DNA from: a virus
Reading direction: 5' to 3' (one strand)
Length of the DNA stretch: 43,222 nt
Virus record (IMG/VR): IMGVR_UViG_3300034068_000319
Location: 1-43,222 of that record
The notes under the pieces were generated by a model, which did not search any database, was not told where the DNA came from, and was given only the letters and a program-made list of their open reading frames with translations. This document shows positions 1 to 43,222 of this stretch, one piece after another (the first letter of the stretch is position 1; the number at the start of each line of letters is the position of its first letter). The translations under genes were made by a program, and so were the position numbers.

Positions 1-2
1 GC

Positions 3-80
3 GAAAGTTATCTTGTAGAGGTTCGTAATCAAAATGGTGGATACGCCTATCGCACTTTAGCAGTAAAGGTAAGTGAATAA
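3..80 (+). CDS. C-terminal end of a small hypothetical protein (partial)
   Basis: An open frame runs in from the left edge and stops with TAA at 78-80, giving 25 residues that end in KVSE. The next start codon follows after 2 nt, as expected in this tightly packed operon. The 5' part lies outside the window, so no family can be named. Confidence 0.5.
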   Translation, partial: ESYLVEVRNQNGGYAYRTLAVKVSE

Positions 81-82
81 TA

Positions 83-235
83 ATGGGAAAGATGAAAGAG
101 TTATACTCAGAAATAATTACTTGCGACTTATGCTTTGGCACAGGTTGGCTATTTTTTGGAAATGGTGAGGACTACGATACAGAGTCTTGCACTTGCAACC
201 CACACCAATTATTTATCACTAAGGAGAATGACTAA
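83..235 (+). CDS. 50-aa cysteine-motif protein, hypothetical
   Basis: The frame starts at ATG 83 and ends at TAA 233-235, which overlaps the next ATG (TAATG), so the genes are translationally coupled. Residues 14-17 are CDLC and a CTC follows around residues 36-38, a layout like a minimal DnaJ-type zinc knuckle. One of several tiny Cys-pair proteins in the window. A metal-binding role is inferred only from the cysteines. Confidence 0.6.
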   Translation: MGKMKELYSEIITCDLCFGTGWLFFGNGEDYDTESCTCNPHQLFITKEND

Positions 236-450
236 TGGAATACGAATACTCAATAACTGCAACCTATGACGGAGATAAGTCTCCGCATTGGATTGGTCGC
301 TATGATAATGCACTAGAGGCAGTTAATAACTTTAATAAGTTTATTGACTATGGCTTTGCTAATGAATACTTAACAGTTAATCTTTCAGAGCCTAGTGGCA
401 AAATGCACACTAAGGTATTTTATGCTAACGGAACAGTAGGGGGTAAATAA
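235..450 (+). CDS. hypothetical protein, 71 aa
   Basis: It is coupled to the gene before it by TAATG and followed directly by the next ATG at 451. The product is soluble, rich in aromatic and polar residues, with no transmembrane segment or recognisable motif. Position and spacing say it is a member of the early + strand operon. I do not recognise a family. Confidence 0.7.
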   Translation: MEYEYSITATYDGDKSPHWIGRYDNALEAVNNFNKFIDYGFANEYLTVNLSEPSGKMHTKVFYANGTVGGK

Positions 451-738
451 ATGGGAAGTGTAACAGCAATTGGATTAGCAGATAGCGTGTTAGATTTAGA
501 AACACAATTAGCCTATCACTTACAGGGTAATCATTACCCACCCGTTCCACTTTCTATGGTGCAACCTTGCATAGATGCTATTGACGCATACTATGATGAG
601 GACTATGAAAGATTTATTGCTATGCCTGAAGGCGTATTCTATAAGGGAATGAGCCACGCACCTGCAAGAGCAATTGTAGACCAGCACCACCTATCTTGGT
701 TTATTGACCCAGTAGATGAATATCAAGATGAGGAATAA
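451..738 (+). CDS. hypothetical protein, 95 aa
   Basis: The ATG at 451 follows the previous TAA with no gap. The protein is acidic with several His and Asp residues, including DQHH near residue 78, and has an acidic C-terminus. No signal peptide or membrane segment is visible. The stop is 1 nt before the next ATG (740), so the genes share one transcript. Function unknown. Confidence 0.7.
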   Translation: MGSVTAIGLADSVLDLETQLAYHLQGNHYPPVPLSMVQPCIDAIDAYYDEDYERFIAMPEGVFYKGMSHAPARAIVDQHHLSWFIDPVDEYQDEE

Positions 739-739
739 A

Positions 740-982
740 ATGCCTGCTACAATAAATGCTATGGAATTAATACACGCTGATGATCTAACACCAGACCAAT
801 TAATGATTGATGATTTAATTGAGGTTGAAGATGGCATCGTTGAAGTTAAAACTATTACTTCAGATGCAACAGGCGACAAATATTTTATTGATTGTCAAAA
901 TGAATTTGGTGAAATTGAAACAGTTGAATTTAATTTTGATTCATTAATTAAACTTTTTGTTTTTATAGAACACCTGGAGTAA
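740..982 (+). CDS. hypothetical acidic protein, 80 aa
   Basis: I chose ATG 740 over the upstream in-frame ATG at 716 because 740 sits 1 nt after the previous stop and has a GATGAGGA ribosome-binding stretch at 727-734; 716 would overlap the upstream gene by 23 nt. The protein is very acidic, with repeated DD and EVED stretches. It ends the first operon: a promoter for the next unit follows at 1027. Function unknown. Confidence 0.65.
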   Translation: MPATINAMELIHADDLTPDQLMIDDLIEVEDGIVEVKTITSDATGDKYFIDCQNEFGEIETVEFNFDSLIKLFVFIEHLE

Positions 983-1026
983 AAGGGCCCGAGGCGATTT
1001 GTCCCAAATGTCCGTATTACGTTGTG

Positions 1027-1055
1027 TTGACATTTTTCCCTAAGTCTGCTAAGAT
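1027..1055 (+). promoter_or_regulatory. sigma70-type promoter for a leaderless message
   Basis: TTGACA at 1027-1032 and TAAGAT at 1050-1055 are separated by 17 bp. The start codon of the next gene is at 1062, 7 nt after the -10, so the transcript should begin at the AUG itself. An ATTACG box lies 8 bp upstream of the -35, as at two other promoters here. Confidence 0.7.
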
Positions 1056-1061
1056 TAAGTT

Positions 1062-1217
1062 ATGAAAAAGACTTCAGAGGAATTACGTAGGCTAATGGAA
1101 CTTCGCCGTTCTAATGCTGCTTCCGCTGTGCCTTCAAAGAAAAAATATGACAGAAAGAAATGTCAGTCCCAAATGCTAGACTTAAAGAAAACAAAGGAGA
1201 CCCCCTATGAAGTTTGA
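1062..1217 (+). CDS. small basic hypothetical protein, 51 aa
   Basis: The ATG lies 7 nt after the -10 of a near-consensus promoter and no Shine-Dalgarno sequence precedes it, so this is a predicted leaderless gene. The product is Lys/Arg-rich and probably helical in its first half (ELRRLMELRR). It overlaps the next start at 1207 by 11 nt. It could instead act mainly as a leader for the downstream zinc-ribbon gene. Confidence 0.5.
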   Translation: MKKTSEELRRLMELRRSNAASAVPSKKKYDRKKCQSQMLDLKKTKETPYEV

Positions 1218-1386
1218 AAATGATGAAGTACTGGACGAATTCTATTCTACAGTGTGTCCTAATTGTAATGAAAATGAATGCGATGAGTTTATGCCAATGT
1301 GTGGGCATTGTTGGCTAGATGAATTAGCAAATTCCGTTACTAATGAAGACATTGCTCTAGAAATGAGTTTAGGCCTTGACTACTAA
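1207..1386 (+). CDS. 59-aa zinc-ribbon-like protein
   Basis: AAAGGAGA at 1193-1200 gives a good ribosome-binding site for ATG 1207. CPNC near residues 17-20 and CGHC near residues 32-35 form a typical four-Cys zinc ribbon. The last 11 nt overlap the TTG start of the gp88-like gene. Role unknown; zinc binding is inferred from the motif. Confidence 0.65.
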   Translation: MKFENDEVLDEFYSTVCPNCNENECDEFMPMCGHCWLDELANSVTNEDIALEMSLGLDY

Positions 1387-2116
1387 TACACTTACACTTA
1401 AACTAAAACGCTCTAATGATAGAAAGGTGGCTAATCTTGTCACAAAAAATGGAAAGCAAGCCGCTATTGCTAATACTTTTGGATTACCTGCAGGCAAGGC
1501 TTTCTCCTGTCCTGGTGCCACTAGCGTCTGCGAAAGTGTATGCTATGCAGGAAAACTCGAAAAACTCTTCAAAGGTGTAAAGGCTAACCTATTACACAAT
1601 TGGGACCTACTTAAAGACGCTGATCAAGACACTATGGTGTCTCTGCTATCTGCAATGATAGATGAGTTTATTGCTGATTGTAATAAGAAAGACGCCCCCA
1701 AGTTATTCCGTATCCACTGGGACGGGGACTTCTTTAATGATACCTATACCAATGCCTGGAAGACTGTCATCCTTAACAATACTGATATTCAATTCTGGGT
1801 ATACACTCGTGTAAAGTCTGCAGCGCTTATTCTTAAAGATATTGATAACCTGTCTCTTTACTTTAGTACTGATAGTGAGAATGTAAAAACTGGTGTTGAT
1901 CTAAAAATAAAATCTGGTGTACGCCTTGCATACCTTTCTAAGAATTTTGCTATTGGGCAAGCAGATATGAAAGAAATGATTGGTAAGCCTGGCGCTAAGT
2001 GTCCTGAAAACCTAAAGGCAATTCCACTTATCTCAACTAATGGTAGCGCTTGCGTTTCTTGCGGATTGTGTGTATACTCTAAAGCAGACATAGTTTTTTC
2101 TGCTACTAAGAAATGA
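1376..2116 (+). CDS. gp88-like phage protein with iron-sulfur/zinc-type cysteine clusters
   Basis: 246 aa. It resembles the mycobacteriophage gene product 88 family (GP88), whose biochemical role is not established. Visible features are an N-terminal Cys cluster C45, C52 and C56 in a CPG...CYAG context, a central FRIHWDGDFF segment (about 111-120), and a C-terminal cluster C226, C229 and C232 (CVSCGLC), plus C209. The cysteine layout suggests a metal or Fe-S site; I infer this without knowing the ligand. The frame opens with TTG 1376, overlapping the zinc-ribbon gene by 11 nt; no better in-frame start is near, and TTG starts recur in this genome. Confidence 0.75.
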   Translation: MTTNTLTLKLKRSNDRKVANLVTKNGKQAAIANTFGLPAGKAFSCPGATSVCESVCYAGKLEKLFKGVKANLLHNWDLLKDADQDTMVSLLSAMIDEFIADCNKKDAPKLFRIHWDGDFFNDTYTNAWKTVILNNTDIQFWVYTRVKSAALILKDIDNLSLYFSTDSENVKTGVDLKIKSGVRLAYLSKNFAIGQADMKEMIGKPGAKCPENLKAIPLISTNGSACVSCGLCVYSKADIVFSATKK

Positions 2117-2122
2117 GTTAAA

Positions 2123-2182
2123 ATGCCTACGTGGTTTTGGATACTAATAACGTTTATTGTTTTTTATTCATTTTTTAATTAA
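2123..2182 (+). CDS. possible 19-aa single-span membrane micropeptide
   Basis: ATG 2123 to TAA 2180-2182 encodes an almost entirely hydrophobic peptide (WFWILITFIVFY core) just 6 nt after the gp88-like stop. It may be a real membrane micropeptide or chance. There is no strong ribosome-binding site, hence the low confidence. Confidence 0.3.
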   Translation: MPTWFWILITFIVFYSFFN

Positions 2183-2188
2183 TTGGAT

Positions 2189-2212
2189 CCCCCGCTAAAA
2201 AGGGCTCGGGGG
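2189..2212 (+). terminator. GC-rich hairpin, possible terminator
   Basis: CCCCCG (2189-2194) pairs with CGGGGG (2207-2212) over a 12-nt loop. It separates the gp88-like gene from the next promoter. There is no U-tract on the + strand, so it may be a weak terminator or an RNA-stabilising hairpin. Confidence 0.4.
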
Positions 2213-2224
2213 CAAAACTTTCAT

Positions 2225-2252
2225 TTGTCAAGTTACGACACGCTGTTAAGAT
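2225..2252 (+). promoter_or_regulatory. promoter TTGTCA-16-TAAGAT
   Basis: TTGTCA at 2225-2230 and TAAGAT at 2247-2252 with 16-bp spacing lie upstream of the 56-aa gene. A second TTGACA lies near 2297. Either or both could drive the gene at 2349. Confidence 0.45.
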
Positions 2253-2348
2253 GTGATTAAGGACACACCCAAAAACCTCCCCCAAATTGGTATTTTTGAC
2301 ATTTTTAGTGTAGAATTAAACTATAACCCAAACGAAAGGAAAACCCCA

Positions 2349-2519
2349 ATGACACTAGGCGGATACACTTATCAACTAGGTGATTTATTCACTACTAGTA
2401 AGACAGGCGTTACAGGCAGAATTGTAAAGTTCTCACCTATAAATGCTAAACTAACTAGAGTTTCATTACAACTAGCAAATGGCTCACGCCGTTTGGCTAT
2501 GGTAAGCACAACAAAGTAA
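2349..2519 (+). CDS. hypothetical 56-aa protein, paralogue of the next gene
   Basis: ATG 2349 has the ribosome-binding stretch GAAAGGA just upstream; the longer frame from GTG 2253 would run through the promoter region and is rejected. The product shares the pattern GDL-T--K---TG-I with the 55-aa protein at 2625, and a C-terminal R-x-L...G-x-R, so the two are tandem duplicates with separate promoters. Probably a small beta-rich fold. Function unknown. Confidence 0.65.
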   Translation: MTLGGYTYQLGDLFTTSKTGVTGRIVKFSPINAKLTRVSLQLANGSRRLAMVSTTK

Positions 2520-2550
2520 TCTCACATAGTGAGAAATGTTAGAAATGGAT

Positions 2551-2580
2551 TTGACATTTCTGACCTAAAAATGTTATACT
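2551..2580 (+). promoter_or_regulatory. promoter TTGACA-18-TATACT
   Basis: TTGACA at 2551-2556 and TATACT at 2575-2580, followed by a 40-nt leader with AAAAGGA before ATG 2625. Confidence 0.75.
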
Positions 2581-2624
2581 TAGATAACAAGCAACAAACC
2601 CCTAACAGAAAAGGAAAAACACAA

Positions 2625-2792
2625 ATGGCAGTAAATACAGCAACATACAAGGTTGGCGACCTCTACACATCACAGAAGTCAAAAATCACAGGAACAATCC
2701 AAGAAATCACACCTAACAAAGACGGACAATCAGTTCGTATCAAGTTAGATGTTGATGGACAAGTTCGCTACACAACTTGGACAGCCAAGTAA
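2625..2792 (+). CDS. hypothetical 55-aa protein, paralogue of the preceding gene
   Basis: It starts at ATG 2625 behind AAAAGGA and its own strong promoter. Similarity to the 56-aa neighbour runs over the full length (Y--GDL-T--K---TG-I, then R-K-L). Having one strong promoter per small gene suggests high early expression. No known family is recognised. Confidence 0.7.
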   Translation: MAVNTATYKVGDLYTSQKSKITGTIQEITPNKDGQSVRIKLDVDGQVRYTTWTAK

Positions 2793-2823
2793 TCGTTCTC
2801 GCATAACGATAAATTGCGAAACT

Positions 2824-2847
2824 CCTGAGCAAGAGTTAAAAAGGCTC
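2824..2847 (+). repeat. copy 1 of the CCTGAGCA...GCTCAC hairpin element
   Basis: GAGC 2827-2830 can pair with GCTC 2844-2847. The same sequence recurs at 4517, 5745 and 18214. It lies 32 nt after the stop of the 55-aa gene and just before the promoter at 2852. There is no U-run, so it is not a standard terminator. Confidence 0.6.
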
Positions 2848-2851
2848 ACAA

Positions 2852-2873
2852 TGTCAGACCCACCCCCTATACT
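2852..2873 (+). promoter_or_regulatory. promoter with TGTCAG box 11 nt before the -10 (copy 1)
   Basis: TGTCA 2852-2856, 11 nt, then TATACT 2868-2873. The same spacing is found at 3450, 4008 and 4658. No good -35 is present at the usual distance here. Confidence 0.6.
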
Positions 2874-2906
2874 ATAAATAACCCAACAAAGAAAAGAGAA
2901 AAACAA

Positions 2907-3329
2907 ATGGCAAGAGGAAAAGCAATCTCAGTAAAAATCCCTACTCAACGAGTAATCACCGCACTAGAAACTAAGTTAGCAGAACTAGAGGCTAACTACA
3001 AAACACAAGACGAAAATGAAGCAAAGTATCAAGATGCTTACAAGGCTTGGCAGAAAGAGTTAGCAGATTTCGCAATCGCTCACTTCTCAAAGGCTGAAAA
3101 CATCAGAACAAACTATCGTTCTTGGAACAAAACTCTCAATGTTGATTTTGACATTGTAGGTTCAGATAAGGACTTCCCTGCTGAGCCTGAGCGTAATTTT
3201 GAGCAACTCCATCAGCACAACTATCGTGAGCAGAAAGAGGAAATGTCTAACGCAATTCGTATCCTCAAGATGACAGATGAGGAAGTTGTAAATACTTCCA
3301 CATACAACGCAGTTGCTCGTTATCTCTAA
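2907..3329 (+). CDS. hypothetical protein with N-terminal coiled coil, 140 aa
   Basis: ATG 2907 follows AAAGAGAAA. Residues about 15-60 are a Lys/Glu/Ala-rich heptad-like helix (LETKLAELEAN), followed by a mixed region rich in aromatic residues and a second helix near 100-125. There is no membrane segment. It is transcribed alone from the TGTCAG-type promoter and followed by a highly structured intergenic region. No family recognised. Confidence 0.7.
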   Translation: MARGKAISVKIPTQRVITALETKLAELEANYKTQDENEAKYQDAYKAWQKELADFAIAHFSKAENIRTNYRSWNKTLNVDFDIVGSDKDFPAEPERNFEQLHQHNYREQKEEMSNAIRILKMTDEEVVNTSTYNAVARYL

Positions 3330-3335
3330 CTAGAT

Positions 3336-3451
3336 AATTGGGTGGGGTGTAAAAGCCCCACTCAGTTCCCTTGGAGTGAGTCAGGCTCGCCTGGGGATCT
3401 GATAGGGGTGGGTTCCAGACTAACGGCCGTGCCTACCCCTATCACCCAATT
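3336..3451 (+). ncRNA. multi-helix structured intergenic RNA, unclassified
   Basis: A perfect 9-bp outer stem, AATTGGGTG 3336-3344 with CACCCAATT 3443-3451, encloses several hairpins. These are GGGG/CCCC (3344-3347/3356-3359), CACTC/GAGTG (3359-3363/3374-3378), CAGG/CCTG (3382-3385/3390-3393) and a 12-bp helix 3401-3412/3432-3443 with one G-U pair. The first inner hairpin can be extended to GTGGGG/CCCCAC at the expense of the outer stem. It would be transcribed from the promoter at 2852. It could be a terminator complex or a small RNA; I do not recognise a known class. Confidence 0.5.
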
Positions 3452-3473
3452 TGTCAGACCCCTCTAGTATAAT
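3450..3473 (+). promoter_or_regulatory. promoter with TTTGTCAG box (copy 2)
   Basis: TTTGTCA 3450-3456, 11 nt, TATAAT 3468-3473. The upstream box overlaps the last two bases of the structured RNA's outer stem. Confidence 0.65.
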
Positions 3474-3503
3474 TAAAAGAAACAAACAGAAAGAAGGCCC
3501 CCA

Positions 3504-4001
3504 ATGGGATTAGATATGTATCTCAGCGCTAGAAAGCACTTTGAAAAAGTCAACTGGCACACACTACAGGCTAATGATGAATTAACTTATGACTCACCTG
3601 AAGCCGTATACCCTAAGTTCAATGACCTAATGGAAATAACACAACTCACAGATGTCGCTACAGATATGTATGGAGCAGAAGTATTGGTCACCTGTGCCTA
3701 TTGGCGCAAGGCTAATCAGATACACAACTGGTTCGTCACAAATATTCAAGGCGGTAATGATAATTGCGGTGATTACTATGTTTCACAAGATAAACTAACA
3801 GAACTAAAAGTTATCTGCGAACACGCACTAGAAACTAAGGACCCAAGCCTACTACCACCACAAGCAGGATTTTTCTTTGGTGGAACAGATATTGATGAGT
3901 GGTACTGGAAGGATCTTACTAATACTATTAATCAGTTAGAGCGAATCTTTGCTTTGCCTGAAATAGATAAGTTATCATTCTATTACTCATCATCTTGGTA
4001 A
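3504..4001 (+). CDS. hypothetical phage protein of the GLDMYL-start type, 165 aa
   Basis: It begins MGLDMYL and contains YWRKANQIHNWF (about 67-78), a CGDYYVS stretch, and a late GFFFGGTDIDEWY segment. Proteins with this pattern are frequent in phages and bacteria, but I know of no assigned activity. AGAAAGAAGG precedes ATG 3504. It is single-gene, with promoter copies 2 and 3 on either side. Confidence 0.75.
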   Translation: MGLDMYLSARKHFEKVNWHTLQANDELTYDSPEAVYPKFNDLMEITQLTDVATDMYGAEVLVTCAYWRKANQIHNWFVTNIQGGNDNCGDYYVSQDKLTELKVICEHALETKDPSLLPPQAGFFFGGTDIDEWYWKDLTNTINQLERIFALPEIDKLSFYYSSSW

Positions 4002-4031
4002 TTGACATTTGTCAGTGCCCTGCGATACAAT
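4002..4031 (+). promoter_or_regulatory. promoter with TTGACA, TTTGTCAG box and TACAAT (copy 3)
   Basis: TTGACA 4002-4007 is directly followed by TTTGTCA 4008-4014, then 11 nt, then TACAAT 4026-4031. This copy has a consensus -35 as well as the box. Confidence 0.7.
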
Positions 4032-4063
4032 TAAACTAACCAACTAACAGAAAGAGGCCCCCA

Positions 4064-4495
4064 ATGGACCAAGAGACATACGAAACAGTAATAGAACCAG
4101 TAAACTCAACACAGGAATTTCTTCGTGATTCGCTAGCAAAAGCAACGTTGCGGGTTACCAGTTTAGAAGAGCACATTCAGAAAGTAACTCAGCGCTCATA
4201 TGCTGATTCAGCGGAACGTAACCGTATGGTTGAAGGAATGCAAGAGTGGACCTTGGAAGCAGTTGAAGACGGTTCCATTACAGAATCACAGGCAGAAGAA
4301 ATTGCTGAGATTATGGGCTTTGAATTAACAAAAGAATTCGAAGTTGAAGTTACAGTTCTTTATTCAGTGACAGTCAATGCACGTAATGAAGAAGCAGCAA
4401 CAAATGCAATTCACGATATCGATTTTGATACTGTTCAATATGATTCAGATAGCATTTCGTGGTTGTCATCCTCAATTGATAGAGTTGATATTTAG
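4064..4495 (+). CDS. hypothetical protein, helical N-terminus and beta-rich C-terminus, 143 aa
   Basis: ATG 4064 has GAAAGAGG upstream. Residues about 15-85 look helical and charged; residues 95-140 (FEVEVTVLYSVTVNA followed by an A-x-x-A-I helix) resemble the small beta-alpha domain seen in DpnD/PcfM-like proteins and in the 63-aa gene at 8136. Function unknown. Confidence 0.7.
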   Translation: MDQETYETVIEPVNSTQEFLRDSLAKATLRVTSLEEHIQKVTQRSYADSAERNRMVEGMQEWTLEAVEDGSITESQAEEIAEIMGFELTKEFEVEVTVLYSVTVNARNEEAATNAIHDIDFDTVQYDSDSISWLSSSIDRVDI

Positions 4496-4516
4496 TAGGG
4501 GGCTACTAAAATAATT

Positions 4517-4540
4517 CCTGAGCAAGAATTTAAACTGCTC
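4517..4540 (+). repeat. copy 2 of the CCTGAGCA...TGCTCAC hairpin element
   Basis: GAGCA 4520-4524 pairs with TGCTC 4536-4540 around an A/T-rich loop. It lies 22 nt after the stop of the 143-aa gene. Confidence 0.6.
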
Positions 4541-4574
4541 ACTTTAAAATCCCCAAAAATTTCCTCGGGGCGCC

Positions 4575-4590
4575 TGTGATCAATATCACA
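4575..4590 (+). promoter_or_regulatory. CRP/GlxR-type operator, full consensus
   Basis: TGTGATCAATATCACA matches TGTGA-N6-TCACA in all ten defined bases. It lies about 105 bp upstream of the predicted transcript start of the DUF932 gene. CRP-family regulators (GlxR, Cmr, Crp) using this site are standard in actinobacteria; binding here is inferred. Confidence 0.55.
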
Positions 4591-4652
4591 CCGCCACCCT
4601 TTACGATTACGTTACGAAATGTCCGTTTTATCCCATCTTTAACTATCTCAAT

Positions 4653-4681
4653 TTGCATTTGTCAGCCTGTCCTGTTATACT
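4653..4681 (+). promoter_or_regulatory. promoter with TTGCAT, TTTGTCAG box and TATACT (copy 4)
   Basis: TTGCAT 4653-4658 and TATACT 4676-4681 are 17 bp apart; TTTGTCA 4658-4664 ends 11 nt before the -10. This location fixes the start of the downstream gene at GTG 4713. Confidence 0.7.
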
Positions 4682-4712
4682 TAAAATAACAACAAAAGAA
4701 AGAAGGAAAATC

Positions 4713-5735
4713 GTGGCTCACGACTTAGAAACACAAAACGGCGTTGCATCTTTTGCATCATTCCGTGAACCTGCTTGGCACGGATTGGGAACCGTATTCA
4801 CAGAAGAAAAAACAACCGTAGAAATGTTGGAAGCAGCAAATCTTAATGGTTGGAATGTTCGTCTTGAAGATTTGGAAACCCCTACACATCTAACAAGCGA
4901 CAAGGCATACCAATATGTTTTGCGTACAAACCCTACTGATAACACCCAGACTGATATTCTTGGCGTTGTTGGTGAGCGCTATCACGTATTACAGAATGAA
5001 GATTTATTTTCATTTGGTGATAACATTCTTGATGGTGGTGGGCGTTGGGAAACCGCTGGCTCAATTAAAGGTGGGCGTGTAGTATTTGGCGCTCTTGCTT
5101 TAGAGCGTGAAACAATTCTTGACCCTAATGGTGTTGCGGATAAGGTTAAAACTTATTTGCTTATTAACACATCACACGATGGCTCAATCGCTATTCAAGC
5201 AAGCATCACACCTGTTCGTGTTGTGTGCGCTAATACTCTTAACCTTGCGCTTGGTGGCGTAGGTCGTAAGAAGAATAAGGGAATCAAGCAATCTTTCAAG
5301 ATTCGCCACACACAAACCGCTAATGGTAAAGTGCAAATTGCTCGTGAGACTTTAGGTCTTGCTAATTCTTATATGGACGAATTTGATAAAATGGCTAAGG
5401 CTATGATTGAGAAGGAAGTTTCTGCTAAGGAATTTAACGACATCATTCTTGCTGCATATGCTAAGCCTGAAAAGGACGCTAAGGGTGCTTTCAAGAAATG
5501 GGAAAATAAAGTTGATACAATCAACGATATTTATACTGGCGAATTTAACGGAATGATTGCTGGTAATGCTTGGGGTGCGTTCAATGCACTAACTGAGCGC
5601 CTTGACTGGTACCGTTCTGCTCGTGGTGGTTCTAACGAATCCATTCTTGCATCAGCATCAGGATTTGACCCTGCAATTAACGCAGAGAAAAATCGTTTGC
5701 TAAAAGTTGTACAAAATGTAATGCAACTCGCATAA
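4713..5735 (+). CDS. DUF932 phage/plasmid-like protein (TIGR03299 type), 340 aa
   Basis: The N-terminus reads FREPAWHGLGTVF (about 16-28), the hallmark of DUF932/TIGR03299 proteins common in phages and plasmids. The middle has ITPVRVVCANTLNLAL (about 165-180), another conserved block. The family has no proven activity, though its members often sit among replication or anti-restriction genes. GTG 4713 is chosen because AGAAGGA precedes it and the promoter lies inside any longer frame. Single-gene unit, possibly under cAMP-receptor control through the site at 4575, and followed by tRNA-Asp. Confidence 0.85.
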   Translation: MAHDLETQNGVASFASFREPAWHGLGTVFTEEKTTVEMLEAANLNGWNVRLEDLETPTHLTSDKAYQYVLRTNPTDNTQTDILGVVGERYHVLQNEDLFSFGDNILDGGGRWETAGSIKGGRVVFGALALERETILDPNGVADKVKTYLLINTSHDGSIAIQASITPVRVVCANTLNLALGGVGRKKNKGIKQSFKIRHTQTANGKVQIARETLGLANSYMDEFDKMAKAMIEKEVSAKEFNDIILAAYAKPEKDAKGAFKKWENKVDTINDIYTGEFNGMIAGNAWGAFNALTERLDWYRSARGGSNESILASASGFDPAINAEKNRLLKVVQNVMQLA

Positions 5736-5744
5736 CAAAAAAAT

Positions 5745-5768
5745 CCTGAGCAAGATTTAAAACTGCTC
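5745..5768 (+). repeat. copy 3 of the CCTGAGCA...TGCTCGC hairpin element
   Basis: GAGCA 5748-5752 pairs with TGCTC 5764-5768. It sits between the DUF932 stop and tRNA-Asp, 4 nt before the tRNA, where it could guide 5' processing. Confidence 0.6.
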
Positions 5769-5772
5769 GCAA

Positions 5773-5846
5773 GATTCGTTAGATCAATTGGTTAGATCGC
5801 TACCCTGTCACGGTAGAGGCTACGGGTTCAAGTCCCGTACGAATCG
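5773..5846 (+). tRNA. tRNA-Asp (GTC)
   Basis: The acceptor GATTCGT (5773-5779) pairs with ACGAATC (5839-5845), with discriminator G5846. The anticodon stem CTACC/GGTAG encloses a 7-nt loop with GTC at 5807-5809. The T-arm is ACGGG-TTCAAGT-CCCGT. CCA is not encoded. It is probably co-transcribed with DUF932. Confidence 0.95.
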
Positions 5847-5856
5847 CAATAAATAA

Positions 5857-5905
5857 ATATACATCACAATGAATAAAAATTTGGCTCGGGACTAGTGATG
5901 TATAT
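5857..5905 (+). repeat. 11-bp inverted repeat after tRNA-Asp
   Basis: ATATACATCAC 5857-5867 and GTGATGTATAT 5895-5905 are perfect inverted copies over 27 nt. The right arm overlaps the CRP-like site at 5894. It may serve as a weak terminator or a looping pair of operator half-sites. Confidence 0.5.
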
Positions 5906-5909
5906 CACA
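5894..5909 (+). promoter_or_regulatory. CRP/GlxR-type operator, one mismatch
   Basis: AGTGATGTATATCACA matches TGTGA-N6-TCACA except for the first base, and has the central TA favoured by GlxR sites. It is centred about 75 bp upstream of the predicted transcript start at 5977. Confidence 0.5.
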
Positions 5910-5941
5910 TAACATTTCTTATCTTTTTTGATTACGAAGGC

Positions 5942-5970
5942 TTGATATTTTTCCTGGAATTTGCTATACT
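5942..5970 (+). promoter_or_regulatory. leaderless promoter TTGATA-17-TATACT
   Basis: TTGATA 5942-5947 and TATACT 5965-5970; ATG 5977 is 7 nt beyond. An ATTACGAAG box ends just before the -35. Confidence 0.75.
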
Positions 5971-5976
5971 TGGTAT

Positions 5977-6195
5977 ATGACCAAACAAGTGGCAATATAT
6001 GAAATGAACTACTCCTGCTCCCCTGGTGGCGTTGACTGCTGGGAAGCAACTATCAATGGCTACGGTACTAGTAGTACTGCTAGTGATTTTAAAACTGCTG
6101 GAGAAGCCCTCAACTGGGTACTTGACAGACACCCTGACGAAATGTTAGAATTGGTAGTAACCTCACTTCCCGCTTATGAAAAGGAATATGTATGA
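5977..6195 (+). CDS. hypothetical protein, 72 aa
   Basis: Leaderless start at ATG 5977. The protein has a CSPGGVDCWEA stretch (about 14-24), then a probable helix, and a hydrophobic C-terminal strand. It is the first gene of a tightly overlapped operon running to 7153. It overlaps the next start by 4 nt (ATGA). No family recognised. Confidence 0.7.
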   Translation: MTKQVAIYEMNYSCSPGGVDCWEATINGYGTSSTASDFKTAGEALNWVLDRHPDEMLELVVTSLPAYEKEYV

Positions 6196-6419
6196 CCCAA
6201 AAAACAGACACAATGCTAGAACCCTACTACTCTTGCGACCTTAGTATTTCTATTGTCAATATAGACGCTAGAAATAAATTTCACGCAGAGTCTATTATGC
6301 AAAAGTTCATAGATGAGATTGCCGTAGTTATGGACGAACAAGTCCGCTGGCACGAAGCCGATTGGGAAATTACTGAAAATGTGTATGACCCTACAACAGG
6401 TAGTTGGTTTGAACAATGA
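6192..6419 (+). CDS. hypothetical protein, 75 aa
   Basis: It is coupled by ATGA to both neighbours. Alternating strands and one helix (residues about 33-52) suggest a small alpha/beta fold similar in outline to DpnD/PcfM-like proteins. There are no membrane segments or metal motifs. Function unknown. Confidence 0.65.
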   Translation: MTQKTDTMLEPYYSCDLSISIVNIDARNKFHAESIMQKFIDEIAVVMDEQVRWHEADWEITENVYDPTTGSWFEQ

Positions 6420-6574
6420 GCGAACCAAACAATAAAACGGTAGCAAAACTAGTAGAGGATATCTACGAGGATAACTACTCCCACCTTGATTTTATGGAAA
6501 ATATGAATGGTGGAGAGTGTGACTGCAACATATGTTGTGCCCTTGAATTAATTATTAAGTATTGGGGAGAGTAA
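6416..6574 (+). CDS. 52-aa Cys-containing hypothetical protein
   Basis: ATG 6416 overlaps the previous stop and its own TAA overlaps the next ATG at 6574. A GECDCNICCALE segment (about 33-44) holds four cysteines within nine residues, probably a metal-binding knuckle. Too short for homology assignment by eye. Confidence 0.6.
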   Translation: MSEPNNKTVAKLVEDIYEDNYSHLDFMENMNGGECDCNICCALELIIKYWGE

Positions 6575-6726
6575 TGTTAGGCTATACTGAAACTGATATT
6601 GCAGTAATGACAGATGCTATGGAAGATGCTATTAAATCAGGTAGACTCTCTTCTGAGGTAGTAGATGGTTTAGAAAAGGCTCAATCATTCCTTGATGGCC
6701 TATGGGCAGAAGGGTACTTTGACTAA
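6574..6726 (+). CDS. 50-aa hypothetical protein
   Basis: Coupled through TAATG on both sides (6574 and 6726). The product is acidic and almost wholly helical by composition (MTDAMEDAIKSG, LEKAQSFLDGL). Operon position is the main support. Confidence 0.6.
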   Translation: MLGYTETDIAVMTDAMEDAIKSGRLSSEVVDGLEKAQSFLDGLWAEGYFD

Positions 6727-6932
6727 TGAAAGTTAGAATCAGCCTTGAACAAACAATAGATCTAGATGATGCTATGTCTAATGATATAGGGTTTGAACTC
6801 TATGGTCCCCCTGATATGAGCAATGATGACAAGATAGATTATCTAATGGCTCGCTTTGCTGAGGACATAGACACTATGGTCAAATATGATGAGGTCCTAG
6901 GTAACATCTCAATAGAATATATAGAGGACTAA
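6726..6932 (+). CDS. 68-aa acidic hypothetical protein
   Basis: Starts at ATG 6726 in a TAATG overlap. The layout is an N-terminal strand, an acidic middle rich in Asp and Met, and a C-terminal strand ending IEYIED. No motif recognised. Translationally coupled to the zinc-ribbon gene at 6932. Confidence 0.65.
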   Translation: MKVRISLEQTIDLDDAMSNDIGFELYGPPDMSNDDKIDYLMARFAEDIDTMVKYDEVLGNISIEYIED

Positions 6933-7153
6933 TGTATAACTGGACTAAGTATGACTATCTATGTACTGACTGTGATGCCCTTATGGAGATCACTACTCTA
7001 GTTGATATTAAGGACTGGAGAGGGTGGTGCTCTTGTGGATCCCCCAATTTAGTTTGGCTTGGCTCTTATGATGGCAACGCTCCCCTGTTTGAACCTGTGA
7101 CGAAGGTCACACCTAGAGGACTTGTCAAAATCAACACCAACCCGTATAATTAA
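6932..7153 (+). CDS. 73-aa zinc-ribbon-like protein
   Basis: CTDC (residues 11-14) and CSCG (about 33-36) form a zinc-ribbon pair. It is the last gene of the 5977 operon. Its 3' end contains the CRP-like site at 7096 and the promoter of the next unit, so coding and regulatory information overlap. Confidence 0.65.
   Translation: MYNWTKYDYLCTDCDALMEITTLVDIKDWRGWCSCGSPNLVWLGSYDGNAPLFEPVTKVTPRGLVKINTNPYN
7096..7111 (+). promoter_or_regulatory. CRP/GlxR-type operator, full consensus, inside a coding region
   Basis: TGTGACGAAGGTCACA matches TGTGA-N6-TCACA at all ten positions. It lies in the 3' end of the 73-aa gene, centred about 53 bp upstream of the predicted start at 7157, a distance where CRP-type activators act. 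Confidence 0.5.
7122..7150 (+). promoter_or_regulatory. leaderless promoter TTGTCA-17-TATAAT
   Basis: TTGTCA 7122-7127, TATAAT 7145-7150, ATG 7157 (+7). It starts the operon 7157-8680. Confidence 0.7.
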
Positions 7154-7156
7154 TAT

Positions 7157-7315
7157 ATGGACCTAAATACATTCAGAGAATATATAAGACTACACGCCAT
7201 ATCCCTTGAACAGGATTTGGAAAACGAGGACGGTGCTGATAGCATTGTTCCTTACCTAGAAGGTGCAATCCACGTATCAAAGCATTATTTGGAGGTTTTA
7301 AATGAATCCAATTGA
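7157..7315 (+). CDS. 52-aa hypothetical protein
   Basis: Leaderless ATG 7157. The protein is helical and acidic (LEQDLENEDGAD) with no Cys motif. Its end overlaps the next gene's start by 14 nt; the next gene's ribosome-binding site (TTGGAGG at about 7290) lies inside it. Confidence 0.65.
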   Translation: MDLNTFREYIRLHAISLEQDLENEDGADSIVPYLEGAIHVSKHYLEVLNESN

Positions 7316-7586
7316 CATTGACCCATACCTACGCAAGCAGGTTGAGTTGGGTATGGACGGTGCTGACATTATGCACGGTCACCTAAAAACTTTAATGGTT
7401 GAGGCAGAAGGAATCCTTGACCGTTGTATTGAGGTTGAGGATGAATCAGGTGACGCTATGGATTCAATGGCTCGTACAGAGGCCACTGGATACCTAGACG
7501 CCCTTACTGAGTTATATGCTTTAACTTATGCCATTGCCTTTGCCAAGGAAGATTTTAAGAACCGCAAGGAGATTCTAGGTGGATAA
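7302..7586 (+). CDS. 94-aa hypothetical helical protein
   Basis: TTGGAGG lies about 7 nt before ATG 7302. The product is an all-helical, acidic protein with an Ala/Leu/Thr-rich C-terminal half (YLDALTELYALTYAIAFA). It overlaps the next gene by 8 nt. No function recognised. Confidence 0.7.
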   Translation: MNPIDIDPYLRKQVELGMDGADIMHGHLKTLMVEAEGILDRCIEVEDESGDAMDSMARTEATGYLDALTELYALTYAIAFAKEDFKNRKEILGG

Positions 7587-8019
7587 GTTTGTTGAGATAG
7601 ACTTTGATGAGTGGTGTGAAACCTACAAGCCAATCAAAAATCATATAGATACAAATGCTTCCTTTGACGGGGAGATGTTTGAGACATATGGTGATGAGGT
7701 GGAGTTTGTAAAGCAGCAGGACCCTGCCTATATCTGGATGTATGGAGACGGAGACGACGGTGGTTCCTATATCTGGAATGGCTGGCACTTTGTTAATCGC
7801 ATTGGTTATTTTATTACTGCGGTTCCTTGTCCCCCTGATACCACGATGCAAATCAGAGTAAGCCATAACTGGTTCTACTGTGAGAACTGCCAAGCAGAAT
7901 TCGAAGACCCTGATAATACTATTAGAGATGCCTTCGATGAGCACGATTTGGAAAAATGCCCTAATTGTGCTACACTTAAAGAACTAACCCTAGTAGGACT
8001 GGAAACCCAAAATGCCTGA
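7579..8019 (+). CDS. 146-aa protein with C-terminal zinc ribbon
   Basis: GTG 7579 has AAGGAG and AGGTG upstream. Residues 1-90 are acidic with aromatic clusters (YIWMYGDGDDGGSYIW). The C-terminal part has CENC (about 102-105) and CPNC (about 129-132), a clear zinc ribbon. It is the largest protein of this operon. A nucleic-acid or protein-docking role is a guess only. Confidence 0.7.
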   Translation: MDKFVEIDFDEWCETYKPIKNHIDTNASFDGEMFETYGDEVEFVKQQDPAYIWMYGDGDDGGSYIWNGWHFVNRIGYFITAVPCPPDTTMQIRVSHNWFYCENCQAEFEDPDNTIRDAFDEHDLEKCPNCATLKELTLVGLETQNA

Positions 8020-8143
8020 ATTAAGTGATAGTTGGAAAGATGATGATGTAATTACTGTCTACACTTGCCAATCGTGTGGACACAAATCCCTAACAATACC
8101 AACAACCTGCCCTGATTGCGGAAAGGAAGTAGAGAATGCCTAA
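8012..8143 (+). CDS. 43-aa zinc-ribbon protein
   Basis: ATG 8012 to TAA 8141-8143, overlapping both neighbours. CQSCG (about 19-23) and CPDCG (about 33-37) are spaced as in rubredoxin-like zinc ribbons. The cysteine pattern argues strongly that this very short frame is real. Confidence 0.7.
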   Translation: MPELSDSWKDDDVITVYTCQSCGHKSLTIPTTCPDCGKEVENA

Positions 8144-8327
8144 GTATACTGTAACTGCAACACGAGAGACTTACTATGAATTCGAGATTGAAGCAGCGGA
8201 TGAATTGGCTGCTGAAGATCAAGTAAGACAATTAGAAATCGAAGGGGACATTGAAACATATGCCTATGACTGGTATCCTTTAGAGATAGAATCCGTTGAA
8301 GAAGAAGAAGAGGAAGAGGTAGAATAA
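8136..8327 (+). CDS. 63-aa DpnD/PcfM-like small protein with acidic tail
   Basis: The first 50 residues (YTVTATRETYYEFEIEA then A-x-D-E-L-A-A-E) follow the beta-alpha layout of DpnD/PcfM-type proteins; the last residues are a run of Glu. Resemblance is by eye, and the family has no defined activity. Coupled to both neighbours by overlap. Confidence 0.6.
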   Translation: MPKYTVTATRETYYEFEIEAADELAAEDQVRQLEIEGDIETYAYDWYPLEIESVEEEEEEEVE

Positions 8328-8680
8328 TGGGAGCACGTATTAACTATGTCTTTAAAGACAGTGATGAGGGCCCTGTAGTAGTACTATACAGCCATTGGGG
8401 CCAAGACGGCTGGGAGACAGACATTGCTGCAGCCCTGGAACACGCTAGGCCACGCTGGCAAGATTCATCGTATGCAACCCGTATGATGATTAGTTATCTT
8501 ATCCAACACAGCATTCTTGATGAAACAGGTTTTGGTATCTATGCCATTAATCAAGACGGCTATGACCTAGGGGAGCAGACAATCCTCATCGACTTTACTA
8601 CCAATACTATTACTGATAATGTATCTGTCAATTGGGATAAATTTATTTTAGCCTTTGGACGTACAGGTGCCCTAGTTTAA
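8327..8680 (+). CDS. hypothetical phage protein, 117 aa
   Basis: Coupled start at ATG 8327 (TAATG). The N-terminus GARINYVF and the SHWGQDGW segment (about 22-29) recall a widespread phage/plasmid hypothetical family without known activity. It ends the operon, followed by two GC-rich hairpins and a new promoter. Confidence 0.7.
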   Translation: MGARINYVFKDSDEGPVVVLYSHWGQDGWETDIAAALEHARPRWQDSSYATRMMISYLIQHSILDETGFGIYAINQDGYDLGEQTILIDFTTNTITDNVSVNWDKFILAFGRTGALV

Positions 8681-8696
8681 TATTTCGCTGAGCGCT

Positions 8697-8758
8697 AACA
8701 GGGAATGGGTCCCCTGTTGGAATATAGGGTGGAGCGTGAGTTCTGAGTCTTGCGCTCC
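8697..8758 (+). terminator. two hairpins between operons
   Basis: AACAGGG 8697-8703 pairs with CCCTGTT 8712-8718, and GGAGCG 8731-8736 pairs with CGCTCC 8753-8758. The second arm overlaps the -35 of the next promoter. U-runs are short (CTTACTTTTT at 8761-8770 follows), so this may be a terminator running into the promoter. Confidence 0.45.
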
Positions 8759-8778
8759 CCCTTACTTTTTGGTATAAT
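8750..8778 (+). promoter_or_regulatory. promoter TTGCGC-17-TATAAT
   Basis: TTGCGC 8750-8755 and TATAAT 8773-8778, then an SD GAGAGGAG before ATG 8800. Confidence 0.6.
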
Positions 8779-8799
8779 GAATAGAGAGGAGTTTGCCCA

Positions 8800-9036
8800 A
8801 TGGCGTATAGTGTTAGAAAAGCACAGAGTAATAAAGAAACAAGAAAAGCAGAAGCATTGGCAAAACTTCTAACTGAAGATTTTTCTATTGACCTAGAGCG
8901 GGTTGGTTATTATTTGGTTAGGAATATGCCCACGATTGTATTTCACAGATTAGATGTTCTTGCCTTGTCGGCAATGGAAGAGTATGATAAACTTAGTGTA
9001 GAGATGAAAACTGGAGGAAAACCACCTTGGCGTTAA
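8800..9036 (+). CDS. hypothetical protein, 78 aa
   Basis: GAGAGGAG precedes ATG 8800. The protein is helical with a basic N-terminus (RKAQSNKETRKAEALAK) and looks like a small DNA- or protein-binding helix bundle, which I cannot confirm. The last 10 nt overlap the next gene. Confidence 0.65.
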   Translation: MAYSVRKAQSNKETRKAEALAKLLTEDFSIDLERVGYYLVRNMPTIVFHRLDVLALSAMEEYDKLSVEMKTGGKPPWR

Positions 9037-9335
9037 ACTTAGCAGATAAATCAGGAATAATGGCTGAACTATGGATGAACTATAGGGATGACAAAAACTT
9101 CTCAGACTTTTTTGGATACAATGATATTGGGTTACCAATGTCGTATTACTTGGCTGAAGGATTGATCACAGAACTATCACCACTGGGTGAGCAATACATA
9201 ATGGAATCTTGCGATATGTTCTTGGCAATGCTGGAGGTTACTGAAGACGATGTAGATAGCCTAATAGACATAAACCTAGATGCTGTGTTAAAGTTATCTA
9301 TGGAAAAGAAGGAACAGCCTAACCCTGAAGTATAG
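9027..9335 (+). CDS. hypothetical protein, 102 aa
   Basis: TTG 9027 has GGAGGAAAA about 10 nt upstream. The product is acidic and Met-rich, with a stretch of alternating charged helices at the C-terminus. It is the last gene before the iteron region. Function unknown. Confidence 0.65.
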   Translation: MALNLADKSGIMAELWMNYRDDKNFSDFFGYNDIGLPMSYYLAEGLITELSPLGEQYIMESCDMFLAMLEVTEDDVDSLIDINLDAVLKLSMEKKEQPNPEV

Positions 9336-9366
9336 GGTTGCTGCCCGAGGATTCTTTGTCAAACCT

Positions 9367-9500
9367 CAAACCTTTATATTGTCATAAGAAGATTACGAAG
9401 AGAGATTTCTTTTCCCCAATCATGGCATATCATCAAACCTTCATATTGTCAAATTAAGATTACGAAGAACAAATTCTTTTCCCCAATCATGCCAAACCTT
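9367..9500 (+). repeat. direct repeats, about 60-67 bp, with CAAACCTT and ATTACGAAG blocks
   Basis: Copy A (9367-9433) and copy B (9434-9492) share CAAACCTT-ATATTGTCA, then AGATTACGAAGA, then TTCTTTTCCCCAATCATG. A third, partial copy begins at 9493 and runs into the -10 of the gene at 9530. They are likely iterons of a replication or partition region. Confidence 0.7.
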
Positions 9501-9517
9501 TATATCTAAAACCATGT

Positions 9518-9523
9518 TATACT
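9518..9523 (+). promoter_or_regulatory. -10 box TATACT of a leaderless gene
   Basis: TATACT ends 7 nt before ATG 9530. There is no clear -35; the position is occupied by the third CAAACCTT copy. Confidence 0.5.
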
Positions 9524-9529
9524 TATATT

Positions 9530-9784
9530 ATGAGTCCAAGACATTTTGCAGATTATGCTAAAAGATATCCTAAACAATATCAGGCATTCTCCGATTCAAT
9601 GTGGAATGGTTTTGTATCTGTTACTAAGCATGTTCCTATTATGGGAAGGTTCTTTTCTTTTACCCCCGCCCATTCCGTGATTGATGATCCTATTAGTGAC
9701 GGCGAAGCCGTGGGCGCAGCCCTTGCAGAGATCTATTTAGAAGCCCAGCCAGAAAATGGCGGGGAATTCAGACCAGGCTTCTAA
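9530..9784 (+). CDS. hypothetical protein, 84 aa, inside the iteron region
   Basis: Leaderless ATG 9530. The protein begins MSPRHFADYAKRYP, is basic and aromatic at first, and acidic late (AVGAALAEIYLEA helix). Its location between two iteron blocks suggests a link with replication or partition, an inference from place alone. Confidence 0.6.
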   Translation: MSPRHFADYAKRYPKQYQAFSDSMWNGFVSVTKHVPIMGRFFSFTPAHSVIDDPISDGEAVGAALAEIYLEAQPENGGEFRPGF

Positions 9785-9818
9785 CAATCCTATAGTAATA
9801 AACACCACTATAAATTAT

Positions 9819-10040
9819 CAAACCTTTTCTCCTGGTTTTTAAATATTTATCAAACCTTTATATATTTTTATTACGAAATTCGAATAATTTTCCCTGGTTT
9901 TGGGGATTTTTTTATGCAGTAAATGGGCTTGACAAACCATCATATATAAGATATAATGCCCAAACCCTGCATACAAAGGTTTGACAAATAAGGTTTGATA
10001 TGATATCATCTGCGGGCATATGAAGGTTTGAAGGTTTGGG
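9819..10040 (+). repeat. scattered CAAACCTT / AAGGTTTG iterons
   Basis: CAAACCTT occurs at 9819 and 9851. Inverted or near copies lie at about 9976 (AAAGGTTTG), 9991 (AAGGTTTG) and 10022-10050 (several AAGGTTT). The stretch is very AT-rich and has no convincing gene. Confidence 0.6.
9929..9957 (+). promoter_or_regulatory. near-consensus promoter without a gene
   Basis: TTGACA 9929-9934 and TATAAT 9952-9957 with 17-bp spacing. No reading frame follows within 300 bp, so the RNA would run through iterons towards the DnaA boxes. It could be a replication primer or a transcriptional activator of the origin. A second, weaker pair is TTGACA 9981-9986 with TATCAT 10004-10009. Confidence 0.6.
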
Positions 10041-10159
10041 GATGTGAAGGTTTTGCGCCAGAGGATTACGACGCCTTCGTTAAAAGCGCTCTATCCTCCA
10101 CTACTCTCCACAATGCTCCACTTCTACTCTGTCTAATAATATAATCAGTAAGATCTATC

Positions 10160-10213
10160 TGTGGATAAACCTGTGTATAACTAATATTTCTAAGCATCCA
10201 AACCTGTGGATAA
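10160..10213. other. DnaA-box cluster, candidate replication origin
   Basis: TGTGGATAA at 10160-10168 and 10205-10213 are exact reverse complements of the TTATCCACA DnaA box; TGTGTATAA at 10172-10180 differs by one base. Three boxes within 54 bp, next to AT-rich DNA and iterons, suggest a host-DnaA-dependent origin. No phage replication gene lies in the window to test this. Confidence 0.6.
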
Positions 10214-10249
10214 CCTATAAACCCAGGGTATATAAAGATTACGATACAC

Positions 10250-10278
10250 TGGATATTTCCCCATATCTGTGCTATGAT
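10250..10278 (+). promoter_or_regulatory. leaderless promoter TGGATA-17-TATGAT with ATTACG box
   Basis: ATTACG at about 10238-10243 is followed by TGGATA 10250-10255, TTTCCCC and TATGAT 10273-10278; ATG 10285 is at +7. The same layout occurs at 1027 and 5942. Confidence 0.6.
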
Positions 10279-10284
10279 GAATGT

Positions 10285-10425
10285 ATGAGAATAAACCATG
10301 GGAAAATGTCGGGCAACTATGCTATTGGCGTATACATCCATAACTGGGGACATCCTATAAAAAATGATTGGGAAATCGGTTTCCAGTTCTTTAAGTGGTA
10401 TGTCGGAATAGACTTCTTTAAATGA
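10285..10425 (+). CDS. 46-aa Trp/Phe-rich small protein (family with 11577 and 15804)
   Basis: Leaderless ATG 10285. The pattern I-H-N-W-G...W-E-I-G-F-Q-F-F-K-W-Y-V-G-I-D recurs in two other small proteins here: an HIGF/WGFS block followed by a W-[FY]-x-I-x-[IV] block. Probably a small beta hairpin or membrane-associated protein. ATGA overlap with the next micropeptide. Confidence 0.6.
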   Translation: MRINHGKMSGNYAIGVYIHNWGHPIKNDWEIGFQFFKWYVGIDFFK

Positions 10426-10508
10426 AACCTTTCCTAATCATAATGCTTGGTCTATTCATCTTTCTTAACTATATGGCCTATCTTCAACAAATCCGTATGG
10501 CTGGATGA
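10422..10508 (+). CDS. 28-aa membrane micropeptide
   Basis: ATG 10422 overlaps the previous stop (ATGA). The peptide has one hydrophobic span of about 18 residues (FLIIMLGLFIFLNYMAY) with a short charged end. Coupled translation and a clean single span support a real gene. Confidence 0.5.
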   Translation: MKPFLIIMLGLFIFLNYMAYLQQIRMAG

Positions 10509-10516
10509 TTATATGA

Positions 10517-10522
10517 TAAAAT
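10517..10522 (+). promoter_or_regulatory. -10 box TAAAAT of a leaderless gene
   Basis: TAAAAT ends 7 nt before ATG 10529, the rule seen at many genes here. Confidence 0.4.
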
Positions 10523-10528
10523 ACATCT

Positions 10529-10651
10529 ATGGATAAATTTGAATCATCATACAGTAAGTTTATGGGTTATAGGGTAGCCTGTACTCAATGTAATCAACTA
10601 TATATTAAGGATAATGATGAACCCTTTGTATGTCTTACGTGTGCTGCCTAA
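10529..10651 (+). CDS. 40-aa zinc-ribbon protein
   Basis: CTQC (residues 18-21) and CLTC (35-38) form a compact zinc ribbon. Leaderless ATG 10529; its stop overlaps the next ATG at 10651 (TAATG). Confidence 0.6.
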   Translation: MDKFESSYSKFMGYRVACTQCNQLYIKDNDEPFVCLTCAA

Positions 10652-10779
10652 TGCCTATAGTATTATGCTTTGACTGTGGTGCTTCCTTTAATGTCCCATA
10701 TGACACTCCAAACCCTACAAGAGCCTGTCCCAAGTGCCTAGACAAGATGTGGGAATCTCAAACCTCATTTGAAGAGTAG
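10651..10779 (+). CDS. 42-aa zinc-ribbon protein
   Basis: CFDC (6-9) and CPKC (26-29) give the second zinc ribbon in a row. Coupled to the 40-aa gene by TAATG. Such pairs could be anti-host peptides or nucleic-acid adaptors; nothing in the sequence decides. Confidence 0.6.
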   Translation: MPIVLCFDCGASFNVPYDTPNPTRACPKCLDKMWESQTSFEE

Positions 10780-10810
10780 TGTATTACTACTAGGGGTAAT
10801 GGGTCCTTTC

Positions 10811-10839
10811 TTGACTTCCCCCGCAATTTCTGAGATAAT
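10811..10839 (+). promoter_or_regulatory. leaderless promoter TTGACT-17-GATAAT
   Basis: TTGACT 10811-10816, GATAAT 10834-10839, ATG 10846 (+7). Confidence 0.65.
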
Positions 10840-10845
10840 GGTTTA

Positions 10846-11190
10846 ATGGATCAAAAAGAAAGAACTGCCCATCTTAAGGCTCTCTGGCATCAACGCAATA
10901 AAGATCGCAGACGGCAGGCGATAAGGCTTCGCAGAAGCACCAAGCGCCAGTATGTGCATAACCTTAAAGAAGGTAAGTCTTGTATGGATTGTGGCATTGA
11001 GTATCCTCCATATGTCTATGACTTTGACCATCTTCCCCAATTTGAAAAGTCCTTTCCTCTTAGCAGTACAGGCATGAGAGATAAGACTATGGAAGAGATT
11101 ATTGCTGAGATAGACAAGTGTGAATTAATATGTGCTAATTGCCATAGACATAGGACCTATATGCGGACTATAGAGAAATCTAACCAATAG
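10846..11190 (+). CDS. HNH endonuclease, 114 aa
   Basis: A very basic N-terminal helix (residues 1-40) precedes an HNH fold: C46 and C49 with C96 and C99 as the structural zinc site, DH at 61-62, and N98 with H102 as the rest of the catalytic motif. Size and layout suit a free-standing phage HNH nuclease, either a homing enzyme or a DNA-processing enzyme. Leaderless start at ATG 10846. It is followed by a hairpin (TGCCCG/CGGGCA at 11191-11205). Confidence 0.85.
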   Translation: MDQKERTAHLKALWHQRNKDRRRQAIRLRRSTKRQYVHNLKEGKSCMDCGIEYPPYVYDFDHLPQFEKSFPLSSTGMRDKTMEEIIAEIDKCELICANCHRHRTYMRTIEKSNQ

Positions 11191-11237
11191 TGCCCGTGTC
11201 GGGCATAGGAAGGTTTGTTACCTCTATTTCGCCGAAC
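11177..11237 (+). repeat. structured repeat, copy 1 (partner at 12315)
   Basis: It begins AATCTAACCAATA, then hairpin TGCCCG-tgt-CGGGCA (11191-11205), TAGGAAGGTTTGTTACC, and CGCCGAAC near the end. The second copy at 12315-12377 keeps the flanks but has a different stem that still pairs, so base pairing is conserved. It lies just upstream of a leaderless promoter. Confidence 0.6.
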
Positions 11238-11246
11238 TTTAAATAC

Positions 11247-11275
11247 TTGACAATCATTTCCAAACCCGCTATACT
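11247..11275 (+). promoter_or_regulatory. leaderless promoter TTGACA-17-TATACT
   Basis: TTGACA 11247-11252 and TATACT 11270-11275; ATG 11282 at +7. It starts the operon 11282-12312. Confidence 0.75.
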
Positions 11276-11281
11276 TAGATT

Positions 11282-11440
11282 ATGCACATATTCAGAGTAT
11301 CTCTACTAGATTACGCAACGGCATTTGATCTTGATATTTTTGCCTCGACTGAAAAAGAAGCCAGAGCAATGGCACAAGCAGAAGAACCTAAGATGAACAT
11401 TACCAGGGTGGTATGTTTGACCACTATCGAGTCTATATGA
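11282..11440 (+). CDS. 52-aa hypothetical protein
   Basis: Leaderless ATG 11282. A strand-helix-strand layout (IFRVSLLDYA, then STEKEARAMAQAEE) resembles the small DpnD/PcfM-like proteins of the window. ATGA overlap with the next gene. Confidence 0.6.
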   Translation: MHIFRVSLLDYATAFDLDIFASTEKEARAMAQAEEPKMNITRVVCLTTIESI

Positions 11441-11580
11441 CCAACGAAGAGATAGTAGAGTTATTAAACAAAGAATCCTATCGTGTATGGGACACTGCCA
11501 AAGTGATCAAGAACCAAGACTACCATGATGGACTGGTCAAAGGTTTAAAGATGGCTGCTAAGTTAGTGGCTAAACTATGA
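11437..11580 (+). CDS. 47-aa helical hypothetical protein
   Basis: Coupled at both ends by ATGA overlaps. Predicted to be two helices with a basic C-terminus (GLKMAAKLVAKL). No family recognised. Confidence 0.55.
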   Translation: MTNEEIVELLNKESYRVWDTAKVIKNQDYHDGLVKGLKMAAKLVAKL

Positions 11581-11732
11581 GATACTTTAAAAAAGGTTGG
11601 ATAAAGGGTGGCGTATCTGATGGGTGGGGTTTCTCAGCAGAGTTTTACCCCTCAGAGCGATCTCTAAGCATTATGTTTATCCATTGGTATATAATCATCG
11701 AAAAGGATTACTATGAACTGTCCAATATGTAA
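11577..11732 (+). CDS. 51-aa Trp/Phe-rich small protein (family with 10285 and 15804)
   Basis: GWGFSAEFYP followed by SIMFIHWYIIIEKDYY repeats the two-block pattern of the other two members. Coupled by ATGA to the gene before; the next gene starts inside its 3' end. Confidence 0.55.
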   Translation: MRYFKKGWIKGGVSDGWGFSAEFYPSERSLSIMFIHWYIIIEKDYYELSNM

Positions 11733-11829
11733 TCTATCTAAAGAGTCTGACTGGTTTTGGAATGCTCATCAAACCATGAGTGATGGAAAGATATGGTGTG
11801 TTAATGCTAAAAGACCTTCAGATACCTGA
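11713..11829 (+). CDS. 38-aa small Cys-pair protein
   Basis: ATG 11713 is preceded by GAAAAGGA. CPIC sits at residues 3-6 and a single C at about 29, with aromatic residues between. It overlaps the gene before by 20 nt and the gene after by up to 50 nt, so at least one of the starts is uncertain. Confidence 0.45.
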   Translation: MNCPICNLSKESDWFWNAHQTMSDGKIWCVNAKRPSDT

Positions 11830-12013
11830 TCCCTTTCAAACCTTTGTAGCCAACAAAAATGCCAATGCTAAAGGATATGTTCATGACTGGTTTACTGGTG
11901 AATGGTCTTATAGTTGTTCTACCTGTAAGGAAGACCTTTCTGGTCCATCCCGCAAAATATTAACAAAGATTAGGCTATTCCATACAAGAAATGAGTGCTT
12001 AGGTGGCTACTGA
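11780..12013 (+). CDS. hypothetical protein with Cys pair, up to 77 aa
   Basis: The frame opens at GTG 11780; ATG 11804 would give 69 aa and a smaller overlap, and I cannot decide between them. CSTC (about 47-50) and a late Cys (about 74) suggest a zinc knuckle like the HHCC-type ribbons nearby. Function unknown. Confidence 0.55.
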   Translation: MMERYGVLMLKDLQIPDPFQTFVANKNANAKGYVHDWFTGEWSYSCSTCKEDLSGPSRKILTKIRLFHTRNECLGGY

Positions 12014-12119
12014 ACCAAAGATTACGAAGATGGATTGGCGGTCCCTAGGCTACTGGCCTGTGTGGAAAGATGGAAAGAAAGTATGGGTGCCACAGGATGT
12101 CTCTGAAGATAGTGATTGA
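12003..12119 (+). CDS. 38-aa hypothetical protein
   Basis: GTG 12003 overlaps the preceding stop. The peptide is Trp-rich (DWRSLGYWPVWKDGKKVWVP), probably a small beta motif. It rests on coupling and composition only. Confidence 0.4.
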   Translation: MATEPKITKMDWRSLGYWPVWKDGKKVWVPQDVSEDSD

Positions 12120-12312
12120 GGAATATACTTCTCCTAAGAAGTCTAATGGTAAGTTAGTTAAGAATGAGAAGAAGTTCTTTCTCCCCCCAATTCCTTGGCA
12201 ATGGACGCTATATGATGGCTCGAAGATTGTATCCTTTGGGTATTGTCACACAGAAGAAGATGCAGAGATCAAGGCTAACTCTGCTCTACGTGATTTTAAT
12301 GGCTATAGGTAG
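12097..12312 (+). CDS. hypothetical protein, 71 aa
   Basis: I prefer ATG 12097 (MSLKIVIEEY) to the in-frame ATG 12070, which would overlap the previous gene by 50 nt. Basic strand-rich N-terminal half, a PPIPWQWTLYDG segment, then a helix (TEEDAEIKANSAL). The end is followed at once by structured repeat copy 2. No family recognised. Confidence 0.6.
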   Translation: MSLKIVIEEYTSPKKSNGKLVKNEKKFFLPPIPWQWTLYDGSKIVSFGYCHTEEDAEIKANSALRDFNGYR

Positions 12313-12314
12313 GT

Positions 12315-12377
12315 AATCTAACCAATATTGCTACGGAGTAGCATAGGGAGGTTTATAACTCCTATTTTGCGCCGAAC
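12315..12377 (+). repeat. structured repeat, copy 2 (partner at 11177)
   Basis: AATCTAACCAATA, hairpin TGCTAC-gga-GTAGCA (12329-12343), AGGGAGGTTTATAACTCC and CGCCGAAC. Compared with copy 1, three of six stem pairs are changed on both sides. It precedes the promoter of the monooxygenase gene. Confidence 0.6.
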
Positions 12378-12387
12378 CCTAATGCTG

Positions 12388-12393
12388 TATAAT
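12388..12393 (+). promoter_or_regulatory. -10 box TATAAT of the monooxygenase gene
   Basis: TATAAT ends 7 nt before ATG 12400. A weak TTTTGC sits at the -35 position. Confidence 0.55.
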
Positions 12394-12399
12394 AAACAT

Positions 12400-13203
12400 A
12401 TGAAGATCAATATGCACTGGATGCACCGTAATGCTTGGGAAAACAATAAACACGACCTTGTTGAAATGGCTAAATTTTTCGAAACTTTAGGCGTTAAATC
12501 TATTTTGCTACCTTACGGACCCAATGGCTTAGATTATTTACTTCATACACCTAACATACTTAATGCTACTGATAAGGTTAGAATACTTATTGCTTTACCT
12601 GCCTATGCCGTTACCCCAGAATATGCAGCAAAGATATTTTGGACTATGCGACAATTTAATGGCCACAGGCTTGATCTAAACCTTGTTGCTGGTAACTATG
12701 GAGGAGAACTGGCTGAATCAGTGCTAAATGACTACCCAGGAGATACATCACACATAGATACACATGAAAAAAGAGTTGCCCTTACTGAGCCATGGATTGA
12801 AAAGTTTACTAATTTAATGAAAGGTAAGGGTGTTGAATACACATCATATGTTGTCGGAGAATCTGACATGACTATTGGTATAGCGAACAAGTATACCGAC
12901 TTCTTAATAATAAACCATTCAATGCTATGGCCAAGCCAAATGCACAGACTTACTAATGTAAGGCCAATGCTTGCAATAGACCCCCTTATTATAGACAATC
13001 TAGAAGATATTGACAAGGTTGAATACTACCATTATGCCTACGAAAAGAAAAGTCATCATCAGATAAAGGGAACATACGAAGAGGTTGTCGCAAAAATAAG
13101 ACAGATATCAGAAGAACACAAAATATATGACTTTATAGTGCATACTGACCAAAAGAATCTTGACCCAATGTTTAAAATGATGAAGGAGATATCTAGTAGT
13201 TAA
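12400..13203 (+). CDS. luciferase-like (LLM) flavin-dependent monooxygenase, 267 aa
   Basis: It resembles the bacterial luciferase/alkanesulfonate monooxygenase (SsuD) TIM-barrel family, which uses reduced flavin and oxygen. Visible signatures are GVKSILLPYGPNGLD early, a P-A-Y-A-V-x-P-E-Y-A-A-K block, NGHRLDLNLVAGNYGGEL (about 87-104), and later barrel strands. It is shorter than typical members (about 330-380 aa), so peripheral insertions may be missing. The leaderless ATG 12400 is preferred over a longer frame from 12328 that would read through the promoter. Substrate unknown; a sulfonate or similar small molecule is possible. Confidence 0.75.
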   Translation: MKINMHWMHRNAWENNKHDLVEMAKFFETLGVKSILLPYGPNGLDYLLHTPNILNATDKVRILIALPAYAVTPEYAAKIFWTMRQFNGHRLDLNLVAGNYGGELAESVLNDYPGDTSHIDTHEKRVALTEPWIEKFTNLMKGKGVEYTSYVVGESDMTIGIANKYTDFLIINHSMLWPSQMHRLTNVRPMLAIDPLIIDNLEDIDKVEYYHYAYEKKSHHQIKGTYEEVVAKIRQISEEHKIYDFIVHTDQKNLDPMFKMMKEISSS

Positions 13204-13229
13204 TATTATAGGCCTGTGGATAACTGTGT

Positions 13230-13235
13230 TATAAT
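13230..13235 (+). promoter_or_regulatory. -10 box TATAAT with adjacent DnaA-box-like TGTGGATAA
   Basis: TATAAT ends 7 nt before ATG 13242. TGTGGATAA at 13215-13223 lies in the spacer, so DnaA could affect this promoter. Confidence 0.5.
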
Positions 13236-13241
13236 GATTAT

Positions 13242-13382
13242 ATGATTGAGTCTAGATCCCCAGAAAAATGTCATTACTGCGATAAGCCAGCAGAGTACAA
13301 TGACCTTGTTGGAAGCAAGGAAGATGGGTTTTTTGTGTCTGGGGTCTGCAAAAAACATGTAAAGCAGTACGGGCTATCATGA
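13242..13382 (+). CDS. 46-aa zinc-finger-like protein
   Basis: CHYC (10-13) and a later C-x2-H (CKKH, about 36-39) form a CCCH-type metal site. Leaderless ATG 13242; it overlaps the next start by 4 nt. Confidence 0.55.
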   Translation: MIESRSPEKCHYCDKPAEYNDLVGSKEDGFFVSGVCKKHVKQYGLS

Positions 13383-13552
13383 TAGATGCAAGAGGAATTC
13401 CTGCATCAGCGTGTCCCCTGTGTGGCTCAAAGTTATTAAGAATTACTGCGGAGTTTGACGAAAACTACGAGATTATAAGATACTTACTAAATGACGCTCA
13501 ATGCTTTGAGTGCAAGTCAATGATCACCGCACCTACGCCGATAGATCTCTAA
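13379..13552 (+). CDS. 57-aa zinc-ribbon protein
   Basis: CPLCG (12-16) and CFEC (42-45) form a classical ribbon. ATGA overlap with the gene before. The 3' end overlaps the convergent nuclease gene by 20 bp. Confidence 0.6.
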   Translation: MIDARGIPASACPLCGSKLLRITAEFDENYEIIRYLLNDAQCFECKSMITAPTPIDL

Positions 13553-13871
13553 TAGTTTCTTCTATCTGTCTCTCTATTATCTTTTTAACAACTCTAGAAG
13601 ATATAAGTTTTGAATCAAAACACTCTGTATATCCATTTTGAGGAACATCTTCTTTTTTTAGATATTGCTCTGGCATCTTAGACTTTAAAGTTTTTAAGAC
13701 TTTGCCCTCAACTAGTTTAGCAACCTTTCTCGTTGGCAGTATCCAATAGTACATTAGCATCCATCCTTTACGACGATGGGTTGCGTATCTTTCGTTAGAC
13801 ATATTTGCAATACCCACTTTAAAAGCCCTTAATCCTGGGCTGTAAATAAGATACAAGATGGTTCTTTCCAT
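13533..13871 (-). CDS. GIY-YIG-like (T5orf172-type) nuclease, 112 aa
   Basis: YLIYSPGLRAFKVGIANMS near the N-terminus matches the GIY-YIG core as seen in T5orf172-like proteins; R-Y-A-T-H-R-R-K-G-W and a late GYTECF block fit the same group. The ATG at 13871 is 7 nt after a minus-strand TATAAT (13883-13878), so the GTG 6 nt upstream is rejected. It is the only minus gene in this part and lies between two + operons, typical of a mobile nuclease gene. Whether the catalytic Glu is present is unclear. Confidence 0.65.
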   Translation of the reverse strand: MERTILYLIYSPGLRAFKVGIANMSNERYATHRRKGWMLMYYWILPTRKVAKLVEGKVLKTLKSKMPEQYLKKEDVPQNGYTECFDSKLISSRVVKKIIERQIEETIRDLSA

Positions 13872-13877
13872 AAACAC

Positions 13878-13898
13878 ATTATACTACGGTGGTACAAT
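13878..13898. promoter_or_regulatory. divergent leaderless promoters
   Basis: The minus-strand TATAAT (13883-13878) and plus-strand TACAAT (13893-13898) are 9 bp apart. They serve ATG 13871 (-) and GTG 13904 (+). Each -35 must lie inside the opposite promoter or gene, so only one direction can probably fire at a time. Confidence 0.6.
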
Positions 13899-13903
13899 GA
13901 AGT

Positions 13904-14476
13904 GTGAAACAAATTATCTTAGTTAGCCACGCAAGAACGTATACTCATTTTTTTGAAAGGAACCTTCTAAATATGGCCAATGTTAATTCTGGATTAGGGG
14001 GAGGAAGAACTCTTAGAATTGTTGGGACACATAATTATGCCATATCTTTAGATAAAAGATACTCCAGTATGGATAGGTTTTCTTTGGTTAGAGATCCAGT
14101 TCAATGTCTTTCTTCAGTAATTTCTTCAATTGATTCTCATGAAGATAAAGAGGAGGAGCAATATAAAACCGCTATCTCTGACTGGATAAACTTTCATGAA
14201 AAAATATTAGAGGATAAAAACATTAACCTGGTATGGTGTAAAGATTTAAAGTTTAGACCACTTGAAACATTTACTCATATAATTACTGATGTTTTGGGTC
14301 TTGAAATGTTAAGAGATACTATCATAGGACATGATACTATACAGGATAAAAACTATCGGAACTCTAACTTCAACACACCTCAATATCGCAAAATACATCG
14401 CTATGTATCTTCTACGGATCTATCTCAGCCTTACTCTATGTATTCTGAATTAGTTAAAAAGTCAATACGTATTTAA
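13904..14476 (+). CDS. sulfotransferase-like P-loop protein, 190 aa
   Basis: The N-terminal strand IILVSHARTYTHFFERNLL stands where sulfotransferases have the 5'-phosphosulfate loop, and FSLVRDPVQCLSSVISS (about 59-75) matches the 3'-phosphate loop R-x-P-x-x-x-x-x-S. Two more copies of this layout occur at 14637 and 16296. Such enzymes move sulfate from PAPS to hydroxyl groups; the acceptor is unknown. The P-loop is degenerate, so activity is uncertain. GTG start, leaderless (+6). Confidence 0.6.
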   Translation: MKQIILVSHARTYTHFFERNLLNMANVNSGLGGGRTLRIVGTHNYAISLDKRYSSMDRFSLVRDPVQCLSSVISSIDSHEDKEEEQYKTAISDWINFHEKILEDKNINLVWCKDLKFRPLETFTHIITDVLGLEMLRDTIIGHDTIQDKNYRNSNFNTPQYRKIHRYVSSTDLSQPYSMYSELVKKSIRI

Positions 14477-14485
14477 TGTTTGTGG

Positions 14486-14491
14486 TATGAT
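14486..14491 (+). promoter_or_regulatory. -10 box TATGAT of a leaderless gene
   Basis: TATGAT ends 7 nt before ATG 14498. Confidence 0.45.
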
Positions 14492-14497
14492 TGATAT

Positions 14498-14656
14498 ATG
14501 AAAAAATCTAATATAAAAGTATCTCAATCAAAAATGCGTAGAAGTATGAAAAATAAAAAGCGCTTAAAAGATAAGACTGTTCTGTCTAAGTTTGAGCGCA
14601 AGCAAATTGTTTTGAGGGAGTCCATTATGAACACGTATGGCCTCCATAATGCATAG
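14498..14656 (+). CDS. 52-aa strongly basic protein
   Basis: Leaderless ATG 14498. Nearly every third residue is Lys or Arg (SMKNKKRLKDKTVLSKFERK), so it may bind nucleic acid. It overlaps the following sulfotransferase-like gene by 20 nt. Confidence 0.5.
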   Translation: MKKSNIKVSQSKMRRSMKNKKRLKDKTVLSKFERKQIVLRESIMNTYGLHNA

Positions 14657-15203
14657 AGTTATACTTCATACATTCCAGAGAACTGGAAGAAACTTTATCA
14701 GTACCGCAATACATCAACTTGGTGGGATTTGGATAGATTCTAGTCAGTCAAACACAGAGATAGACTATGGACAATATGACAAGATTATAACCATTGTAAG
14801 AAACCCAGTAGACTGTATAGCCTCTTTATCGTTAATGTCAGAAAAGTTTCATCCAGGCGTCTCAATTAAAGACAATGTGAATGCATCATCAAGATCCTGG
14901 ATTGAATTTCATAAAGAAGCCAACATGACCAATAGTGTTTTCTTAAATTTTAAAGAGTTAGAGGGTGATGGAGAATCTTTTATTAAAAAGATTTTGTCTT
15001 TAGTAAAAATTGAACAAATAAAAAACTACAAAGATATTGATTTTGATTCTTTATTGTATAAATATGAAAAAAATCATGAAACTGGTTTTACTGTGACTGA
15101 AAAGAATAATCCAAACTATGCTGAAGTCTTAGAGTACACACGTGGTTTAGATTTAAGTGAGCATATGAAAATATATAATGATCTAATCAAGAGGTGCGTA
15201 TGA
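14637..15203 (+). CDS. sulfotransferase-like P-loop protein, 188 aa
   Basis: The clearest of the three: VILHTFQRTGRNFISTAI (about 8-25) is a good 5'-phosphosulfate-binding loop, and ITIVRNPVDCIASLSLMS (about 50-67) matches the 3'-phosphate-binding motif. The length is short for the family. Start may be ATG 14637 or ATG 14649. With the APS-kinase-like gene at 27091 it could form a PAPS supply and use pathway. The stop overlaps the membrane-protein start (ATGA). Confidence 0.65.
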   Translation: MASIMHRVILHTFQRTGRNFISTAIHQLGGIWIDSSQSNTEIDYGQYDKIITIVRNPVDCIASLSLMSEKFHPGVSIKDNVNASSRSWIEFHKEANMTNSVFLNFKELEGDGESFIKKILSLVKIEQIKNYKDIDFDSLLYKYEKNHETGFTVTEKNNPNYAEVLEYTRGLDLSEHMKIYNDLIKRCV

Positions 15204-15430
15204 TGTGGTCCTGGATATTAGCAGTAATAGGCGTAGCAGGTATATACTTTGTAGGTAGAAAAGACAAATGGGGATGGTTTGTTCTTTTATTTAACGAGTC
15301 TCTTTGGATAGCATATGCTGTAATTACTAAGCAATACGGATTCATATTCTCAGCAATTGCATATGCAGCGGTCTATATCAAATCATATATACACTGGTCT
15401 AAAGAACCAGTTAACAAGATACATTTATGA
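15200..15430 (+). CDS. small membrane protein, PnuC-like fragment, 76 aa
   Basis: ATG 15200 overlaps the preceding stop (ATGA). Three hydrophobic segments (about 2-17, 25-40, 46-64) with GRKDKWGW between the first two recall half of a PnuC-type nicotinamide riboside transporter, a type of small membrane protein common in actinophages. Transport by such a short protein is unproven. Confidence 0.6.
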   Translation: MMWSWILAVIGVAGIYFVGRKDKWGWFVLLFNESLWIAYAVITKQYGFIFSAIAYAAVYIKSYIHWSKEPVNKIHL

Positions 15431-15585
15431 GCCTAGAAAAAAATATTAAGGCTGTTCTATTTGAACTTGGCAAAGAGATTAAGTTTCACCAACTAGATCA
15501 AGAGAACATGATTATTGAAATAGACTATGATAAATATACTGCAGAATTAATGGATGTCTTTAAGGATTATTTAGAAAATAAATAA
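15427..15585 (+). CDS. 52-aa hypothetical protein
   Basis: Coupled to the membrane-protein gene by ATGA. Acidic helix-strand-helix composition; no motif. The stop abuts tRNA-Glu directly (next base), so the gene and tRNA share a transcript. Confidence 0.6.
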   Translation: MSLEKNIKAVLFELGKEIKFHQLDQENMIIEIDYDKYTAELMDVFKDYLENK

Positions 15586-15657
15586 GGCCCTATCGTCTAT
15601 CGGTTAGGACAACGCCCTTTCACGGCGTAAAGACGGGTTCGATTCCCGTTGGGGCTA
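15586..15657 (+). tRNA. tRNA-Glu (TTC)
   Basis: Acceptor GGCCCTA pairs with TGGGGCT (with G-U pairs at positions 1 and 6). The anticodon stem ACGCC/GGCGT carries TTC at 15619-15621. T-arm ACGGG-TTCGATT-CCCGT. CCA is not encoded. Confidence 0.93.
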
Positions 15658-15659
15658 CA

Positions 15660-15688
15660 TTGACAAACCTTACTTATAGGAGTATACT
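15660..15688 (+). promoter_or_regulatory. promoter TTGACA-17-TATACT
   Basis: TTGACA 15660-15665 starts 3 nt after tRNA-Glu; TATACT 15683-15688. AAGGAGG precedes ATG 15716. Confidence 0.75.
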
Positions 15689-15715
15689 TATTATATACGG
15701 ACAAGGAGGATAGTT

Positions 15716-15811
15716 ATGCTACATGCTTTATGGTTAATCCCAGCATTTTTTACTGGGTGGATTGTTTGTTACATTCAAATGACATACGGAGTTGATCAGG
15801 GTGATGAATAA
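15716..15811 (+). CDS. 31-aa membrane micropeptide
   Basis: A perfect AAGGAGG and a strong promoter precede ATG 15716. One hydrophobic span (ALWLIPAFFTGWIVCYI) then an acidic tail. Strong expression signals make this tiny gene credible. It overlaps the next gene by 8 nt. Confidence 0.6.
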   Translation: MLHALWLIPAFFTGWIVCYIQMTYGVDQGDE

Positions 15812-15941
15812 AGAAATTCGTGTTAAACGTTTTTGGGTGCATATTGGTTTTAACCTAAAGGGGTTTGGTCTTGGGTTTAGAATTGATAAGTATAGTGCTA
15901 ATATTGATTTCCTATGGTTCTGGATTGGGATTGAATACTAA
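15804..15941 (+). CDS. 45-aa Trp/Phe-rich small protein (family with 10285 and 11577)
   Basis: FWVHIGFNLKGFGLGFRID followed by FLWFWIGIEY gives the clearest form of this recurring pattern. Coupled to both neighbours (ATG inside the previous gene, TAATG to the next). Confidence 0.6.
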   Translation: MNKEIRVKRFWVHIGFNLKGFGLGFRIDKYSANIDFLWFWIGIEY

Positions 15942-16048
15942 TGGCAAGAATGATTGTTTGTCCTACCTGTAAAAAAGAATGGGATCTTCGTTGGGGAATA
16001 TTCGGTCACGATAGTTTATCTAGACATATGAAAGAACATAATAAATAA
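15941..16048 (+). CDS. 35-aa C2H2-type zinc finger peptide
   Basis: CPTC (7-10) followed by H-x3-H (about 29-33) matches a single C2H2 finger. Coupled by TAATG; tRNA-Met begins 13 nt after the stop. Confidence 0.6.
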   Translation: MARMIVCPTCKKEWDLRWGIFGHDSLSRHMKEHNK

Positions 16049-16061
16049 TCTATTTGGTCAG

Positions 16062-16135
16062 GCAACAGTAGCCAAGTTGGTTAAGGCCCCGAACTCATAA
16101 TTCGGTTATCGTAGGTTCGAGTCCTACCTGTTGTA
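16062..16135 (+). tRNA. tRNA-Met (CAT), elongator type or Ile2
   Basis: Acceptor GCAACAG pairs with CTGTTGT (G-U at the end). The anticodon stem CCGAA/TTCGG holds CAT at 16096-16098. The CAT loop could also be read as tRNA-Ile2 after lysidine modification; sequence by eye does not separate these. Confidence 0.88.
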
Positions 16136-16139
16136 CTAG

Positions 16140-16213
16140 GCGGGTGTTGCATAATGGTAGTGCCTCTGCCTTCCAAGCAGATAGTGCCAGTTCGATTCTG
16201 GTCACCCGCTCCA
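16140..16213 (+). tRNA. tRNA-Gly (TCC)
   Basis: Acceptor GCGGGTG pairs with CACCCGC; anticodon TCC at 16172-16174 in stem TCTGC/GCAGA. CCA is encoded (16211-16213), unlike the neighbouring tRNAs. Confidence 0.93.
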
Positions 16214-16214
16214 G

Positions 16215-16287
16215 ACCTCTGTAGTTCAGTGGACAGAACGTTGGACTTCTAAGCCAAGCGTCGCAGGTTCGATTCCTGCCAGGGGTA
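16215..16287 (+). tRNA. tRNA-Arg (TCT)
   Basis: Acceptor ACCTCTG pairs with CAGGGGT; anticodon TCT at 16248-16250. The pair closing the anticodon loop is A16245 opposite G16253, a mismatch. T-arm GCAGG-TTCGATT-CCTGC. It reads AGA, a codon favoured by AT-rich genomes. Confidence 0.88.
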
Positions 16288-16295
16288 CTTTTATG

Positions 16296-16928
16296 TTAAA
16301 CTCTTTCAAGCAGTGTTTTATATAGTTTTAATATTTCCTGATACTGTTCAGTTGAATGTATATACGAGACAACTAAATCGTAGTGATCTTTGTTTACTTC
16401 GTCATCAGTAAATCCTCTTTTTACAACTGGATTACTGAAGTCTCTCTTGTGCTTACTTCCAGAAATATCTAACATCTTGTTTATTGTTTCGACTGGACCA
16501 CTCTTCATCTGATCAGTAGAGAATACATTAATATTTTTATTTAAGAGTGCACACTGCATATACGATTTATAGACCATCATTTGATGATTAATAAACTTAA
16601 TATCTTTTTCCGAAAGTGTCAACTCTTCTTTAATATTTTCTTTTTTCATTACTTCGCTGCCATATATAATTTGACCTGTCTTACCAGTAAACCAACCACA
16701 AACATTAATTGCAATATTTTCTGCTGGCTCCCTAATTATTGTGCAAAGTGTTACGTCTTCTCCATAGTTTCCCAAAGAGATAACAGGTTCTTTCTTCCAT
16801 ATGATCCACTCGCTACCTTCTGCAAGTTCATTCATGTTCTCAGTTCTATCTGCCCTAATTGCTGAAGCAAGCAAGGAGTAGAACTGTTCTACACCAGCAT
16901 GCGGATATGCATTAATTAGTATTTTCAT
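16296..16928 (-). CDS. sulfotransferase-like P-loop protein, 210 aa
   Basis: MKILINAYPHAGVEQFYSLL at the N-terminus and LCTIIREPAENIAINVCG (about 61-78) line up with the 5'- and 3'-phosphate-binding loops of the two + strand relatives. The P-loop lacks the usual Lys, so PAPS binding is doubtful. ATG 16928 is chosen because the longer frame would cover most of the upstream small gene; the remaining overlap is 17 nt. Third member of the group, on the opposite strand. Confidence 0.55.
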   Translation of the reverse strand: MKILINAYPHAGVEQFYSLLASAIRADRTENMNELAEGSEWIIWKKEPVISLGNYGEDVTLCTIIREPAENIAINVCGWFTGKTGQIIYGSEVMKKENIKEELTLSEKDIKFINHQMMVYKSYMQCALLNKNINVFSTDQMKSGPVETINKMLDISGSKHKRDFSNPVVKRGFTDDEVNKDHYDLVVSYIHSTEQYQEILKLYKTLLERV

Positions 16929-17055
16929 TTGTCTTCTTGTGTTTAGGTCTATAGTCATCAAGAATTGCTTTAATAGTTCCGTCTTTTCTTAGACGAACAA
17001 TCTTTCCATCTTTGATTTGTGTAGGATTAAAGGCTGTTGATTTTCTTTTTGGCAT
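16912..17055 (-). CDS. 47-aa basic protein
   Basis: ATG 17055 lies 7 nt after a minus-strand TACAAT (17067-17062), so it is leaderless. The protein is Lys/Arg-rich (MPKRKSTAFNP start, GTIKAILDDYRPKHKK). It overlaps the sulfotransferase-like gene start by 17 nt and lies just downstream of the cupin gene. Function unknown. Confidence 0.55.
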   Translation of the reverse strand: MPKRKSTAFNPTQIKDGKIVRLRKDGTIKAILDDYRPKHKKTNENTN

Positions 17056-17057
17056 GA

Positions 17058-17624
17058 TTAAATTGTACCACCTATTGTATCTCTCAGTCTTCTAAATCCA
17101 AGAGAGACTCCAGCCCTTGGGCTTAAAGAAACGACATTATGCTTCCTGTATGCTGGACAATAGACTACCTGGCCAGGGGATAGTTGAAACGAGTATTCAA
17201 TTTCTTTTTTATCTTTATCCCAAATTTGCCATAAAGCATTTCCCTGTATACTCCAAAAAAATACACAGTCATCATCCGTGTGTGGAGCGTTGCTTAACGA
17301 TTCAAGTGTAGTTAAACTTACATAGATGTGGTGTTGACAACTTGGACCTTCAAATGAGCCAAATTTAGATCTTACAAAAATATTAGATATTTTATTTACT
17401 ACCTGAGATATTTTTAAAATTCTATCTGCATACTGAATTCTCATACCGTATCCGTTATAATGATCTTTTTTAAGATCAGCCTTAGCGATTATGTCCTCAT
17501 CTGCCAAAGAAAATATTTCATCCCAAGATACAACTATTGGTATTTTTTCTTCAAATAAAAAGGGGATTCCATTCTTGTAGTTATAGAAATATTTGGGATC
17601 AATTAAAAAATCTAATTCTTTCAT
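17058..17624 (-). CDS. JmjC/cupin-type 2OG-Fe(II) oxygenase, 188 aa
   Basis: A double-stranded beta-helix enzyme by motif: H115-x-D117 (APHTDDD), the strand FFWSIQGNALWQIWD, and H162 after SPGQVVYCPAYRKH form the iron site expected of JmjC/cupin_4-type hydroxylases. Such enzymes hydroxylate protein side chains or nucleotides using 2-oxoglutarate and O2. ATG 17624 is leaderless (TATACT 17636-17631, +7). Divergent from hsp20. The substrate is not evident. Confidence 0.65.
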   Translation of the reverse strand: MKELDFLIDPKYFYNYKNGIPFLFEEKIPIVVSWDEIFSLADEDIIAKADLKKDHYNGYGMRIQYADRILKISQVVNKISNIFVRSKFGSFEGPSCQHHIYVSLTTLESLSNAPHTDDDCVFFWSIQGNALWQIWDKDKKEIEYSFQLSPGQVVYCPAYRKHNVVSLSPRAGVSLGFRRLRDTIGGTI

Positions 17625-17630
17625 TTTACA

Positions 17631-17653
17631 AGTATACCATATTCTGGTATAAT
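17631..17653. promoter_or_regulatory. divergent promoters of the cupin and hsp20 genes
   Basis: Minus-strand TATACT (17636-17631) and plus-strand TATAAT (17648-17653) lie 11 bp apart. The + transcript has a leader of about 50 nt ending in GAAAGGGG; the - transcript is leaderless. Confidence 0.6.
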
Positions 17654-17708
17654 TAATAGACCTGCCCAAATGGGGGGAATTAACTTATTCGCTTGAAAGG
17701 GGAATAAT

Positions 17709-18113
17709 ATGGTAAAAACAGCACTGGATCTTTTTAATGATCCTTTTTTCAACACCTTCTCAAATCTTCAGAAGGTAACAACAACAACAAACTATCCACC
17801 TTACAATCAGGTCAAACTAAATGATAAAGAGTACATTCTTTCATTTGCTTTGGCGGGATTTTCTAAGGATGATGTCTCAGTATCGCTAGATAATCGCAAA
17901 CTTACAATCAAGGGCGAGAAGAAGGATGCTGAGTTGCCAGAGGGTGCGGAGTATCTACACAAGGGAATTGCTGCTCGCAAGTTCACAGATATCTTTACCC
18001 TTCCTGAGTTTGTCGAAGTTGTTGGGGCTGAATTTAAGGATGGTATCTTAGATATCAAACTTGAAAAGCAAATCCCAGAAGATAAACTACCAAAATCAAT
18101 AACTATTTTGTAG
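17709..18113 (+). CDS. hsp20: small heat-shock protein, Hsp20/IbpA-like, 134 aa
   Basis: NYPPYNQVKLNDKEYILSFALAGFSKDDVSVSL opens an alpha-crystallin domain (residues about 28-120). LTIKGEK, GIAARKFTDIFTLPEFV and a GILDIKLEKQ end strand follow, as in IbpA. Such ATP-independent chaperones hold unfolded protein; phage copies are known, especially in cyanophages. GAAAGGGG precedes ATG 17709. Confidence 0.92.
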   Translation: MVKTALDLFNDPFFNTFSNLQKVTTTTNYPPYNQVKLNDKEYILSFALAGFSKDDVSVSLDNRKLTIKGEKKDAELPEGAEYLHKGIAARKFTDIFTLPEFVEVVGAEFKDGILDIKLEKQIPEDKLPKSITIL

Positions 18114-18125
18114 TATAATTGATTT

Positions 18126-18250
18126 ATTCCGTGATCGGTTGGTCCGCAGGGATTTTCTGCAACGGATGGTCTATAAATAGACAGTCAGCAGGCTCAAGGC
18201 CGTGGTTGATAGACCTGAGCAGTCGTCTATAAACTGCTCACCTACTAACA
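18126..18250 (+). ncRNA. structured 5' leader of the CDGSH gene, riboswitch-like
   Basis: A TATAAT at 18114-18119 gives a leader of about 135 nt. Hairpins are GCAG/CTGC (18146-18149/18157-18160), GTCTAT/ATAGAC (18169-18174/18177-18182), GCTCA/TGAGC with GG/CC (18192-18199/18214-18220) and GAGCAGT/ACTGCTC (18217-18223/18233-18239). The last two share GAGC 18217-18220 and exclude each other. Copy 4 of the CCTGAGCA hairpin element is 18214-18240. No known riboswitch class recognised. Confidence 0.5.
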
Positions 18251-18260
18251 ATGGAGAGCA

Positions 18261-18479
18261 ATGATTAAAGTTAATAACTACGTACAGGTAATTGGTATTG
18301 AAGAATATGATTTACAGCCAGCAAAAGTTTTGAAGATACTTGAAGATTCATACGAACTTGAGATGAGAGATAATACAGTTAAGGTTTTACCTGCTACAAA
18401 TGTTAAAGAAAAGAAGAATTGTGTATGTGGTCAGTCAGCAAGAGGGCCTTGGTGTGATGGGTCACACTCTAGACATTAA
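18261..18479 (+). CDS. CDGSH iron-sulfur domain protein, 72 aa
   Basis: The C-terminus carries the complete CDGSH signature: C54, C56, S59, P63, C65, D66, G67, S68, H69, the 3Cys-1His ligands of a redox-active 2Fe-2S cluster as in mitoNEET. The first 50 residues look like a small beta barrel (VQVIGIEEYDLQPAKVLKI). GGAGAG precedes ATG 18261. The stop overlaps the convergent methyltransferase stop by 4 bp. Possibly an electron or cluster donor for the nearby oxygenases, inferred from context. Confidence 0.85.
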   Translation: MIKVNNYVQVIGIEEYDLQPAKVLKILEDSYELEMRDNTVKVLPATNVKEKKNCVCGQSARGPWCDGSHSRH

Positions 18480-19213
18480 TCTTCAGAATCAAAAAATCTA
18501 GATATATAAATATTTTGTAGGCTTTCTGTTCCAAATGCAAAGAATTTAACCTTCCAGTCTTTATTAACTTGCAGGAATGTTGTTACTGCTTGCATAACTT
18601 CATATGGATGAATTGGATCGTCTGGAGCAGTTGAAAAATCATCAATCCCAATAACCCCATCAGGTTTTAATATTTGAGAAGCATATAGCAACTCATTATA
18701 TACATTATGAAAAGAATGGTCAGAATCTAAATAGATAAAATCAAATTTATCGACAGCATCTGACGGTATGTATTCTGGAAGAAGTGTTTCAGATTTTCCT
18801 TTTCTAATTTCAACTTCTGGATTATTTTTAAATCTTTCACAAACAAAAGAGTAGTTGTTATTGGCATCATATCTGTTTTCTGAATTTGGCATCATATCTG
18901 GATTATCAAAAGTATCTATCAAAACTAACTTATTAAGTTTAAGGCCATCTACAAGGCACTGAGCATAGTCTCCAGCAGCAGTACCAACCTCCATAACACG
19001 TAATTCTTTATCCATACCAGCAAGAACATTGATTATTGAAGAGCGATTTGTAAGGATTTTTGCCCCTGACACTTGCTCTTCACTAATTTCAAGTATGTTA
19101 TATGGGGATACTGCAGGCATGCCTATCTTATCGCATTGACACAGGTATTCCTTTACTTCTTCTGGTGGTACTAGCCGCCATACATCCCCGACTTTTTTAG
19201 CATTATGCTTCAT
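18476..19213 (-). CDS. class I SAM methyltransferase (Methyltransf_24-like), 245 aa
   Basis: VMEVGTAAGDYAQCL (about 73-87) is motif I of Rossmann methyltransferases. FDFIYLDSDHSFHNVYNEL and a GVIGIDDFS segment match the TylF/Methyltransf_24 group that modifies sugars and small molecules. ATG 19213 is favoured because a minus-strand TATTAT lies 8 nt before it. A relative lies at 19914. Confidence 0.75.
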   Translation of the reverse strand: MKHNAKKVGDVWRLVPPEEVKEYLCQCDKIGMPAVSPYNILEISEEQVSGAKILTNRSSIINVLAGMDKELRVMEVGTAAGDYAQCLVDGLKLNKLVLIDTFDNPDMMPNSENRYDANNNYSFVCERFKNNPEVEIRKGKSETLLPEYIPSDAVDKFDFIYLDSDHSFHNVYNELLYASQILKPDGVIGIDDFSTAPDDPIHPYEVMQAVTTFLQVNKDWKVKFFAFGTESLQNIYISRFFDSED

Positions 19214-19234
19214 ACCATCTATAATACCATATGC

Positions 19235-19240
19235 TATAAT
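19235..19240 (+). promoter_or_regulatory. -10 box TATAAT of the oxygenase operon
   Basis: TATAAT ends 7 nt before ATG 19247. It lies back to back with the minus-strand promoter of the methyltransferase. Confidence 0.6.
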
Positions 19241-19246
19241 TATTGT

Positions 19247-19921
19247 ATGCATGAACTAACTCCAGAATGGTATAGACCTAGACCAGAACTTAAGAAGATT
19301 GACAATATTACTGCCATCATAGGTATTGACACTAACAATATAAAGGTTGTAGAAAATTGGATTTCTGATGAAGACTGTGAAAGGGCTATGAAAATTATAT
19401 CCAAGACACCAGTTAACCATGCAGCCACACACTCATATCCTATACATAACACAGAAGGCTATGAGGGAGAGACACAAGAAGAAAGATTATTTGCAGAAGA
19501 GTTTGGCAAGAAGATGGTTGCTCTTGGAGAAGAGTTATACGGACTTCCACTTATAAGAGATCAAAAATTCTTATATGTTGTTCACCCAACTGGAACATAT
19601 ATTGACCCACATACAGATATTTTAGATATTACCGCTCCAGATTATGAAGGAGATACATACGAGTCACAGCGTGAAAGGTTCCCATATCTCTGGAGTGGTC
19701 ACCTATCTATCCTTGCTTATCTCAATGATGATTACGAAGGTGGAGAGTTATACTTCCCAGAGCATGATTTTGGAGTTAGACCTAAGAAGGGTATGATAAT
19801 CTTTTTCCCAGGAAACTTACACTACGTTCACGGCGTTGCGCCAGTAACAAGTGGCACAAGATATACACTTTCTCAATGGTCAAAGTTTAAAGACTTTATA
19901 GCAAAGCCAGAAAATGCCTAG
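19247..19921 (+). CDS. 2OG-Fe(II) oxygenase, prolyl-4-hydroxylase type, 224 aa
   Basis: IDPHTD supplies H122 and D124. The core strands HLSILAYLNDDYEGGELYFP (about 152-171) and MIIFFPGNLHYVHGVAPVTSGTRY supply H195 and R205, giving a complete iron and 2-oxoglutarate site. Leaderless ATG 19247. It heads an operon with a methyltransferase and an SGNH-like protein, overlapping the next gene by 8 nt. Target unknown. Confidence 0.85.
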   Translation: MHELTPEWYRPRPELKKIDNITAIIGIDTNNIKVVENWISDEDCERAMKIISKTPVNHAATHSYPIHNTEGYEGETQEERLFAEEFGKKMVALGEELYGLPLIRDQKFLYVVHPTGTYIDPHTDILDITAPDYEGDTYESQRERFPYLWSGHLSILAYLNDDYEGGELYFPEHDFGVRPKKGMIIFFPGNLHYVHGVAPVTSGTRYTLSQWSKFKDFIAKPENA

Positions 19922-20621
19922 AAAACCAATACACCCTTTAGGTCAAGATGAATTTAAAGTTTTTGCTGATGACGAAATAGAAGATTCTGAAAAGATAAGT
20001 CAAGAACAGTTAAATGGTGCAAAACTTTTCTCTTCCAGGGAAGAGTATGCGAAGAGTTTTAAAAAGGGGATTAGATATCTAGAAGTTGGAGTTGCCTGGG
20101 GATATTCTGCACAAATGTTTATTGATTCAACAGAAGCCATATCGGCAGACCTAGTGGACTGGTTTGATCAAGACCTTAGATGCTGGTCATGGAGAAAGTT
20201 TGGCTCATGTCAATGTTCTGGAATGAAGCATGAACTGCTCTATACCCCAATTACCCACGAACCATACGTTGTTGAAAAATTTAAAGATTACAAAAATGTA
20301 AAAACGTATAAGGGTGACGCAAAAAGAATTCTTCCAGAATTAATAGGTGCAGGTAAAGAATATGATTTTGTGTATATAGATATATCAAACTATAGACATA
20401 CTACAAGAGATGCACTCAGAAATGCATCAAAGATGATACCAGTTGGTGGCGTAATAGGTCTTAATGACTATCTTATCTATGATGGGATAATTGAAGAAGA
20501 GCCCTATGGAACATTTCAAACTGTAAATGAATTTTTGCAGTATAATAAAAACTGGGTTGTTGATGCCATTGCACTACATAACCTTGGGTTTTATGACATA
20601 TACATAAGGAGAGTATCTTGA
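19914..20621 (+). CDS. class I SAM methyltransferase (Methyltransf_24-like), 235 aa
   Basis: RYLEVGVAWGYSAQMFID (about 54-71) is motif I; YDFVYIDISNYRHTTRDAL and GGVIGLNDY match the methyltransferase at 18476, so they are distant paralogues. A CWSW...CQC cluster in the middle is an insertion. The stop overlaps the next TTG start. Confidence 0.75.
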   Translation: MPRKPIHPLGQDEFKVFADDEIEDSEKISQEQLNGAKLFSSREEYAKSFKKGIRYLEVGVAWGYSAQMFIDSTEAISADLVDWFDQDLRCWSWRKFGSCQCSGMKHELLYTPITHEPYVVEKFKDYKNVKTYKGDAKRILPELIGAGKEYDFVYIDISNYRHTTRDALRNASKMIPVGGVIGLNDYLIYDGIIEEEPYGTFQTVNEFLQYNKNWVVDAIALHNLGFYDIYIRRVS

Positions 20622-21547
20622 ACAACAACGAAAAGTATAAAGAATTTTATTTTAACCCAGACAGACTTAGGGATAGTACTTCTGTTTGGGATATATTCTG
20701 GGATGAATTTGATATCACTTGGGCGCAAAGCCAAGAGCACTCTAAGTCAAAACATTTTACGGTAAACCCTGCAGAGTCTCAACAAGCATTTGGTACAATT
20801 GATGATGGCGAAGTAACATACGATTATAATAACGATTGGTTTAGATCTGATGAGTTTACTGTTGACCACCCAGAAAAGTATCACATAGTATTTTCTGGAT
20901 GCTCCGAAACAGAGGGCGTTGGGTCACCACTAGACACTGTCTGGGCAAAGATGCTTCATTCAGAACTTAAAGAAAAATACGACATTGGTGGATATTACAA
21001 CCTTGCTAAATCTGGTAATGGATGGCACAAGGTTGTATCTTCCTTATTAGTATATATAAAAAAATATGGCAAGCCAACACATTTATTTGTTCTGCTTCCA
21101 AATGTTGCAAGAAATTTTGTGTGGGAAAGTGAAAGAGAAACCTGGACGTATCAGCAAAAACTTAATTTTTCTTCAGATAAAAAGCATTTGCCTGATACAA
21201 TGCTTAATCAGGTTACAACTCTAGATGAATACAGAAATGCTTTTATACAGTTTAGCCTTGCATGGAAGTTATTTGAAGCATTTTGCAATGCAAGCAACAT
21301 AAAACTTATATTCTCAACTTGGAACTATGAAGAAAAACAAAACTTAATTTTTAGTAATCATCACCCAAGTTACTTCCCATTAGATCGTCCAGATTTTGAT
21401 GAGTACGCAAAAATAAAAAGACCTTCTGGAAAATTTAAAGACAAAGACTTAAGAAGAAGAGATAATCATTCTGGAATTTTATACCACGAGTGGTGGAAAG
21501 ACTCTTTCATGGATCAGATAAGGGAAAGGGGCCTATTTAATGATTAA
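20618..21547 (+). CDS. SGNH/GDSL-hydrolase-like protein, 309 aa
   Basis: IVFSGCSETEGVG (about 90-102) resembles the GDS block with Ser nucleophile; YNLAKSGNGW (about 127-136) gives the G and N blocks; RRDNHSGILYH near residue 288 resembles the D-x-x-H block. SGNH enzymes add or remove acyl groups on sugars. AAGGAGAG precedes TTG 20618, which overlaps the preceding TGA. Function as an O-acyl esterase is inferred. Confidence 0.55.
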   Translation: MNNNEKYKEFYFNPDRLRDSTSVWDIFWDEFDITWAQSQEHSKSKHFTVNPAESQQAFGTIDDGEVTYDYNNDWFRSDEFTVDHPEKYHIVFSGCSETEGVGSPLDTVWAKMLHSELKEKYDIGGYYNLAKSGNGWHKVVSSLLVYIKKYGKPTHLFVLLPNVARNFVWESERETWTYQQKLNFSSDKKHLPDTMLNQVTTLDEYRNAFIQFSLAWKLFEAFCNASNIKLIFSTWNYEEKQNLIFSNHHPSYFPLDRPDFDEYAKIKRPSGKFKDKDLRRRDNHSGILYHEWWKDSFMDQIRERGLFND

Positions 21548-21623
21548 AAAAATATTATTTTGGTATCGCTTTAGAAAGATCAATAAGAAATTAAAGAAAA
21601 ATCCACAAAAATTCATATACTAG
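21540..21623 (+). CDS. 27-aa basic peptide
   Basis: ATG 21540 lies inside the end of the SGNH-like gene. Nearly half the residues are Lys or Arg with a short hydrophobic start (MIKKILFWYRF). It may be a real coupled peptide or chance. Confidence 0.35.
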   Translation: MIKKILFWYRFRKINKKLKKNPQKFIY

Positions 21624-21671
21624 ATATATGATATAATTGTTTTATAGTTTGGCCTTATAAGGGGGAATAAA

Positions 21672-22328
21672 ATGGATAAAGATAAGTTAGCAAATAAACT
21701 TGCTGGGAAGTCTGTAAGCAGACGTGGCAAGGAGTTAAGTTTTACAGAACTTGCCCCAGGAATTCATGTGTATAGTGATATTTGGCCTGAGTCAATGGAG
21801 TTTATGAAAAAATTAGAAGACACTCACCAGTTTGATCGTGAAGATTATTATGATGAAGAAATTGGAAAGAAAGCAAGTACTTGCTGGGTATACCACAATG
21901 AAGAGATGGCTGATGCTTTTGAAGAAGTAGTAGACTCATATCTATTTATGTGGGATCTTGGACCATTAACAAGAGAAGCATTTAGAATTACTAAGTTTGA
22001 AGATAACGAGTTCTTCTCAGTCCACCCTGATGATTCATATGGGACACCAAGAACTGCATCTTTTGTTTACTATCCTAACGATGATTACGAAGGCGGGGAA
22101 TTAGAGTTTGTCCACTTTGGAATTACGTACAAGCCAAAGGCTGGAGACCTACTTTGTTTCCCATCTGGATATACTTACCAGCACAAGATACACAAAAAGA
22201 CTGGTGGAAATACAAGATATACTGTTGTATTCTTTGCTTGCGAAATCTCACAAAAAGAACGAGATGCAAGAATGGAAACACTTGACTTTCCTTACCAACC
22301 TAAACTAGAATACATATTAAGAAAATAA
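21672..22328 (+). CDS. 2OG-Fe(II) oxygenase, prolyl-4-hydroxylase type, 218 aa
   Basis: VHPDD gives H118 and D120; SFVYYPNDDYEGGELEF and KAGDLLCFPSGYTYQHKIH supply H171, with R182 in NTRY. AAGGGGG precedes ATG 21672, behind its own TATAAT near 21632. It ends at the convergent terminator. It is close in core sequence to the enzymes at 19247 and 30579. Confidence 0.85.
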   Translation: MDKDKLANKLAGKSVSRRGKELSFTELAPGIHVYSDIWPESMEFMKKLEDTHQFDREDYYDEEIGKKASTCWVYHNEEMADAFEEVVDSYLFMWDLGPLTREAFRITKFEDNEFFSVHPDDSYGTPRTASFVYYPNDDYEGGELEFVHFGITYKPKAGDLLCFPSGYTYQHKIHKKTGGNTRYTVVFFACEISQKERDARMETLDFPYQPKLEYILRK

Positions 22329-22340
22329 AAACAAAATAAA

Positions 22341-22372
22341 AAAGGGGGCCTTGATTGGCCCCCTTTCTTTTT
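22341..22372. terminator. bidirectional intrinsic terminator
   Basis: AAAGGGGGCC (22341-22350) pairs with GGCCCCCTTT (22357-22366) over a 6-nt loop, with a T-run after it and an A-run before it. It separates the converging + and - gene sets. Confidence 0.9.
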
Positions 22373-22378
22373 GCTAAT

Positions 22379-22645
22379 TTACTTCTTTGCTACAGGCTTC
22401 TTCTTTGCAGGAGCCTTCTTTACTGTTGCCTTCTTAACTGCAGAATCAACTTCTGCTGCATCTGGAAGACGTCCAAACGCTGTGTCGTTAGGATTGATTG
22501 CACGGATTGCTACGGGCGCTAATGCAGCCAATAGAGAGTATGCAAGTGTCTTAGGATCTGTTACACCAGACATATATAGTGCAAGTGCTGCACCAAGTAC
22601 TGATCTTCCGTATGACGCTAGTAGTGCTTTGATTTGTTCATTCAT
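22379..22645 (-). CDS. membrane protein with Lys/Ala-rich tail, holin-like, 88 aa
   Basis: Two hydrophobic stretches (about 11-27 and 33-48) precede a tail of KKAPAKKK type like a histone H1 tail. Size and layout suit a holin or a small inner-membrane protein; proteins of this form occur near lysis genes in actinophages. AGGAGGAAT precedes ATG 22645. It is the last gene of the minus set, ending at the terminator. Confidence 0.6.
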   Translation of the reverse strand: MNEQIKALLASYGRSVLGAALALYMSGVTDPKTLAYSLLAALAPVAIRAINPNDTAFGRLPDAAEVDSAVKKATVKKAPAKKKPVAKK

Positions 22646-22655
22646 ATTATTCCTC

Positions 22656-22814
22656 CTAGGATATAATTTGTGTTAGTGTAGTAAAACCAATCCAGAGGCC
22701 AATAATTCCTGCGACTCCCGCAAAAACTGGTGGTGCTGGTACTGGTAATTTGAATGCAGCAAACACGATTCCGCATCCAAAACCTGTTAGTATTGATAGA
22801 AAAACTTCCTTCAT
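22656..22814 (-). CDS. XapX-domain membrane protein, 52 aa
   Basis: From ATG 22814, MKEVFLSILTGFGCGIVFA then KLPVPAPPVFAGVAGIIG matches the XapX family of two-span membrane proteins of unknown role. The start overlaps the preceding stop (ATGA). The longer frame is rejected for that reason. Confidence 0.8.
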   Translation of the reverse strand: MKEVFLSILTGFGCGIVFAAFKLPVPAPPVFAGVAGIIGLWIGFTTLTQIIS

Positions 22815-22975
22815 CGATAACCCTTTTCTGATAACTCTAGATAATGTTCTGAACACACATCGACTATTGTTGTCTCTGTGCCGTATACTTTTTCTGCTTC
22901 AAGTACACAATCTACGACCTGGCAAGAATAGAATGCATCATATGCCATATCGTAGTGTGACTTAAATTTTATCAT
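22811..22975 (-). CDS. 54-aa hypothetical protein
   Basis: ATG 22975 and TGA 22813-22811 overlap both neighbours by 4 nt. Mixed helix with three Cys (SCQVVDC, VCSEH), perhaps metal-binding. Double ATGA coupling is good evidence for translation. Confidence 0.65.
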   Translation of the reverse strand: MIKFKSHYDMAYDAFYSCQVVDCVLEAEKVYGTETTIVDVCSEHYLELSEKGYR

Positions 22976-23406
22976 TCCTCAATTTTACCATAGTCATCTG
23001 GTATGAACTTGATTAGTTCCTTATACGCAAGGCTTATATCCCTCATAGCGGGATGAAGAGGTGTCTCCATGACGCTACTATATTCATCAAAATACTCTAT
23101 GTGGCCACCGACTCTTTGTTTGAAGTTCCATATCCCAGCCTGTACATTTTCAATATAGGCGTATGCCCAGTTTCTAGAGTCTGCAACAAACTTTAAAAAT
23201 CCATCATCTTCTTTTGGTTCTGTATCTTTTTTTTCTTTTAATTCTTTAACTTCATTTTCAATTCTAATAGTATAGTCAAGAACCTCTTGTTTAATTTTAG
23301 TTTCAAGTTTCTTAAGACTATGTCTCATTCTAATATTATCTATAACAACACCAAAAAACAATATTACAAAAATAAAGAAACCTATAAAGTTTAGTATGTT
23401 TGACAT
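22972..23406 (-). CDS. single-span membrane protein with coiled coil, 144 aa
   Basis: Residues 5-24 form one membrane span, 28-65 a Lys/Glu coiled coil, and 70-140 a soluble domain (FLKFVADSRNWAYAYIENVQ). The layout is like a signal-anchored tail or spanin-like protein, but no spanin lipobox is present. Coupled downstream by ATGA. Confidence 0.65.
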   Translation of the reverse strand: MSNILNFIGFFIFVILFFGVVIDNIRMRHSLKKLETKIKQEVLDYTIRIENEVKELKEKKDTEPKEDDGFLKFVADSRNWAYAYIENVQAGIWNFKQRVGGHIEYFDEYSSVMETPLHPAMRDISLAYKELIKFIPDDYGKIEE

Positions 23407-23637
23407 TTACTTTCCACCGTCTCTAACTAAAAGAACAATCGCTCCATTTTCTTCAAGTGCTTGTTTAACTTTTAACATATACTGAAAAGCCTCAATCTTA
23501 TCGTCATGATAAAGATTAAGAAAATCTTTTTCACTTGCCTTTACTGTAAGAAAATGTTCGTTATCAATGATTTGTAGCCTAAAGTTTTTAGGTGGGGTGA
23601 TTGATCTAAAAGCCTTTTGCATATCATCTGTATACAT
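23407..23637 (-). CDS. hypothetical protein, 76 aa
   Basis: ATG 23637 is chosen because it follows the WhiB stop by 1 nt; the longer frame would lie inside whiB. The protein has a compact alpha/beta composition (FRLQIIDNEHFLTVKASEKDF). No family recognised. Confidence 0.65.
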   Translation of the reverse strand: MYTDDMQKAFRSITPPKNFRLQIIDNEHFLTVKASEKDFLNLYHDDKIEAFQYMLKVKQALEENGAIVLLVRDGGK

Positions 23638-23638
23638 T

Positions 23639-23920
23639 TTAGTCGTTTGTAAGATACTGCCAGGTATCTCCCCATTGCAACTTAGTTTTATGGCGATTAA
23701 ATTCTTTTGATATCTTTCCGTCTTCAAGGTATATGCCACCCCAAACTCCGTATTCTTTACCAGTAATACCAATAGCAAAGCATTCTTTCTTTACGGGACA
23801 CTCTGAACAGAGTTTATCAACTGCAAGTCTTAACTCTGGTTGGTCCTCATACTTTTCAAAAAATATGTTTGTGTCATACTCCAAACATAAGGCTTCATCT
23901 TTCCACAAATGCTTATTCAA
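23639..23920 (-). CDS. whiB: WhiB-family iron-sulfur transcription regulator, 93 aa
   Basis: C12, C38, C41 and C47 (LCSECPVKKEC) are the four cluster ligands, and GVWGG at 58-62 is the beta-turn that contacts sigma factor. WhiB proteins are confined to actinobacteria and their phages and bind region 4 of the primary sigma factor. A TTG start at 23920 behind GTAGGAT is the best option. It may switch host or phage promoters. Confidence 0.93.
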   Translation of the reverse strand: MNKHLWKDEALCLEYDTNIFFEKYEDQPELRLAVDKLCSECPVKKECFAIGITGKEYGVWGGIYLEDGKISKEFNRHKTKLQWGDTWQYLTND

Positions 23921-23921
23921 T

Positions 23922-24131
23922 TTATCCTACAAACTTGGAGGGTATATCCCAGCCATTCCTTGTTGGACTAAATCTACGAGCCATGTACCAAGATCCATCC
24001 TTGAATAGCCCATACTGTGATGTACGTGCCTTATCTGTTTTGTATGAGTTGACTACTGTCCAGCCATCCCATGACAAAGAGTTGTTTGATGCCACGATTG
24101 TTTCCATGTCTTTTAGTTCTGTTACGATCAT
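23922..24131 (-). CDS. hypothetical protein, 69 aa
   Basis: AAGGGG precedes ATG 24131. Trp-rich strands (GWTVVNSYKTDKARTSQYGLF) suggest a small beta domain. It lies between the SLOG-like gene and whiB in one transcript. Confidence 0.65.
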   Translation of the reverse strand: MIVTELKDMETIVASNNSLSWDGWTVVNSYKTDKARTSQYGLFKDGSWYMARRFSPTRNGWDIPSKFVG

Positions 24132-24141
24132 TTTATACCCC

Positions 24142-24498
24142 TTAGTATTGGAAAATTCCTACTTCAATTTGATTTTGTTGTGCTTGGTATACCAGTTTAG
24201 ATTTTTGCTCATTAGGATTACTCAAGAAAACAAAGTAATCAATTCCAGCAACATACATCTTTTCATCAATCTCGCTTGGCGGAACCATATGATATTTAAT
24301 TTTTTTGCCTCTTGCCTTCATTCCTCTTTCAGACAAATTAACAAATTCTGACACCATGGCATTGATATTGCCTGGCCCTGCACTGTATAGATCGAATGTC
24401 TTATCGTCTTGTTTAAGGTTTGACATGGCTACAGCCATGGCTCTAAGAAAAACGTTGTAGTCTGCAAAACTACTTGTCCCCTGTACTCCCACTATCAT
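24142..24498 (-). CDS. Rossmann-like (SLOG/TIR-type) protein, 118 aa
   Basis: MIVGVQGTSSFADYNVFLRAM at the start and SAGPGNINAMVSEF (about 39-52) look like the nucleotide-binding beta-alpha units of SLOG-type domains. A late YFVFLSNPNEQ strand fits. Members bind nucleotides or their derivatives; a role in nucleotide sensing is inference. It overlaps the upstream gene by 29 nt. Confidence 0.5.
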   Translation of the reverse strand: MIVGVQGTSSFADYNVFLRAMAVAMSNLKQDDKTFDLYSAGPGNINAMVSEFVNLSERGMKARGKKIKYHMVPPSEIDEKMYVAGIDYFVFLSNPNEQKSKLVYQAQQNQIEVGIFQY

Positions 24499-24892
24499 GA
24501 CTTTTCCCGTCTCTTAGTTTATCCATTATAAACAGCATCTTATCTAATTGTACCTTATCCATATGTATGGTGTCAACTATACGTGCAGTCGATCCATCAA
24601 CATTCTTACCCTCTAAATCAGCAACAAAGAATGAGTTGTCTTTGATCCAGTAAGCCTGGCCATCGACAATGATTACCTTGATGTTTGTCTTTGCTTCTAA
24701 CTCCATTGACTGAGACTTCCTGGGTGCCTTTAAAACCTCTTGTGGGGGCAATACAGGCGATACTATAGAGTGTATGTGGCTTTGACTATACCTAACCACT
24801 AATCTATCATTGCTAAAACTATTTAATGATATTATTTTTGTAGTAAAAAATACAAGGGCAAATGTTATTACAGACCCAAGAAAATATTCCAT
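24470..24892 (-). CDS. signal-anchored hypothetical protein, 140 aa
   Basis: One N-terminal membrane span (about 3-22), a Pro/Ser linker, then a domain with VDGQAYWIKDNSFFVAD and a DTIHMDKVQLDKMLFIMDKL helix. Promoter TATAAT and GGGGGTG precede ATG 24892. No family recognised. Confidence 0.6.
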   Translation of the reverse strand: MEYFLGSVITFALVFFTTKIISLNSFSNDRLVVRYSQSHIHSIVSPVLPPQEVLKAPRKSQSMELEAKTNIKVIIVDGQAYWIKDNSFFVADLEGKNVDGSTARIVDTIHMDKVQLDKMLFIMDKLRDGKSHDSGSTGDK

Positions 24893-24919
24893 TTAACACC
24901 CCCTATATCACTAATTATA

Positions 24920-25261
24920 TCATTTTTGTTGAAGAACAATTCTTATTATTTCTTTTAGAGTATACTGCTCAGACTTGTCTAGTTGCATTATTTCTTTTGC
25001 ATTTAGAGCCTTATCTGTCAAGGTTACCATAGGGTCTTCATCTAGGAAGTTTATCTCAATAAACCCATGCTCCCAAAGGGCCATAGTCTCTGTGGTAAAG
25101 TATGTGTATAGATCATTATGTAGTTCTTCATTAACTGACTTCATCTTACTAGTAAAGTTGTATAGAGGTTCTCCAGTGTCTATATCCATCCCCGCAATTT
25201 CAAGTGCGCCAGATAGAATCAGATCCTCAATGATTGATTCAATCTGTTCGTCCTCATTCAA
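24920..25261 (-). CDS. hypothetical protein, 113 aa, paralogue of the 73-aa gene
   Basis: IEDLILSGALEIAGMDIDTGEPLY (split here as IEDLILSGALEI and DIDTGEPLYNF) parallels IEHLLLQDAIEI and DNQSGEMLYKI of the gene at 25258, so the two are tandem duplicates, this one with a C-terminal extension. Acidic, helical. Overlaps its neighbour by 4 nt. Function unknown. Confidence 0.65.
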   Translation of the reverse strand: MNEDEQIESIIEDLILSGALEIAGMDIDTGEPLYNFTSKMKSVNEELHNDLYTYFTTETMALWEHGFIEINFLDEDPMVTLTDKALNAKEIMQLDKSEQYTLKEIIRIVLQQK

Positions 25262-25479
25262 CGAAGTCTCCAGGTCATTCTTGTTGGACCCTGATCTATC
25301 AACTGGAACATGTGGTGTTTATATTGATCAGTTAACTGCTGAAAAATTTCAGGGCTAACCTCTTTCATTTTATCTTTAATCTTATATAGCATTTCTCCAC
25401 TTTGGTTATCAATGCTGTCTATTTCAATTGCATCCTGTAGTAGCAGGTGCTCAATTAGCGCTTCCTGTCTTGGATTCAT
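25258..25479 (-). CDS. hypothetical protein, 73 aa, paralogue of the 113-aa gene
   Basis: Shares the helix and the D-x-x-[ST]-G-E-x-L-Y turn with the downstream gene. It lies 2 nt after the thioredoxin stop. No recognised family. Confidence 0.65.
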   Translation of the reverse strand: MNPRQEALIEHLLLQDAIEIDSIDNQSGEMLYKIKDKMKEVSPEIFQQLTDQYKHHMFQLIDQGPTRMTWRLR

Positions 25480-25481
25480 CT

Positions 25482-25739
25482 TTACTCCTCGTTAATAAAA
25501 GATAGAAGTTCTTCTTTTGTTTTGGCCCCAGTAGTTCTGGATACCTCTTTGTTATCCCTAATAAGTACAAATGTTGGTACTGACTTTACTTCAAAATCAC
25601 TTACCATTTCACTTTCAATATCTGCATCAATCATAAAAAATTTTGCAATAATTTGTTCTCTATTTAACTCTTCAACAATTGGCTTAACCTTTTTGCACGG
25701 GTTACACCAGTCTGCTGTAAAGTATAAAACGCTTTTCAC
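25482..25739 (-). CDS. thioredoxin-like protein, 85 aa
   Basis: The active site is W11-C12-N-P-C15, with cis-Pro at 55 (KSVPTF) and the usual strand order in compact form. CNPC is a variant of CGPC that alters redox potential. A reducing partner for phage enzymes such as ribonucleotide reductase or DNA polymerase is typical in phages. Start overlaps the thermonuclease stop (ATGA). Confidence 0.9.
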   Translation of the reverse strand: MKSVLYFTADWCNPCKKVKPIVEELNREQIIAKFFMIDADIESEMVSDFEVKSVPTFVLIRDNKEVSRTTGAKTKEELLSFINEE

Positions 25740-26143
25740 TTACCAGACTTCTTCCTTGCCTTTGCCAAGGCTTCAAAATCTTTTATTTTTGTTTCTCCCA
25801 TGTAGCCCCAAGCATGGCCATCATTGATCATCTTATCATTAATAGAAACTGTATCTCCATCAAGATAAACCCAACCAAGAATACGACCATACTTTTCAGA
25901 TGAGTCCATCTTCTCTGTCTTGATGACTACAGACTTTGCATTGTCTATGGCATGCTTCAAATAAGCCTTTGCTTCTAGCCCTAAAGCCTTTTCAGCCTTG
26001 TCTGTTGTGCGAGACTCAGGGGTATCAATCCCAGCCAGTCTTACTCTTGAACTAAAAGAAATATCAAACCCTAAATCAATATCAACGTCAATGGTATCTC
26101 CATCAACAACTTTTGTTACTTTCTTTACATAATATTCAAACAT
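25736..26143 (-). CDS. thermonuclease (SNase-fold) nuclease, 135 aa
   Basis: KVVDGDT (11-17), R35 in RVRLAGIDTPES with E43, and R87 in EKYGRI reproduce the calcium site and three catalytic residues of staphylococcal nuclease. It has no signal peptide, so it probably acts inside the cell, perhaps on host DNA. ATG 26143 (TAATG overlap, GGGAGAAA upstream) is preferred to the ATG 15 nt upstream. Confidence 0.9.
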   Translation of the reverse strand: MFEYYVKKVTKVVDGDTIDVDIDLGFDISFSSRVRLAGIDTPESRTTDKAEKALGLEAKAYLKHAIDNAKSVVIKTEKMDSSEKYGRILGWVYLDGDTVSINDKMINDGHAWGYMGETKIKDFEALAKARKKSGK

Positions 26144-26346
26144 TATTTTCTCCCCCATTTAACTTTATTCCAACCACGTTCATGGAAGTAATAAAGGATT
26201 GTTTTTGTAAATACCTCAAAACTTGCAATTGCTCCTGCCGTAACTGGCTCTTTAGTTATTGCCCAAGATATTACAAATGTGTCTGCCGTGCCTATAATGC
26301 GCCAAGTAATTGCTTTTAATGCTGATCTTTGCTTAGTTACGTTCAT
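26143..26346 (-). CDS. DUF2061 membrane protein, 67 aa
   Basis: ALKAITWRIIGTADTFVISW and ILYYFHERGWNKVKWG are hallmarks of DUF2061, a two-span membrane family of unknown role. A second member is at 28371. Coupled to the nuclease by TAATG. Confidence 0.88.
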   Translation of the reverse strand: MNVTKQRSALKAITWRIIGTADTFVISWAITKEPVTAGAIASFEVFTKTILYYFHERGWNKVKWGRK

Positions 26347-26434
26347 CTACATCGCCACCATAGTTGCTAATAAAATAAACCAGAAATCCAGAAATTATTA
26401 GAGAAGCGATAATAGCAATAATGTTTTCTACCAT
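26333..26434 (-). CDS. 33-aa single-span membrane peptide
   Basis: ATG 26434 lies 1 nt after the oxygenase stop; the longer frame would sit inside that gene. One membrane span (about 4-23) and an acidic tail. It overlaps DUF2061 by 14 nt. Confidence 0.5.
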   Translation of the reverse strand: MVENIIAIIASLIISGFLVYFISNYGGDVDERN

Positions 26435-26435
26435 A

Positions 26436-27089
26436 TTAATCACGGCTCCCATGCCAATAGCACCAGCCGTGAACCTGCTTAAACTCTTCTTTAAAAATAT
26501 CTTGGTATGATCTTTCAATCTTTGACTTTGCTTCATGATCTACATTTTGCTCTGGTTCTCCAGATGTATAGTGGAAAAATATCATATCAACGTATTGGTC
26601 ATCTGTAAAGAGTTGTGGAACTCTCCAGTGTACCTCGTATGATGGTCTAAATACTAACGCAGAGTTATCCGTAAGAGTAAATACCTTATCTTCAATCACA
26701 AGTGGCCACTGTACGTTAGATTCTAGTTGGTAGTCTACTGTTAGTTTTGCATCACCTGTATCATAATGAGGGGCAAGTCTTGGCTCCCCAGTTTTATTTG
26801 AGTACCTAGTAAATGCAACCCCCTCAACTACAAGGTCTTTGTTATGATTCTCATTAACATATTTAGTTACTTTAGATATTAATTCATGAGGAATCACATC
26901 TGCTGCAACGAATAAAACTCTTCCAGACCATGGCTGATTAAGTAGTTTGTCTAGAGGTCTTCCGTTCTCACGAATTTCTTCAATAGAAATATCTATTGCT
27001 TCAGAACTATTTAAAAATGTATAGATGCTATTTTTTAAAGCAGCAACGTCTTCATCATTAAATAGATCCGAAACAACTAGACTGTCCAT
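26436..27089 (-). CDS. 2OG-Fe(II) oxygenase-like protein, 217 aa
   Basis: LAPHYD gives H108 and D110; the strand ALVFRPSYEVHWRVP gives H154 and R156, in the order expected of the double-stranded beta-helix fold. It is less similar to the other oxygenases than they are to each other. ATG 27089 follows the upstream stop by 1 nt. Confidence 0.65.
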   Translation of the reverse strand: MDSLVVSDLFNDEDVAALKNSIYTFLNSSEAIDISIEEIRENGRPLDKLLNQPWSGRVLFVAADVIPHELISKVTKYVNENHNKDLVVEGVAFTRYSNKTGEPRLAPHYDTGDAKLTVDYQLESNVQWPLVIEDKVFTLTDNSALVFRPSYEVHWRVPQLFTDDQYVDMIFFHYTSGEPEQNVDHEAKSKIERSYQDIFKEEFKQVHGWCYWHGSRD

Positions 27090-27090
27090 A

Positions 27091-27858
27091 TTAAATACCC
27101 ATCTCTTTTCGCTTCTCTGTTGCAGAGATAGCCTGAATAGATGCATCCAATTCAATCTGCTCAATCTTATATCCAACATCACGACCATAAGAAATATTTG
27201 TAATGTTAGGCATCTTTACCACAAATGCTCCAGGAACATCTTCTTGAATGTATTTAGTTACATCACTAAAACTTAGTGGATCTTTTGGCGTCATGCCTTG
27301 CGTATGTCTAACTCCAAGAACAACCTGATAGGCTTTCTTCTTTGCTTCTTCATACAAGGCTCTATGACCTTCATGCCACGGTTGGTAGCGACCTAACAAT
27401 AAGACTGTGTCTTCTTTCCAATCTACCATTCCAAACTTGCGTACTACAGTTATTGCACGTGTAGCAAGGGCATCAGTGTGGTCATCCCCAGTAACTTCAA
27501 TTCTGTGGTCGTAGTGTGTAGGGTCTTCCCAAAGTTTATTTGTATCTTCGAATCTTCCCTCTTTAATTGTGTCAACCCAAACCACAACATCAGCATCTCC
27601 AAATGCCTTACGAGTTTCTTCTGTAGGACAAACAAAATCTACTAGGACAGGCTTATCCTGAATATTTTCAAGAAGCCTTGCTAGTTCACCCATACGACGA
27701 GCCTGCTCAATACGATCTTCTGGGCTAAACCCAAGATCTTTATTTAATCCAGCACGAATCTGGTCTGCGTTTAAATGTATTGCATTAGTTCTATCTCGAA
27801 CTGCATCTGCAATAGTTGTCTTTCCTGATCCTGGAAGCCCTAAAAACTGAATTATCAC
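27091..27858 (-). CDS. APS kinase (CysC-like) fused to NMNAT-like nucleotidyltransferase, 255 aa
   Basis: Residues 1-140: Walker A GLPGSGKTT (7-15) followed by HLNADQIRAGLNKDLGFS (28-45) and R-I-E-Q-A-R-R, the signature of adenylylsulfate kinase, which makes PAPS. Residues 150-255: LLLGRYQPWHEGH with H162-x-x-H165, RHTQ (184-187), and ISATEKR (244-250), the pattern of NMNAT/NadM-type enzymes. The HxGH half could be an adenylyltransferase for NAD salvage or a divergent ATP-sulfurylase-like activity; the motif favours NadM. PAPS would feed the sulfotransferase-like proteins of this genome. Overlaps the upstream gene by 4 nt. Confidence 0.75.
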   Translation of the reverse strand: MIIQFLGLPGSGKTTIADAVRDRTNAIHLNADQIRAGLNKDLGFSPEDRIEQARRMGELARLLENIQDKPVLVDFVCPTEETRKAFGDADVVVWVDTIKEGRFEDTNKLWEDPTHYDHRIEVTGDDHTDALATRAITVVRKFGMVDWKEDTVLLLGRYQPWHEGHRALYEEAKKKAYQVVLGVRHTQGMTPKDPLSFSDVTKYIQEDVPGAFVVKMPNITNISYGRDVGYKIEQIELDASIQAISATEKRKEMGI

Positions 27859-28070
27859 TGTAGTTTCTCTCTCTCGTCTAGAATGCTAATAGCAAACTTC
27901 ATCATCTTGTCATATCCAACTGCGTTGTCCATTACTTTATTGTAGTGGTGCCCACAAAAATATAGGTCTCCAGCGATACCATTAACCTTAACTAAGGCTT
28001 CAGCATTGCATCTGTCACATCGATCATGTGGTGATAGTTGCCATTCTTGTTGGACTTCATCTTTAACCAT
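27855..28070 (-). CDS. DUF7455-like actinobacterial zinc-ribbon protein, 71 aa
   Basis: LSPHDRCDRCNAEALVKV with a later FCGHHYNK is the layout of the small actinobacterial DUF7455 family. ATG 28070 is chosen because the upstream ATG 28079 overlaps the -10 TATAAT (28083-28078), leaving 28070 as a leaderless start (+8). Confidence 0.75.
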   Translation of the reverse strand: MVKDEVQQEWQLSPHDRCDRCNAEALVKVNGIAGDLYFCGHHYNKVMDNAVGYDKMMKFAISILDEREKLQ

Positions 28071-28083
28071 TGTAAACATTATA

Positions 28084-28272
28084 CTACCGCTTTCTGTTAT
28101 CAGTGGAATAAAATCCACTACCGTTGAATACTGCTCCTATATTAGAGTATACACGTTCCAGAGGAACATTGCAAGTCTCACAGTTGTATCCTGGATCATC
28201 TTCTTTGATTGATCGAACTTTTACTACGATATCGTTGCAACCTGCAGTACATTTATATTCGTACGCTGGCAT
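28084..28272 (-). CDS. FmdB-type zinc-ribbon protein, 62 aa
   Basis: MPAYEYKC, a CETC pair at about 30-33, and NGSGFYSTD near the end match FmdB/CxxC_CxxC_SSSS proteins. In the first pair (CTAGC) the cysteines are 4 apart instead of the usual 3. The stop and the next gene's -10 overlap. Regulatory roles are reported for relatives, but not for phage copies. Confidence 0.85.
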   Translation of the reverse strand: MPAYEYKCTAGCNDIVVKVRSIKEDDPGYNCETCNVPLERVYSNIGAVFNGSGFYSTDNRKR

Positions 28273-28371
28273 CTATTTCTTCTTTAGTTGCCAGACAGGG
28301 AGATTAACTTTTGTATCTTCTAGTTTGTATCCAAGCAAGGACACAAATATCTTAATAATCTTAATTCTCAT
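28273..28371 (-). CDS. 32-aa basic peptide
   Basis: ATG 28371 overlaps the DUF2061 stop by one base (TAATG) and its TAG abuts the FmdB ATG. Hydrophobic start and Lys-rich end (VWQLKKK). Coupling on both sides is the main support. Confidence 0.5.
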   Translation of the reverse strand: MRIKIIKIFVSLLGYKLEDTKVNLPVWQLKKK

Positions 28372-28571
28372 TACTTCACCTTGTTTCCAAACTTAGCCCA
28401 TACTCTTTCATGAAGAAAGTATCCTAGCGCTTCCCAACCAATATATAGTAGTGCTCCAAGGCTTGCGTATTCCCACTCACCAGTAAATAAATAAATAACT
28501 CCAGCAACTCCAACTAGGTGGAATGTTTCCCAACTTGCTGTTTTTAATAGTGTTCTTTTAGTAGATTCCAT
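28371..28571 (-). CDS. DUF2061 membrane protein, 66 aa
   Basis: LLKTASWETFHLVGVAGVIY and ALGYFLHERVWAKFG repeat the DUF2061 pattern of the gene at 26143. Coupled to the endolysin (next base). Having two copies close to the lysis gene is notable. Confidence 0.85.
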   Translation of the reverse strand: MESTKRTLLKTASWETFHLVGVAGVIYLFTGEWEYASLGALLYIGWEALGYFLHERVWAKFGNKVK

Positions 28572-29120
28572 TTACTTTACCTTACCTAACAAAGGAGTGT
28601 TTTCTTCTCCAACATATACTGGACGACCCCAGCCAACAACAGCATTGATTAACTTCTTATTGTTGTTTTTTACATAACCACGAGTCTTTTCTACACACAT
28701 TCCGCCGTTGCGCTGGTCTCCCTTTGCAGTTCCTGAAGTGTTCCCTTCAATAACTTGGATTGTTCCATCGCCATTGTTCTTAATACAAAGACCAACATGA
28801 GAAATTCTATTGACACCATCATCTGGGAAATCAAAATAGATCCAGTCTCCTGGTGTTGGATCATCGTTACGAGCATCTGACCAACGCTCATTCTTCTTAA
28901 ACCAGTCCGATGCTGCTACTGTTGATGCAGACTTTGGATACTTCTTTGCATCTAGTCCAGATGTGAACGCACACCAAGAAACGAATGATTGGCACCATGG
29001 TTGGAAGTTAACCTTCATCCATGCGCCATACTTTGTTTCATTATCTTTAGGGCCTTCAATTGTGCCCACTTCTTTCTTTGCAACCTCAATGATTGCTTTT
29101 AATGTTCCTTTATCAGCCAT
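28572..29120 (-). CDS. CHAP-domain endolysin, 182 aa
   Basis: PWCQSFVSWCAF gives the catalytic C43 with its helix, ISHVGLCI gives H108, and IEGN (124-127) the third residue of a CHAP amidase/endopeptidase. The C-terminal 40 residues have no obvious cell-wall repeat. There is no signal peptide, so export needs a holin. TATAAT (29152-29147) and AGGAGGAG precede ATG 29120. Confidence 0.88.
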   Translation of the reverse strand: MADKGTLKAIIEVAKKEVGTIEGPKDNETKYGAWMKVNFQPWCQSFVSWCAFTSGLDAKKYPKSASTVAASDWFKKNERWSDARNDDPTPGDWIYFDFPDDGVNRISHVGLCIKNNGDGTIQVIEGNTSGTAKGDQRNGGMCVEKTRGYVKNNNKKLINAVVGWGRPVYVGEENTPLLGKVK

Positions 29121-29157
29121 TTTCTCCTCCTATAGGATATGTATTAATTATACCAGA

Positions 29158-30582
29158 TTAGCGTGTAATTGTAAAGTTGTATGCTTTTTCCCAGGCTAAA
29201 ATATCAGCCTCATCATTAAGAAGTGGTTGACCTTTAATATTAAGGCTGGTATTAAGAAGAACTGGCACCCCAGTCTGTAAATAAAACTTATTTAAAGTCC
29301 TCCATAAGCCACGATGTTGATCCTTGTTTACAGTCTGGACCCTTGAGGTTCCATCTTTATGAACCACTGATGGTATTTTATCTGGCTGTAAACATTTAAC
29401 CGTATACTGCATATATGGGGAATCAAAGTCCATATCAAACCACTTGTCTGCAAACTCTTCCATAACAACTGGAGCAAATGGTCTAAAGAGTTCTCTTTGT
29501 TTAATTAAATTAACTTTGTCTTTGATTCGTGGATCTCTTGGATCAGCAAGAATACTTCTATTACCTAGCGCTCTTGGACCATACTCTGCTCTTCCTGTTG
29601 CTACTGCTACTATTCCATCTTTTAGTATGCCGTCAATTATTTTGTCAACTGGATATTCCCCGCCTAAGTCGTGACCTAGGTATGGATCTTTCCATTCAAT
29701 ATGTTTTCCATATAACGCTGCTGCTGCACCTAAAGAACTTCCAGCATCTCCTGGGTTGGGCATAATCCAAACATCACCAAAAATATTCCATAACAGGGTG
29801 TTGGCAGAAGAGTTTAAGGCGCAACCACCCATAAACACAAGGTTGTCTTTGCCAGTTAGGTTGTATGCCATATGCATAAACTCATTTAGCCTTTGTTGAT
29901 AAACAAATTGAACTGCAGCAGCGATATCAAACTTATCTTGCTCTGATTCAATCCATCCCCAATCATTAATTCCTTTATGAAAGTTATACTTTTGTTGATC
30001 ATACTTTGGAAAATATGCATCAACTTTTCTGTAATATTTTGTCCAGTCCCCATATGCTGCCATACCCATCATAATATACTCTTCTTGATTTGGCATTAGA
30101 CCTATTAGTTGTGTGAAAGCAGAATAGAATAATCCAAAACTAACTGGATAGTTTTGCTTATACTTAAGCCTAATCTTTTCTCCCTCTCCAACCCAGATTG
30201 TTGAGGTATTGTATTCACCAATAGCGTCAAGAACAACTATGACCGCATCAGTAAAAGGACTGGTGTAGTACCCTGCACAGGCGTGAGAGTAGTGATGCTT
30301 AAACGATTTTCTTGGAACGCTATCTATTTCAAATTTTGGAAGCCAATCTCCTGAGCCACCCCTAAGAAAGAGTCTTGATTTTTTTAATAACGGTCTCTCG
30401 TAGTATGCAACATGGTCTGGTTTTCCATACTGTAAAGCATCTTGAATTAAATTATCATTTACGTACCAGTCATTTTTCTTTTTGCTATATCGCTCAGCAT
30501 GTCCTGCAAAAAGAATCTCTCCATCTTTTATTAAGGATACAGACGCATCGTGTGATGTTTCATTAACTCCAAGAATTATCAT
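29158..30582 (-). CDS. carbamoyltransferase, NodU/TobZ-type, 474 aa
   Basis: ILGVNETSHDASVSL opens the Kae1-like domain; KHHYSHACAGYYTS (about 94-107) carries the metal-binding His pair; MGGCALNSSAN and GRAEYGPRALGNRSIL (about 319-334) belong to the carbamoyladenylate and C-terminal domains. These enzymes place a carbamoyl group on sugar hydroxyls using carbamoyl phosphate and ATP. It could modify the phage or host glycan. It overlaps the upstream oxygenase by 4 nt. Confidence 0.9.
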   Translation of the reverse strand: MIILGVNETSHDASVSLIKDGEILFAGHAERYSKKKNDWYVNDNLIQDALQYGKPDHVAYYERPLLKKSRLFLRGGSGDWLPKFEIDSVPRKSFKHHYSHACAGYYTSPFTDAVIVVLDAIGEYNTSTIWVGEGEKIRLKYKQNYPVSFGLFYSAFTQLIGLMPNQEEYIMMGMAAYGDWTKYYRKVDAYFPKYDQQKYNFHKGINDWGWIESEQDKFDIAAAVQFVYQQRLNEFMHMAYNLTGKDNLVFMGGCALNSSANTLLWNIFGDVWIMPNPGDAGSSLGAAAALYGKHIEWKDPYLGHDLGGEYPVDKIIDGILKDGIVAVATGRAEYGPRALGNRSILADPRDPRIKDKVNLIKQRELFRPFAPVVMEEFADKWFDMDFDSPYMQYTVKCLQPDKIPSVVHKDGTSRVQTVNKDQHRGLWRTLNKFYLQTGVPVLLNTSLNIKGQPLLNDEADILAWEKAYNFTITR

Positions 30583-31244
30583 TCTGCGCCAGTAGAATCT
30601 CTTTTTTGTTCCAGCGGGACATTATGATACCAGTTTGGTAGTGCGTATCTTGGACCCCTAGTAACTGGATAAACTTCATGAACATACAAAAAGTTTGATG
30701 GGAAAAATAGTACGCTACCTGCTTCAGGTTTAAACTTTAATCCTGAATGCCTAAACTCTATCTCACCACCTTCGTAATCATCATTAAGGTATAAAAGAAC
30801 AGATAAAACTCTAGTGCTTATCCCCTGATCTTGATGTGCTGGAAGGTGCCCAGTCTTATCATATCTAAGCAAGTGCATTGTCTTTTCTCTAGACTTGATA
30901 TTCTTTTCTGCAAAAGGATATAACTCTGTTGAGTAGTGCTTAAGCGTTCTATCTAGTGCTCCAAATAATTCATCAGAAATAAAAGTTTGCTCATTTAGAT
31001 AGATATCAGACTTTGGAATGTCCTTTACTTGCGGTATAAACTTTTGCATATTAAATGTAAGCATATTAGCGCCTTCACCATATGTCCATGGTACCCAAGG
31101 CTTTACAGAAGTTTTGAATGGTGCTGTCTTATCTTCTTGATATCTAGCATCAAGTTCTTCAATCTTATTAATTAAGTCTGCTGGATTGTTTACAATATTT
31201 TTATAGTAAACCATTCCAAGATCAAGTATCTCATAGTTTAACAA
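30579..31244 (-). CDS. 2OG-Fe(II) oxygenase, prolyl-4-hydroxylase type, 221 aa
   Basis: PAHQD gives H137 and D139; VLLYLNDDYEGGEIEF and FLYVHEVYPVTRGPRY supply H189 and R199. I choose TTG 31244 because AAGGAG precedes it and it overlaps the upstream gene by only 14 nt, keeping the conserved NYEILDLGMVYYKN start. Operon with the oxygenase before and the carbamoyltransferase after. Confidence 0.82.
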   Translation of the reverse strand: MLNYEILDLGMVYYKNIVNNPADLINKIEELDARYQEDKTAPFKTSVKPWVPWTYGEGANMLTFNMQKFIPQVKDIPKSDIYLNEQTFISDELFGALDRTLKHYSTELYPFAEKNIKSREKTMHLLRYDKTGHLPAHQDQGISTRVLSVLLYLNDDYEGGEIEFRHSGLKFKPEAGSVLFFPSNFLYVHEVYPVTRGPRYALPNWYHNVPLEQKRDSTGAE

Positions 31245-31824
31245 GAGGATACTCCTTCGCTTTCCATTTATTAAATCCAGGATGGAATTCTGGATCAGCA
31301 TGTCCTGGTAAAGATGTGTGCATGTATAGACCAGTGTACCTATCTCCCCTGGTTACAGTTGTAATTCCATGGATATACTCTGTTCCTGCCCCTGGAAAAA
31401 ACACAGCAGAATATTGTTTTGGTTGATACTCAAACTCTTGGTTTGGGAAATAAATCTTTCCACCATCATACTCTGACTCATTATTTAAATACATGATTGT
31501 GCTAAACTCAATCCAAGGCTCTGGACCTTGTGCATCAATATGTAGGTCGCCCTTTGTTCCAGTTTGCCAGTGTGATCCGAACGCTTTAAATACGTAGATG
31601 TCATTCTTAAAGCCCATGAGTTCTTTATGCATCTGATTTGATTTGTGACCATACTTGATCATGATATCCTGTACCGTTTTATTGTACGGTAACGATGTAC
31701 CACCAAACCTTTTAGCGTAATACTTTGGGTACTCATTTACTTCTGATGGATTTAGTTGCTCGTCAATTAATGTCTTAGCATCTTCTGGCGAGATGAAGTT
31801 ATCTATTACTGTTATTCTATGCAT
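31231..31824 (-). CDS. 2OG-Fe(II) oxygenase, prolyl-4-hydroxylase type, 197 aa
   Basis: GDLHIDAQG gives H95 and D97; IMYLNNESEYDGGKIYFP and EYIHGITTVTRGDRY give H152 and R162. TATAAT about 22 nt upstream and GGGGGAAA precede ATG 31824. The tandem arrangement with 30579 suggests modification of two sites or two substrates. Confidence 0.85.
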   Translation of the reverse strand: MHRITVIDNFISPEDAKTLIDEQLNPSEVNEYPKYYAKRFGGTSLPYNKTVQDIMIKYGHKSNQMHKELMGFKNDIYVFKAFGSHWQTGTKGDLHIDAQGPEPWIEFSTIMYLNNESEYDGGKIYFPNQEFEYQPKQYSAVFFPGAGTEYIHGITTVTRGDRYTGLYMHTSLPGHADPEFHPGFNKWKAKEYPLVKL

Positions 31825-31850
31825 TGTTTCCCCCTGTATTCATTATACCA

Positions 31851-32720
31851 TTAGTGAATTGACTTGGTTTTTGCTACAAACCTTCTTGCATCAACCTTAT
31901 TAAAATCTAGTTTCTCTGGGTCATAAGCAACATCGTTTCCATCAAATGGTAGCCTTTTTATTAGTTTTAGGTCAACCCCATGAAATGTTTCAAAATCTTC
32001 ACGGCTTCTCTTCCTTGCGCCAATGAATAGGAACTTACTTTTTCCTGTGTTGAGCAGGTCTACCACTTCGTTATAGTTATGGTTTAATGAGAATGGAGTA
32101 TATATTTTTCCAATTGTAGGAGACTCTGATAGGCTAAAAAATTTTGTAGGGCAAGAATATATATCAAAGTTAGCAGAGAACATATCTATAGAAATGACCT
32201 CTTCTTCTCCGTTATATTTTAGATATTCTGGGTACTTCATATGAAACTGAAAAATTTTCTTTGTAGCAAAAATAAAATCTCTATCTATATAGTTTGTAAG
32301 AGTAAAGTCTTCACAATCTTGTTTTTCTACTTTTATATAAAATAAATTTTCATTAGATAGTTTTACTGAATGATTTCCAGATATAAGAATATTTTTGTCT
32401 TGCATAAAATTTAGTAAGTTTCTATCCCAATCCTTGGTTAGCATTACAGAATCTCCCAACTGCAAGATATAGTCTGCTCGTGAGTTTCTGATTGCTTGAT
32501 TTTTAATTGAGCATGGGGATTTTTGGGAGTCCCAAAATATATGAGTATAGTAAGTAACTCCAAGAGATTTGAATAGTTCTGTCCTATCAAGTGGATGCTG
32601 ATCTGCAACATAAACGGTTATCTTGTTGTCTCCGCTAGACATCTCTTTTAAGTTAGTTACTGTTTCCTTTAATTTTTTTCCTTTATATGAGTAAATAACA
32701 ACGTCAATATTTTTACTCAT
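31851..32720 (-). CDS. GT-A type glycosyltransferase, 289 aa
   Basis: DVVIYSYKGKKLKETV starts like family 2 or GlcNAc-type transferases. KSPCSIKNQAIRNSRADYILQLGDSVMLTKDWDRNLL is the donor-binding core, with D-S-V in the DxD position. ATG 32720 overlaps the upstream gene by 8 nt; the ATG 12 nt further upstream is less likely. The sugar and acceptor are unknown. Confidence 0.72.
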   Translation of the reverse strand: MSKNIDVVIYSYKGKKLKETVTNLKEMSSGDNKITVYVADQHPLDRTELFKSLGVTYYTHIFWDSQKSPCSIKNQAIRNSRADYILQLGDSVMLTKDWDRNLLNFMQDKNILISGNHSVKLSNENLFYIKVEKQDCEDFTLTNYIDRDFIFATKKIFQFHMKYPEYLKYNGEEEVISIDMFSANFDIYSCPTKFFSLSESPTIGKIYTPFSLNHNYNEVVDLLNTGKSKFLFIGARKRSREDFETFHGVDLKLIKRLPFDGNDVAYDPEKLDFNKVDARRFVAKTKSIH

Positions 32721-33483
32721 TTTCGTTATCAATTTCTATCTCTTTACTATTCTTAGTTCCAAATTTTTTTCTTATCCAAGCAGTTTCTTTATAGTAGCCA
32801 TACAGTCTTGATCTTCTGTTTTCTGCTGCCAACTCATGCCTGTCTAGATCATCTTCAGTCTCAACTACTTCGCTTTCCCAGTCCTCACGCTTAAAAGGAA
32901 TCATTTGAAATATAGGGGTGCCTTTCGGAATTAAACCTATAAAATCTTTTTGAAGAAAGAATGCAGTAAATACTGGTAGTCCCCAAATATCTGATTCAAC
33001 AATTCCAGACATAGTATAAAACGGAAGATCAAACCTATTCATTGGGTGTGTAATTAGAACAGAATACCCTGGTGGTGTTTCATAATACCAATTCATTCTC
33101 CATCCATAGTGGACTGGGTGGCAGTTGTTTGGTACTGGAAGTTCTATTGTTGGTCTCTTGTCTATCATCATTACTTCACCATTCCAAGATACAATGGGCT
33201 TTCCTTTTTCATCTTGATCTACATAGACATCATCTTCAAGAACATAATGGTACCCTCCCGTTAGTGCATCAAAGAATGGCATACACATTTTGGTTGCAAC
33301 CATTGCGCCATCTGTTCCGATATTGTTTTTTACTCCAAGTGTGATATCATCATTTGATTTGTCAAACCTAGTTAAACTCTTATACCATTCTGGAACAGTG
33401 CTTACTGCTGGTACAGGGGCAGTAAGTCTGCCATCGTGACCAGTAAAGCCTGGGGTAAACTTTATTGATAAAGGTTTTTTCAC
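32713..33483 (-). CDS. DUF6065-like hypothetical protein, 256 aa
   Basis: VPAVSTVPEWYKSLTR, CMPFFDALTGGYHYVLEDDVYV, PPGYSVLITHPMNRFDLPFYTMSGIVE and GTPIFQMIPFKREDW are blocks shared with the neighbour at 33480. Such proteins occur in phages and bacteria near glycan genes, but no activity is known. Overlaps both neighbours. Confidence 0.65.
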   Translation of the reverse strand: MKKPLSIKFTPGFTGHDGRLTAPVPAVSTVPEWYKSLTRFDKSNDDITLGVKNNIGTDGAMVATKMCMPFFDALTGGYHYVLEDDVYVDQDEKGKPIVSWNGEVMMIDKRPTIELPVPNNCHPVHYGWRMNWYYETPPGYSVLITHPMNRFDLPFYTMSGIVESDIWGLPVFTAFFLQKDFIGLIPKGTPIFQMIPFKREDWESEVVETEDDLDRHELAAENRRSRLYGYYKETAWIRKKFGTKNSKEIEIDNENE

Positions 33484-34202
33484 TTAAATTCTTTCTTGCT
33501 TCTAAACTTTAACTTGTAAGCATTAACAAAGTTACTTCTGACATTAAGTCTTTGCTTTGTTATGACAGCGTTTGCTTCTTTGTTATCAACAATCTCCATT
33601 TCCCAATCTTCACGTTTAACTGGGATTACCTGAACAAGTGGTGTCCCTTGTTTAATTACACCCTTAAAGTTTTTTCTAACAAGGAAAGAAAGATGCCCAT
33701 CAGTAATAAACTTATCAGTGTCCACGAATGCGCCCATTGCATAAAAGGGGGAAGCATCCTTATGAACTGGATTCATAAAGATACAACTATAGCCTTCCTC
33801 TGTTCCAACAGAGTAGAATGGCATAATCCTAAACAAGTCTTTGTGATAAAGTTCTTTGTCTATTGGGTAGTGAGAGTACTGCAATATATCGTGCTTTGAT
33901 ATCATATCGTTAGCAAATTGTTTTAGTGTTATTGGAACTGACCACTCAATTTTTTCTGGGTTTGTTGCATCAATATAAATATCACAAGGACACAAGATTA
34001 GATATCCAGCAGTCATGTAATCAAATACGGGCATACATCTTTTTACTGTAGAGGATACGTTGCCCATTGGCAAAAACTTTGCATCATCAATAGATCCAGG
34101 TTGATCTCTGTACCATTTTGGTACAAGCCTAGATGCTGGAATTGGTTCAGGAGCAAAAGACTGAGTCTTCTCGCTAAACGGGTAAAATTTAATATTGTTC
34201 AT
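33480..34202 (-). CDS. DUF6065-like hypothetical protein, 240 aa (paralogue)
   Basis: Repeats the same blocks (RLVPKWYRDQ, CMPVFDYMTAGYLI, GYSCIFMNPVHKDASPFYAM, GTPLVQVIPVKREDW). Coupled to the paralogue by ATGA. The tandem duplication suggests two related substrates. Confidence 0.65.
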   Translation of the reverse strand: MNNIKFYPFSEKTQSFAPEPIPASRLVPKWYRDQPGSIDDAKFLPMGNVSSTVKRCMPVFDYMTAGYLILCPCDIYIDATNPEKIEWSVPITLKQFANDMISKHDILQYSHYPIDKELYHKDLFRIMPFYSVGTEEGYSCIFMNPVHKDASPFYAMGAFVDTDKFITDGHLSFLVRKNFKGVIKQGTPLVQVIPVKREDWEMEIVDNKEANAVITKQRLNVRSNFVNAYKLKFRSKKEFK

Positions 34203-34863
34203 AAAAGTTCCTAACTCTCTGTATAATTATATCATCTGCTTCAAAAACAATATCAAACATTGGCTGATTTCTTTTAATCTTGCCAAAAACCTTACTAACC
34301 ATATGGCTACCTGAGTTCTTAAAACTAAAATCCACAAAGTGTGGCTCTACATAGATTTCCGTTTTGTTTGTTTTTTTATAATGATTAGACGATTCCTGGA
34401 TTAAAAATGGAGAATCTGTGTTTGGCCTAACGTATCTTACTTCAACATCCTCATCAATAAACCAAGGAACATAAAACTTAAAAAAGCCAAGAAAGCAACC
34501 ACTGTCTCTGTCGTATACATTCTTGGTCCTGTAGTATTGTCTCATCCAGGGTCGATCTAAATTAAAGAATTCCCCACTTTTTTTTTGCAATAAAAAGAAT
34601 TCTGCATGATTTTCCTGTCTAAGTGTTACAGTATTTCCAATTATAGATATTAGTCTTGGCTTTGGATATAAAGCCTCAACATATTTATTTATTGGTTTTA
34701 TTACTGAATCCGAGTATTTACCTTTTAAAACATACTCATACCTAATCCATTTTTCAGGCAGTCTAGATTTTTTACTGATCTCAGAAAATACTGGATCATA
34801 TGTGTTGTACCACACGTTGAAGTCATGCTTGTCTTCTTCGTGAAGCATAAGTGGTTGTTCCAT
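34189..34863 (-). CDS. hypothetical protein, 224 aa, distantly DUF6065-like
   Basis: FYVPWFIDEDVEVRYVRPNTDSPFLI and a late GKIKRNQPMFDIVFEADD resemble the end blocks of the two following proteins, so it may be a third diverged member. AAGGAAG precedes ATG 34863, only 14 nt after tRNA-Asn. Overlaps the next gene by 14 nt. Confidence 0.55.
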   Translation of the reverse strand: MEQPLMLHEEDKHDFNVWYNTYDPVFSEISKKSRLPEKWIRYEYVLKGKYSDSVIKPINKYVEALYPKPRLISIIGNTVTLRQENHAEFFLLQKKSGEFFNLDRPWMRQYYRTKNVYDRDSGCFLGFFKFYVPWFIDEDVEVRYVRPNTDSPFLIQESSNHYKKTNKTEIYVEPHFVDFSFKNSGSHMVSKVFGKIKRNQPMFDIVFEADDIIIQRVRNFYEQY

Positions 34864-34876
34864 TTTTACTTCCTTG

Positions 34877-34949
34877 CTGGTCTGGCAGGTTTCGATCCTG
34901 CGACATCCGAATTAACAGTTCGGCACTCTACCAACTGAGTTACAGACCA
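34877..34949 (-). tRNA. tRNA-Asn (GTT)
   Basis: Acceptor TGGTCTG pairs fully with CAGACCA; D-arm ACTC/GAGT; anticodon stem CCGAA/TTCGG with GTT; T-arm GCAGG/CCTGC. The T-loop begins with A where T54 is normal (ATCGAAA). It is embedded in the minus-strand gene run. Confidence 0.9.
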
Positions 34950-34959
34950 TTATACACTA

Positions 34960-35733
34960 TTACGAAATTGGGTTAACAATTCCCTTTGGTGTATTAGCCG
35001 TTACCCACATTGATGCTACTGCTGCTGTTGCTGATGATGATGTCTGTGATACAGGACCAAATGCGGTATTGTATACCCACTTGCTACCATCTAGTGATAG
35101 TCGAGCAAAGTAGTCTGTGTTGGCATCAAAACGTGCCAAAGCATTTCCCTTTTCATCAGCATGTGCAACCGCTAAAGTGTTAGCAATGCATCCTGGATAA
35201 CTGACAGACTTATTTGTGTCATTTCCTGCTGCTGCAAATACTGGAATACCAGAAGACTCTAGATCGTTAATTAGTGATCGGATTACAGCGTCATCTGCAA
35301 GGCGAGCCTTTGGTGTATTGATTGCTCCGTATGGAACACAGTCTAACTTTGTCTTATTAAATGTTAAAGAAATTGAAACAGCACTTACCTTAGACTTATT
35401 AGCCTTTACCCAGTTAAGTGATGAGATCAATTGGCTTGGAAAAACATCAGACTGTGCACTAGAAGCACAAATTGGAATGATGCTAATTGAAGGATTCTGT
35501 AACTTTGCTACAGAATACATGGCTGTTCCATGATTGTATGGATCAGAAGCCTTTGCATTTTTAACTGGCTTTGACTGTGCACATACTGCACCTGTAGATG
35601 TGATTGCACCTTGTGCAATATTTGACTGAAAATAAGAGTCAATAATTACGAGAGACTTAGCGTCTGCTGCTTGTGATTGTACTGGTACTACAACTGAAAA
35701 CAATACTGCTATTAGTGCTACGATCTTTTTCAT
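34960..35733 (-). CDS. secreted subtilisin-like (S8) serine protease, 257 aa
   Basis: A signal peptide (residues 1 to about 23, KK then hydrophobic core, AQ/SQAADA region) leads into an S8 domain: D32 (VIIDSY), H68 (NHGTAMYS), N171 (FAAAGND) and S233 (TSSSATAAVA). AAAAGGAAT precedes ATG 35733. A phage-encoded, exported protease may cut host surface proteins or process the phage's own surface proteins from 37813 and 40659. Confidence 0.85.
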   Translation of the reverse strand: MKKIVALIAVLFSVVVPVQSQAADAKSLVIIDSYFQSNIAQGAITSTGAVCAQSKPVKNAKASDPYNHGTAMYSVAKLQNPSISIIPICASSAQSDVFPSQLISSLNWVKANKSKVSAVSISLTFNKTKLDCVPYGAINTPKARLADDAVIRSLINDLESSGIPVFAAAGNDTNKSVSYPGCIANTLAVAHADEKGNALARFDANTDYFARLSLDGSKWVYNTAFGPVSQTSSSATAAVASMWVTANTPKGIVNPIS

Positions 35734-35749
35734 TTTATTCCTTTTCATT

Positions 35750-35956
35750 TTAAGATATCATCAATCTGATGACATGTTGACAAGGGTCTCCCCCTGCCTC
35801 CCATTCTTCTACTTCTTCTTCACCCATATAAGCATAACCGCCATCATGTGTATTGCAATAAGGTGGTGTTATCCATCCCCGATCAATACCATTTGAAAGC
35901 CATATGCCAAACTCTTGCTCTTCTGGAGATAAATCTTCTTCGTCACTGTAGTTCAT
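35750..35956 (-). CDS. hypothetical acidic protein, 68 aa
   Basis: Leaderless ATG 35956 (TATACT 35968-35963, +7). Acidic, with a CNTHDGG segment and a late C-x-H pair (CQH), possibly a zinc site. No family recognised. Confidence 0.6.
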   Translation of the reverse strand: MNYSDEEDLSPEEQEFGIWLSNGIDRGWITPPYCNTHDGGYAYMGEEEVEEWEAGGDPCQHVIRLMIS

Positions 35957-35971
35957 ATTATAAGTATACCC

Positions 35972-36496
35972 CTACACACTGACAATGTCAACTGGCCCCA
36001 TGCATGATGGGTTAAATTTTATTGCAGCATTTACTGCTTGAAGAACTCTGCTCCTTGCATTTTTTTGTTTATCTGTTGCATATAAAACACCGTAAGCATA
36101 CTCTGCTCCTGAACCCATAGCAAGATATGGCAATGTGTATTTAGATAAAGACATGTCTACAGAACTATGCTCATATATTTGTCCACGAATTGCAATTATT
36201 AATCCAAGGTCTCCTTCTTTTGAAGTGTCAACCCAAAACTCATTATAAAATTCTCTAAGTTCTTTAATAAACTTAGTCTGCATAAACTTATCAGTATCTC
36301 TTATGTTTGGGGTAGAGGGTTTAAAGTTATATCTAATTCTTTCCCCATCCATTGATCCAGCATAACCAATTAGGTATGGGCCAATCTTCCAAACTTTTGG
36401 AGCATCAAGTGCTAAGATAGTTCCATCGTCAGAGGCGCCACGGTCTCCAGCCATATAGATCTTGTCTTCATGTCTTACTACAGCAATACAAGTCAT
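35972..36496 (-). CDS. Ntn-hydrolase, proteasome-beta/HslV-like, 174 aa
   Basis: It starts MTCIA, so removal of Met would leave Thr as nucleophile, as in proteasome beta and HslV subunits. Matching blocks are YMAGDRGAS, KIGPYLIGYAGS and YLAMGSGAEYAYGVLYA. Similar proteins are common in actinophages, often of unknown role. Overlaps the methylase by 4 nt. Confidence 0.82.
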   Translation of the reverse strand: MTCIAVVRHEDKIYMAGDRGASDDGTILALDAPKVWKIGPYLIGYAGSMDGERIRYNFKPSTPNIRDTDKFMQTKFIKELREFYNEFWVDTSKEGDLGLIIAIRGQIYEHSSVDMSLSKYTLPYLAMGSGAEYAYGVLYATDKQKNARSRVLQAVNAAIKFNPSCMGPVDIVSV

Positions 36497-37284
36497 TCTG
36501 CGTGGTAACCTTTCGGATATAGTGTTATTATTACTTTTTGTATTTCGTCTTCTTCTGACCAGAGCCTACTATTAGTATACACGAATTCTAGGATCTTGTC
36601 AAAGACCCCATCAACGTGTACTTCAGTATCCATACTAAGATTCATCTGAAAGTCTGCTTCCCAATCATTACTAAAATTATCTGATAGTTCTTTTATTACC
36701 TCTTCCAAACCTTTAGATTTTAATATGATGACTGTTGGTTTATTTAATAATCTAATCTCTTCAAATGTTTTTTTCTTATCTGCTAGGTGCTGAAAGTTGC
36801 CAGCAAAATAAAATGAATGAACATTTCTTTTTCCATTAACAACAGCGCTTATAACTGAGTTAGGTCCAGATAAAACTTGATAAGGAATGCTCATCTCCGA
36901 AAGTATTGATTTGAATTGTGACATAGGCTCAAGAAAAACCGAAGAACCTTCATCTGAAACAACAAATATTTTTTTTCTATTTTTTACATGCTCAAGCAAA
37001 ACATTTTTCATATCATCAACATGAGCAGGATCAGACTCAAGGTTGTATTGAAGTATGACACCCCTTGGATTTATATTTGGTCTCTCTTCAATATTGAGAT
37101 AGTTGATGGCATTGATTAATCTAGAGAACTGTCTATGATTTTCTACTAAAATAACATCTGCAGTTTTAATATGTTCTATTGCAGATAGACTAATGTCTGC
37201 TGGGTCTCCAATTGGCAGAGATCCAAACACTATGTTTTTTCTAAATATATTATTTTGTAGCGTGTCTTGAATTTGATAGCGCAA
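36493..37284 (-). CDS. RsmI-like tetrapyrrole-type SAM methylase, 263 aa
   Basis: VFGSLPIGDPADISLSAIEHIKTADVILVENHR (the segment at about 20-52) aligns with the start of RsmI, VVSDEGSSVFLEP (about 109-121) with the SAM loop, and LSGPNSVISAVV (about 138-149) with the GPSA loop. RsmI methylates C1402 of 16S rRNA. The usual PIGNLGD is altered to PIGDPAD, and the C-terminus diverges, so the substrate may differ. TTG 37284 has GAGGGG upstream. Confidence 0.72.
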   Translation of the reverse strand: MRYQIQDTLQNNIFRKNIVFGSLPIGDPADISLSAIEHIKTADVILVENHRQFSRLINAINYLNIEERPNINPRGVILQYNLESDPAHVDDMKNVLLEHVKNRKKIFVVSDEGSSVFLEPMSQFKSILSEMSIPYQVLSGPNSVISAVVNGKRNVHSFYFAGNFQHLADKKKTFEEIRLLNKPTVIILKSKGLEEVIKELSDNFSNDWEADFQMNLSMDTEVHVDGVFDKILEFVYTNSRLWSEEDEIQKVIITLYPKGYHAE

Positions 37285-37349
37285 GAGAAAGCCCCTCTAG
37301 ATAGATACCTTATAAGTATACCACCCAGAGGGGGTCTTTCAATTAATGA

Positions 37350-37637
37350 CTAATTAGCCTTTTTGTCTACAGACTTAAAGGCGTCATTTATTTCTGCAAG
37401 TGATAGTTTTCCATCGTCTAAAAAAGCCCTTGCAAGCCTCTCAATAACGCTGGCTACACCAAGTAGTCCTGCTAAGAATACTGCCTGAACTGTATCTATC
37501 CCTACTACGGCTCCTGCTCCTAGGACTGACAGTCCTGATGCTGCGAATACCGCAAGAATTCTCATGAGTATATTCGTCAACGCCTTCTGTGAGTTTTCTT
37601 TCTTGGGTGCTTCTACTGCTATTTTTTTAGTTGCCAT
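37350..37637 (-). CDS. holin-like membrane protein, 95 aa
   Basis: A basic N-terminus (MATKKIAVEAPKK) is followed by two hydrophobic segments (about 24-44, 48-64) and a short helical tail. This resembles two-span holins of actinophages. Coupled to the 59-aa membrane protein by TAATG. Confidence 0.65.
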   Translation of the reverse strand: MATKKIAVEAPKKENSQKALTNILMRILAVFAASGLSVLGAGAVVGIDTVQAVFLAGLLGVASVIERLARAFLDDGKLSLAEINDAFKSVDKKAN

Positions 37638-37816
37638 TATTCATCATCCCATTCCTTATTTCTAACTGGATAGGTAATTGCCCATGCAATCAATGTACCA
37701 ACAATTGCATAGCCTACTACCGTTTTTGCAGAACCATCAAGGACTACCCAGGCAATAAACATACCTAGAAGTGTCCAAAGTTGATCTATCATATCTTTGA
37801 TTATTTTCTTTATCAT
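37637..37816 (-). CDS. two-span membrane protein, holin-like, 59 aa
   Basis: ATG 37816 overlaps the stop of the large secreted protein (ATGA), with GGAGAAGAAG upstream; TAA overlaps the next ATG. Two membrane spans (about 12-27 and 33-48) and an acidic end. A partner or antiholin for the 95-aa protein is possible. Confidence 0.65.
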   Translation of the reverse strand: MIKKIIKDMIDQLWTLLGMFIAWVVLDGSAKTVVGYAIVGTLIAWAITYPVRNKEWDDE

Positions 37817-40551
37817 GGTCTTCTTCTCCTTATTCCCTTGGAATCGCCAGAGGCTCCTCCGCCACCTGATCCTCCAGAACTACTGCCTGTGGACCCTCCA
37901 GTGGAACCTGTCGCAGCACCTACAGCATTTAACGCTGCTCCTGCTGCTACAACTGTTGCTACAACCATTTCGGTTGCTTCTTCTCTTTCGCTTTCTGTCA
38001 TATCTGCGCCTATGCTACCCAATGCTTCTAATGCTGCTCCAGGGTCATTAAATAATTCTGCTGCAAATGCTGCTGGGTCGGAAACTAGTTCTACTTGAAC
38101 GGCAACCTCTGCTGTAATAACAACAGCCTCACCATTTTCGGATGTACGAACATCAACTGGTGTGCTTGCTGGTAAATCTGATAATTTAATTCCAGCCTCT
38201 GCAACCTGTTGTGCAGTAAGATTTTCACCTTCTGGCACTGATTGAATTAACGCATCAGCAACAATATCTTTTTCTGCTTCAGATAATTTACCATCTGAAC
38301 TTGCTAGTGCAACAATTGCTGCAACATCTTCTTGTGAAACTTCACCGTCTGATGCAAGTGCTTCTAGTACTGCTTCTTGATCTGCTACAGAAACTTTTCC
38401 ATCTTCTGCCAATGCTTCAATTAATTGATCAGTTTCTTCTGCATCAATTTCTCCATCTGCTGCCATTGACTCTGCAATTGCATCGACCTCTTCACTATCT
38501 AATTTACCGTCTGACAGTGCATCATCAACTGTATTGGTTACATCTTCTTCGGATCCCGTCACTGGTTCTATATCAACTGGTTCAACGTCTACTGGTTCTG
38601 TATCCACAGGTTCTGTTTCAACAGGCTCTGTGTCTATAGGCTCTGTCTCTACAGGAGTAGTGTCTATAGGCTCTGTCTCTATAGGAGTAGTGTCTATAGG
38701 TTCTGTTTCCACTGGTGTGGTATCCACGGGTTCTGTATCTACTGGCTCTGTATCTATAGGTTCTGTTTCAACAGGTGTTGTATCTACAGGAGTAGTGGTT
38801 ACTGGTGTGGTGTCTACTGGTGGAACAACTACTGGTGGATCTACAACTGGAGGTTGAGTAACTGGAGGTTCTATAACTGGAGGTTGAGTAACTGGAGGTT
38901 CTATAACTGGTGGTTGAGTAACTAAAGAAGGTGGAGCAGGTGTTACAACGGGTTCTGGGGCTGGTGCAGGAACTGCATTAATTACTGCTTGTGCGGTAGC
39001 AATAACAGTTGGTGCTGCTAATACTGCTTCTACTGCTGTTGAAACAACTGCAATATCTGCTACTTTTGTAGTTAATGTTGTAGTTGCTGTTGTTAATGCA
39101 GTCACAGTGTTTGCAGAAACAGTAGCGATTACAGGAATTGCTACTGCGGCTGTTGTATTTGCTGTATTTGTTGCAACAATCGCCGTAACTGCTGAGTTTA
39201 ATGTAGCAATTTGTGCATTTGCTGTATCAATTGCCGCTAGTACTGTTGCATTGTCTGGATCAGGAGTAGGTGTAAATGCAGCGCCTTGATTAATTGTTCC
39301 AGTAAACCCTGTAGTAGTGCTTGTATTAGCAATAGGTGTTACGGCACCCCCAGTTGTCTCTCTTACATTAAACCTAGCGCCATTTGGTATTGGTCCAGTC
39401 ACGCTTACATCTGCTTGCCATGCGCCATCTGCTGGGTTAACATCGGCATTAAACCTAACTTGAGTCATCTGTGTCTCGGCAGTAGTAAGAGGATATACTC
39501 TAAGGTCCCACGCAATAGACAGAGTATTGGTTGTTGTTGAATAAGTAATACCAGATCCATTACTCCATGTAGTCCAGTCATAACCCGCTACAGAAATTGA
39601 AGGGGCATTGGGTGTAGAGGAGTAGTTTTGTCCTTCATTTACTCCAAAGGTTATTGTTGCATTAGAACTAACATAAACATTGTTATATGTGACTCCACCC
39701 ATTTGTAAATTAAATGGAAGGTTCATGCGGATACCCGCATCATCTGTATTTGCTAAAACATTTGATGTTGTTCCAACTGTGGCTACCAAAGCATTTACTG
39801 CATCTTGAGCATTATTAATTGCAACATTTGCCTGAGTTAATTGTGTCTGCGCCTCTGTAGTTGCAGTGGTTACTGCTGCTACCGCCGTGGTTGCCGTTGC
39901 CACTGTGGCAGTTGCGGTATCTATTGTCGCCTGTGCTGCCTGTATTGCAGTAGAGGCTGTTGCAGCCTGTGCTACTTCTGTTGTAATTGCGGTGGCTACT
40001 TGAGTAACGGTAGTTGGAGATTCTGTCATTAAGGGGGTTGCTGTTGCTATAACTGTTGCAGTTGCAGACTCAACGACGGGGGTCGCTGCCGTGACAGCAG
40101 TTTGTGCTACAGCAACTTCTGGAGTCTGTGTTGTTGCGGTTACAGGTATTGCTGCAATTGCTGTGGTTACGGCAGTTACTGCGGTAGTAACGTCTTGCGT
40201 TACTGTTGCTGCTGTTGCTACAACTGTGGAAACATTTGATACTTCTGCTACGGCAGTGGTGGCTGCTGTGACTGCAGTAGTTGCTGCTGCTACGGCCGTG
40301 TTAGATGTTGTTACTGCCTGTACTGCAGTCGCAATAGTTGCTGTTGCTGTATCTGAGGCTTGTGCTGCTTGGGCTACCTCTGTGGTGGCTGTTGCTAAGG
40401 CTGTATTTACTGCCTGCTGGGCTGGACTTACGACTACTTGCTCTGATGGGGCTGGTGCGCCATCAGCATGTGCTTGATCAACTGGAGATATCAACATCCA
40501 TAAAGTCAAGAGCAAACCTACTAATCCAGATTTGATGAGAAGTGATTTTAT
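37813..40551 (-). CDS. large secreted Ala/Thr-rich surface protein with repeat region, about 912 aa
   Basis: A signal peptide ends in QAHA. Then come a long Thr/Ala/Val coiled region, a globular middle (NLPFNLQMGGVTYNNVYVSS to about residue 410), a Pro-rich hinge of PPVTQ/PPVIE units, and about 20 copies of a 6-residue PV[DE]TEP unit. Five EF-hand-like or TerB-like D-G-x-[IVL] repeats and a Gly/Ser tail follow. The frame opens with ATA at 40551, placed just after GGGGGAAAGG, which gives an intact KSLLIK n-region; TTG 40515 is the first standard start but loses the positive charges. Likely virion-surface or host-surface protein. Confidence 0.7.
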   Translation of the reverse strand: MKSLLIKSGLVGLLLTLWMLISPVDQAHADGAPAPSEQVVVSPAQQAVNTALATATTEVAQAAQASDTATATIATAVQAVTTSNTAVAAATTAVTAATTAVAEVSNVSTVVATAATVTQDVTTAVTAVTTAIAAIPVTATTQTPEVAVAQTAVTAATPVVESATATVIATATPLMTESPTTVTQVATAITTEVAQAATASTAIQAAQATIDTATATVATATTAVAAVTTATTEAQTQLTQANVAINNAQDAVNALVATVGTTSNVLANTDDAGIRMNLPFNLQMGGVTYNNVYVSSNATITFGVNEGQNYSSTPNAPSISVAGYDWTTWSNGSGITYSTTTNTLSIAWDLRVYPLTTAETQMTQVRFNADVNPADGAWQADVSVTGPIPNGARFNVRETTGGAVTPIANTSTTTGFTGTINQGAAFTPTPDPDNATVLAAIDTANAQIATLNSAVTAIVATNTANTTAAVAIPVIATVSANTVTALTTATTTLTTKVADIAVVSTAVEAVLAAPTVIATAQAVINAVPAPAPEPVVTPAPPSLVTQPPVIEPPVTQPPVIEPPVTQPPVVDPPVVVPPVDTTPVTTTPVDTTPVETEPIDTEPVDTEPVDTTPVETEPIDTTPIETEPIDTTPVETEPIDTEPVETEPVDTEPVDVEPVDIEPVTGSEEDVTNTVDDALSDGKLDSEEVDAIAESMAADGEIDAEETDQLIEALAEDGKVSVADQEAVLEALASDGEVSQEDVAAIVALASSDGKLSEAEKDIVADALIQSVPEGENLTAQQVAEAGIKLSDLPASTPVDVRTSENGEAVVITAEVAVQVELVSDPAAFAAELFNDPGAALEALGSIGADMTESEREEATEMVVATVVAAGAALNAVGAATGSTGGSTGSSSGGSGGGGASGDSKGIRRRRP
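38270..38520 (-). repeat. five EF-hand/TerB-like repeats in the large protein
   Basis: Tandem units of about 17 aa with D-G-x-[IVL]-[DS] and a following acidic helix (SDGKLDSEE, ADGEIDAEE, EDGKVSVAD, SDGEVSQED, SDGKLSEAE). They could bind calcium and stiffen the stalk. Confidence 0.6.
38570..38930 (-). repeat. short tandem repeats encoding PV[DE]TEP and PPV units
   Basis: An 18-bp unit (about 15-20 copies) then a 30-33-bp unit of PPVTQPPVIE type. The near identity of adjacent units suggests length variation by slippage. Confidence 0.75.
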
Positions 40552-40610
40552 TTACCTTTCCCCCTTATGCAAACAATGTCTGCTAGGATGATTATACCAT
40601 TTTATTAAAC

Positions 40611-40639
40611 AAAAAAGAGGGCTAGCACTTGGCTAACCC
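40611..40639 (-). terminator. intrinsic terminator of the 353-aa surface protein gene
   Basis: On the minus strand GGGTTAGC pairs with GCTAGCCC (one G-U) over a 5-nt loop, followed by TCTTTTTTG. Confidence 0.8.
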
Positions 40640-40658
40640 CCTTAGTTGTTGGTTTAAA

Positions 40659-41720
40659 TTACTTCTTTAGTGCAACCTTAGCCTTTGGGAACTTAGCGTT
40701 CCACTTCTTTGCCAATGCGTTGTACTGTGCAACATATGTAGCCTTAGCAAGATCTGATGCTGCCTTTGCAGTTACTGTTGCTGAATCAGATGCTGCCTTT
40801 GCGTCTGCAAGTGCCTTATCTGCTGCAACCTTATCTGCTGCACGTCCTGCCTTCTCTGCTGCAAGTGCTGCATTAGCAACTGCTAGTGCTGAGTTAGCAA
40901 CTGCAAGTTCTGCGTTCTTTGCTGCAAGTTCCCCTGCAAGATCACGAACTGCTACTACTGCAACTACAGAACCTACTGGCGCTGCAAGGCCTGTAACGGC
41001 TGCTGCTACTGTTGCGTATGCTGTAACAGTAACTGAACCTGAAGCAGGAAGTGTAATTGTCTGCTCCTTAGTTCCAATTGTTGCTGTTACTGTATCTGTT
41101 GTAAGCGCTGTTGCTGTTGCAACACCATTTGAAGATACCAATGTGTTAACAGTTACACCACTCTTAGGATTACCAAATACGTCAAAAGCAGATACCTTAA
41201 GTACCTGTGATGTACCTGCTGCTCCTGATGTTGGTGCAGAAAGTGTAATAGAGTTTGCTGTTGCTGCAGAGTTTGAACCCTGAACATAGTAAACTGTTGT
41301 AGTTCCAGCACGGGTAATCGATACTGTTCCTACTGCTGTACTTTTAGTATATACGTAAAAGTCTGCTGCTGTTCCAGTTCCTGTTGCAACTGAAAGTGTT
41401 GAAGAACCGTTTGATGCGGTTACTGGTGCTGTTGATGTTGCTAGAGCAGGAACAATTGTTGCATTTGTTGCAACTGCTGTTACTACTGTTCCAGTGTCTA
41501 CTGACGTTACAGCAATCTTCAATGCATCTGCTGCATCGATACTGTTGTCTGCTGGCACTGGTAGTGATACAGGAGTTGTTACTACTGTTCCACCTGTTGC
41601 TGCAGAACCCGCTACCGTTAGGGTAACAGTTCCAGCGTTTGCTTGCGCTGCTGGCGATACGAGCATTGTGCTAGTCAGGGCTGCAGCGATGATTAGCGAT
41701 ACTTTCTTGAATGAATTCAT
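40659..41720 (-). CDS. secreted Ala/Thr-rich surface protein with coiled-coil end, 353 aa
   Basis: Signal peptide MNSFKKVSLIIAAALTSTML ending QANA; residues about 30-250 are Thr/Val/Ala beta-rich with Ig-like spacing (SAPTSGAAGTSQVLKVSAFD then FGNPKSGVTVN); residues 265-330 are an Ala-rich coiled coil; a basic end (KFPKAKVALKK) follows. It looks like a surface or S-layer-like protein, perhaps of host origin. AAAGAGAT precedes ATG 41720; own terminator at 40611. Confidence 0.75.
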   Translation of the reverse strand: MNSFKKVSLIIAAALTSTMLVSPAAQANAGTVTLTVAGSAATGGTVVTTPVSLPVPADNSIDAADALKIAVTSVDTGTVVTAVATNATIVPALATSTAPVTASNGSSTLSVATGTGTAADFYVYTKSTAVGTVSITRAGTTTVYYVQGSNSAATANSITLSAPTSGAAGTSQVLKVSAFDVFGNPKSGVTVNTLVSSNGVATATALTTDTVTATIGTKEQTITLPASGSVTVTAYATVAAAVTGLAAPVGSVVAVVAVRDLAGELAAKNAELAVANSALAVANAALAAEKAGRAADKVAADKALADAKAASDSATVTAKAASDLAKATYVAQYNALAKKWNAKFPKAKVALKK

Positions 41721-41736
41721 TTTATCTCTTTTCTTG

Positions 41737-43221
41737 TTATAGTGTTTTTAGTCCAGCCAAATAATCTTCAATGTCTTTTAATTGACTAGGTTTATATTGT
41801 ATCACATTGCGAGAGTCCATGTCAAATTGCTCCTCTGGAGTCTTTGGCCTATCCTTGTAGGTATGGACTTCTATCTCAGTATTTATATCTTTTGGGGTAT
41901 GTGATATTGCCCCAAATATTGCTCCACACACAGCATCAGCCAAGTCCTTTGACTTCTTGCGTGGGTGATCAACTCTGTCATTTTTCATAATCTTTAACTG
42001 GGTTAGTTCTTCAAACAAAAGTTCGATTGCTGGCATTACTAGCCTCTCTTCATAAACAAGCATTGCCATATCTTCATAATGTTTTTTAGCAACAGAAACA
42101 GTATCAGTTCTCATTCCAACCTGATTCAATTCATTCTGAATATCAAATGACTGCCAACGGTCAAAAGAAACTAATCCAACATCAAACCCAAGTCTTCTAA
42201 GGTTTTGAATCCACTGCTTCACCTCTGAAAGATTAACGGGGCCTTCAATCTTTGGCTCCCACCATGCTACTGCATCTACTACTACAATTGGTGCTACCTG
42301 TTCGTAGTTATTAATTACTTGGATATTTACCCATTTTTCTACATGGGCGATTGCTACCGCACACTTGTCATGCTTTTGTGCAAGGTCAGCGTGTACATAA
42401 TATTTTTTAGTTGGATCTGGTTTAAATGACTCATCAAATCTTTTAAAAGCGTCTATTGGATTTCTTGTTGTCATACAAGATCTTACCTTCTCGTGCTGCT
42501 TAAAGAATGCATCTGATGCAAATGTTGGTACACAAGCAAAGCGCATCATTGCATCTCCAAGGTCTGTCATGAATGCAATCTTAAAATCATCAATCTTTCT
42601 TGTTGGGTTTACTTCCCATGTTGGTCTCTTGAGTGCAAAGACCCCAGGATATTTATATGAAACTATATGATCTTCATCCCAAGCGATATCAAATGTATTG
42701 TCTGCACTATCTTCTGGAAGCAATGGATTAATTACAAACTTATGTGTACGATCTATAACTTCTTTTTCAGAGATTACTGCATCATACTTTTCTGAAATAA
42801 AGTCTCCTGGATAGCGTGGGAATGAAAGCAAAACGACTTTGCCAAGGTCAGGGAAACGGGAGTCAACGGATCCACGGAAAGCCTTATATATATTATCTGC
42901 GGTCTTTCCTTGATCATTTCCTGTACCAACCTCAGATGCAAAACCTGAAATCTCATCAAGAACTGCAAGCAAAAGATTTAAACCCTCGTGTGACTCACGT
43001 TCTGAGTGTCCAGAGTAGACGGTAATAGATTTATTAAACTCAATTGAATCTGCTTTAGCATAGTATTTTCCAGCAAACCATGGTGACTTTTCAATTTTTG
43101 TTTTAAAACCTTTAAAGAAAACGTTCTTTGCCTGTTGTGCGTTAATAGCAACGTTGATTAAGTCAATAGCATCTCCAGAAGGCTTGCCAAAGTATTTTGC
43201 TGGGTCTTTTAAGCATAGTAA
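41737..43221 (-). CDS. terL: terminase large subunit (partial, 5' end outside window)
   Basis: The frame is open to the right edge. LLAVLDEISGF is the Walker B strand with the catalytic Glu, VLLSFPRYPGD the coupling motif, YYVHADLAQKHDKCAVAI the start of the RNase H-like nuclease with its first Asp, VSFDRWQS the next acidic site, and KDLADAVCGAIFGA the last. Together they power DNA packaging and cut concatemers. The Walker A part lies beyond the window. An internal TTG at 42972 is not the true start. Confidence 0.9.
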   Translation of the reverse strand, partial: LLCLKDPAKYFGKPSGDAIDLINVAINAQQAKNVFFKGFKTKIEKSPWFAGKYYAKADSIEFNKSITVYSGHSERESHEGLNLLLAVLDEISGFASEVGTGNDQGKTADNIYKAFRGSVDSRFPDLGKVVLLSFPRYPGDFISEKYDAVISEKEVIDRTHKFVINPLLPEDSADNTFDIAWDEDHIVSYKYPGVFALKRPTWEVNPTRKIDDFKIAFMTDLGDAMMRFACVPTFASDAFFKQHEKVRSCMTTRNPIDAFKRFDESFKPDPTKKYYVHADLAQKHDKCAVAIAHVEKWVNIQVINNYEQVAPIVVVDAVAWWEPKIEGPVNLSEVKQWIQNLRRLGFDVGLVSFDRWQSFDIQNELNQVGMRTDTVSVAKKHYEDMAMLVYEERLVMPAIELLFEELTQLKIMKNDRVDHPRKKSKDLADAVCGAIFGAISHTPKDINTEIEVHTYKDRPKTPEEQFDMDSRNVIQYKPSQLKDIEDYLAGLKTL

Positions 43222-43222
43222 C

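Follow-up and report, generated by a model that had tools for sequence, protein, structure and literature searches.

A conserved module of iterons, a consensus promoter and paired DnaA boxes in a large freshwater actinobacteriophage, a candidate initiation site used with host help

Organization of the locus

Between positions 9359 and 10213 of the window (the whole stretch of DNA analysed here, 43,222 nucleotides), short repeats, promoter sequences and a group of DnaA-type boxes are arranged on the two sides of one small gene. The initial annotation had reported tandem repeats and a single small gene in the roughly 900 bp from 9359 to 10260, and both were borne out. The repeat, CAAACCT, occurs 11 times within 850 bp, as against 3 at most in 60 first-order Markov simulations, and 22 times across the whole window; the clustering is above chance and provides the several iterons in one short region that are expected of an iteron origin. 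Four forward iterons start at 9360, 9367, 9434 and 9493 (9360-9499, plus strand), and the same part holds a 67-bp tandem duplication (copies 9366-9432 and 9433-9499) containing TCAAACCTTNATATTGTCA, ATTACGA and TTTTCCCC in this order. Two further forward iterons at 9819 and 9851 (9819-9857) lie in a stretch of up to 80% A+T, and another is found at 10199. On the minus strand, inverted iterons (AGGTTTG) start at 9977, 9991, 10024 and 10032 and are followed by AAGGTTT at 10047, giving an inverted stretch of 9977-10053. The small gene is an 84-aa ORF between the iterons (9530-9784, plus strand), and 29 sequences were aligned with 36-90% identity to the window protein. This protein matched nothing in Pfam or PHROG, and its AlphaFold model was unreliable (pLDDT 54) and was dropped as a guide.

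Downstream of the ORF, a sigma-70 promoter (TTGACA-N17-TATAAT, 12 of 12 consensus positions) is located at 9929-9957 on the plus strand; the reconstructed 112 kb genome has no other exact match to the sigma-70 consensus. It is preceded by a terminator-like hairpin with a T tract (9891-9913, plus strand; the hairpin itself at 9891-9906), and a second promoter-like site (TTGACA-N17-TATCAT, 11 of 12, plus strand) lies at 9981-10009, within the inverted-iteron stretch. The promoter at 9929 had been described as having no gene behind it. It is present and perfect, but the second part of that description was wrong, because a conserved 46-aa ORF (10285-10425, plus strand; 54-91% identity in relatives) is the first gene downstream; this ORF falls below the usual length cut-off, and more short ORFs and an HNH gene come after it. 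With these ORFs downstream, the inverted iterons and the boxes are contained in a leader of about 320 nt. An RNA origin or structured leader RNA was rejected, since there was no match to an Rfam family and there were no compensatory pairs in 29 sequences.

The leader carries the remaining elements in a fixed order. An ATTACGA element (10065-10071, plus strand) is followed by three copies of CTCCAC at exactly 10-bp spacing (10096, 10106 and 10116; 10096-10121, plus strand) and by an A+T-rich segment with an invariant CAGTAA (10132-10158), which is a candidate opening site. This segment has about 80% A+T, modestly above the 62% of the genome; a second A+T-rich part lies at 9801-9875. The three DnaA-type boxes that had been noted at 10160, 10172 and 10205 were confirmed and are all on the minus strand. 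Those at 10160 and 10205 read TTATCCACA and that at 10172 reads TTATACACA; the first two form a double box, TTATACACA-N3-TTATCCACA (10160-10180), and the third stands at 10205-10213. Three boxes in 60 bp compare with a maximum of 2 in 60 simulations, and strong boxes adjoin the iterons, as in an iteron origin. The fourth box was also confirmed, as an isolated TTATCCACA (13215-13223, minus strand) past a gene ending at 13203; looser single sites, TTATNCACA, occur at 10953 and 11280. A DnaA-trio motif beside the boxes was sought by eye, with no clear match.

The phage and the conservation of the module

The window is a piece of a genome of about 112 kb. It is contained in contig IMGVR_UViG_3300042297_000197 (112,415 bp) with 100% identity over 35,041 bp and 99.96% over 8,410 bp, and both ends of that contig overlap inside the window, so that the contig closes as a circle. 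WhiB, a marker of actinobacterial phages (PMC10202952), is encoded in all six full-length relatives, which indicates an actinobacterial host for this large freshwater phage. For its polymerase, portal and DUF932 proteins, the nearest counterparts are those of the Stanwilliamsviridae of Streptomyces (47-55% identity), to which the phage is distantly related. Its replication genes include a DnaE-type polymerase, a DnaB-like helicase, a primase, SSB, UvsX and a RuvC-like resolvase. Neither a tyrosine integrase nor a ParA-type ATPase was found in the six full-length relatives, and for this reason the phage does look lytic, as had been supposed. A nucleotide search with 8500-11000 gave no match among annotated phages, and no description of the site was found in the literature searched, which left subscription journals mostly outside.

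Several other genes in the window were noted. They include a luciferase-like monooxygenase domain protein (12328-13203; PF00296 above cut-off), which is unusual phage cargo, and a phage-encoded Hsp20 small heat-shock protein (17709-18113; phrog_432, E 4e-37). The part from 16.3 to 32 kb encodes several 2OG-Fe(II) oxygenase-like proteins (19205, 21672 and 30579) and a NolO-like carbamoyltransferase (29158), a combination that suggests DNA or surface modification. Large, secreted-looking Ala/Thr/Val-rich proteins with low-complexity repeats and no PHROG match are encoded at 37813-40515 and 40659-41720.

Fifty distinct relatives align over the module and keep its layout, namely iterons, promoter, TTACGA, 10-bp-phased CTCCAC, CAGTAA and double DnaA box. 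TTGACA-N16-18-TANNNT stands upstream of the boxes in 48/50 relatives and is exact in 40, while a hairpin with a T tract was seen by a simple test in 19 of 48. Across 29 aligned relatives, there is no variation in TTACG, in CAGTAA or in most of the double box, and nearly all keep the 10-bp spacing of CTCCAC. Furthermore, 68 further loci were fetched by the core pattern; 66 of them have TCCAC two or three times in the 90 bp that precede the core, and the 68 loci have a mean of 8.9 CAAACC per 700 bp versus a background of 0.57. When loci were fetched by the generic double box and those already obtained by the core pattern were subtracted, none of the 73 additional loci had the family core. Of the 1,680 permutations of its letters, TTATCCACA is the most frequent across 80 related loci (1.35 Mb; 437 occurrences versus a mean of 18), with TCAAACCTT and CAAACCTTT at ranks two and three; in these loci CAAACCTT is concentrated at +4 to +6 kb of the DUF932 gene.

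The iterons, the CTCCAC phasing and the CAGTAA core are concentrated at this one site, unlike the boxes, of which each genome has 6-13 perfect copies, mostly clustered within about 15 kb. There are also double boxes with no iterons, at -70 to -130 bp and at -4 to -8 kb of the DUF932 gene. Some 100 bp ahead of the DUF932 start, such double boxes have a terminator-like hairpin on one side and a promoter on the other, and are accompanied by TTACGA and by Crp-type TGTGA-N6-TCACA palindromes. The palindromes (at 4575 and 7096 in the window, and from -8 to +3 kb of the DUF932 gene in relatives) show strong enrichment across the early region, and the iteron module has none. A search of the phage genomes for a Crp HTH domain found nothing; a phage-encoded Crp was therefore rejected, and a host Crp/GlxR-type regulator may act on these sites.

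Host DnaA and the function of the site

The spacing of the boxes points to their binder. Among 134 same-strand close box pairs, 86 have a gap of 2 or 3 bp (26 at 2 bp and 60 at 3 bp), and most other same-strand gaps in the family are near multiples of the helical turn. In ChIP-seq, E. coli DnaA prefers box pairs 2-3 bp apart, and one base pair added inside a 3-bp pair strongly lowers its binding (PMC11317965). DnaA domain IV was undetected in the six full-length relatives, in a search whose control was positive in 10 of 14 genomes, and a phage-encoded DnaA was rejected. Given this spacing, and with no DnaA detected on the phage side, binding by host DnaA is to be expected, and it is very probable that DnaA binds the pair. 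The initial annotation had considered the use of host DnaA by a lytic-type phage uncommon; these two observations support such use here, and the lytic look of the phage is supported as well. The same double box was found in 54 bacterial contigs of many phyla, several of them actinobacterial and most with few boxes around it, so the host cannot be named from the double box.

Taken together, the site is probably one at which the phage starts DNA copying, or switches on nearby genes, with host help. We consider a conserved cis-acting initiation site at 9359-10213, that is, an iteron and host-DnaA replication origin, to be the best reading, with about an even chance of being correct. What the sequence shows is the set of elements, the order in which they stand, how well they are conserved, the gaps between the boxes and a phage in which no DnaA was detected; from this we infer DnaA binding, strand opening and a replication start. 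Host DnaA would dock on the double box (10160-10180) and on the third box, and a further protein would bind the CAAACCTT iterons, which stand in both orientations on either side of the site. Transcription driven by the 9929 promoter would cross the A+T-rich segment and aid its opening, and the DnaB-like helicase, primase and DnaE polymerase encoded by the phage would then assemble.

The proposal of an origin made in the initial annotation stands in part. The iterons, promoter and boxes, conserved as one module, fit it, but the promoter has genes behind it, and double boxes without iterons near other early promoters mean that boxes alone mark no origin. The GC-skew check that had been proposed was run. 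On the circular map, the cumulative minimum falls 83-101 kb downstream of the site (or about 16-35 kb from it the other way), yet there is no change of slope at the site and the skew tracks gene orientation in all six genomes; hence GC skew neither supports nor refutes an origin. No Rep_3 initiator was found in the six relatives, so the linked Rep of an iteron origin was not seen, and a P1-like Rep/Par origin was rejected, as neither Rep_3 nor ParA was found there.

The strongest competing explanation is DnaA-responsive control of early transcription, in which host DnaA and an iteron-binding regulator would control the tandem promoters (9929 and 9981) that drive the short-gene cassette from 10285, with the other double boxes serving other early promoters. 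The iterons overlap both -35 elements (TTGACAAACC and GGTTTGACA), the 46-aa ORF downstream is conserved, DnaA is a known transcription regulator (PMC11317965), and the double boxes ahead of the DUF932 start, with their TTACGA and palindromes, are near early promoters. We regard this explanation as possible but clearly the less probable of the two, given that the iterons, phased CTCCAC and CAGTAA core are gathered at a single site, that the boxes here lie about 200 bp downstream of the promoters and not upstream, and that the module is bigger than a usual promoter region. An origin is favoured; it would account for the iterons and the pair, for the candidate opening segment and the promoter, and for the order in which they are conserved.

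A T5-like injection stop, or first-step-transfer region near a terminal repeat, at which repeats and a bound host protein would hold up DNA entry until the early proteins of the phage have been produced, is improbable. In T5, the left terminal repeat carries TTATCCACA boxes (6121, 6194 and 9510), a published description of the injection stop signal names repeats, palindromes and DnaA boxes, and the terminal-repeat boxes have been linked to halted injection, not to replication (PMC13250531). The double box of Paradiddles lies about 50-70 bp outside a 10.8 kb terminal repeat, but the boxes of Annadreamy and BillNye are about 5 kb or more from their short terminal repeats (789 and 2,262 bp), and the host here is an actinobacterium and not an E. 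coli-type cell. Hardly to be expected is a decoy, in which the many strong boxes of the first-expressed region would titrate host DnaA and halt host replication, for titration requires no iterons, promoter, phased CTCCAC or conserved order.

Comparison with known systems

Six cultured Stanwilliamsviridae have 2-4 boxes in a gene-poor gap of the early arm at the equivalent position, with repeats nearby. In Annadreamy, an unannotated 1.5 kb gap at about 118.4-119.9 kb contains five repeats of GTTCAACA/TTGAACGTTCAA type and the pair ATGTGGATAAACCTGTGGATAACT, which is near-identical to the double box of the window family, whereas the neighbouring repeats differ. Two or three boxes share a single noncoding gap (0.9-1.5 kb) in each of Paradiddles, Wakanda, Yaboi and Blueeyedbeauty, and BillNye has four boxes within 290 bp at a gene-poor spot, in partial overlap with a short annotated ORF. 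Unlike the window, some of these phages have other repeat sequences, and the records read carry no origin annotation. A pair kept in some phages beside differing repeats would fit a changing repeat-binding partner and a constant DnaA. We propose, tentatively and at somewhat less than even chance, that a widespread lytic actinobacteriophage lineage with a complete replisome of its own needs a host DnaA dimer on the double box and an iteron-binding protein at one dedicated origin, and that the exchange of iterons with retention of the DnaA pair is its evolutionary signature in freshwater phages and Stanwilliamsviridae. In the literature searched, the replication start of large lytic actinobacterial phages is largely unmapped; the present analysis offers a precise conserved site, predicts host-DnaA dependence and extends to cultured Streptomyces phages.

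In the iteron and DnaA-box origins of P1 (oriR), pSC101 and F, direct and inverted iterons lie by strong DnaA boxes and an A+T-rich segment; the window resembles them in its iterons and boxes and has a candidate for the A+T-rich segment. It differs in that no Rep_3 or ParA was found, that the phage looks lytic and has its own replisome, and that the double box lies inside a promoter leader; the P1 iterons are treated in PMC7157519. The double DnaA boxes of E. coli (PMC11317965) are identical in the 9-mer, the paired orientation and the gap of 2 or 3 bp, whereas those of the window are on a phage and are combined with iterons and a dedicated promoter.

The left terminal repeat and injection stop signal of T5 (Demerecviridae) are also comparable, for there too a lytic phage of about 110-120 kb has gene-poor early DNA in which TTATCCACA boxes and repeats are found. 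At 6121-6202 of T5 (AY543070), two TTATCCACA boxes lie in the intergenic gap between divergent promoters of the terminal repeat, separate from the annotated injection stop signal. In the stretch read, the T5 boxes are single and widely spaced, unlike those of the window, and in Loccivirinae, unlike T5, the boxes are not tied to the terminal repeat. The present site joins T5 as an example of a lytic phage whose early DNA carries DnaA boxes.
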